In this document: in pieces, positions 1-32,081 of the stretch
Position numbering within the stretch: the stretch's first letter is position 1
Layout: each line of letters opens with the position of its first letter
Source of the DNA: a virus
Direction: 5' to 3' (one strand)
DNA: 32,081 nucleotides
Virus record (IMG/VR): IMGVR_UViG_3300048582_000133
Location: 1-32,081 of that record
The notes under the pieces: generated by a model
Told to the model about the DNA's origin: nothing
The model's database searches: none
The model's input: only the letters and a program-made list of their open reading frames with translations
Translations under genes and position numbers: made by a program

Positions 1-1267
1 GGTTGATAAACCACGGATAGCCACTTGAACGAGCGTAAGCCAAGATGCCGCCGCGCACTCTGGTAAAGGTTTGACCGATGCAATAGTTGATCGAAATGTC
101 GTGGTCACTTGTGCCAGCAGCGTTACCCCGAGGCCCACCCCAATCCGTGACCGTGCCGCCTGCGAAGTTCGATGTGAGCAGCAGGCTGTTAATGTCGAGG
201 TTTGCCGACATCCCGGTGAACCCGTCCAGCAGGTCAAGGCCGGTCGCACACTCTGAAATGTTTACTTGGTCAAAGGCGCCAACGTGGTGCAGTTTCACTG
301 AATAAGGCTGGGCGAACAGCAGATACCAGTCGCCGTAAAAATACTCAATGTCAATTACACCAGCGTTCGTAACTGTAAAGTCTGGCCGGGTGGCAATCGT
401 TGCGTGTGGTGTAGCGTTTGTACCTCTGGAACCTGTGGCGCATTGCCGGAAGAACACATTTGGCACGCGAACCTTGCAGCCAGCAGGAGGCACAAAACCC
501 ATCGCTGTCGTGCCATCGTTGCCGATACGCATCTGACCGCCTGTGGTCATGTTCTGCACGAACTTGCAGCGTGCATCCGTGCCGAGGTTGGCGGTGACAA
601 ATCCGGCGGTAGTCTTGAGCGCAGGGAAAAAGTCGTACTCGCCTGAACCCGGTGCAGTCTCAATCCAGCAGCCAGGGCATTCAGTAGCAGCACCGCCGCC
701 GTTAGTTGGCACTTGCAGAATCTGACCAGCCGCCCCGGTAGTGTTGTCGAGATAAAACCAATCACCGCGCACGGTGAACTTGCCAAGGCGCGGAATGTTG
801 AAGTTCGCAGCTTGGTCGGCAACGATTTCAAGCCAGCCCGTTACGTCAGGGCCGGACGCAGTAGCGGTAATACCAGACAGCGCGCCAGCAGCAAACGCAC
901 CACCAGATACCGATTGCAGCTTAATAAAGCCAGCGCCACCTATAGCAGCAACGCCGCGAGCGGTCAGGCTTGACCAGTAGCCGAGATAAATACCAGTAAC
1001 GCCGCCCTGAGTAACCGTTGCGCCAATGGCAGGCGTGCCGCTTCCAGATGAAATAGGCAGCCATCGAACAGCCGTAGCATCAACCTTGATTTCACCGCCC
1101 AGCGTTGCAGAAATAACAGAGTTACCGCCAAGGGTGAAGTTGTTGCCAGCAGCATCACGCGAGTCACGCCGAAAGGTAATGGCGCCGCCGTTGACCGTCA
1201 GGACTTCGCCAGCACTGCGCGACGTTGTGCCGTCATCGGCGAATTGCGTTGTGGTGATTGTGGCCAT
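1..1267 (-). CDS. Phage tail protein, partial (open at left window edge)
   Basis: An uninterrupted frame of about 422 codons starts at the ATG at 1267 (MATITTTQFADDG) and runs leftward off the window without a stop, so the C-terminus is missing. The visible part is rich in Gly, Thr, Ala and Asn, with short beta-prone stretches and few charged runs, typical of phage tail or baseplate-associated structural proteins. It lies directly downstream of the DUF2460 distal-tail gene in the late operon, where lambda-like phages place tail tip or fibre genes. Its ATG overlaps the stop of a 10-codon mini-frame (TAATG), which suggests coupled translation. I do not recognise a specific family; the tail role rests on position and composition. 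Confidence 0.75.
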   Translation of the reverse strand, partial: MATITTTQFADDGTTSRSAGEVLTVNGGAITFRRDSRDAAGNNFTLGGNSVISATLGGEIKVDATAVRWLPISSGSGTPAIGATVTQGGVTGIYLGYWSSLTARGVAAIGGAGFIKLQSVSGGAFAAGALSGITATASGPDVTGWLEIVADQAANFNIPRLGKFTVRGDWFYLDNTTGAAGQILQVPTNGGGAATECPGCWIETAPGSGEYDFFPALKTTAGFVTANLGTDARCKFVQNMTTGGQMRIGNDGTTAMGFVPPAGCKVRVPNVFFRQCATGSRGTNATPHATIATRPDFTVTNAGVIDIEYFYGDWYLLFAQPYSVKLHHVGAFDQVNISECATGLDLLDGFTGMSANLDINSLLLTSNFAGGTVTDWGGPRGNAAGTSDHDISINYCIGQTFTRVRGGILAYARSSGYPWFIN

Positions 1268-1295
1268 TATTCAGCCCCGCCGATCATGAAAGCTG

Positions 1296-2165
1296 TCATG
1301 GGTTGAGCTTCTCAACTAGCTGAAGTGTCGCGTCGCGGTAGCCGGACTCCAAAGCCTGAACATTGAATTCAGAATCGAAGCGGCACGGAATATCGAACTC
1401 GCACCCGCCCGTTATGGCTTCGCCTGCGATTGGCTGGGTCTGGACAGTGCCGCCGCTCGACCAGGCAGTGAATGCGGTCGAGTTGATGGCTACGGTGATC
1501 GTCGTGCCGGTTGTTCCGGTGATCAGCGCCCGCAGGTTGTTGATCTCTGTCATTCCGACAACACCGGAAAAGACGACCGATTCACCGATGGCAAAGGTAT
1601 GTGAGCCGATAGTAACGACAGCCGACGATGCCTGGCTGATGCCGGTGATTGATCGGGTTTTGTTGGCTGCGCAGGTGATGCGGCCTGTGGTTGTATCGAC
1701 CGACCACTGCGCCGCTGGATAAGCCACGCCCGCCACACCAAAGGCAACGCGCCCGGTCACTGGCTTGTAGATCGTGCGCTTTGGTCTGCCTATGCCGGCG
1801 AGTGCCGTCTTGTCGCGGGCATACTCTTTGACTAACTGGTAAACGCCTGTCGACACAAGCGGCAACGTGCAGTCGAGCGCGGTGTATGCGCTCTGCCCGT
1901 CCAGTGCTGTGCTGTAGTCGTCAAACGCCTTGACCCTGAAGCCGGCGAACTGGCCCCACACTCGGTAATAAAGCGATGCCACCCGGGCGGCCAGTTCCTT
2001 GTTTTGCAGGACGTAGCCAATATCAAACCGGCGGCGCATGTACTGATTGGTCAGCCGCGCATACTCGCTGCCATTCGACGTTTCCACGATCTCAGTGAAA
2101 AACGAATCGGAATAAGCCATGCCGAGCCGGATGCTTTCGTCCAGCCGTTCCTCAAGAAAAGCCAT
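1296..2165 (-). CDS. DUF2460-type distal tail protein with inserted beta domain
   Basis: 289 aa. The N-terminus (FLEERLDESIRLG, then FFTEIVETSNGSEYARL and RRRFDIGY at about residues 3-51) matches the DUF2460/TIGR02217 family found in gene transfer agents and siphophages, which builds part of the distal tail or baseplate. Residues 173-240 (ITGISQASSAVV to SSGGT) form an Ig/FCCH-like beta module that interrupts the family domain; the conserved C-terminal part (CEFDIPCRFDSEF) resumes at about 255. A clearly related module occurs in the major tail protein of this same phage. The gene starts just after the tape measure stop, in the usual tail gene order. Confidence 0.8.
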   Translation of the reverse strand: MAFLEERLDESIRLGMAYSDSFFTEIVETSNGSEYARLTNQYMRRRFDIGYVLQNKELAARVASLYYRVWGQFAGFRVKAFDDYSTALDGQSAYTALDCTLPLVSTGVYQLVKEYARDKTALAGIGRPKRTIYKPVTGRVAFGVAGVAYPAAQWSVDTTTGRITCAANKTRSITGISQASSAVVTIGSHTFAIGESVVFSGVVGMTEINNLRALITGTTGTTITVAINSTAFTAWSSGGTVQTQPIAGEAITGGCEFDIPCRFDSEFNVQALESGYRDATLQLVEKLNP

Positions 2166-2166
2166 G

Positions 2167-4194
2167 TCATGCGTACCTTTGAGCGGTGGACATTGCGCCG
2201 GTAATGGTGCGCGACAGTTCTGCGCGAGCTTGGCGAGCTTCTTTGGCGTTCGTCACGTTCGGCAGGCTGATGTTGATGGTGTTGCTGGTGGAATTGCCGC
2301 CATTCGGGCTGATCGAGCCGCTTTTGCTTGGGATCAGGTATTGCTTGCCGCCTGACATGAACGTCTCCGGTCGATTCTCTCCAACTTCGTAGAGCTTGCC
2401 GGCCATGACGGGGCCGCCGATGGCTTTGCCACCGCCAAAGAACGAACCCGCCCAAGAAGCAGCAGCGCCGATCCAGCCATCACCAGTGCCGCCAACAGCA
2501 GAACCAAACAGCTTGTTTGCAAGGTCAGCCGCCACAGCATCCGCAACCATGCGCTGAATCGCGGTGCCCAGACTCTGCACCATGCCTTCAAGGCCGCCTT
2601 TGAACGGGTCAAAAAGGAAGTCAGCCATAGTCGATTGAATGTTCTTGGCAGCGCCTTCCCAAGCGGCACTGATGGCGGTGGTTGTCTCTTTGTTCTTTTC
2701 TTCAGCAGCAGCCATTTGCGCTTCCAGCCCTGCCACAGCGGAGTCATAGCCTTCTTGCGAGACAGAACCATTGAGCAGCCCCTTGCGCAGCGTTTCGACC
2801 TTGCTCTGGTAGTCGGCCAGCGCCCGCGATGCGTCCGAATAGGTGCTGACTTCCACCGCGATGGCGGCGGCGGAATCTTCGGACATCTGCTGCTGGGCAG
2901 CGGCGGCTTTCTCATAGGCCGTCACCGCATCAAGCGCGGCCTTGGCTGACTTCAACTGAGAGTCTGTCGCGCCGTCCTGGGCGAGCTTGTAGAGGGTCGA
3001 TTGCTCTGCCGACATGCCAAGGGTTGCGGCCTGCAACTGGAGCGCAGCCACCTGCCCCTGAATGGCGTCTGTCGCCTTCTGAACGGTCTTGGCCTGGGCT
3101 TCGCTCTCGACGTTGGTACGCTTGATCGACTCACGCACCACGGTTGCGGTGGCAGCAGCCTGCTCGCCGGCGGCCTTGTAGTCGCCAGACCAGAGCTTAT
3201 TGATGCGCTCTACGGCTTTTGCAGTCGTGTCGCTAAGGTCGGTAGCGCCTTCTTTGGCAATCGCAACAGCGCCCGCAAAGTCGCCAGAAGCAGCAGCGGC
3301 CATAGCGGCAGCGGCGGCACCGATTGCGCTGCCAACCGCCGTGAAGCCAGTACCAATGACCACTCCGGCAGTTGCAAGCCCCTTCAGAACACCAGACAGG
3401 ACGCTTGCAGAGGTTGAGGCTGCGTCGGAGTTTTCCGAAACGTCGATCAGCAGGCCGGTAAAGTCATTCATGACCGGCAGCATGTCAGTCGCCACTTGGC
3501 GAGCGATGCCGTCCGTCATTGCGCCCATAATGGTCAGCGAATCGTTGAACTGTTCAGCCGCTGCGCCTGTTTCTGCGCTCATTACCAGCCCAAAACGCTC
3601 AGCCTGAGCAGTCAGGTCATTGATGGCAGCCGACCCGCCATTAAGCAGCGGGATCATCTTCGCGCCTGACTTGCCAAACAAATCCATAGCCAGGGCGGTT
3701 TTCTGCGCGCCATCCTCGTAGCCGGCGAACTTGTCTGACACTTCCAACAGTAGCTTGTCAGCGGATTTCAGGCCACCTGAAGCATCGTTGACCGATACAC
3801 CGATATCCTTGAAAGCCTGCGCCTGCGCTTTGCTGCCATTCGCCGCCGCTGCAATGTTTTTATTGAAACGCAGCAGGGTTGTAGACAGCTCAGCAGAAGA
3901 AACATCAGCCAGACCGGCAGCGTATTGCAGGCCGGTCAGCGCCTCAGTTGTGATGCCGATCTTGGCCGCCGCCTTGCTGGCTTCGTCGGCAGCGTCAATG
4001 CTTCCCTTGATCCAGCTTGCAAACGCACCAGTCGCCAAACCGGCCGCAATGCCGCCTAGCGCCTTGCCCATGCTGATCGCCTGTTTCTCGATGCCCTGCG
4101 CGGACTTCTGAAACATGCGGTCAGCTTTGCCGAGGTCGGATTGCAGGCGAGCCGTGTTGGCCTCCAGATCAATCGACAATGAACCAAGGGACAT
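2167..4194 (-). CDS. Tail tape measure protein
   Basis: 675 aa, the second-longest protein in view. It starts MSLGSLSIDLEANTARLQSDLGKA, the usual opening of lambda-group tape measure proteins. It carries long Ala-rich helical segments, a hydrophobic stretch at about residues 245-300 and Gln/Ala-rich coiled-coil blocks around 330-520. The C-terminus is small-residue rich (GGNSTSNTINISLPNV), as in this family. The protein sets tail length and passes into the host envelope at DNA ejection. It sits right after the frameshifted chaperone pair G/GT, as in lambda and HK97. A relatively short length implies a fairly short tail. Confidence 0.92.
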   Translation of the reverse strand: MSLGSLSIDLEANTARLQSDLGKADRMFQKSAQGIEKQAISMGKALGGIAAGLATGAFASWIKGSIDAADEASKAAAKIGITTEALTGLQYAAGLADVSSAELSTTLLRFNKNIAAAANGSKAQAQAFKDIGVSVNDASGGLKSADKLLLEVSDKFAGYEDGAQKTALAMDLFGKSGAKMIPLLNGGSAAINDLTAQAERFGLVMSAETGAAAEQFNDSLTIMGAMTDGIARQVATDMLPVMNDFTGLLIDVSENSDAASTSASVLSGVLKGLATAGVVIGTGFTAVGSAIGAAAAAMAAAASGDFAGAVAIAKEGATDLSDTTAKAVERINKLWSGDYKAAGEQAAATATVVRESIKRTNVESEAQAKTVQKATDAIQGQVAALQLQAATLGMSAEQSTLYKLAQDGATDSQLKSAKAALDAVTAYEKAAAAQQQMSEDSAAAIAVEVSTYSDASRALADYQSKVETLRKGLLNGSVSQEGYDSAVAGLEAQMAAAEEKNKETTTAISAAWEGAAKNIQSTMADFLFDPFKGGLEGMVQSLGTAIQRMVADAVAADLANKLFGSAVGGTGDGWIGAAASWAGSFFGGGKAIGGPVMAGKLYEVGENRPETFMSGGKQYLIPSKSGSISPNGGNSTSNTINISLPNVTNAKEARQARAELSRTITGAMSTAQRYA

Positions 4195-4198
4195 GGTG

Positions 4199-4785
4199 TT
4201 ACCTCAATAGCGCATCAAGCGCGGCGCTGTGTTCTTCGGGGTCGTCATAGTCAGCCGGCGGCACGGTGTCCGTTCGGTACTGATGCTCGACCTGGTAGAA
4301 CGCCATCCAATCAATAAACAACGGCGCGGGCATTTGCCGCTCCAAGCTGTCCACGTCCCACACGCCCAAATCGCGGGCGAGCCGGAACAGGAAAAACCGC
4401 TCGGGGCGGCTTCTTAGTTTTTTGCTGCATCCTCGACGGCTTTGCTGGCAAAACCATTGAGCAGGGTTGCCGCGTCCGCAATTGCGCCGATTGCTTCCGG
4501 CTCTTGCTGGGCAAGCAGCTCGACATCATCCAGGGTGAACTGAGCCACGCCGTCAGCGTCCACCACAGACAGCGCCACCATTTGCAGCTTGAGCTTGGTC
4601 AGATGCGCGACGCTTGAGTCATCCTGAGACTTGATCAGCCGATGCAGGCGGACAAAATCGGCCTCGATAATCGCCCGATCACGGACGCACAACGCCTTGA
4701 TGTTGACCTCGCCGCCCCACTCGGGAACGGCGACGACTTCAAAGCGGCCTGCCTTGCGGTTGAGTATGTCGTTACGAGTCAGCAT
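4199..4785 (-). CDS. Tail assembly chaperone GT fusion made by -1 frameshift
   Basis: The 123-codon G frame ends at 4414 right after the heptamer A AAA AAC (4423-4417). Slipping back one base there opens a frame of 72 further codons ending in TAA at 4199, giving a 195-aa fusion. The extension reads LRSRPERFFLFRLARDLGVW, then DVDSLERQMPAPLFIDWMAFY, which matches the T-domain pattern (RLA..LG...VD.L...M....W.AFY) of lambda GT-like chaperones. The extension has no separate start codon, no stop and fills the gap up to the tape measure gene. G and GT coat the tape measure protein and recruit tail tube subunits during assembly. Frameshifting is inferred from sequence only. Confidence 0.85.
4414..4785 (-). 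CDS. Tail assembly chaperone G
   Basis: 123 aa, starting MLTRNDILNRKAGRFEVVAV and containing the PEWGG motif (residues 21-25) common in siphophage tail assembly chaperones. It is the unshifted product of the G/GT pair. Its last codons GCA AAA AAC are followed at once by TAA, placing the stop directly on the slippery site, an arrangement that can favour slippage. It starts at the base where the major tail protein stops, so the two are translationally coupled. The G form normally outnumbers GT. Confidence 0.88.
   Translation of the reverse strand: MLTRNDILNRKAGRFEVVAVPEWGGEVNIKALCVRDRAIIEADFVRLHRLIKSQDDSSVAHLTKLKLQMVALSVVDADGVAQFTLDDVELLAQQEPEAIGAIADAATLLNGFASKAVEDAAKN
4417..4423 (-). other. 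Slippery heptamer A AAA AAC (-1 frameshift site)
   Basis: On the minus strand the codons read GCA AAA AAC TAA, so A AAA AAC is in the exact X XXY YYZ phase for -1 slippage. The new frame stays open for 72 codons and encodes a T-like domain. No convincing pseudoknot was worked out downstream; the adjacent stop codon may act as the stimulator. Confidence 0.85.
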
Positions 4786-5432
4786 CAGGCAGTCTCAAAC
4801 TTGGTGCCGGAAACGCGGATCGACAGCGAACCGGTAAAGATGCCATCCACTGCCCCAGATTCAGACAGCGAGCGCACGGAACCCCGGAAACCGGTATGGG
4901 CCAGATTACGCTTGATGATCTTGAACCAACGCTCAGAGCTGTCTACCTGACCCAGCTTCATTTCGATCTGGGCAAGGTCGGCTTCGACGTAGTTCAACTC
5001 CACATCGAACGTGCCGGTATCGGACAGGCCGACGCCGAACTCTTTGGCAGTGCTGATCATGGTGGTTTTGTCGATGTCAGAGGCCTGACCCGGGCTGACC
5101 GAATAGCTCTTGTGTTCGTTGCTTTCCACGAACGTGAATGGCGTTGCGGTGCCGCCACTGGCGTAGGCGGTATAGCCGGTCGAGTCAGAGCCAACCAGCT
5201 CAAAGGTATTGGCCGCTGTGACCTTGATCATGAACTGCTGGCCATTGAGCTGGGTCATGCCCACGATTGCGGCCAGCGTCACCACGTCACCAGTGGCCAA
5301 GCCGTGCGCCGTCGAGGTCACAACGGCAGGTTTGGCGGCAGTGATGCCGGTGATGGTTTTCGCTGAACCATTGGTGCCGAGCTTCTGGATGAAGAAGCGA
5401 GTCTGTTGCGAAAGGATTGCGTTACTAGGCAT
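4785..5432 (-). CDS. Major tail tube protein with FCCH-like insertion
   Basis: 215 aa from the ATG at 5432 (MPSNAILSQQTRFFIQKLGT). This start has a good GGAGA ribosome site six bases upstream; an in-frame start 30 bases earlier would run through the leader and is not favoured. Position between the tail terminator-type gene and chaperone G identifies it as the tail tube subunit. Residues 27-95 (ITGITAAKPAVV to ASGGT) are an Ig/FCCH-like decoration module, with the tube fold continuing after it (VESNEHKSYSVSPGQ, then LNYVEADLAQ). A terminator-like hairpin precedes the gene, as for the capsid gene. Confidence 0.82.
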   Translation of the reverse strand: MPSNAILSQQTRFFIQKLGTNGSAKTITGITAAKPAVVTSTAHGLATGDVVTLAAIVGMTQLNGQQFMIKVTAANTFELVGSDSTGYTAYASGGTATPFTFVESNEHKSYSVSPGQASDIDKTTMISTAKEFGVGLSDTGTFDVELNYVEADLAQIEMKLGQVDSSERWFKIIKRNLAHTGFRGSVRSLSESGAVDGIFTGSLSIRVSGTKFETA

Positions 5433-5448
5433 GGGATTCTCCAGGCAT

Positions 5449-5481
5449 AAAAAAACCCGCACTAGGCGGGCTGCGGGTTTT
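5449..5481 (-). terminator. Hairpin plus T-run in leader of major tail gene
   Basis: Reading leftward, AAAACCCGC pairs with GCGGGTTTT around a loop of about 12 bases, and a seven-T run follows. It lies between the tail completion gene (start of that frame's stop at 5493) and the ribosome site of the tail tube gene. It could be an intrinsic terminator read through by Q-modified polymerase, or a 5' stabilising hairpin. The same leader design recurs at 8347 and 31524. Confidence 0.75.
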
Positions 5482-5492
5482 TCAAAGGGTTG

Positions 5493-5852
5493 TTATTGCC
5501 AGAGCGAATAGTCGATCACGACATAACGCTGTTTGGTTTCGGGGTCGTACAAATCCTGATAGCCAAGGAAAACCGAGGCGAACAGCAATGATGACTCAAC
5601 AGCAGACTGCACAGCCTGGGCGATGGCCTTGGCCTGCGCATAGGTAGCCGCAAAGCATGAAAGCTGGATGCGGGCGTTGATCCGGGTGCCTGGCTGGCTC
5701 ATCGTGCTTTCGCGCTGGCCGCTGATTGTCTGATAGGTCACATACGGTGACGCAGCAGACTCCGGCACAACCAGAGCGGCGATGTTCTGCCCGACAATGG
5801 CCGTCAGCGGCGCATAGCCAATCAACGCTGTGCGTAAATCCTGCTCGATCAT
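5493..5852 (-). CDS. DUF3168 tail completion/terminator protein
   Basis: 119 aa. The start MIEQDLRTALIGYAPLTAIVG, the central PYVTYQTISGQRE and the C-terminal YDPETKQRYVVIDYSLW fit the DUF3168 family (HK97 gp10-neighbour, SPP1 gp17-like), which caps the growing tail tube and joins it to the head. It overlaps the preceding gp10-like gene by four bases (ATGA-type) and is the last gene before the tail tube gene, as in HK97-type operons. Confidence 0.82.
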   Translation of the reverse strand: MIEQDLRTALIGYAPLTAIVGQNIAALVVPESAASPYVTYQTISGQRESTMSQPGTRINARIQLSCFAATYAQAKAIAQAVQSAVESSLLFASVFLGYQDLYDPETKQRYVVIDYSLWQ

Positions 5853-6352
5853 GCTGCCCGCCTCATTCCATTTTCACGCGCCAGCTTCTGCGCTTCTTTG
5901 ACCAGTCGCTTTTTCATGTACTCATCGAACTTTCGCAGGGCTTCGTACTTCTTCGCCTCAAATGCCGGGCGCAGGAATGGCCTAGCCGGCTGGAACTTCG
6001 TGCCGAACTCAATCCACGTCCAGTAGTAGGGGTCATCGGGGTTATTCGCGCCCTTCTGACCGCCGCCGGCTTTGAATGCCGCATTCGCTTTCTTGCTGAT
6101 GCTCGCAACACCGACATAGACAGCCAGACGGCCACGTGCGCGCCGCACAGTGATGTTTTTGCGAACCGTTCCGGCCCGCCGCCTTGGGTCTGGCTTTTGC
6201 AGCACAGGAACACGCGCCATCGCTTCGCGCCGAATTACCTGCCCAGCAGCCCGCAGCGCGCCAAGGATTACGTTTTTCTCAAGTCTGGCCGGCAGTTTCA
6301 TTAAGGTCTGGCTTAACTGTTGAAGCCCCTCAATCCTGACCGACTCAGCCAT
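5849..6352 (-). CDS. HK97 gp10-like head-tail joining protein
   Basis: 167 aa, basic. The pattern ILGALRAAGQVIRREAMARVPV in the first third, YVGVASISKKANA in the middle and YYWTWIEFGTKFQPARPFLRPAFE near residue 120-143 is the hallmark of the HK97 gp10 family. These proteins act at the neck or tail completion step. Start and stop overlap both neighbours by a few bases, so it is in a tightly coupled connector operon. Confidence 0.88.
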   Translation of the reverse strand: MAESVRIEGLQQLSQTLMKLPARLEKNVILGALRAAGQVIRREAMARVPVLQKPDPRRRAGTVRKNITVRRARGRLAVYVGVASISKKANAAFKAGGGQKGANNPDDPYYWTWIEFGTKFQPARPFLRPAFEAKKYEALRKFDEYMKKRLVKEAQKLARENGMRRAA

Positions 6353-6671
6353 TGCTCGGGCCTTCCGTGCAAAGCAGTTCGAGGAACGCGCCGGCTTCGT
6401 TTTTGTTAATCACCGATCCAATGTTGAAAGGGCGAAGATTGAACAGGACGCGGTGACTTGTTGTTATGCCCGCCTGAAAGCGCATTCTGACGCGGTGAGT
6501 CGTTTCGCCCTGTACTTGCTGCGCGGCCAGAAGCTCGCGGCCAGATAGCGGCTCAACTGAGGCCCAAACCGTGTAGACCGTCGCCCACGTTTCGGACTCT
6601 TGCCCGAAGTCGTCAACCGTTGCAGATCGCGCCTGAATGTTGATTCTTTGGCGCAGCGGGCCGAGTCTCAT
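6345..6671 (-). CDS. Phage head-tail adaptor (SPP1 gp16-like joining protein)
   Basis: 108 aa starting MRLGPLRQRINIQARSATVD, with FGQESETWATVYTVWASVEP and SGRELLAAQQVQGETTHRVR following. This is the classic head-tail adaptor (Phage_H_T_join) sequence: a small beta barrel that seals the portal channel. Overlaps the next gene by eight bases and is itself overlapped by the gp6-like connector upstream. Confidence 0.9.
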   Translation of the reverse strand: MRLGPLRQRINIQARSATVDDFGQESETWATVYTVWASVEPLSGRELLAAQQVQGETTHRVRMRFQAGITTSHRVLFNLRPFNIGSVINKNEAGAFLELLCTEGPSNG

Positions 6672-6982
6672 ATACCCATCCCGACACGGTAAAAGTGCAG
6701 CATGTTTTCGGCCAGCTTGGTCGATGCATAGCTCAAGCCAATCACGGAGTTTTCGCGCTGCTGGTCATAGTCGCCAATCAAAAGCAGGAGCGCCTGTTTA
6801 ACGCTCTGCGGCACGTCCTGTTCCACGCCAGCATCATCAGTCCACGGGATAGAACGTCCGATGTATTGGGTCGCATAGTCAACTGCGGCGGCTTCCAGAC
6901 TTTCCAGCGCCGCGTTTTGGCTGCTGTCGCTCTGTTCGATCCGCAGGTGCGTTTTGATTTCCGCTAACGTCAGAACGGCCAT
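6668..6982 (-). CDS. gp6-like head-tail connector
   Basis: 104 aa. MAVLTLAEIKTHLRIEQSD opens with the typical LxEIKxHLRI motif; YIGRSIPW and VPQSVKQALLLLIGDYDQQRE follow, matching the gp6-like connector family that binds below the portal ring. The ATG at 6982 has GAGG nine bases upstream. Its first 104 bases overlap the end of the preceding small gene in another frame. Confidence 0.88.
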   Translation of the reverse strand: MAVLTLAEIKTHLRIEQSDSSQNAALESLEAAAVDYATQYIGRSIPWTDDAGVEQDVPQSVKQALLLLIGDYDQQRENSVIGLSYASTKLAENMLHFYRVGMGI

Positions 6983-7133
6983 CGACTGGAACCTCGCGTA
7001 TTACCTTCGTTTCGTAGACTTCTACGAAGTGACGCACGCCCGACAATTGCGCGGCGGTCGCCTCAAATTCTTGACCCTTCAGCACACGACCTAGTTCGTC
7101 GTGGAAGAAAGTCTTAAGTGCTTTTGCTTGCAT
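6879..7133 (-). CDS. Small head-region protein, hypothetical
   Basis: 84 aa, MQAKALKTFFHDELGRVLKG then FEATAAQLSGVRHFVEVYETK; the last 30 residues are polar and basic (NQNAPADRTERQQPKRGAGK). It has a strong GGGGGA ribosome site. Small proteins with this kind of N-terminus sit between capsid and connector genes in many siphophages; function unknown. The low-complexity C-terminus coincides with the overlap with the gp6-like gene, so that part may be free to drift or a shorter product may be made. Confidence 0.6.
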   Translation of the reverse strand: MQAKALKTFFHDELGRVLKGQEFEATAAQLSGVRHFVEVYETKVIREVPVDGRSDVSGNQNAPADRTERQQPKRGAGKSGSRRS

Positions 7134-7146
7134 AAATCCCCCAAGC

Positions 7147-7168
7147 GGGGCCGGTGTTACCCGGCCCC
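7147..7168 (-). other. Perfect 8-bp stem-loop after the capsid gene
   Basis: GGGGCCGG pairs perfectly with CCGGCCCC around a 6-base loop, just downstream of the capsid stop. No T-run follows on the minus strand, so it is more likely an RNA processing or 3' protection hairpin than a terminator. It may raise capsid mRNA relative to the connector genes. Confidence 0.6.
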
Positions 7169-7174
7169 CTTTGG

Positions 7175-8329
7175 TTAGGCGGTGATTGCGCCGTACATGA
7201 TTGCCGCAGGACGATCAACGGCCAGGCCGAGACGTTCTTCAGCACGAATCGTCACCAAGTTCTTGGTGAAGTCATCGTTCACATAGCCCATCTCAACCAC
7301 AGCGCCTTGACGCTGATAGATGGTTGCAGCACCGCGCAGGCTACCAATCAGGAACTGGCCGGCAGTCATGTTTGCAGACAGGACAACCTGCAAGCCGAAC
7401 ACGCTCATGCTTGCGGTAGTGCCTGGCGCGCCGTAAAGGTAAGCGCCAGTACCGGCACCTTCGCGCAGGATTTCCAGAGCAGCCCAATCAGCAGGGTTGA
7501 CGATAACGGTATCAACCACTTCGCCAACGGCCCAGCGGTTGTACTTGGCCTTGTTGATGGACTCGGCCAGATTGGCCGCTGCGGTCGGAGTGAACGCGGT
7601 GAAGTTGCCAGCATCAGTCAGGCCCGACAGGTTAGGCGAAGTGCCGTTGCCGTTGAGCAACTGCTTATCGATGCGCTGTGCCAGACCGTCACGCAGACGT
7701 GTGTCGATGTAAGCCGCAACAGCAGGAGCGTCAGCCAGAAGCTGGTTAGACACTTTGATCCAGTGAGCGACAGTCTCGATCACCACGTTATACGGGGCGA
7801 ACACGATATCCGACTCAGGCTTTGCAGCGGCCTGCGCAACTTCAGCAGCGTCGTTAGTCCAGCTCGACTCACGCAGCGAGTTGACTGCGTTGCTGGTGAC
7901 ACCGATAGTCGGGATCAACTGGCGAATGGTCAGCGGGGCGAAGCTGCCGGCGATAACGCCAGGGCGCTGATCAGGAAATGTGGTAGTACCGTCAGCAACA
8001 ACGGTGTTTTTCACTTCATAGCGGGCCTTCTCACGCGCACCGGAGGCAAGCTGTGCGAACTGCTCGGACTTGATGAACTCGGAACCGGCAGACACTTTGC
8101 CAACTGGCAGGGCTGGCACGCTTTGCTTTTGGGCAAGGTCGGTCAGGCTGTCAGAAAGGCTTTTGTACTGCTCGGCCAGCGAGTCGATTTTACCGGTCAA
8201 TTCGGTGGACGACTTGCCGTGCTTCTCGATGTCGCTGGTGTGCTGATCGATGGCGGTTTTCAGTTGGTCCTGAACACTTTTGACCTGAGCGAGGCCAGAT
8301 TCGATAACGCTCTTGATTTCTTCAGACAT
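7175..8329 (-). CDS. HK97-fold major capsid protein
   Basis: 384 aa. Residues 1-70 are a charged coiled coil (VKSVQDQLKTAIDQH, TGKIDSLAEQYKSLSDSLTD), the delta/scaffold domain removed by the prohead protease in HK97-type capsids. The rest is the HK97 fold: AGSFAPLTIRQLIP, then the E-loop/P-domain region with AHWIKVSNQLLADAP, NPADWAALEILREG and the C-terminal TIRAEERLGLAVDRPAA. Length is standard for the family (HK97 gp5 has 385). It follows the protease gene directly. The start has a GGAGAA ribosome site and a leader hairpin shared with the tail tube and lysozyme genes. The cleavage site was not determined. Confidence 0.94.
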   Translation of the reverse strand: MSEEIKSVIESGLAQVKSVQDQLKTAIDQHTSDIEKHGKSSTELTGKIDSLAEQYKSLSDSLTDLAQKQSVPALPVGKVSAGSEFIKSEQFAQLASGAREKARYEVKNTVVADGTTTFPDQRPGVIAGSFAPLTIRQLIPTIGVTSNAVNSLRESSWTNDAAEVAQAAAKPESDIVFAPYNVVIETVAHWIKVSNQLLADAPAVAAYIDTRLRDGLAQRIDKQLLNGNGTSPNLSGLTDAGNFTAFTPTAAANLAESINKAKYNRWAVGEVVDTVIVNPADWAALEILREGAGTGAYLYGAPGTTASMSVFGLQVVLSANMTAGQFLIGSLRGAATIYQRQGAVVEMGYVNDDFTKNLVTIRAEERLGLAVDRPAAIMYGAITA

Positions 8330-8346
8330 GGTATTTCTCCAGACAT

Positions 8347-8371
8347 AAAAAAACCCGCTCGATGGCGGGTT
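8347..8371 (-). terminator. Hairpin plus T-run in leader of capsid gene
   Basis: ACCCGC-TCGATG-GCGGGT followed on the minus strand by seven T. It lies in the 60-base gap between protease and capsid genes, ending only about 10 bases before the capsid ribosome site. Terminator-like in form; it would reduce read-through unless antitermination is active, or serve as a 5' stabiliser. Confidence 0.75.
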
Positions 8372-8389
8372 GTCTTTGATTGAGTTGCT

Positions 8390-9034
8390 TTAGGGTTGCG
8401 GGATTTGGAACTGCTGGAACATTCCCGCAATCTCTGCGGTTGTTTTTTCTGAATCGCGCTCGCCGCGACCCAAGGCCTTGATGCGTGAAACCAGCGCGCA
8501 CGCTTCAGACCGTGTGAAACCGTTAGTCCTTAGGATTTCTTCAGCATCCTTTGGGCTTTCAATGTGTTCGATTGCAGACTTAACGTCGCCAATGTGCGCG
8601 GCGTTATCCGCAGGCGACTCGACAACGCTGATCTCGATAAGATCAATCTCTTTCAGTTCGCGCTTACCGTCGCCAAGCTCGCGGATTTGAACCGGACGGT
8701 AGCCAATGGACAGACCAGTTACAGCGCCATGCTTGAGCAGTGCGTAAACATCGCTCGCCTTGCTATGGCCGGGCGTCAATTCCCCTTCAACAAAGAGGCC
8801 GTTTTCATCTTCCTCTATGCGAGTCCACTTGCCGATCACGTCGCCGTAATGGTTCCAGCGAAGCTGTACAGGCCGCTCGCGCTTCTTAAGTGTCTTTTTG
8901 TAAGCGCCAGGCATGATTGTGTCGCCGTAGCTGTCAACGCCGCCGAACTTGGAAGCGTAGCCAGAGAAAACGCCGCGCTTCTCGTCGTCGAACTTGACCT
9001 CGATAGATTCAAGGCTGAGTGTTTTGCGCTCCAT
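8390..9034 (-). CDS. HK97-type prohead protease
   Basis: 214 aa. The family signature is clear: GVFSGYASKFGGVDSYGDTI (21-40), the catalytic His in LRWNHYGDVIGKW (H62), and the catalytic Ser in GAVTGLSIGYRP (S109), followed by LKEIDLIEISVVESPADNAA. It cuts the capsid delta domain during prohead maturation. Its start overlaps the portal gene end by 26 bases. The tail from about residue 160 is a helical region that probably directs packaging into the prohead. Confidence 0.94.
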   Translation of the reverse strand: MERKTLSLESIEVKFDDEKRGVFSGYASKFGGVDSYGDTIMPGAYKKTLKKRERPVQLRWNHYGDVIGKWTRIEEDENGLFVEGELTPGHSKASDVYALLKHGAVTGLSIGYRPVQIRELGDGKRELKEIDLIEISVVESPADNAAHIGDVKSAIEHIESPKDAEEILRTNGFTRSEACALVSRIKALGRGERDSEKTTAEIAGMFQQFQIPQP

Positions 9035-10235
9035 CGGAACCCCCTTGGAGAACTTGCAGAATAGGTACGGTTGCGCCTTGGATCATGAGTTGATCGCCGC
9101 CTGGCTTGGATTGCCGGCCCTCAAGAATGCGCGCCTCGTTAGGCGTTAGCTGCCCGGTAGTGATTGCTTTGCCGTTTGCCTCGTACCGACTCAAAGTGTC
9201 GGCGCGTAACAGGCTGTCGAAGTTAAATTCGGCCTCATAACGCTCCGACTCTGACGGATCAAGTAGCCAGCACTTGATAGACATCTCTATTTTTTCAAGA
9301 TACGGGCGCAGGTTGAGCTTGTAGAAGCCGCTGATGATTTCGTAGACGTTCGACCCTAGCGATGATTGCCCGAAAGTCTGGTTCAAAAGGATCGACGGAA
9401 CTCCGAAAAACCGGCCTATATCCTCGATCTGGAACCGGCGAGAGTCGAGCAACTGGATATCCTGCGGCGACATACTGACCTGCTGATACTGCATGCCGGC
9501 CTCAAGCACGAACAAACGATCCTGATTGCCTTCCTCAAGCTCGGCAAACGCTGTCTTGATCTGCGTCCGTTGCTCTTTTGTCAACACTGCGTCAATGGTC
9601 AGCACGCCAGAAGGCTTCGCGCCGTTTGAGTAGACCTTCGTCACCCGGTTGTCAGCAGCGATGGCAATGCCGACAGAGTTGCGCGCATAGCTGAGCGGCG
9701 ACAGACCGACAACGCCATTGCCAAACAGCTTGATGTGCCAAATGTTCTGCGATGCGTACACTTTCACGTCAGCGCCGGACGTGTAGACGTGGATCACCGA
9801 CCCGTCATCAAGCAAACGCGTCTCGACTTGGCTCGATGACAACGGCAGCAGCGAAATGATCCGAGTTCCGGCGCGCTGAATTACCGCATAAGCGTTGCCA
9901 GACAGCGCCAGATTCAGCGCCATGCTTTCCCAGAACTCGACCGAAGTCTGGTAGCGGTTCGGCTTATAGGTCAGCAATCGCCGCAAAGGATGCATTTCGG
10001 CAGGCTTTCGGCCCTCTTTGCTGACTTCGTAGATATCAAACGGCAGGCTACCGATGGTTTCGCTGATGATACGAACAGCGCCCCATACCGCAGAAACCTG
10101 CATGGCGGTGTCGCTAGTAACGGTTGCCGCAGCTTCCACCCCATAAGTGATGGGGCCGCTTTCCTGCAATCCAGGCTCCCGAACCGGCCCGCCTGGCTTG
10201 CCGAACAGGCCGCGAAGTGTCTGGAAAAAGGCCAT
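9009..10235 (-). CDS. HK97-family portal protein
   Basis: 408 aa from the ATG at 10235, which overlaps the terminase stop as TGATG. Family landmarks are SAVWGAVRIISETIGSLPFD near residue 50, HPLRRLLTYKPNRYQTSVEF, GNAYAVIQRAGTRI, and IGRFFGVPSILLNQTFGQSSLGSN in the C-terminal half. It forms the dodecameric DNA channel at the capsid vertex and docks the terminase. Gene order terminase-portal-protease-capsid is the HK97 order. Confidence 0.94.
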   Translation of the reverse strand: MAFFQTLRGLFGKPGGPVREPGLQESGPITYGVEAAATVTSDTAMQVSAVWGAVRIISETIGSLPFDIYEVSKEGRKPAEMHPLRRLLTYKPNRYQTSVEFWESMALNLALSGNAYAVIQRAGTRIISLLPLSSSQVETRLLDDGSVIHVYTSGADVKVYASQNIWHIKLFGNGVVGLSPLSYARNSVGIAIAADNRVTKVYSNGAKPSGVLTIDAVLTKEQRTQIKTAFAELEEGNQDRLFVLEAGMQYQQVSMSPQDIQLLDSRRFQIEDIGRFFGVPSILLNQTFGQSSLGSNVYEIISGFYKLNLRPYLEKIEMSIKCWLLDPSESERYEAEFNFDSLLRADTLSRYEANGKAITTGQLTPNEARILEGRQSKPGGDQLMIQGATVPILQVLQGGSDGAQNTQP

Positions 10236-11938
10236 CAAAGCACCACTGGGTTCATTAAGAATGAGTCGATATCCATCGACGTGTCACCGCCAGCGATTGC
10301 CCGACTGAGCGCCATAATCAGCGCGACAATCCCGTCAATCTTGTTTTCTGGCCGCTCTTTGTTCGGGTAAATGTTGTCTTTTACGTCGAGCTTGGCGACC
10401 ACGTTCGACGCCATCCATGTGAGGATCGGGCAATCGCCGTGCGCCAGCTTCTTTTGCAGCACCAAGGCTTCAAGTTCTTTCATCGGCTCACTGATGTTCT
10501 GCACGGTTTGCCGCACCTCGACCATCAACATGCCTTCGTTTGTCATTTCCTGCGCGATCTGGGTTGCCTGCCAAGGGTCATAGGCGACCTGCTGCACGTC
10601 GAACCGGCCAGAGAACTCGCGCAGATCTTCTTTGATCACTTCAAAGTCGATCACTTCGCCATCGGTTAGCGTCAGCAAACCAAGCGCGTCGAACTCCCGA
10701 TAGCGGTCTGTGTTGCTGTCCAGTTCCTCGATTACCCGAGCCTCTGGCAAGTAGTACCGACCATGCACATGCCACAGCGGATCATCCGCAACAGGTGGGA
10801 ATATCAGCACATTGCCGGCTATGTCGATCTTGCTGGCCAAGTCCAGGCCTATGAAGCACGGACGGCCTTCAAGCTCGGCAAGCGTCTTGCGCGCCGGACA
10901 TTGCCGCCAGCGCAGCATGTTTAACCAGGCATTCTTTGCCCCGACCCACTCGTTCAAGTGTTTAGTGCGGAACGTCGCCTGCTTACTGGCCGATTGCATG
11001 GCGTCACGCTGGCGAGCCAGCAGGAAATCACCGGCAATCGACACGCCAAAGTTCGGGTTGGCCTTGATCAAAACATGCTCGGATGTCCAATCGTCGCCTT
11101 CGTCGATGGTGTACATCGCCGGCCAGAGGTCATCACGACTCAAGACGCCTTCAAGCATCCGTTCGGAATCTCTGACCAACTGGTGACACGGCCCGCCGAT
11201 GCTCGATCCGGCTGTCGTAATGACCAGCATCACCGGCTGCTCGCGTGCGCCCATGCCGGTTTCCATCGTGTCAAACAGCGTTGAATCTTTGTGTTCGTGG
11301 TATTCATCAACGATTGAGCAGCTAGGGCTTGAGCCATCACCGGGCTTGCCGATCACAGGCTCAAACCTTGAGCCATCCTCAAGCCGGCAGATGTTCGAGG
11401 CGTTGACCTCAACCGCAAAGTGTTCCTTGAGTGCCGGCGTGCGCTCGACCATCAGCTTGGCCGGCCTGAATACTTCCCATGCCTGCTTCTCTGTTGTCGC
11501 GCCGCTGTAAACCTCCGCACCAAACTCGCCATCAGCCGTCAGCATGTAAAGCCCGACACCGCCGCCGATGATCGACTTGCCATTCTTGCGCGGAACGAAA
11601 ATCAGGATCGTGCGATAGCGCCTTGTGTTGTCTTTCTTGCGCAACCAGCCGAACGGAACGCACACGCTGAACAGTTGCCACGGCTCCAGCTTGACCAGTT
11701 CCTTTTTTCCCGCCCATTTGCCCTTTGTATGCGGCAGCAGTTGCAGGAATTTGGCGACCTTCTCAGCCTTTCCCGGGTCGAAATAGAACGCGAAACCGTC
11801 AGACTTCGACAGCTCCAGTTCGGCCAGATGCTTTTCGCACAGCAGCTTGATCCATTTGCAAGCCGGTATCTTTCCGGCGATCACTTGCCGGGCGTATGTT
11901 TCTGCCAGTTTGACCAGCGGGTAACTCTTTTTTGCCAT
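10235..11938 (-). CDS. Terminase large subunit
   Basis: 567 aa, full length for an HK97-like (Terminase_1) large subunit. The ATPase half has a Walker A-type motif VPRKNGKS (115-122), Walker B SIVDEYH (about 208-214) and a coupling motif MLVITTAG (about 237-244). The nuclease half begins with CFIGLDLASKIDIAGN (361-376), where D366 is the first likely metal ligand. It powers DNA packaging and cuts the concatemer. It is coupled to the small subunit by a TAATG overlap. Domain type suggests cos-type packaging as in HK97, but ends cannot be read from this sequence. Confidence 0.94.
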   Translation of the reverse strand: MAKKSYPLVKLAETYARQVIAGKIPACKWIKLLCEKHLAELELSKSDGFAFYFDPGKAEKVAKFLQLLPHTKGKWAGKKELVKLEPWQLFSVCVPFGWLRKKDNTRRYRTILIFVPRKNGKSIIGGGVGLYMLTADGEFGAEVYSGATTEKQAWEVFRPAKLMVERTPALKEHFAVEVNASNICRLEDGSRFEPVIGKPGDGSSPSCSIVDEYHEHKDSTLFDTMETGMGAREQPVMLVITTAGSSIGGPCHQLVRDSERMLEGVLSRDDLWPAMYTIDEGDDWTSEHVLIKANPNFGVSIAGDFLLARQRDAMQSASKQATFRTKHLNEWVGAKNAWLNMLRWRQCPARKTLAELEGRPCFIGLDLASKIDIAGNVLIFPPVADDPLWHVHGRYYLPEARVIEELDSNTDRYREFDALGLLTLTDGEVIDFEVIKEDLREFSGRFDVQQVAYDPWQATQIAQEMTNEGMLMVEVRQTVQNISEPMKELEALVLQKKLAHGDCPILTWMASNVVAKLDVKDNIYPNKERPENKIDGIVALIMALSRAIAGGDTSMDIDSFLMNPVVL

Positions 11939-12318
11939 TACAGATCAGCGAAGGGGTTGCCCTTCGGCTTCTCAGGCTTGCCGCCTACCTTCGCCCGGTC
12001 TGCCGGCGTCATGCCGAACTTGCCAAGCAAGGCTTCCAGCCGCACCAGCTTTGCAGCGGTGAACTCAGACTTGAGCAAACGGAACTCGGTCAGCAGTGAA
12101 GCCAAAACCTCAAGACTCAGCCGGTCTGACTCGGTGATCACGTCCTTCGGTGCGCAGCGCACAATCTCATGCCACGCTTCAAGCTCCGCACCGGTCAGAT
12201 GCAACGGCGGGTCTGTCAGTTCGCCCGCCGTTTCAGCGTCTTGGCGCTTGCGATCCGGGTTCTTTTTGAACGCACCCCGAGCGTCAAGGACGTTTGTTGG
12301 TGTCCTTGGTCTGGCCAT
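11938..12318 (-). CDS. Terminase small subunit (P27-like)
   Basis: 126 aa. It begins MARPRTPTNVLDARGAFKKNPDRKRQ, typical of P27/HK97-type small terminases, and ends with FGMTPADRAKVGG, the usual family C-terminal motif (GLTPxxRxKV). It recognises the packaging site and loads the large subunit. It follows an HNH gene, as in HK97 where the HNH protein assists terminase cutting. Confidence 0.9.
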   Translation of the reverse strand: MARPRTPTNVLDARGAFKKNPDRKRQDAETAGELTDPPLHLTGAELEAWHEIVRCAPKDVITESDRLSLEVLASLLTEFRLLKSEFTAAKLVRLEALLGKFGMTPADRAKVGGKPEKPKGNPFADL

Positions 12319-12383
12319 TTCTTAAACCGATATTTTGTGGAAGCGTAAAAAGAGGTCTGGGGGCGGTCATTTGGTTATAAGGC
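12319..12383. other. Non-coding gap between HNH and small terminase; possible cos
   Basis: A 65-base stretch without a gene in an otherwise gapless operon, containing an A/T-rich half and a GC-rich block (GGTCTGGGGGCGGTC at about 12354-12368). In HK97-like phages the cohesive-end site lies close to the HNH and terminase genes. This is only a positional candidate. Confidence 0.3.
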
Positions 12384-12764
12384 CTAGAGTCCTGGATACC
12401 CCCTACCCTTACCTTTCCTCTCATTAGCCGTCTTGAGTTTGTGACAACTGGGGCAAATCGATTGGAGATTGCTGTCTAGCTCTGACCCACCATTTGCCCT
12501 GCTTATGATGTGATCTACCTCTCGCGCCTCTGATATGCGCCCTTGTGCTAGGCATTGCTGGCATAGGCGCTTGTCGCGTCTTAGTATTCGATCACGAACG
12601 ATACGCCAAGCATGGCCATAACCGCGCTCTGTGGTGTTGCCCTTCTTGGCCTGTTGCTTTGACCAATGACTGCGCTTGTCTGCGTGTGTGTCGCAGTAGC
12701 CTTTCTGTTTGCGTGCCGTTACCAGTTCAGGGCAACCAGGCGCGCAACACGGGCGAACCGTCAC
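12384..12764 (-). CDS. HNH endonuclease
   Basis: 126 aa. The core is CQQCLAQG (two Cys), then EVDHIISRANGGSELDSNLQ, SICPSCHKLKTANE at about residues 68-115: the classical HNH nuclease with zinc-binding CxxC pairs. The N-terminus adds further cysteines (CCAPGCPEL, YCDTH), perhaps a second zinc site. Location beside the terminase genes matches the packaging-associated HNH proteins of HK97-type phages. The start is GTG at 12764, just after the stop of the preceding gene. Confidence 0.9.
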   Translation of the reverse strand: MTVRPCCAPGCPELVTARKQKGYCDTHADKRSHWSKQQAKKGNTTERGYGHAWRIVRDRILRRDKRLCQQCLAQGRISEAREVDHIISRANGGSELDSNLQSICPSCHKLKTANERKGKGRGYPGL

Positions 12765-12766
12765 AA

Positions 12767-13123
12767 CTACAGAATGCTCTTGAAGAACGGCAGCAGCTCA
12801 ATGACGCCAAGGATTAGCGCGCCTATGAATCCGGCAGTCCTGATCATTGTCTTTATCTCTTGCTGGTAACGGGCCATCACTGCGTTCTGTTCGGCCAGCG
12901 TCTTTTGCACGCCTTCCCATATGCGCTCGATCTTTGTTACATCGACGCGAATTTGAACGGTGTTTTGCTCAACGCTTGCCACACGATGCGGAAGGCGCTC
13001 GCTTTCGAGCGTGTCCAGGCGGAAGGTATGCGTGTGCATATCCCGCTCAAGAGAATTCAGGCGGGCATAGATGCTATCGATCATCTTTGCCTTCTCGTCG
13101 TGAGTTGGGCTTCCATCACTCAT
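12767..13123 (-). CDS. Coiled-coil protein with C-terminal membrane segment
   Basis: 118 aa from the ATG at 13123 (MSDGSPTHDEKAKMIDSIYA), chosen because the upstream part of the frame would run through a terminator hairpin and because AAGGA lies ahead of this ATG. Residues 12-85 are a charged heptad-like coil (ARLNSLERDMHTHTFRLD, VEQNTVQIRVDVTKIERIWE). A single membrane helix follows near residues 97-112 (GFIGALILGVIELLPFF). The layout resembles XhlA-like hemolysin/holin-associated proteins. It is the first gene of the late transcript. Function is not established. Confidence 0.7.
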   Translation of the reverse strand: MSDGSPTHDEKAKMIDSIYARLNSLERDMHTHTFRLDTLESERLPHRVASVEQNTVQIRVDVTKIERIWEGVQKTLAEQNAVMARYQQEIKTMIRTAGFIGALILGVIELLPFFKSIL

Positions 13124-13135
13124 GGGAGTCCTTAA

Positions 13136-13161
13136 ATAAAAAAGCCCCGCGCTAGCAGGGC
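13136..13161 (-). terminator. Terminator-like hairpin in the late leader
   Basis: Leftward AGCCCTGC-TAGC-GCGGGGCT (8 bp, one G-U) followed by TTTTTATTT. It stands directly before the ribosome site of the first late gene, about 110 bases after the presumed late promoter. Confidence 0.8.
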
Positions 13162-13203
13162 TGAGAGTGCCGAGGGGTGGCGGCACAGCATGAAATTCAG
13201 ATC

Positions 13204-13238
13204 AAAAAAAAGCCCCGACTCATCAGAGGCAGGGCTTT
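13204..13238 (-). terminator. First terminator of the late leader
   Basis: Leftward AAAGCCC pairs with GGGGCTTT across a 14-base loop, then a T-run of eight. With the next hairpin it forms a tandem terminator pair between the Q gene and the late genes, resembling lambda tR'. Another small inverted repeat (CTAAG...CTTAG around GCGGT-AAA-ACCGC, 13239-13262) lies just upstream. Confidence 0.8.
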
Positions 13239-13267
13239 CTAAGCGGTAAAACCGCAACTTAGCTGAC

Positions 13268-13296
13268 TTTTTACACCTGCTGGATTCCACTGTCAA
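13268..13296 (-). promoter_or_regulatory. Late promoter (PR'-like) after the Q gene
   Basis: On the minus strand TTGACA (13296-13291), a 17-base spacer and TAAAAA (13273-13268). The -35 is a perfect consensus and the spacing is ideal; the -10 is moderate. It sits in the only sizeable gap of the operon, between Q and the late genes, and faces two terminators. This is the expected layout for a Q-dependent late promoter. Confidence 0.7.
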
Positions 13297-13322
13297 TATG
13301 TACAGCGTGGTTTTTTATACAG

Positions 13323-13712
13323 TCACGCCGCTTCTGTCATGTGCAGCAAACCCGAGTCGATCCACTCATACCCGAGCGATACCAACTGACCGGCCTTAAC
13401 GTGCGTTATCTTGCCCTCTTGCGGGAAATGCTCAGTCAGCATCCGGCCAAGCGCGTGATTGCTCAGGTTGTAGCGGTATGAGTTCCAGAGCGCGGTTGCC
13501 TGCAATGGCTTGATTGTGTGCATACGGCCAATCATGGCGTCGATCATGCCGGCCATTTCGTCACTGATGTTCGGATCAGGCGGGCTTGATTGCTGCACGT
13601 TGTCACGCATCAGCGCCCACATTGGCGAGGTGTAGCCTGGAATGCCGGCCTTGACTCTGATCCAGTAAGACCACTGAAGCAGCAGGTAAGACGTGCTGAG
13701 TGATTTATTCAT
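13323..13712 (-). CDS. Q: Antitermination protein Q (type 1 family)
   Basis: 129 aa from the ATG at 13712 (MNKSLSTSYLLLQWSYWIRV); GGGGG lies eight bases upstream, and an alternative GTG six bases earlier is too close to it. The pattern LLLQWSYWIR...SPMWALMRDN...ISDEMAGMIDAMIGRM...LWNSYRYNLSNHALGRML...AGQLVSLGYEWIDSGL matches the phage_antitermQ family. Q loads onto RNA polymerase at the late promoter and lets it pass terminators. The promoter and tandem terminators just downstream support the assignment. Confidence 0.87.
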   Translation of the reverse strand: MNKSLSTSYLLLQWSYWIRVKAGIPGYTSPMWALMRDNVQQSSPPDPNISDEMAGMIDAMIGRMHTIKPLQATALWNSYRYNLSNHALGRMLTEHFPQEGKITHVKAGQLVSLGYEWIDSGLLHMTEAA

Positions 13713-13734
13713 GCTCACAACCCCCGATTGATAA

Positions 13735-14862
13735 TTAAGCGGCGCTTCCGATCATGTCCACCGATACGATGATCCGACCCACATCACCGCGCTCTGAGTG
13801 GTAAGTGATGACCTTTGCATCACGTCCACTGATCCACCCGCCCCGGCTTGCGTGGCTATCTGGCGCGGCTAACGTCCTGTGCTGCTCGAGCTGCATCGTG
13901 TTGCGCTCGAGCATGATGTTGTGATGCAAGTGGCCCGTGTGCGCGTAGCTGTACTTGGTGCGCCCGTAGATTTCGCGGAACTTAGCCACAAACACGGTTT
14001 CAAGCTGCTCAAGTTTCTTCTTGTGGCCATGATGGAAGAACAGCGAGGTCTGCCCGTGCTCGATGCAGTAGTAAGGATCTGGCCGAGTAATGACCTCGAT
14101 GCGCGGCTCATCGCTATAGAGCGCGGCGAACAGCTCACGCAGCCACATGCTTGACGCTATGTCGTGGTTGCCTTCAGCCATTAGCAGGATTACCCGCTCA
14201 TGTTTGAGAAGCAGCATTGCCGTTATGCGCCGGATGGCTGCGATGGCTACCCTGATGATCTTCTGAAAGCGGGTGTCAGCGTCCAGCAGATGCCCTGACG
14301 TTGGCGTGATTGCCTGGAGTCCGTCGTAATGCAGAAAGTCGCCAAGCTGGGCGAACACGCCGACAGCAGAATCAGGCGATTGCGCGATTGCGGCCCCGAA
14401 CCACTCAACAAGCAGATTCTCGGCTATGCCCATGTCCCAATCTGCGCCGGTTTCCTCGCCCCAGGCCTTTGCGCCCAAGTGGTAATCGGTGATGACGTAG
14501 CAATTCAGCAGCTTGTCGAGCGTGTGCTTTGGTGGCTTGACGGCCTCAACCGGCTTGACTTCCTCAGTCATGGCGCTGACCACTTCGCGCATGATCTGTT
14601 CTTGCCGTTCGTGGTCGATACTGGTCTTGACCCATTGCAGCTTTGGCTGGCCATCCTCCCCGTACAGAGTCGAAGTCCCTTTCAGGTGAAATCCATCAGG
14701 AACGGTCTTGGTCATGTCATGCTCAGGCGCCCAGCCTTGACGGGCCAGCTTTGCCTTGCGAGTCCACAGCGCACGCTCGCTGATGCCGAGATGCTTTGAA
14801 GCCTTTTTGACTGACAGCGTTCGCAGTGCTTCCTTGATCTGTTCGTCCGTAAACCTTTTCAT
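13735..14862 (-). CDS. Metallophosphoesterase with N-terminal helix-turn-helix
   Basis: 375 aa. Residues 1-40 (DEQIKEALRTLSVKKASKHL, GISERALWTRKAKL) look like a helix-turn-helix. The catalytic domain has the calcineurin-like metal motifs in order: ITDYHLG (D-x-H), QLGDFLHYDG (GD), AEGNHD (GNHD), FFHHGH and HTGHLHH (GHLH). Such enzymes use two metal ions to cleave phosphoesters or DNA. It lies in the nin-like region with NinB and RusA, suggesting a role in DNA recombination or repair; the substrate is unknown. Confidence 0.85.
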   Translation of the reverse strand: MKRFTDEQIKEALRTLSVKKASKHLGISERALWTRKAKLARQGWAPEHDMTKTVPDGFHLKGTSTLYGEDGQPKLQWVKTSIDHERQEQIMREVVSAMTEEVKPVEAVKPPKHTLDKLLNCYVITDYHLGAKAWGEETGADWDMGIAENLLVEWFGAAIAQSPDSAVGVFAQLGDFLHYDGLQAITPTSGHLLDADTRFQKIIRVAIAAIRRITAMLLLKHERVILLMAEGNHDIASSMWLRELFAALYSDEPRIEVITRPDPYYCIEHGQTSLFFHHGHKKKLEQLETVFVAKFREIYGRTKYSYAHTGHLHHNIMLERNTMQLEQHRTLAAPDSHASRGGWISGRDAKVITYHSERGDVGRIIVSVDMIGSAA

Positions 14863-15206
14863 CCGCAGTATTCCCCGATTTTTATACGAACCATTCCGCC
14901 CTTGACCGGCTCCCCACTGAGCCAGAGGGTTGTCACAAACCTGCTGTCATCAATCCCGAGCGCATCAGCTAGGCCATCCCTACCGGCCTTGAATGCGGCA
15001 AGGCAGTTGTCGTCATCCCTGCGCCTGGCATCTGGCGGCACGAATTCAATCGACAGAGCCACGCGCCCTTCTGGAGCCTGTACACCTGCATTCTTGGCCA
15101 GAATGAAACACTCAAGCCGGTAAGCCTTTGCAGCCTTGGCGCGCTTAGACCAGTGGCCGCGCGCGTTTGGGCTGAGTTCCTTGGGCATCCACGGCAGCTC
15201 GATCAA
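14859..15206 (-). CDS. rusA: RusA-like Holliday junction resolvase
   Basis: 115 aa, TTG start at 15206 overlapping the previous stop (TTGA). The signature FVPPDARRRDDDNCLAAFKA followed by GRDGLADALGIDDSRF (about 55-90) carries the Asp cluster (DDDN...D) of RusA metal-dependent resolvases. In lambdoid phages RusA resolves branched replication and recombination intermediates before packaging. Four-base overlap with the metallophosphoesterase gene. Confidence 0.92.
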   Translation of the reverse strand: MIELPWMPKELSPNARGHWSKRAKAAKAYRLECFILAKNAGVQAPEGRVALSIEFVPPDARRRDDDNCLAAFKAGRDGLADALGIDDSRFVTTLWLSGEPVKGGMVRIKIGEYCG

Positions 15207-15409
15207 TTACCAATCCCCAAGCGCAAGTTGAGAAAGTGCCGAACGCGATCCGGCCTGTTCAGCGTTTCCAGTTCCGACTGAACCCATGCCCGCCACTCCT
15301 TGCCCTTGTGTTTCTTGTTGTGGATCAGCCGGCATGCTTCCAAGTCGGCTGCTATGTCGATCCGTTCTGCAATCGAACGGGTAGCCAGATTCAATGAAAC
15401 ATTCGCCAC
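15203..15409 (-). CDS. Small basic hypothetical protein
   Basis: 68 aa with GTG start at 15409: MANVSLNLATRSIAERIDIA, then IHNKKHKGKEWRAWVQSELE. It looks amphipathic and protein-like, and its stop overlaps the RusA start. An overlapping frame (15207-15419, starting MTFCGECF with an ATGA overlap to the upstream gene) is nearly as long but turns into Gln/Gly/Ser-rich shadow-like sequence. I favour this frame. No family recognised. Confidence 0.55.
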   Translation of the reverse strand: MANVSLNLATRSIAERIDIAADLEACRLIHNKKHKGKEWRAWVQSELETLNRPDRVRHFLNLRLGIGN

Positions 15410-15415
15410 AGAAGG

Positions 15416-15769
15416 TCATGCCCCGTCGATCAATTCGTAATGCTCGCCATCGCCGTGACTGCTGGCCACGCGGTCAACGCGATCCTCGTCAAAGTCGTGC
15501 ATGTTCTGCTGCCCGAAGTCGCCAATATCAAAACCGTCCGGCTTGGCTTCATCCATCAGGTTGTAAAGCCGGTTCTGATACCAGTGGGCCTTGCCAATGC
15601 ACTTCTCTGCCGGCCCCTTGTCACCAGCGCGCAGCCGGTACTTGAGCGCGCTTCCCTTCAGGTAGCCGATGAACTCTTCCGGCGTCAGTGCGGCGCGGAT
15701 AACGTCAATCGCTTCTGTGTCTGGAAAGAGCTGGTAGTGCGCCGGATGGTTGATTTCGTCGTGCTTCAT
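15416..15769 (-). CDS. DUF3310 family protein
   Basis: 117 aa. INHPAHYQLFPDTEAIDVIR, LTPEEFIGYLKGSALKYRLR and KCIGKAHWYQNRLYNLMDE are the conserved blocks of DUF3310, a domain common in phages and related to the nucleotide kinase gp1.7 of T7. The C-terminus is acidic (NMHDFDEDRVDRVAS). It may help the nucleotide supply during replication. Four-base overlaps with neighbours on the upstream side. Confidence 0.85.
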   Translation of the reverse strand: MKHDEINHPAHYQLFPDTEAIDVIRAALTPEEFIGYLKGSALKYRLRAGDKGPAEKCIGKAHWYQNRLYNLMDEAKPDGFDIGDFGQQNMHDFDEDRVDRVASSHGDGEHYELIDGA

Positions 15770-15987
15770 TGCTTCGCCTCCTTGCTGGTTACAACTTGGA
15801 AATACTCAGTGCCAAAGGTGTTGATGTGAGCGCAGATCGGCATGGCATTTTTCCTTCGCATGACCACATAGCGATCAGCGAAGCCAATTACCTTGAACGG
15901 CGAAATCCCATGAATACCCATGTGCCGCACCCCTTCCCACTTGCTGCCGATTTCCACGAAAGTTCCCGCTTTGCTTGTCATGCTCAT
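15766..15987 (-). CDS. Hypothetical protein
   Basis: 73 aa, MSMTSKAGTFVEIGSKWEGV then GISPFKVIGFADRYVVMRRK: a compact, probably all-beta small protein with no recognised domain. Overlaps both neighbours (ATGA), so it belongs to the early leftward operon. Function unknown. Confidence 0.65.
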   Translation of the reverse strand: MSMTSKAGTFVEIGSKWEGVRHMGIHGISPFKVIGFADRYVVMRRKNAMPICAHINTFGTEYFQVVTSKEAKQ

Positions 15988-16157
15988 TTCTTCTTGTCCC
16001 CTCTCGATGTATTAATCAGCGGCTTCTGCCCCTCTGCCAGCTTCCACGGCTCAGGCCGCTTGCAGACAACGCACTCGCGCCGGTTATGCGATGACAGGGC
16101 AACGGTCGGCCATTCGCAGTTCATGCACGGCTTCCCAGTGCCTTGCTCGTCGTTCAT
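15984..16157 (-). CDS. Small zinc-finger-like protein
   Basis: 57 aa, MNDEQGTGKPCMNCEWPTVA, then RRECVVCKRPEPW. Two CxxC pairs (C11/C14 and C29/C32) spaced 14 residues apart suggest a zinc ribbon. The C-terminus is basic (SRGDKKK). It fills the gap between the YbcO-like gene and the following gene and overlaps both by four bases, which supports that it is real. Confidence 0.75.
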   Translation of the reverse strand: MNDEQGTGKPCMNCEWPTVALSSHNRRECVVCKRPEPWKLAEGQKPLINTSRGDKKK

Positions 16158-16453
16158 GCGGCCCCCTTGATCGTCATCAGGCCGTCAGCGATCCAGCGCA
16201 GTTGTGTTTCAGCCAGTGCGCGCAGTTGGTCGCCTTCGGTGATTTCGCCGCGCTTGCGGCCATCTAGGATTGAGTGGCAGTTGTCACAGGCAAAGCAGGC
16301 GACCATATCCGGCCCCTTCATGCCCATGCCCTTCTGCCCGCAAGGGATATGCGCTAGCACCACAGTGCCATCGTCATAGCCGCAGCCGTTGAGCCTGAGC
16401 GTGCAGGTCTGCCCCTTGGCTGAGTCGCGGAGCTTCTTGCTGACGACTCTCAT
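16154..16453 (-). CDS. YbcO-like DUF1364 nuclease-fold protein
   Basis: 99 aa. Landmarks: KKLRDSAKGQTCTLRLNGCG, TVVLAHIPCGQKGMGMKGPD, VACFACDNCHSILDGR. These are the DUF1364/YbcO blocks, with conserved Cys and His that build an HNH-like metal site; YbcO is a DLP12 prophage nuclease-type protein. Lambdoid phages keep it in the nin region next to NinB and RusA, as here. Confidence 0.87.
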   Translation of the reverse strand: MRVVSKKLRDSAKGQTCTLRLNGCGYDDGTVVLAHIPCGQKGMGMKGPDMVACFACDNCHSILDGRKRGEITEGDQLRALAETQLRWIADGLMTIKGAA

Positions 16454-16848
16454 GCTGCCTCCTGCATCAGCGGCCAGCCGTTTTCAGCAGCCCACTGCTC
16501 GATCTTCGTCATGTAATCGCCAAAGTCCTGCACGCTAAGAGTTGTGGTGCTAAGCCCTCGACGGCCACCTCCGGGCAGGTCATCCCAGCCGATAAGCGTT
16601 TGTTTGAAATACTCGGCCCATGCGTCCGGCCCATACTGGCGACCATCAAGCCAGGCGACGGCAGATAGATCGCGCAGCAGTGCGTGGTAACGCTTGTTCT
16701 GCTCGATGCTGCGCTTTGACTTGAGCGGGCGCAGGACAAGCTCATAGCCGCCGTCCTCACGCATGAGCTGCTGGACTAGGTTCCATGCCGCGATGAATGC
16801 CGGACGTATGCCTGCTGCGCCCTGAATGCGGAATTTGCGTTCAGCCAT
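16450..16848 (-). CDS. ninB: NinB / Orf recombination mediator
   Basis: 132 aa from the ATG at 16848 (MAERKFRIQGAAGIRPAFIA), which has GGAGGTGG upstream and overlaps the preceding stop (TGATG). The family motif is ELVLRPLKSKRSIEQNKRYHALLRDLSA (about 36-63), followed by GPDAWAEYFKQTL. NinB (lambda Orf) binds single-stranded DNA and helps load the annealing protein in phage recombination. It fits with the ERF/YqaJ/SSB set on the other arm. Confidence 0.9.
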   Translation of the reverse strand: MAERKFRIQGAAGIRPAFIAAWNLVQQLMREDGGYELVLRPLKSKRSIEQNKRYHALLRDLSAVAWLDGRQYGPDAWAEYFKQTLIGWDDLPGGGRRGLSTTTLSVQDFGDYMTKIEQWAAENGWPLMQEAA

Positions 16849-17518
16849 CAAGCCACCTCCCACAGCCGAAGCTGGCGGCGAAAGTGCGGCGCATTTTCCT
16901 GAAACACAGCCTTTGCAAACCCTGCCGGCGTTGCGCTTCTGAAGTTGGCGCGATCCGGTCCAGGCGGCGCGGTGTGAATCCGGTTGTCAGGCTCACCCAA
17001 TGCGGAATTGATCACCGGATCAGGCATTGAGAACCCCCCCCAGACCACAGGCACGTCAGCTTCGTGTAGTTGTCGTCAGCGCACAGGCCGCTGAAGTGAT
17101 GCGGGTGAAAGCTATGGTCTGGCTTGCCGAATATGCTGCTGAACACGCTGACAGGGTTTTCAAAGAACCACGGAGCGCCGGACAGCATTCCGACCATCCG
17201 GCATTGCTCTGCAACGATTGCAGCGCGGGATTGAAAGTGCCGGTCTTTCTCGGCCTTGGACTCAAACCAGCGCGCACCACTCACGGCCACGTCAGTGCAA
17301 GGCGGGAAGCCTGCAACCATGACCACGCGACGGCCACGGATGATTTCACCAAGACGGCTGGCAGCTTCCTGCACAGTGCAGGGCAGGCGCTCAATGCGCC
17401 CGTCGTTGCTGTACTTGCCGTGCTGCGGATCAACCAGGACGGCGCTATAACCGGCGTCAACCCAAGGCTTGACCATTGTTCCGGTAATATCGCACAGGGA
17501 TATGATCACGCCGTTCAT
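16848..17518 (-). CDS. Dcm-like DNA cytosine methyltransferase, frame broken at an 8-G run
   Basis: Start ATG 17518 (MNGVIISLCDITGTMVKPWV) with GGGGAGGG upstream. The catalytic PPC motif (FPPCTDVAVSG, C74) and the ENP motif (FFENPVS, 119-124) identify a C5-cytosine methyltransferase-like phage protein. The unshifted frame stops at 17012 (168 aa). The -1 frame beyond the run of eight G (17041-17034) continues as FSMPDPVINSALGEPDNRIH, ending at 16848, and carries the family's usual C-terminal NFRSATPAGFAKAVF block. A single -1 slip would give 223 aa. It is either phase variation, programmed slippage, mutation or an assembly error. TRD-like region is minimal, so activity is uncertain. Confidence 0.75.
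17034..17041. repeat. Homopolymer of 8 C (+) / 8 G (coding strand)
   Basis: The run lies exactly at the point where the methyltransferase reading frame breaks, in the Leu-Trp-Ser-Gly-Gly segment. Nine G would restore one continuous frame. Confidence 0.9.
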
Positions 17519-17727
17519 CTGCGCGCCCTCCCCATCGCCTGGAACACTCGTGCGCACTCGATACAGTGACGGCATGCGTCTACCGCTTTCCTGCGCGCTT
17601 CCGGTATCTCATTGCCGCACGCCTCGCATTCGCTCAGGCTCTCCCCGGTTGCGGGCTTGAATGCGGCCAGAGCTGCGTCGAGTTGGCGCTGCATTTCTTC
17701 GTTTCCGATGTCGGCTATGTCGGCCAT
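17515..17727 (-). CDS. DksA/TraR-family zinc finger protein
   Basis: 70 aa from ATG 17727 (MADIADIGNEEMQRQLDAAL), which overlaps the primase-helicase stop (TAATG). Four cysteines (C34, C37, C52, C55) in CEACGNEIPEARRKAVDACR-HC form the DksA/TraR C4 zinc finger. Short phage TraR-like proteins bind the RNA polymerase secondary channel and alter promoter choice like DksA/ppGpp. The short coiled N-terminus fits TraR rather than full-length DksA. Confidence 0.87.
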   Translation of the reverse strand: MADIADIGNEEMQRQLDAALAAFKPATGESLSECEACGNEIPEARRKAVDACRHCIECARVFQAMGRARR

Positions 17728-19553
17728 TAGGCTGCTCCCTGCGTGTCTGGTTGTTGTTCTGTTTGCCCTGAGAAGGCGACCCACTGCCGAGGCTTGCTGC
17801 TTTCGCGCTGGAGGTACTGCGACGAGGCCCGATCGAACCAGAGCGGAACCTTGCCCTCCTCTCCAGTCAGCCGCTGCTTGGAAACGATCATGTGAACGTC
17901 CGACTCGTTGTTGCGCTCGGTTTCGCCCTTGGCCTGCGATTTTTCCTTTTCCTTGTTGCGCCAGACGGTAATCACGTTGTCGGCTAAGTCAGTCAGGATG
18001 GCCCCGCCGCGCACGTCGAGCTTTCCAGGCACTCGGTTTTCGTCCTCTGCTTTGCGTGGATGCGCGACCAAGTGAACGTGAACGTCCATCTCGTGCGCGA
18101 AGCCCACCAGCGCCTCCATTGCCTGCTTCTGGCCGTTGTAGTCGTCCTCTGCCATGCCGAGCTTGGCCAGACTGTCAACGATGAAGTGCGTCACGCCATA
18201 ACGCTTCGCGGCATAGCGGAAGGTGTCGAGCATTTCCGAGGTCTTGGCCGATCCGACTTGATTGTAGATCCACAGCGAGCCGGCCAGCGATTGCAAAATC
18301 GCGTTGATGTACGGCTTAGACGGATAGGCAAGGCCCGCAGCTTGGCGAACCATGCGTTGCAGGTTGCGGCGTGCCGGCATTTCCATCGAGGCGATGCAGA
18401 ATTTCTCGCCTTGGCGCATGCCGTGGTATGCCAGATAGTTCAAGAGCTGCGACTTACCGTGTCCTGACCATCCAGTCCAGACGGTTAGCTCTGCCGATCG
18501 GAAGCGGATCAGGTCGAGAGCCTTATCCCAAGGCAGCGCCATACCTGAAACGGTCGGATTGCGATCGAAGAACTCCGCATAAACCTCGTCGGCGAAGTCC
18601 ATCACGCCGGCCAGCTTGTCAGGGTCTAGGCTCTTGGCCTTCTCGTAGCATTCCTGAACATCGTCACGGCTGAACATCAGGCTATCGAGCGCGACGTTGA
18701 AATCCTTGCAGCCAAGATTGACCAACCGGCAACGATCGCGGCCAAGGCGCTTAATGATTTCCTCAGTCGCCTTTTTGCCTTCCTCGTCGTTGTCCAGGCA
18801 AAGGTAAATCGTGTCGAATCGCTCAAGGTTGGCGTATTCATGTTCGATCCAGGCCTGTTTTGCACCAGAGCCACCACCGAACGGAACCGACAGCGCAGGC
18901 TGACCAAGCTGGAAGGCTGACATGGCGTCAATCTCGCCCTCCGTGATCGTCACCTCCCGAGCGTCTGCCGGTATCGTGTGCCACCCGAACAGGCAAGGCT
19001 CAGTGTCCGACGATGTGCGGATGCCGGTTTTCTTGCCATTCGCGTCACGGTCAATGCCGATCGTTTTCCAGTGAACCAGCCCACCATCGCGCAGATACGG
19101 GAATACCATCAGCCGGCCCTGTTCGCCGATCTTGAACGCCGAGATTGTTTCAGCGGTCAGGCCACGGCCCTTGAGGTACTGCATCACTGGCGAATCAGGC
19201 TTAGGCGTTGCGCACTTTGGCCGATCGGGGCGCGAAAAGGTCTTAGCCGCAACCGCTGTCAGTTTTGGTTCAGCCACGCCCAGATAAGATTTCGCCTCAG
19301 TCAGCGCCGAACGCATATCGCACGATCGGACAGCACACCACAGGTCGAGCAGGTCGCCAGTCTCGCCGGTCGAGAAATCGCACCAGACGCCGGCCTTGCT
19401 CCCCTTCAGGCAAACCCCGAGGCTCTGCCCCTTCTCGCCTCCTACGCTGCCCACACGCCACTCGGAACCCTCACGCTTACCCGATGGCAGTAAGTGCATG
19501 CAAACGTCGCTGACGCGCCCAGCCAAGCGGCTAGCAATCTCTGAAGGCGTCAT
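17727..19553 (-). CDS. Primase-helicase (TOPRIM plus DnaB-like helicase)
   Basis: 608 aa from ATG 19553 (MTPSEIASRLAGRVSDVCMH), chosen because it overlaps the upstream stop (ATGA) as other genes here do; an in-frame ATG at 19583 is also possible. TOPRIM primase motifs: ITEGEIDAMSA (E205) and YLCLDNDEEGKKAT (D254, D256). RecA-fold helicase: Walker A GWSGHGKSQ (361-369), CIASMEM, HFIVDSLAKLG (Walker B) and VHLVAHPRK. This resembles T7 gp4-type bifunctional enzymes, though no N-terminal zinc-binding Cys set of the T7 type is seen. It would unwind the origin and possibly prime replication. Confidence 0.9.
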   Translation of the reverse strand: MTPSEIASRLAGRVSDVCMHLLPSGKREGSEWRVGSVGGEKGQSLGVCLKGSKAGVWCDFSTGETGDLLDLWCAVRSCDMRSALTEAKSYLGVAEPKLTAVAAKTFSRPDRPKCATPKPDSPVMQYLKGRGLTAETISAFKIGEQGRLMVFPYLRDGGLVHWKTIGIDRDANGKKTGIRTSSDTEPCLFGWHTIPADAREVTITEGEIDAMSAFQLGQPALSVPFGGGSGAKQAWIEHEYANLERFDTIYLCLDNDEEGKKATEEIIKRLGRDRCRLVNLGCKDFNVALDSLMFSRDDVQECYEKAKSLDPDKLAGVMDFADEVYAEFFDRNPTVSGMALPWDKALDLIRFRSAELTVWTGWSGHGKSQLLNYLAYHGMRQGEKFCIASMEMPARRNLQRMVRQAAGLAYPSKPYINAILQSLAGSLWIYNQVGSAKTSEMLDTFRYAAKRYGVTHFIVDSLAKLGMAEDDYNGQKQAMEALVGFAHEMDVHVHLVAHPRKAEDENRVPGKLDVRGGAILTDLADNVITVWRNKEKEKSQAKGETERNNESDVHMIVSKQRLTGEEGKVPLWFDRASSQYLQRESSKPRQWVAFSGQTEQQPDTQGAA

Positions 19554-20464
19554 GGCTTGTACCACGCTTGCTTTTTGAGCCATGCGAAGGCGTAGCTAGT
19601 CGCCCGTTCGTGTGTTTCCTCGCTGCAAATCGTGTGCGTGCTTGGGTCTTTGTCGTTCCAGTCTGGGTGATACCACTGGCCAGGCTTGAGCGCAGGACGG
19701 TTGCCGTTTCGGACAATGGCGATCGGATGGACGTTTGAGGTCATAACCTCCTGCCAGTGATCGTCCGGCCCGAGGAACGTTGAGGCTTGCTTCACGAAGC
19801 TAGTGCCGATCCGGCCCTGAGCGGCCATCTGCTCGGCGTAACGGTTTGCCGACAGGATCAAGTCGTAGGATTTAACTCCGGCACGAAGCCGAGCCTTCCA
19901 CGCTTTGAAGGCTGCTCGCTTTGAGTTTCCGCCGTCACGCTTTGGGTAGGCTTTCCAGAACTGTTCGAACTCGATCGAGTAATCACCCGTGGCATCGTCA
20001 GATGGCACAAGTGTTTTTTGCTTTTGATCTTTAATGGGATTGGGAGTGGGAATGGGAGCATTGCCTTCGCATTCATTTTCTATGCGTTCGCATGGTGTTT
20101 CTTGTGCGTTCGCATTGCGTTCGCTCTGCGTTGGCATTGCGTTGGCATTGCGCCATCTTGCTTTGGCGCTTTGCGATGCCTTCTCGCGCTTACCTGCGAC
20201 CGCATGAATTTCGGACTCGCAGCGAGCGTGAAACCATCCTGATTCGGTTTCTTCAAAGAACTCTTGCAGGACAGAATCAACGGCTTCGCGTTGCTCTTGT
20301 GTCGATGCTCTTGCCAGTCGATAGGCCTGGCGCTGATCGACAGGAATTGGAGCCTCGCGGCTGTAATAGGAATCAAGGAGCCGGCGATATGCCATATCCT
20401 CGTCCCATGTCAGGTGAGCGGTTGCGCTCACATAATCGCCAATATGAAATGCGTAGAAGTTCAT
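19550..20464 (-). CDS. DUF1376 replication initiator-like protein
   Basis: 304 aa. The N-terminus MNFYAFHIGDYVSATAHLTW-DEDMAYRRLLDSYYSREAPIP is DUF1376, a winged-helix-like domain of phage replication proteins. Residues about 105-145 are a low-complexity linker (NANAMPTQSERNANAQ...) whose DNA holds the iterons. The C-terminal half (FEQFWKAYPKRDGGNSKRAA, SFVKQASTFLGPDDHW) is typical of phage replication proteins found with a helicase gene. Position after cro and before the helicase, plus repeats inside the gene, parallels lambda O. Confidence 0.85.
   Translation of the reverse strand: MNFYAFHIGDYVSATAHLTWDEDMAYRRLLDSYYSREAPIPVDQRQAYRLARASTQEQREAVDSVLQEFFEETESGWFHARCESEIHAVAGKREKASQSAKARWRNANAMPTQSERNANAQETPCERIENECEGNAPIPTPNPIKDQKQKTLVPSDDATGDYSIEFEQFWKAYPKRDGGNSKRAAFKAWKARLRAGVKSYDLILSANRYAEQMAAQGRIGTSFVKQASTFLGPDDHWQEVMTSNVHPIAIVRNGNRPALKPGQWYHPDWNDKDPSTHTICSEETHERATSYAFAWLKKQAWYKP
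20011..20036. other. A/T-rich tract beside the iterons (possible unwinding element)
   Basis: A run of mostly T/A bases in an otherwise GC-rich gene, about 25 bp from the iterons and separated from them by four 6-bp CCCAYT-type repeats (20036-20060). Iterons next to an A/T tract is the lambda ori layout. Confidence 0.55.
20061..20150. repeat. Origin-type iterons inside the replication gene
   Basis: Copies of TGCGTTSGCATT-like units begin at 20061, 20082, 20104, 20115, 20126 and 20137, with a partial copy at 20148. The last four are tandem at exactly 11 bp; earlier ones are at multiples of about 11. Eleven is not a multiple of three, so the repeat is not kept for its protein sequence. Helical phasing suggests a bound initiator array. 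Confidence 0.8.
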
Positions 20465-20649
20465 TCTGCTTCCCCGTAAGGAGGCTTGAACGCTTCACGC
20501 ATATCCGCAGCCATCACGCACAGATCGCAGGTGATCTGATGGAGCTGGTCGAGGGTGATAGTGATTGAGTTGCCGTTCTGGCGAATGATGATCGCGGAAT
20601 CAGCGACCGGATGAAGCTCGATGGGGTTGTAAATTCTGCGTTGAACCAT
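20461..20649 (-). CDS. Small early protein between cro and replication gene
   Basis: 62 aa: MVQRRIYNPIELHPVADSAI, then IRQNGNSITITLDQLHQITC. A GAGG site lies upstream and the stop overlaps the replication gene start. It occupies the place of lambda cII but has no helix-turn-helix I can recognise; the sequence looks beta-rich. Function unknown. Confidence 0.65.
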   Translation of the reverse strand: MVQRRIYNPIELHPVADSAIIIRQNGNSITITLDQLHQITCDLCVMAADMREAFKPPYGEAE

Positions 20650-20679
20650 GTTAGAATTACCTCGTTGTGATGTAACTGG

Positions 20680-20707
20680 AGCCGGTCTTTCCCACCGGCT
20701 TTTTTTT
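20680..20707 (+). terminator. Rightward-facing terminator hairpin
   Basis: GCCGGT-CTTTCCC-ACCGGC followed by eight T on the plus strand. No plus-strand gene lies to its left within 20 kb, so it may end an antisense RNA (compare lambda oop) or stop stray transcription before the immunity region. On the minus strand it is just a hairpin in the cro-to-replication leader. Confidence 0.7.
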
Positions 20708-20765
20708 GCTTCTGGTTTACCGCCTGTCTACTTTTTGACCAGTTACCGAAATAGGGACTAGTCTC

Positions 20766-20792
20766 AAAAATCCAGCAGCCCGATTAGGCTGC
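20766..20792 (-). terminator. Terminator after cro (tR1-like)
   Basis: GCAGCC-TAATCG-GGCTGC, then TGGATTTTT on the minus strand. The hairpin includes the cro stop codon. It would limit leftward early transcription unless antitermination occurs. Confidence 0.75.
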
Positions 20793-20999
20793 CGATGCAG
20801 TTGAAGGAAATACGGAATCCAAGTCGCACCTAGCGCCAAGCGCGTTCAAAGCTGCGACCAGATCCCGTGCTTCATTCAACCCCGGAGTGCGACGGCCGTT
20901 TTCGTAATGGGCAATTGCCCCTTGGGTAAGCCCTACCCGATCAGCAAGCGCCGACTGAGTGATCCGGGCTTTTTCGCGAAACATTTTCAGGTTGCTCAT
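20784..20999 (-). CDS. cro: Cro-like repressor
   Basis: 71 aa, MSNLKMFREKARITQSALAD-RVGLTQGAIAHYENGRRTPG: an HTH_3 fold with recognition helix LTQGAIAHYENG. The CI protein encoded divergently has the nearly identical FTQGAIAHWLSG, which implies shared operators. An AAAGGAGG ribosome site lies five bases ahead of the ATG. It is the first gene of the leftward early operon. Confidence 0.9.
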   Translation of the reverse strand: MSNLKMFREKARITQSALADRVGLTQGAIAHYENGRRTPGLNEARDLVAALNALGARCDLDSVFPSTASAA

Positions 21000-21016
21000 G
21001 GCAGCCTCCTTTGTCC

Positions 21017-21044
21017 TTTGCGCTGATATTACATATAGTAATCT
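21017..21044 (+). promoter_or_regulatory. Candidate PRM promoter for CI
   Basis: TTTGCG, 16-base spacer, TAATCT on the plus strand. A weak match, as expected for a repressor maintenance promoter. It overlaps the 21028-21042 palindrome and faces away from PR. Confidence 0.4.
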
Positions 21045-21054
21045 TTGAGTGCAA
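21026..21054 (-). promoter_or_regulatory. PR-type early promoter for cro operon
   Basis: On the minus strand TTGCAC (21054-21049), 17-base spacer, TAATAT (21031-21026). It reads into cro and the replication genes. The operator palindrome covers the spacer and -10. Confidence 0.75.
21028..21042. promoter_or_regulatory. Operator OR, ATTAC-ATATA-GTAAT
   Basis: A perfect 5-bp inverted repeat with 5-bp centre between the divergent cro and CI genes. Two further sites of the same form lie at 22369 and 22394 at the other early promoter, the expected pattern for CI/Cro operators. Confidence 0.82.
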
Positions 21055-21060
21055 GGAGGT

Positions 21061-21075
21061 ATTACACCATGTACC
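21061..21075. promoter_or_regulatory. Degenerate second operator over the CI start
   Basis: ATTAC-ACCAT-GTACC: one perfect half-site and 3 of 5 matches in the other. It covers the CI start codon at 21069, so it could serve in repressor autoregulation. Confidence 0.45.
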
Positions 21076-21752
21076 TTGTCGCCAGAAATACGCGCCGTAT
21101 TGTTCTAGGGATGAACAATTGGCTAGAACTGGTTAAGTCCAGAATGAAAGAACTGGAGATCACCCAAGAGGCCCTTGCTGAGAAGCTGGGGTTTACTCAG
21201 GGTGCGATTGCGCACTGGTTGAGCGGTAGGCGAGAGCCTGGGCTTGATACGATCTCTAAAATCCTTAAAGAGCTGCGTATGCCGCCATTGCTAATAGGCG
21301 TAGGCCCAACTGATGCCAGCAATGTGAGAGAGGCTAGCGGCCCATACAGAGCTGAAAAAGAGTATCCATTGATAAGCAACATTTCTGCGGGAACATGGAT
21401 GGAGTCATGCGACAACTTTCACCCTGGAGATGCTGAGGCATGGATCTCTTCTAGCGAAAATGCAGGGCCCCACGGCTATTGGCTGCGAGTTGACGGGCCA
21501 TCAATGGAGCCGCGCTTTGTTGATGGAATGTTGATACTGGTCAAGCCAGAAGGCTTTGATTTGATAAGCGGAAAGTTCTATGTTGCCAAGCTGCTAGACT
21601 CAGGCGAAACAACTTTCAAACAGTACATAAGAGACGCAGGAACCAGTTACCTATCGCCGCTGAACAAGGCTTTCAGGACGATAGAAATCACTGAGAAAGT
21701 AGCCATTATCGGCAGAGTGATTGATTACCACCCAGAGCCATCATTCCTATAA
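21069..21752 (+). CDS. cI: CI-like repressor with S24 self-cleavage domain
   Basis: 227 aa from the ATG at 21069, which has AAGGAGG nine bases upstream; an internal ATG at 21111 (MNNWLELV) lacks a good site. HTH at about 31-62 (ITQEALAEKLGFTQGAIAHW). The LexA/S24 domain has a likely Ala-Gly cleavage site in NISAGTW (A107-G108), catalytic Ser in DGPSMEP (S145) and Lys in YVAKL (K174). RecA-stimulated self-cleavage would trigger induction after DNA damage. It keeps the lysogen by blocking PR and PL. Confidence 0.92.
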   Translation: MYLVARNTRRIVLGMNNWLELVKSRMKELEITQEALAEKLGFTQGAIAHWLSGRREPGLDTISKILKELRMPPLLIGVGPTDASNVREASGPYRAEKEYPLISNISAGTWMESCDNFHPGDAEAWISSSENAGPHGYWLRVDGPSMEPRFVDGMLILVKPEGFDLISGKFYVAKLLDSGETTFKQYIRDAGTSYLSPLNKAFRTIEITEKVAIIGRVIDYHPEPSFL

Positions 21753-21764
21753 GGCAGATTTATC

Positions 21765-22304
21765 ATGATCAGAGCAGCGATATTGTTACTGGCGTCCATT
21801 GCAATGACAGGCTGCGCCAGCATCATAGACGGCAGCACTTATCCGGTTAGCATTCACAGCAACCCAGAAGGCGCAGACTTCGAAATTTCCAATCAGTCAG
21901 GCCAGGTTATCCATAGAGGCGTAACGCCAACAGTGGTCACTCTCGAAACCAGTGCAGGCGCGTTTGATGCTGAGGAGTACAAGGTTGCTTTCAGCAAAGA
22001 AGGCTTTGAGCCAAAGACATTTGAACTGATACCTACAATGAACGGCTGGATGTGGGGAAATCTGCTTATAGGCGGCCTGATAGGCTCAACTATTGATTTA
22101 TCTACGGGAGCCGCTTGGGATTTACCTGCACAGGCATCAGGCTCGCTAAAGCCGATACAGCTCGCAGCCGTTCAGTCGCCGCCATCTATTCAAACAGCAG
22201 CGAAGCCAACCGAAAGCAAGGAGGATCGTATAGCTGCGCTGAAGCAGCAGAACCTTAGCTATGCAGATTACATGGCCAAGCATCGCGAAATAATGAACGA
22301 ATAA
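21765..22304 (+). CDS. Lipoprotein in the rex position of the lysogenic operon
   Basis: 179 aa. A lipoprotein signal, IRAAILLLASIAMTGC (lipobox MTGC, C17), is followed by a PEGA-like beta domain (VSIHSNPEGADFEISNQSG, KVAFSKEGFEPKTFEL), a Gly/Trp hydrophobic block (GWMWGNLLIGGLIG) resembling a membrane-associated segment, and a polar C-terminus. It starts 12 bases after the CI stop and is followed by a terminator, so it should be expressed in lysogens with CI. That location is where lambda has rexA/rexB. A role in superinfection exclusion or surface change is my inference. Confidence 0.8.
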   Translation: MIRAAILLLASIAMTGCASIIDGSTYPVSIHSNPEGADFEISNQSGQVIHRGVTPTVVTLETSAGAFDAEEYKVAFSKEGFEPKTFELIPTMNGWMWGNLLIGGLIGSTIDLSTGAAWDLPAQASGSLKPIQLAAVQSPPSIQTAAKPTESKEDRIAALKQQNLSYADYMAKHREIMNE

Positions 22305-22324
22305 CGCAGCAGCCCGAGTAAACC

Positions 22325-22351
22325 AAAAGCCCCTTAATTGGGGCTTTTTTT
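22325..22351 (+). terminator. Terminator of the CI operon
   Basis: AAAAGCCCC-TTAATT-GGGGCTTTT with a T-run of seven, 20 bases after the lipoprotein gene and just before the PL region. Confidence 0.88.
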
Positions 22352-22368
22352 CGTCTGCGCAAAAATAT

Positions 22369-22383
22369 ATTACATTCGGTATT
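22369..22383. promoter_or_regulatory. Operator OL site 1, ATTAC-ATTCG-GTATT
   Basis: Nine of ten arm positions match the OR palindrome. It abuts the -35 of the rightward promoter and is centred 25 bp from the next site. Confidence 0.75.
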
Positions 22384-22410
22384 GACCGAATAAATTACAT
22401 GCCGTAATGT
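22382..22410 (+). promoter_or_regulatory. PL-type early promoter
   Basis: TTGACC (22382-22387), 17-base spacer, TAATGT (22405-22410). It reads rightward into the N-like and recombination genes. Two operators overlap it. Confidence 0.78.
22394..22408. promoter_or_regulatory. Operator OL site 2, ATTAC-ATGCC-GTAAT
   Basis: Perfect inverted repeat arms identical to the OR site, lying over the spacer and -10 of the promoter, so binding would block RNA polymerase. Confidence 0.82.
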
Positions 22411-22703
22411 TTATCACAGGCCAGCACAACGGCCCACAGCTCGGGACACGCCCGATAGCACGGAGTCAGCGAAGTGACTTCCCGGCCCCTCAATGGTTTG
22501 TCCAGAGGTGCATCGACCGGCGCAACGACAGGAAGTCGAGCGATGTTCTTTTGAGAAAACAACGAACACCTAATTAGCCCGTGCGACGGGTTGCGCTCTC
22601 TGCTCGCGTCATAAAGCAAGCGCATGACAGCCGGAAAGACGGCCCGATCACCTCCCTACCTAGTAACTCAGGTTTGCACGGAGGCTGTATCGGTAAGGAC
22701 TGA
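22411..22703 (+). other. Structured leader of the early rightward transcript (nut/put-like)
   Basis: About 290 bases without a convincing gene. It contains short hairpins: TCGGG-ACACG-CCCGA (22441-22455), AGTCA-GCGAAG-TGACT (22464-22479) and CCCGT-GCG-ACGGG (22578-22590), plus GTTCTTTT-GAG-AAAACAAC near 22540, and a boxA-like CGCTCTCTG (22594-22602). The first has boxB geometry (5-bp stem, 5-base loop). This is where lambda has nutL and HK022 has put sites. Specific function not proven. Confidence 0.5.
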
Positions 22704-22838
22704 ATGCGCAGGCTGATGCGCAAGATGAAGAAAAAGGCCATGTATCTGCGATGCCGCAAGCTCCGCAGCTCCAGCCTGGGAAGGCGTAAAAGCAGTCGCA
22801 AGACTCATATCGTCAAGTGGCATGGTGAGCACCATTAG
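22704..22838 (+). CDS. Small Arg/Lys-rich N-like antiterminator candidate
   Basis: 44 aa, MRRLMRKMKKKAMYLRCRKL, RSSSLGRRKSSRKTHIVKWH, GEHH: 17 Arg or Lys residues and no acidic residue except one Glu. AAGGA lies four bases before the ATG. It is the first gene after PL, preceded by a structured leader and followed by a terminator, exactly the setting of lambda N. Arg-rich RNA-binding motif and context suggest an antiterminator; sequence similarity to a known N is not visible, so it could also be a different small basic protein. Confidence 0.55.
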   Translation: MRRLMRKMKKKAMYLRCRKLRSSSLGRRKSSRKTHIVKWHGEHH

Positions 22839-22919
22839 AACCAACTGCGCAGTCTTCATTTGCAAATGCCGGAGATCAGCACCGGCCAGTCCTTACCGAT
22901 GCAGGCGCATCACACCTTC

Positions 22920-22942
22920 GCCCCGTAACTGGGGCTTTTTTT
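22920..22942 (+). terminator. Terminator after the N-like gene (tL1-like)
   Basis: GCCCC-GTAACT-GGGGC plus seven T. It lies 80 bases beyond the N-like gene and would stop early transcription before the recombination genes unless antitermination occurs. Confidence 0.85.
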
Positions 22943-23029
22943 CGCCGGTATCGAAAGCAGCCTTTTGCTCTGACCTTGCGGAAGTCGCAGGGCTTAGGGC
23001 TGCTCTCAATGCCGGCACGGGAGAACGAC

Positions 23030-23302
23030 ATGGAAACAGAATTTCAGATGATCGAAGACCAGTACACGGTCAAGGTCAGCGGCATCAGCGTTAGCAAGTA
23101 TTACCCAGCAACGTATTGGGAACCGTCAGAAGGCGGTGATCTGGATTACACGATTGACTCGGTAACGATTGGTGACGCCGAGGGCATCCAGTACCGGCTG
23201 ACAGACGAACAGCTTGAAGTCTGGTGCTTCAACTACGAAGAAAAGCTGGTTGAGCTGATCTGGGAACACATCGAAAAAGAACGTGAGGAGTGCGCAGCAT
23301 GA
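23030..23302 (+). CDS. Hypothetical early protein
   Basis: 90 aa from ATG 23030 (METEFQMIEDQYTVKVSGIS), with GGGAGA upstream; the open frame extends further left without a ribosome site. Acidic; contains SKYYPATYWEPSEGGDLDYT, IDSVTIGDAEGIQYRLTDEQ. The YYPATYWEPxEGGD motif recurs in small phage proteins, but no function is known to me. First of a run of genes with ATGA overlaps. Confidence 0.7.
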   Translation: METEFQMIEDQYTVKVSGISVSKYYPATYWEPSEGGDLDYTIDSVTIGDAEGIQYRLTDEQLEVWCFNYEEKLVELIWEHIEKEREECAA

Positions 23303-23538
23303 ACAGACACCACTGCATGCAAGTGATCAGCGAAAAGCTGAAAGAACTGCGCAACACGCCATTCCGCACGCTGATAACCAGTGACCACGACTACCTGCGC
23401 GGCCTGCTCGCCGGAATGATGCACGCCGACGCGATTGATGGCGACGAGTTCAAGCGGCTCAACGAGTTGGCTTGGAATGCGTACCAAGTGCGCAACAACG
23501 AACTGTTTGAACTGGCACTAACGAGGGCTGCGGCATGA
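23299..23538 (+). CDS. Hypothetical early protein
   Basis: 79 aa from the ATG at 23299, overlapping the previous stop by four bases. MNRHHCMQVISEKLKELRNT, then YLRGLLAGMMHADAIDGDEF and RLNELAWNAYQVRNNELFEL: mostly helical. No recognised domain. Confidence 0.7.
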   Translation: MNRHHCMQVISEKLKELRNTPFRTLITSDHDYLRGLLAGMMHADAIDGDEFKRLNELAWNAYQVRNNELFELALTRAAA

Positions 23539-23663
23539 AGACCATCACCTTCACCGGACACCGGATCGGTTCAGCAATCGCCAGCGCACTGAACAGCGGC
23601 TACACCAAGCCGCTGCGCATCGAGCGCAAGAACGGCATCTGGCGCGTCAAGGTGGAAGCGTGA
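23535..23663 (+). CDS. 42-aa microprotein
   Basis: MKTITFTGHRIGSAIASALN, SGYTKPLRIERKNGIWRVKV, EA. ATGA overlap with the upstream stop and GTGA overlap with the next start argue that it is translated. Basic, beta-like C-terminal half. Function unknown. Confidence 0.65.
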   Translation: MKTITFTGHRIGSAIASALNSGYTKPLRIERKNGIWRVKVEA

Positions 23664-23773
23664 ACGTCCACCAGATCATCTGCCTAGCAGCTAGGCAAGG
23701 CGCGGCATTCGTCGCGCTGTTCACCGTAATTTTCATTCTGCCGGCGCTGGCCGGCGCGATTACAGGGGCTTAA
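23660..23773 (+). CDS. 37-aa single-span membrane microprotein
   Basis: GTG start at 23660 overlapping the previous stop. MNVHQIICLAARQGAAFVAL, FTVIFILPALAGAITGA: a hydrophobic segment from about residue 16 to 36 could span the inner membrane or act as a signal peptide. It lies two bases before the ERF gene. Function unknown. Confidence 0.55.
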   Translation: MNVHQIICLAARQGAAFVALFTVIFILPALAGAITGA

Positions 23774-23775
23774 TC

Positions 23776-24369
23776 ATGAGCGTTTACAAGAAATTACAAG
23801 CGGCTCGCGTAGAGCTGCAAAGCATGAAAATGAAGAAGTCCGGCAACAACAAGTTCGCCGGTTACAACTACTTCGAGCTTGGCGACTTCCTTCCGACCAT
23901 CAACGCGATGTTCGACAAGTGCGGCCTGTTCAGTCAGGTCAGCTACACGGCAGACCTTGCAACGCTGCGGATCGTCGACACAGAGGACGGCAGCGATGTT
24001 GTGTTCACTTCGCCAATGGGCAGCGCAGCACTGAAAGGCTGTCACGAAGTCCAGAACATCGGCGCGGTTGAAACTTATCAGCGCCGCTACCTGTACGTCA
24101 CTGCGCTGGAAATCGTCGAGCATGACGCACTGGACGCCGTTGTAGGCGATCCGAAGCAGAAGGCCAGCACGAACCTGAAGCAAGTTGGCGAGTCTTGCAT
24201 TACTACAAAGCAGGTCGCTGAAGTTCGCCAGGCGCTTGAACTGGTCGGCGTCGATGAAGGTTTGCTGCTGCGCAAGGCACAGATCGAGTCGGTTGAAACC
24301 ATGCCAGCGGTCAAGTTCTCGCAGTCGATGAACTGGATCAACCGCCACGCAGACAAGGGAGCCGCATAA
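23776..24369 (+). CDS. erf: ERF-family single-strand annealing protein
   Basis: 197 aa. The N-terminal core has MSVYKKLQAARVELQSMKMK, then FAGYNYFELGDFLPTINAMF, and the family block NIGAVETYQRRYLYVTALEI-VEHDALDA (about 96-123), matching ERF proteins (P22 Erf-like). They anneal complementary single strands in phage recombination. The C-terminal part (about 140-197) is a helical tail that may contact partners. Paired here with a YqaJ exonuclease and an SSB-like protein. Confidence 0.88.
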   Translation: MSVYKKLQAARVELQSMKMKKSGNNKFAGYNYFELGDFLPTINAMFDKCGLFSQVSYTADLATLRIVDTEDGSDVVFTSPMGSAALKGCHEVQNIGAVETYQRRYLYVTALEIVEHDALDAVVGDPKQKASTNLKQVGESCITTKQVAEVRQALELVGVDEGLLLRKAQIESVETMPAVKFSQSMNWINRHADKGAA

Positions 24370-25241
24370 TGGGCGCTTTCCAAGGTTCTCAAGCCTGGCT
24401 TGATGAGCGCAAAGGACGCATCACAGGGAGCCGCGTTGCTGCGGCCCTTGGGGTTGATAAGTACAAGACCCGCGACGATCTGATGCGCGAAATGGTGCGC
24501 GAACACTTCAACGCCGAGCGCGAGTTCACCGGCAACGAAGCAACCGCACACGGCAACGCGCACGAAGATGATGCTATTGACCTGTACGAGCAGCAGACAG
24601 GCAACGGCATCCAGTACACCGGCCAGCATATCCATCCCGACTATGACTGGCTGGCAGCTTCGCCGGATGGCCTGGTCGGCGCTGACGGGCTGATCGAGGT
24701 TAAGTGTCCGTTTCGCGCTACCTACACCACAGCCGCCGAGGTTCCGCACTACATCGAGCAGATGCAGCTTCAAATGGCCGTGACTGGTCGGAAGTGGTGC
24801 GACTTCGTGATCTGGCGCGATGGCGTGATCTGGATTGATCGCGTCGAGGCTGACCCGTTCTGGCTCGATGAAAGGTTCAGCACGCTGTGCGAGTTCGTCA
24901 TCGACTACAAGACGACCATAGCCAGCGAGGAACTGTCAGCGCGCCACCTGACGCCGCTTATCCGCACCGATGAAGCATGGTCGGCAGCGGAACAGGCATA
25001 CGCCACGGCAAAGCAGGCAGCAGACGAGGCAGACGCCAAGCTTGAAGCAGCCAAGACCAAGCTGATCGAACTGGCAGGCGAGCAAAGCCAAAAGGGTTTA
25101 ACCGTCCAGGTTATCCGCTCCGAGCGCAAAGGCTCGGTGCAATACGCCAAGGCAATAGCAGACCTTCTGCCGGATGCCGATCTAACCAAATACACCGGCA
25201 AGTCGTCGGTTGTGTACACCGTGAAGGAATGCAAAGCATGA
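24369..25241 (+). CDS. YqaJ-family recombination exonuclease
   Basis: 290 aa, TAATG overlap with the ERF gene. PD-(D/E)XK active-site set: GSQAWLDERKGRITGSRVAA (family N-terminal motif), GNAHEDDAIDLYE (E66), AASPDGLV (D100) and LIEVKCP (E110-V-K112). It should be a lambda-Exo-like 5'-3' nuclease producing the strands that ERF anneals. Residues about 205-250 form a charged coiled coil (AAEQAYATAKQAADEADAKL) beyond the core domain. Confidence 0.9.
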   Translation: MGAFQGSQAWLDERKGRITGSRVAAALGVDKYKTRDDLMREMVREHFNAEREFTGNEATAHGNAHEDDAIDLYEQQTGNGIQYTGQHIHPDYDWLAASPDGLVGADGLIEVKCPFRATYTTAAEVPHYIEQMQLQMAVTGRKWCDFVIWRDGVIWIDRVEADPFWLDERFSTLCEFVIDYKTTIASEELSARHLTPLIRTDEAWSAAEQAYATAKQAADEADAKLEAAKTKLIELAGEQSQKGLTVQVIRSERKGSVQYAKAIADLLPDADLTKYTGKSSVVYTVKECKA

Positions 25242-25561
25242 AGAAAGTCGCAGTGGCTCTCAAAATTGACGTGACGAAAATCGACAAGGCCCGACTGTTC
25301 AAAGGCGCAAAAGGAACCTACCTCGATGCAACGATCTTTCTCGATCTTGGCGAGGCAGACCAGTACGGCAACCACGGCATGATCACGCAGGACGTTGGCA
25401 AAGAAGCCAAGGCCGCTGGCGAGCGAGGCGAGATTCTCGGCAACGGGAAAATTGTCTGGCGGGATGAAGGCGAAGCGCCACGGCAAGCGCCGAAGCAGCA
25501 GCCGGCAAGACAAGCCGCCCCGCCTGAGTATATGGATATGGACGACTCGATCCCGTTCTAA
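25238..25561 (+). CDS. SSB-like single-stranded DNA-binding protein
   Basis: 107 aa from ATG 25238 (MKKVAVALKIDVTKIDKARL), ATGA overlap with the exonuclease gene. The C-terminus YMDMDDSIPF is the acidic tip by which SSB proteins recruit partners; a Gln/Ala/Pro-rich linker (APRQAPKQQPARQAAP) precedes it. The N-terminal 75 residues are a beta-type domain compatible with an OB fold but not closely like E. coli SSB. Functions with ERF and YqaJ in recombination and replication. Confidence 0.82.
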   Translation: MKKVAVALKIDVTKIDKARLFKGAKGTYLDATIFLDLGEADQYGNHGMITQDVGKEAKAAGERGEILGNGKIVWRDEGEAPRQAPKQQPARQAAPPEYMDMDDSIPF

Positions 25562-25576
25562 ATCAGCACAGCAACC

Positions 25577-25601
25577 AAGCCCCGCGAGTCGGGGCTTTTT
25601 T
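25577..25601 (+). terminator. Terminator after the recombination genes
   Basis: AAGCCCC-GCGAGTC-GGGGCTT followed by T residues, 15 bases past the SSB-like gene. Further same-strand genes follow at once, so antitermination or a partial stop is implied. Confidence 0.85.
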
Positions 25602-25613
25602 ACGGGTGAACAA

Positions 25614-26045
25614 ATGATTGCAACCATAGCCAGCCGCGAGGAAGCGGCAAAGATGATCGCGGAAGCTCTGGCGAATTACACGGGCGAGATTGAAGTATGC
25701 AAGCCATGCCCGATAAATCCGACGCCGCCAGAACCAAGCGGGCGGATTGACCCGACCACAAAGCTCAAGCGTAAGCCTCCAGCGCCGCCGCCGAAGGAAC
25801 TCAGCGAGGCCAAGCTGCGCCAGCTCGCAACGCTTAGCGAACTGCGCAAGGTTCCGAAAGAGGAACGCCAGCAGACACAACGCGAGATTGCGATTCAGCA
25901 CGGCATCAGCCGGTCAACCTTGCAGTACCGGCTCGCCAAAGGCATGACCATGCAGGAAGCCACAGCGCCCACCAATCCGAACCTGAACAGGTGGGCAGCG
26001 AATAAGCGCAACCGCAAGGTGTTGGCTCAGGAGTGGCAAGCATGA
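25614..26045 (+). CDS. Helix-turn-helix protein with Pro-rich linker
   Basis: 143 aa from ATG 25614 (MIATIASREEAAKMIAEALA). The middle is Pro/Lys-rich (NPTPPEPSGRID, RKPPAPPPKEL). A helix-turn-helix lies at about 92-120: QREIAIQHGISRSTLQYRLA. The C-terminus is basic (NRWAANKRNRKVLAQEW). A DNA-binding regulator or accessory replication factor is likely; target unknown. Confidence 0.7.
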   Translation: MIATIASREEAAKMIAEALANYTGEIEVCKPCPINPTPPEPSGRIDPTTKLKRKPPAPPPKELSEAKLRQLATLSELRKVPKEERQQTQREIAIQHGISRSTLQYRLAKGMTMQEATAPTNPNLNRWAANKRNRKVLAQEWQA

Positions 26046-26197
26046 GGCGCAAGAGAATCCGCAACCAGTTTGATGACGCCGAGCTTGCTTGGACTCTCGA
26101 AATGAGGTCGGAAGGCATCCAGTGGAAGTTCATCGCCGCCGAGCTTTCGACCGGCATAGACATTATCCGAAGCGCGCTATGGAGAAGGATGCAATGA
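26042..26197 (+). CDS. Small basic HTH-like protein
   Basis: 51 aa, MRRKRIRNQFDDAELAWTLE, MRSEGIQWKFIAAELSTGID, IIRSALWRRMQ. It overlaps both neighbours by four bases. The segment SEGIQWKFIAAELSTGIDII-RSALWRR reads like a helix-turn-helix. Perhaps a small DNA-binding partner of the preceding gene product. Confidence 0.65.
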   Translation: MRRKRIRNQFDDAELAWTLEMRSEGIQWKFIAAELSTGIDIIRSALWRRMQ

Positions 26198-26496
26198 GCA
26201 ACGAGCCTTACGAAACGATGAACGAAGGCGAGCCGCACGCCGCGACGAACTACATCACGCGCCTGCTTGCGGGCCTGCTGATTGCGCTGATCGTGCTGAT
26301 TGCATCGGCTTGCCCAGCGAAGGCCGGCGAGAACCTGTGCAGAGCATACGGCCAAGGCTGGGCGCTCGGCATCTGCTGGAGGTCAACTGAATGCTATGTG
26401 CCGCCCGTGCGCTGTCCGGTCGGGCTTGAGGATGCGGATCAGGCTTACATGGCCGGATTACGAGATGGCCTGAAGGCTGGGAGGGTTGAGATTTGA
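26194..26496 (+). CDS. Small exported or membrane protein, Cys-rich C-terminal part
   Basis: 100 aa from ATG 26194 (MSNEPYETMNEGEPHAATNY). Residues 24-40 are a hydrophobic helix (LLAGLLIALIVLIASAC) ending in a lipobox-like ASAC (C40), then AKAGENLCRAYGQGWALGIC-W and STECYVPPVRCPVG with four more cysteines. The unusually long cytoplasmic N-terminus argues for a membrane anchor more than a classical lipoprotein. Disulphides in the periplasm are likely. Function unknown. Confidence 0.65.
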   Translation: MSNEPYETMNEGEPHAATNYITRLLAGLLIALIVLIASACPAKAGENLCRAYGQGWALGICWRSTECYVPPVRCPVGLEDADQAYMAGLRDGLKAGRVEI

Positions 26497-27218
26497 TTCA
26501 TTACCACGGCACGCCAATCGGAGGCGCACGGCAAGACGCAGCGCGCTTTCTGGCGGGCCGTCATGCGCTTGTGCCGTTCCCGAGGCAAGACGATATGGGA
26601 ATCGTTGCGGAGGTTTGTCAGTCCTTTGTTTTCGATAACGGCGCATTCAGTGCGTGGAAGCGCGGCCTACAGCTCGACTTCGACGGGTATATCCGATGGG
26701 TTGACGACTGGCACAAGCACCCAGGATTTGATTGGGCATTGATCCCTGACGTTATAGACGGTGACGAAGATGCTAACGACGCATTGTTGGAAATGTGGCC
26801 GCAACACTTGGCGGGTGTCCCTGTATGGCATCTACATGAATCGCTCGAAAGACTGCAAAGAATGGCAAGCACTTATCGAATCGTCGCGCTCGGAAGCTCC
26901 GGCCAGTGGTCAAGCCCCGGCACAGACGCATGGTGGAAACGCATGGGCGCGGCGATGGATGCCATTTGTGACGACCAAGGCCGACCAGCCTGCAAGCTGC
27001 ACGGTTTGCGGATGCTAGACCCTGCTGTCTTTCAGATGCTCCCACTTGCCAGCGCAGACAGCACAAACGCCGCCGTGAATGGCGGATCGGTGTCTAGGTT
27101 CGGCATGTATGTGCCGCCGACTGCCGGCCAGCGTGCGCAGGTAATTGCTGACCGAATCGAATCACACAACAGCGCCGCCGTCTGGCAGCGCGAAACACAA
27201 ATCGAATTGGCGATATGA
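26493..27218 (+). CDS. TGT/DpdA-like TIM-barrel protein (possible DNA base exchange enzyme)
   Basis: 241 aa, TTG start at 26493 (TTGA overlap) with GGGAGGG upstream. Ordered motifs resemble tRNA-guanine transglycosylases: FDNGAFSAW (D48; compare TDSGGFQ), IPDVID (84-89), VALGSSG (131-137; compare ALGGLAVG), KLHGLRM (168-174) and ASADSTN (186-192, D189 as the possible nucleophile). Phage DpdA enzymes of this fold insert 7-deazaguanines into DNA to evade restriction. No preQ0 synthesis genes are present here, so host precursors would be needed. Assignment is by motif reading only; another TIM-barrel function is possible. Confidence 0.55.
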   Translation: MIHYHGTPIGGARQDAARFLAGRHALVPFPRQDDMGIVAEVCQSFVFDNGAFSAWKRGLQLDFDGYIRWVDDWHKHPGFDWALIPDVIDGDEDANDALLEMWPQHLAGVPVWHLHESLERLQRMASTYRIVALGSSGQWSSPGTDAWWKRMGAAMDAICDDQGRPACKLHGLRMLDPAVFQMLPLASADSTNAAVNGGSVSRFGMYVPPTAGQRAQVIADRIESHNSAAVWQRETQIELAI

Positions 27219-27228
27219 GGGTTGAGCT

Positions 27229-27510
27229 ATGAGTGAAGTATATCAAGCAATTTATGACGTATTTCGCAACGAGAACGCAGGCCACTACATGCAGATGGCC
27301 GCCAGCGAAGTGCAGCAGACTGCGGCTTATTACCAGTCGCCATCAGCAATCTACCGCCCAGCACTGAGCATTGACGGCGATAAGTGGTGCGCCCTGTATG
27401 GGGAAGACCTGCAAGCCGGTGTTTGTGGCTTTGGCGATTCACCTGCACAAGCAATGGCTGACTTCGACAGAGCATGGACTACAAAACTTAACCAAGGAGA
27501 AAAGCCATGA
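27229..27510 (+). CDS. Conserved-type hypothetical protein
   Basis: 93 aa, MSEVYQAIYDVFRNENAGHY, then RPALSIDGDKWCALYGEDLQ-AGVCGFGDSPAQAMADFDRAW. The WCALYGxDLQxGVxGFGxxPxxAMxDFDxAW motif is common in small phage and plasmid proteins of unknown role. GAGG upstream gives a good start. Confidence 0.72.
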   Translation: MSEVYQAIYDVFRNENAGHYMQMAASEVQQTAAYYQSPSAIYRPALSIDGDKWCALYGEDLQAGVCGFGDSPAQAMADFDRAWTTKLNQGEKP

Positions 27511-28463
27511 CTGCTTCGACCGAAAAAATGGAAATGAACAGAATCGAATCATGCAACTTTGAGGCAGGCGCAGCGCCGGAGCCGAAAAAATCACGACTCC
27601 AAGAATGGTCTGAGGCTTTGGTTAAGGTTGCAGAAATGTCAAAGGAAGAACCACGGCCTGAGCCAGTTGGCGAGAAAGTGGAGGTGGTTGCAACCGTGAC
27701 GCTTGGGGGCATTTACCACGGTGGTTCTGGCCCTGAACTTGGCGACATAGATATGGAGCCAAATATGAGAGTCCTTGAGCGCCTGCAATGCGAAACCGTG
27801 ACCTGCTCCGATGACGAACATCTCGACCTGATGACCGTCAACCAGCACCAGCGCCTGCTAAATGCAGAGATTCAGCGCCGCTTTGACGGTAACGAAATCA
27901 GCAGCAGGGAGCATGCAGAGGAACTTGAAGAAGCCAAGCATGGTCAGCGGGTGTTGGCGATGGAGGTGGAGCAGCTCAAGGCAGACAACGAGGTTTACAA
28001 GTCCTGCAATGACGAACTCAAGGCAGAGATTGAGCGGCTTACTTTGGCTGCCAAGGTAGCGGTGGCTGATGCAAACGAGGCTGAAGCTGAGGCAAGGGAA
28101 AGTTTTGCTGACTACATGGAACTGAAAGCCGAGCACGAAAGACTACGCGCCCAGCTCGCAGCACAGGACGGATGGATTCCGGTGTCGGAGCGGTTGCCGG
28201 AAGGTACTGTACTTGCCTACTACACGAATAGCCACGGCAAAGGCAGGAGAATCAGAGCGCGATACGTTAAGCGTTTCACCCAAGAGTCAGAGGACATTGA
28301 CAACTTCGACGCGCAATACAACGAAGATGACGATACCTACTATGACGCTGAAGGCTGGTATGAACTGATCGACAATTGGGGCGACTACTCAAGCGTTGCA
28401 GTGGTTGAGGGCGAAATAACCCATTGGCATGAACTCCCACCACTACCGAAGGAGAGCAAGTGA
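27507..28463 (+). CDS. Coiled-coil protein with C-terminal DUF551
   Basis: 318 aa. Residues about 118-215 are a long charged coiled coil (REHAEELEEAKHGQRVLAME, DELKAEIERLTLAAKVAVAD). At about 221 DUF551 begins, DGWIPVSERLPEGTVLAYYT, ending THWHELPPLPK. DUF551 is widespread in phages in early accessory regions; function unknown. The first 60 residues are low complexity. ATGA overlap with the upstream gene. Confidence 0.8.
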   Translation: MTASTEKMEMNRIESCNFEAGAAPEPKKSRLQEWSEALVKVAEMSKEEPRPEPVGEKVEVVATVTLGGIYHGGSGPELGDIDMEPNMRVLERLQCETVTCSDDEHLDLMTVNQHQRLLNAEIQRRFDGNEISSREHAEELEEAKHGQRVLAMEVEQLKADNEVYKSCNDELKAEIERLTLAAKVAVADANEAEAEARESFADYMELKAEHERLRAQLAAQDGWIPVSERLPEGTVLAYYTNSHGKGRRIRARYVKRFTQESEDIDNFDAQYNEDDDTYYDAEGWYELIDNWGDYSSVAVVEGEITHWHELPPLPKESK

Positions 28464-28735
28464 TGAACGAGATTGCCGGTTTTGAGGAATGGTTTATCGC
28501 GCATAACCAGAAACGACTAAACGCCGGTTTCGATGATTACAGGCCAGCAGAAAAGATGCTCGCCTGTGTTGCATGGCAAGCCGCACGCGCCAAGCCAGTC
28601 GTGCCGGATGGGTATGTGCTTGTGCCGATGGAGCCGACTGACGAGATGATTGAAGCTGGTCGTGATTCTTTAGGCAGAGGCCACGGCATGTTTTTGATTT
28701 ACGAAAGCATGATCAAAGCCGCACCTAAGCAGTAA
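28463..28735 (+). CDS. Small early accessory protein
   Basis: 90 aa, MNEIAGFEEWFIAHNQKRLN, ACVAWQAARAKPVVPDGYVL-VPMEPTDEMIEAGRDS. The 'FEEWF...A.VAWQAAR...VPDGYVLVPxEPTxEM' pattern is a known recurrent sequence in phage early proteins, often with DUF551. Start overlaps the upstream stop as TGATG. A GTG three bases earlier is also possible. Confidence 0.75.
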   Translation: MNEIAGFEEWFIAHNQKRLNAGFDDYRPAEKMLACVAWQAARAKPVVPDGYVLVPMEPTDEMIEAGRDSLGRGHGMFLIYESMIKAAPKQ

Positions 28736-28786
28736 CCCTCCCCACCCTCTCACCTTTACTGCCAGCAATGGCGGGACGGAGTAGCT

Positions 28787-28981
28787 ATGTTCATGACCCG
28801 CAAAGAACTTGCCGAGGCGAGCGGTCGAGTCAAGGCCGGCGCGCAGATTCGCTGGCTTGATTCGCAGAGTCTATTCTATCGGCTCGACGCAGACGGATGG
28901 CCGCGCGTGACTTGGGCCGATTACCTAAACCGACCAGCCGACCACACGAAAAAAGAGCCACAGCTAAGGCTGACCGGCTAG
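28787..28981 (+). CDS. DUF4224 protein next to integrase
   Basis: 64 aa: MFMTRKELAEASGRVKAGAQ, IRWLDSQSLFYRLDADGWPR. The LT..ELAE.TGR....Q..WL......Y..DA.G.P.V pattern is DUF4224, a small domain found just upstream of phage integrases. It may act as an excisionase-type DNA-bending helper or regulator of integration. GGACGGAG upstream. Confidence 0.82.
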   Translation: MFMTRKELAEASGRVKAGAQIRWLDSQSLFYRLDADGWPRVTWADYLNRPADHTKKEPQLRLTG

Positions 28982-28990
28982 GGAGGAACC

Positions 28991-29965
28991 ATGCGCGCAA
29001 GAAAGAAAGACCGGAACCTTCCGGCATGCATGTACCTGAAGCACGGCGCTTATTACTACGTCAAAGGCGGCAAATGGACTCGGCTCGATGCTGACCTGCC
29101 AGCCGCCCTAGTGAAGTATGCCAAGCTCTCGACCACAGCATCCCCTGGCGGTATGCCGGCGCTGATCGAGAAGGCACTGGCGCACCACAGCAAGAAGCTC
29201 AAGCCAAACACAATCGAGCAGTACACGATTGCAGCGGATCGCCTCAAGGTGATCTTTGCCGAGTTTGAACCAGAGCAAGTCCAGCAGCGGCACGTTGCAG
29301 CGGTAAAGATGAGTCTTGCGGCCACCCCGAACATGGGCAACCGGATGCTGTCATTCCTGCGCGTTGTCTTTTCCTATGCGGTCGAGTGGCAGATGGTCGA
29401 CAACAATCCCTGCGTAGGCATTCGCCGGCACGAAGAAAAGAAGCGCGACCGATACATTACCGACCGAGAATTTGAAGCACTGATGGCGCACAGCAGCGAC
29501 TCAATGCGGGTTATTTTCGAGATGTGCTACCTGACCGGCCAGCGGATCGGCGACGTGCTGAAAATTCGCCTGGCTGACATTTCCGATGCCGGCATTGAGT
29601 TCAAGCAGCAAAAGACCGGCGCGAAGCTGATTGTGAGCATGACGCCAGACATAGCGGGAGTGATCGCCAGAACCAAGGCGTTGCCGAGGAAGGTGCGCGG
29701 CCTAACCCTGTTCTGCGGGAGAGGCGGCAGGCCAGTATCGTATGACGTAGCGAAGGAAGCATTCGCCCGCATTCGGGAGGCCGCTGGAGTGGCTGACGTG
29801 ACGATTCACGACCTTCGCGCCAAGTCGCTCACCGATGCGGATGCGGAAGGAAAAGACGCCCAAAAGTTAGGCGGTCACACTGACGCGAAGATGACAGCGC
29901 GCTACCTGCGCGGCAAGTTGCCGACCATTGCCACAGCGCCGACAATGCCGAAGAAATCCGGTTAA
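28991..29965 (+). CDS. int: Tyrosine integrase
   Basis: 324 aa. Catalytic residues of the tyrosine recombinase family: R185 in YLTGQRIGDVL, K208 in QQKTGAK, H273 and R276 in IHDLRAKSLTDA, H296 in LGGHTDAKM and the nucleophile Y305 in MTARYLRG. The N-terminal core-binding domain (KPNTIEQYTIAADRLKVIFA) and a small arm-binding region (PACMYLKHGAYYYVKGGKW) are present. It recombines attP with the host attB. The reading frame is intact. Nine bases after DUF4224, so the two are likely co-expressed from the early rightward operon. Confidence 0.94.
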   Translation: MRARKKDRNLPACMYLKHGAYYYVKGGKWTRLDADLPAALVKYAKLSTTASPGGMPALIEKALAHHSKKLKPNTIEQYTIAADRLKVIFAEFEPEQVQQRHVAAVKMSLAATPNMGNRMLSFLRVVFSYAVEWQMVDNNPCVGIRRHEEKKRDRYITDREFEALMAHSSDSMRVIFEMCYLTGQRIGDVLKIRLADISDAGIEFKQQKTGAKLIVSMTPDIAGVIARTKALPRKVRGLTLFCGRGGRPVSYDVAKEAFARIREAAGVADVTIHDLRAKSLTDADAEGKDAQKLGGHTDAKMTARYLRGKLPTIATAPTMPKKSG

Positions 29966-29997
29966 AATCCAGAACCACAACAAGCGAGGGCTAGACA

Positions 29998-30366
29998 ATG
30001 CGGGCTGTTCTATATGCGCACGACATGGAGCCGATAACGGTTATCAACATTGAGCCTTGGGCTTGGGAGTTTCTGAACCGTCACAGGTCAGTGCGTCTTG
30101 CCGTGCATAGGCCTATGGAGGCTTGCTTTGATCCAGACCTTAGCAACACGGCGATACCTGACACGAGCTGGTTTGTCGAAATCACGGCAGAGGTTTTGAG
30201 GCGTGGAAATCATCAAACGCTGATGCTCTTTACGCGAAACGAGGAAGCGGCGCTCTTGCTCAAGTCTGACCTGTTGCCGGGCCAGCAGCGCGACGTTCAG
30301 GATCGTGAAAAGCAGGCGCTAGTTAAGGGTTTTATGCGCGCATTGAATGCGCTTGGTCGCAAATAG
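29998..30366 (+). CDS. Hypothetical protein downstream of integrase
   Basis: 122 aa, MRAVLYAHDMEPITVINIEP, WAWEFLNRHRSVRLAVHRPM, then ITAEVLRRGNHQTLMLFTRN. It has GAGGG upstream and overlaps no other gene. Lower GC and a different style from the structural genes. The N-terminal YAHDMEPITV pattern occurs in small prophage proteins, function unknown to me. It lies between the integrase and the attP candidate, a typical cargo position. Confidence 0.7.
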   Translation: MRAVLYAHDMEPITVINIEPWAWEFLNRHRSVRLAVHRPMEACFDPDLSNTAIPDTSWFVEITAEVLRRGNHQTLMLFTRNEEAALLLKSDLLPGQQRDVQDREKQALVKGFMRALNALGRK

Positions 30367-30593
30367 TATTAGACACCATCTAAAACCTTTAGACAGATAG
30401 AGCCTACGCGCCAGTGATTCCGCACCTCTCAGCCCACACCCCCATGATGCAGCAGTATAGGGAATCGAGGCTAAAAGGCGCAATAAAATCAAACAGTTAG
30501 GCGCGGCACTGTCTAACAATCAACGAGCTAGTAGCACCGCTACAGCCCAGCAAAATCAAGGGCGCTATCGGTAGTATTAGACAGGTTTTCGGC
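30364..30593. other. Non-coding region with TTAGACA repeats; attP candidate
   Basis: About 230 bases between the last rightward gene and the holin stop. TTAGACA occurs at 30369, 30389 (20 bp apart) and 30577, with an inverted copy TGTCTAA at 30510. The 12-mer TAGTATTAGACA is repeated at 30364 and 30572. TTAGA-CACCA-TCTAA (30369-30383) is a palindrome with a 5-bp centre like an integrase core site. The region is A/T-richer than its surroundings. The exact crossover core is not identified. Confidence 0.6.
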
Positions 30594-31076
30594 CTACTTT
30601 CTGACCTTCGCCTGCATCATTTCCGTGATCAGCGGCGCGACGTTCTGCACTGCCCTCTCACCGAACAGGAAGCCCAGCACCAGCAGGTTAATCACCCACA
30701 TTGCAGAATGCTGCTCAGGCCCGAGCGTCCATTGGCCGGACAACCACATGAAGTCGCCCCACATCACGGCATAACCCCACATAGGGCGTTGTAGGCCGCG
30801 AAGGAATAGCACCAGTGCGCCAACAACAGGAACGGCCCGCAGATCGCTTGCCGTGCCTTCCAGCGTGGCGATTCGATCAGTCAGCCCGCGCTCTGCCTCT
30901 GCAATGGCCATGTTCGCCGCAAGCGTCTTTTGCGCGGCAATCTCGGCCATCTTGATTTCAAGCTGTGCGCGCTGCTCCGGTGACGCATCCGGTGGCCAGT
31001 ATGTCATGACGGTTTCTTTCACTTCCTTGAACAGCGAGCCGCCGACAATATCGGTCAGCTTTTCAAAAAGACTCAT
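30594..31076 (-). CDS. GTA-type 3-TM holin
   Basis: 160 aa. N-terminal polar helical region (about 1-75: SLFEKLTDIVGGSLFKEVKE, PEQRAQLEIKMAEIAAQKTL). The C-terminal block LRGLQRPMWGYAVMWGDFMW, LSGQWTL, INLLVLGFLFGERAVQNVAP matches the 3-TM holin family (GTA_holin_3TM) of phages and gene transfer agents. Hydrophobic segments lie at about 80-93, 98-112 and 126-139. It permits the lysozyme to reach the wall. It overlaps the lysozyme gene by four bases (ATGA). Confidence 0.85.
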   Translation of the reverse strand: MSLFEKLTDIVGGSLFKEVKETVMTYWPPDASPEQRAQLEIKMAEIAAQKTLAANMAIAEAERGLTDRIATLEGTASDLRAVPVVGALVLFLRGLQRPMWGYAVMWGDFMWLSGQWTLGPEQHSAMWVINLLVLGFLFGERAVQNVAPLITEMMQAKVRK

Positions 31077-31507
31077 GATTCAGCCCTCAAGAAAAGTTCA
31101 CGCTCGGCAATCCGGCGACGGGTCAGGCCGGCCATGACTTTTCCGCCAGCCTTGTTCCAGCGCACGAACTGGTTTGCCGCATCCTCAAGTAATCCCTGAT
31201 TGATCAGCTTCAGCATCGTGGACTTTCCGAAAGCTGACGGCCCTATGTTGTAGACAAACGAAATCAGCGCATCGACCTGATTCTGATTCAGCGGAACCTT
31301 GACCAGCGACTTAACGTGATCCGCGAACCGCTGCGCATCCTCACACAGCAGCCGGTCGGCCTCGTCGCGGGTTATCTCCATGCCCATCTTGATGCCCTTG
31401 GTAGTGCCGTAGCCAATCGTGGCGACTCCAGCAGGACATTTATAGGCAGACAGGCGCAGCCCTTCAAACTGGCGGATTAGCGCCAGTCCTTTCTCAGATG
31501 CTCGCAT
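31073..31507 (-). CDS. Endolysin, GH24 lysozyme with E-C-T catalytic set
   Basis: 144 aa from ATG 31507 (MRASEKGLALIRQFEGLRLS); a GGAGAA ribosome site precedes it. The T4-lysozyme triad positions read E15 in QFEGLRL, C24 in AYKCPAG and T30 in ATIGYGTT, i.e. E-8aa-C-5aa-T, the known Cys variant of the Asp. The family's C-terminal part (FVYNIGPSAFGKSTMLKLIN, RWNKAGGKVMAGLTRRRIAE) is complete. No signal-anchor segment is visible, so release by the holin is expected. It cuts the glycan strands of peptidoglycan. Confidence 0.9.
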   Translation of the reverse strand: MRASEKGLALIRQFEGLRLSAYKCPAGVATIGYGTTKGIKMGMEITRDEADRLLCEDAQRFADHVKSLVKVPLNQNQVDALISFVYNIGPSAFGKSTMLKLINQGLLEDAANQFVRWNKAGGKVMAGLTRRRIAERELFLRAES

Positions 31508-31523
31508 GGGTTTTCTCCAGGCG

Positions 31524-31543
31524 TAAAAAAACCGCTTCCGCGG
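31524..31543 (-). terminator. Hairpin plus T-run in leader of lysozyme gene
   Basis: Leftward CCGC-GGAA-GCGG, then seven T, about 10 bases before the GGAGAA ribosome site. Short (4-bp stem) but with the same layout and the same downstream sequence as the capsid and tail tube leaders. Confidence 0.6.
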
Positions 31544-31558
31544 CCAATGAGGTGTCAC

Positions 31559-31726
31559 ATGCAAAAACTAATCGTTATCTGCTGTCTCGCTGCTGCAATC
31601 GTTTACGGCGTGTCTGCGTGCCTGAACAAGACCAAAGAAGATCTTTACCAGCAAGCCGCGATTCGATGCGCGATAAACCCTGAGCGATTGGAATGCGACA
31701 AGTTCAACACGGCAGCTGGCGAGTGA
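31559..31726 (+). CDS. Small lipoprotein on the opposite strand (moron candidate)
   Basis: 55 aa, MQKLIVICCLAAAIVYGVSA-C, then LNKTKEDLYQQAAIRCAINP, ERLECDKFNTAAGE. It has a lipoprotein signal with lipobox VSAC (C21) and two more Cys (C37, C46) that could form a disulphide. GAGGTG lies a few bases upstream. It faces against all surrounding late genes, and its stop abuts the end of the LamG-like gene. An independently expressed gene of this type inside a late operon suggests a moron, possibly for superinfection exclusion. It is not Pro-rich like Rz1. Confidence 0.7.
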   Translation: MQKLIVICCLAAAIVYGVSACLNKTKEDLYQQAAIRCAINPERLECDKFNTAAGE

Positions 31727-32081
31727 TTAGCTATTCGGGAAAGCCTCTGTCGGAACAGCATAAGTCTCAGTTCGCGCAACTCCCTTAGTGATCCGAAGCT
31801 CATCGATGTTCTCTTGAAATGCGTTAATGTTCCCGCCCATAACTTGCAGTGTCATACCGTTTGCAGACGTTCCGCGACCGCCCCCAGCTAACGGAATAAG
31901 CGTAGCAGACGAACCGTTGATATATAAAACAGGGTCGCCACTTCCTGTGTTTGTGATCTTGAAATACTGCCAAGCGTTTGATGTGTAAGACACGATCGCA
32001 TAATAGACGTTTGTTTCGCCCTGCCGGTAAAGGTAGAAATATAGGTTACCGCCATAAATCTCAAAGTGCGCGCCTCCGTTT
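31727..32081 (-). CDS. LamG-like tail protein, partial (open at right window edge)
   Basis: About 118 codons, the C-terminal end of a protein whose start lies beyond the window; the frame is open to base 32081. It reads NGGAHFEIYGGNLYFYLYRQ, SNAWQYFKITNTGSGDPVLY-INGSS, and ends NIDELRITKGVARTETYAVP. The HFEIYGGNLYFY...WQYFKITNTGS...LYINGS...NIDELRITKGVAR pattern is the concanavalin/LamG-type jelly roll found in phage tail fibre and tail tip proteins. It probably binds glycans or a host receptor. In circular order it lies downstream of the gene open at base 1. Confidence 0.8.
   Translation of the reverse strand, partial: NGGAHFEIYGGNLYFYLYRQGETNVYYAIVSYTSNAWQYFKITNTGSGDPVLYINGSSATLIPLAGGGRGTSANGMTLQVMGGNINAFQENIDELRITKGVARTETYAVPTEAFPNS

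Follow-up and report, generated by a model that had tools for sequence, protein, structure and literature searches.

The locus and its surroundings

The window, that is the whole 32,081-bp virus record that was analysed, carries on its plus strand a gene for a small putative base-exchange enzyme. The features of the gene and of its immediate surroundings are as follows.

26089..26496, plus strand: preceding ORF, coding for a small protein that has a single hydrophobic segment and no family match; not a precursor transporter
26480..26492, plus strand: likely ribosome-binding region GGGAGGGTTGAGA ahead of the TTG start, read directly from the letters
26493..27218, plus strand: gene for a predicted singleton DpdA/TGT-like base-exchange enzyme; TTG start, 241 aa; phrog_887, E 5.3e-71
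26634..26636, plus strand: D48 codon (DNGAF), end of beta-strand 3; counterpart of the Asp in DSGGF/DSGAF of TGT/DpdA
26748..26750, plus strand: D86 codon (IPDVID), after beta-strand 4; family-invariant, Ser in Seurat-type DpdA
26829..26831, plus strand: H113 codon (VWHLHE), end of beta-strand 5; equivalent to H132 of DpdA
26892..26894, plus strand: G134 codon (ALGSSG), end of beta-strand 6; equivalent to the GG loop of DpdA/TGT
27000..27002, plus strand: H170 codon (KLHGLR), beta-strand 7; equivalent to H187 of DpdA
27057..27059, plus strand: D189 codon (SADSTN), beta-strand 8; presumed nucleophile, equivalent to D206 of DpdA

The TTG start is preceded by the purine-rich GGGAGG and is supported by the relatives of the gene, which have ATG at the same residue. 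It shares the letters TTGA with the stop of the preceding ORF, and this 4-nt overlap suggests translational coupling between the two; a promoter scan of positions 25000-28600 returned none. An earlier note on this DNA had given the coordinates of the 241-aa ORF exactly, and the motif order that it listed (DNGAF, IPDVID, ALGSSG, KLHGLR, SADSTN) is present as described.

Other genes of the window code for head, portal, terminase, tape measure, repressor, integrase, Erf, exonuclease and endolysin functions. The phage is most likely of a Pseudomonas-type temperate kind, since the bacterial genomes with close copies of the gene are mostly Pseudomonas. On the minus strand (17012-17575) lies a DNA methyltransferase gene (phrog_757, E 3e-54), and with it the phage may possess another gene for DNA modification. 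Two consecutive plus-strand ORFs (27507-28463 and 28460-28735) match several small PHROG families of unknown function, with phrog_60 common to both, and are typical variable early-region phage genes.

Genes of preQ0 synthesis were searched for in the record by tblastn with FolE, QueD, QueE, QueC, QueF and YhhQ, which gave nothing convincing; supply-gene HMMs had 0 matches in the window, and QueC was absent from the record. The earlier statement that the enzyme gene stands without preQ0 genes thus holds, for this record only, since the record may be incomplete.

A phage family within the TGT superfamily

Profile search placed residues 1-233 of the window protein in PHROG family phrog_887, 'queuine tRNA-ribosyltransferase', at an E value (5.3e-71) that shows the five motifs not to be a matter of chance. 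Matches to the protein at E <= 1e-3 were found by tblastn in 200 phage records, many of the RefSeq phage copies being already annotated as queuine tRNA-ribosyltransferase, and IMG/VR holds at least 596 relatives. Identity to the window protein is 78% in Pseudomonas phage Epa33, 48% in SPN3UB, 46% in BTP1, 40% in SfI, 39% in MED16 and 37% in SW9. Eleven residues (H5, G6, D48, A51, P85, D86, H113, G134, H170, L172 and R173) are invariant in all 428 relatives, and D189 and S190 are kept in 427 of them, the remaining row being, for D189, a gap. One phage record labelled as Staphylococcus phage (OR850331.1, 1,719 bp) contains a copy with a score equal to that of Salmonella prophage copies; mislabelling or contamination of the record is probable.

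Comparison of the family by hhalign with eight phage DpdAs of the proven type, all of them copies beside FolE/QueD/QueE/QueC, gave a probability of 99.0, an E value of 3e-18 and 23% identity over 177 columns, with an alignment spanning DNGAF, VWHLHE, KLHGLR and SADST; a deeper DpdA set, which overlaps the first, gave 97.9% and E 3e-13. Searches of the window protein against Pfam and NCBIfam returned nothing, even at E 10, and neither the Pfam DpdA model PF23859 nor the TGT models PF01702 and TIGR00430 matched at cut-off. Direct hhalign comparison of the family with bacterial TGT (sets of 4 and 17 sequences) was not significant, and equally not significant for true DpdA. Likewise, PDB sequence searches with the window protein and with a 76-row profile gave nothing relevant, as did a DpdA query. 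In the tree, a 99/99 branch separates the family from the DpdAs of preQ0 clusters, with the window protein outside the DpdA clade.

The AlphaFold2 model of the window protein (pLDDT 91.8, pTM 0.89) is a bare TIM barrel with eight strands. D48, H113 and G134 are at the ends of strands 3, 5 and 6, respectively, D86 comes after strand 4, and H170 and D189 lie on strands 7 and 8. The model is thus a (beta/alpha)8 barrel with both catalytic-type Asp residues at strand ends, and in a control model of DpdA (pLDDT 93.2) the same strands hold D63, H132, G153, H187 and D206. In a fold search of the PDB, the window model retrieved generic TIM barrels with no TGT in the top 50, whereas the DpdA control retrieved TGT at all top 50 ranks, which marks the window barrel as stripped-down and diverged. 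A search of a viral fold library with the window model retrieved many phage queuine tRNA-ribosyltransferases.

The window protein belongs to the TGT superfamily via DpdA, as a stripped-down and diverged member. This membership, which the earlier note had proposed from the motifs, is borne out by the phrog_887 and hhalign matches, and its mapping of the motifs onto the active site proved sound, the key residues lying on the same strands as in the DpdA model. Two of the checks that it named gave a divided outcome: profile search returned the DpdA-set match and no match to PF23859 or PF01702/TIGR00430, and structure prediction gave a confident TIM barrel with DpdA-matching residues, for which the PDB search found generic TIM barrels and not TGT.

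The phage DpdAs of preQ0 clusters (CAjan/Seurat/VogelGryff, 9g-like, BcepGomr) share with the window protein the TIM barrel and the D/H/G/H/D residues on matching strands. They differ in their length (about 305 aa), in extra C-terminal helices, in their TGT-like result in the PDB search and, in the Seurat type, in a Ser where the window family keeps D86; their own preQ0 genes are present in 79 of 80 loci, whereas the window record has none. Bacterial TGT (PF01702, TIGR00430) has the order D-[SN]-G-[GA]-F, GG-type loop and near-terminal Asp in common with the window protein, which is a third shorter, gives no Pfam or direct profile match to TGT and lacks its zinc motif. For the bacterial DpdA of dpd islands (PF23859) the same chemistry has been proposed, but the window protein has no above-threshold match to it, and these islands are multigene and much larger than the lone gene of the window. 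The closest known system is the singleton DpdA group (group 3 of Hutinet 2019; 'DpdA/TGT_1' with MED16 gp38 and Salmonella SW9/SEN1), which is the same family as the window protein. MED16 gp38 is 38.6% identical to it over 88% (E 3e-38) and has the same invariant residues, and the MED16, SW9 and SEN1 phages are without preQ0 genes, as is the window record; the window protein is in a different subclade from gp38, where it groups with Epa33.

Precursor-supply genes beside the relatives

An HMM scan of the flanks of 148 non-redundant family loci revealed a Vut_1/queuosine-precursor transporter in 39, QueE in 9, QueD in 4 and QueC in 1. Of the 54 supply-gene hits, 51 lay within 300 bp of the family gene on the same strand, where a uniform expectation would be 0.083 per hit (p ~1e-51); they represent 51 loci (transporter 39, QueE 8, QueD 3, QueC 1). 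Because the loci are best hits to five chosen queries, the resulting 34% is not a natural frequency, but the adjacent position of the supply genes and their scatter across the tree are not explained by such sampling. Mapped on the tree, the supply label changes 18 times, and at least 12 of these changes are forced by well-supported branches. The family is thus repeatedly linked to precursor supply. Six loci (L002, L007, L008, L010, L013 and L024) code for proteins with 82-83% identity to that of the window, and in these the transporter lies directly upstream.

The transporters were identified by PF02592, above cut-off in nine sampled proteins, and show similarity to TIGR00697 below its cut-off. 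The QueE neighbours were identified by TIGR04508 (one above cut-off) and TIGR04322, the QueC neighbour was above the TIGR00364 cut-off, and QueD was above that of TIGR03367 in three. As far as could be checked, linkage to supply genes across the family is new: no earlier report was found in the literature searched, and a 2024 review and a 2023 paper on further 7-deazaguanines may contain one.

Several single loci deserve mention. In a viral contig (L412, 1691-3608) the family gene, QueC and QueE are consecutive, which makes it an intermediate between the lone enzyme and the full preQ0 cluster. In another locus (L377, 4290-4946) the ORF immediately preceding the family gene resembles ThyX by eye and would be another nucleotide-metabolism neighbour. 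A FolE gene near the family gene of L026 is 1.4 kb away at a contig end; it is probably host flank and was not counted. A cytosine or adenine methyltransferase occurs in Epa33 and in some loci, yet it is not a general partner, since only 2 of the 148 loci have one within 300 bp.

Bacterial genomes carrying the gene

Of the 20 bacterial carrier genomes, 18 had queC above cut-off and all 20 had tgt. Rhizobium subbaraonis and Devosia ginsengisoli, in which queC is missing, also have no queD; they have transporters of their own plus an extra transporter beside the phage gene. A transporter thus stands beside the gene in 2 of 2 genomes without queC versus 1 of 18 others (Fisher p 0.016, n=20), an association with hosts that lack queC which, in so small a sample, is suggestive only. 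Extending this comparison to 397 Hyphomicrobiales and 385 Alphaproteobacteria brought in no carrier beyond the seed genomes, and the number stays at 20.

Having no supply gene, the window phage would depend on host precursor. The earlier note had named such reliance or a different base; reliance on the host is the best reading, given that relatives repeatedly add single supply genes and that queC is present in most carrier genomes.

Second, weak TGT-family ORFs (432-439 aa) were observed in Pseudomonas argentinensis (G008, the genome of locus L099; C4:208370-212033) and in Serratia sp. H1w (G015, L114; C49:23072-23410). The former has an extra queC and queD within 4 kb and resembles a bacterial dpd (DNA 7-deazaguanine) island, so that this host has a dpd-like island plus the singleton phage enzyme.

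Proposed reaction, substrate and role

Lone DpdAs, such as the earlier note saw in this enzyme, were already reported in 2019 as a large group: Hutinet 2019 described 76 phages with DpdA alone, in gamma-proteobacterial and mycobacterial clusters, and left the function open (PMC6884629). In the same work, Salmonella phage 7-11 contained 50 dADG per 1e6 nt, and Mycobacterium phage Orion, which has a lone DpdA and a host without the pathway, contained no such base (PMC6884629). DNA of Pantoea phage MED16, whose sole pathway gene is a dpdA related to the window gene, contained 354 dADG (7-amido-7-deazaguanine) and 3 dPreQ0 per 1e6 nt (PMC8306585). In MED16 the dADG is very sparse, no deletion ties it to the gene, and such a signal could be carry-over.

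We consider it probable that this barrel of the singleton TGT/DpdA branch swaps guanine for a host-made 7-deazaguanine, most likely in phage DNA and at low density. The protein would be a base-exchange glycosylase reduced to the (beta/alpha)8 barrel, from the singleton branch that is PHROG 887 and, in the MED16 paper, 'DpdA/TGT_1'. D189 would most likely be the nucleophile that attacks the sugar C1' of a guanosine, and D48, with a pocket of H113, D86, G134 and H170, would bind the base. In place of the released guanine a 7-deazaguanine would be inserted, either preQ0 or a compound derived from it, for instance the amide ADG, with phage DNA as the most likely and sparsely modified target. The precursor would come from the queuosine pathway of the host; in other phages of the family, the adjacent transporter, QueE, QueD or QueC may boost one step of supply.

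The enzyme might instead be a phage TGT variant that exchanges 7-deazaguanine into tRNA or other RNA, for more queuosine or a different base, and so tunes translation. TGT acts on tRNA, the family is annotated accordingly, and the supply genes fit this equally well. It is nevertheless rather unlikely, considering that the CxCxxC zinc motif of TGT occurs in 0 of 428 relatives, that the proteins have about 240 aa versus about 380 for TGT with nothing beyond the barrel, that the nearest characterised relatives are DNA-acting DpdAs, that dADG was found in MED16 DNA (PMC8306585), and that tgt is already present in every genome carrying the gene. We infer DNA rather than RNA as the substrate.

A salvage enzyme that releases or alters a base or nucleoside of the queuosine type for use by host or phage, with the transporter and Que neighbours belonging to salvage, is distinctly unlikely. 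Transporters make up 39 of the 51 neighbours, more than any other gene, and occur also in the hosts without queC and queD, but QueD, QueE and QueC are synthesis genes, and the homology is to a base-inserting DpdA.

Drift of the window lineage towards a different base or substrate, or into a non-catalytic role in DNA binding, such that 7-deazaguanine is no longer involved, would agree with the separate clade, with a fold farther from TGT than that of DpdA, with D86 in place of the Seurat-type Ser and with the function left open in 2019. It is very unlikely in view of active-site residues invariant in 428 members and of supply genes gained repeatedly, also beside the relatives of 82-83% identity; their recurrent, tightly linked and independent gain argues that lone DpdAs still act on 7-deazaguanine and have not drifted.

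The role that the earlier note proposed, a single-gene restriction shield with guanine replaced densely enough to block host endonucleases, is known from the DpdA of CAjan, where 32% of G is dPreQ0 and restriction is resisted (PMC6884629), but is highly improbable here, as CAjan carries its own preQ0 pathway and MED16, with a related enzyme and no pathway, has only ~0.13% of G modified and its tested G-containing restriction sites were still cut (PMC8306585).

With sparse exchange of guanine in phage DNA as the preferred reading, the results may, tentatively, be extended to the whole family. A very widespread phage family might mark its DNA sparsely with host-derived 7-deazaguanine by means of one small enzyme, each lineage adding the supply gene (importer, QueE, QueD or QueC) that its host makes limiting; importers would go with hosts unable to make preQ0, and the window phage would rely wholly on its Pseudomonas-type host. 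The question whether lone DpdAs have drifted becomes testable in phages SfI, BTP1, HK106, MED16 and Epa33. Should the modification prove sparse and leave restriction unimpeded, it could serve as a packaging mark, as a CRISPR or defence signal, or in gene control, a question that touches many lambdoid and Pseudomonas prophages.
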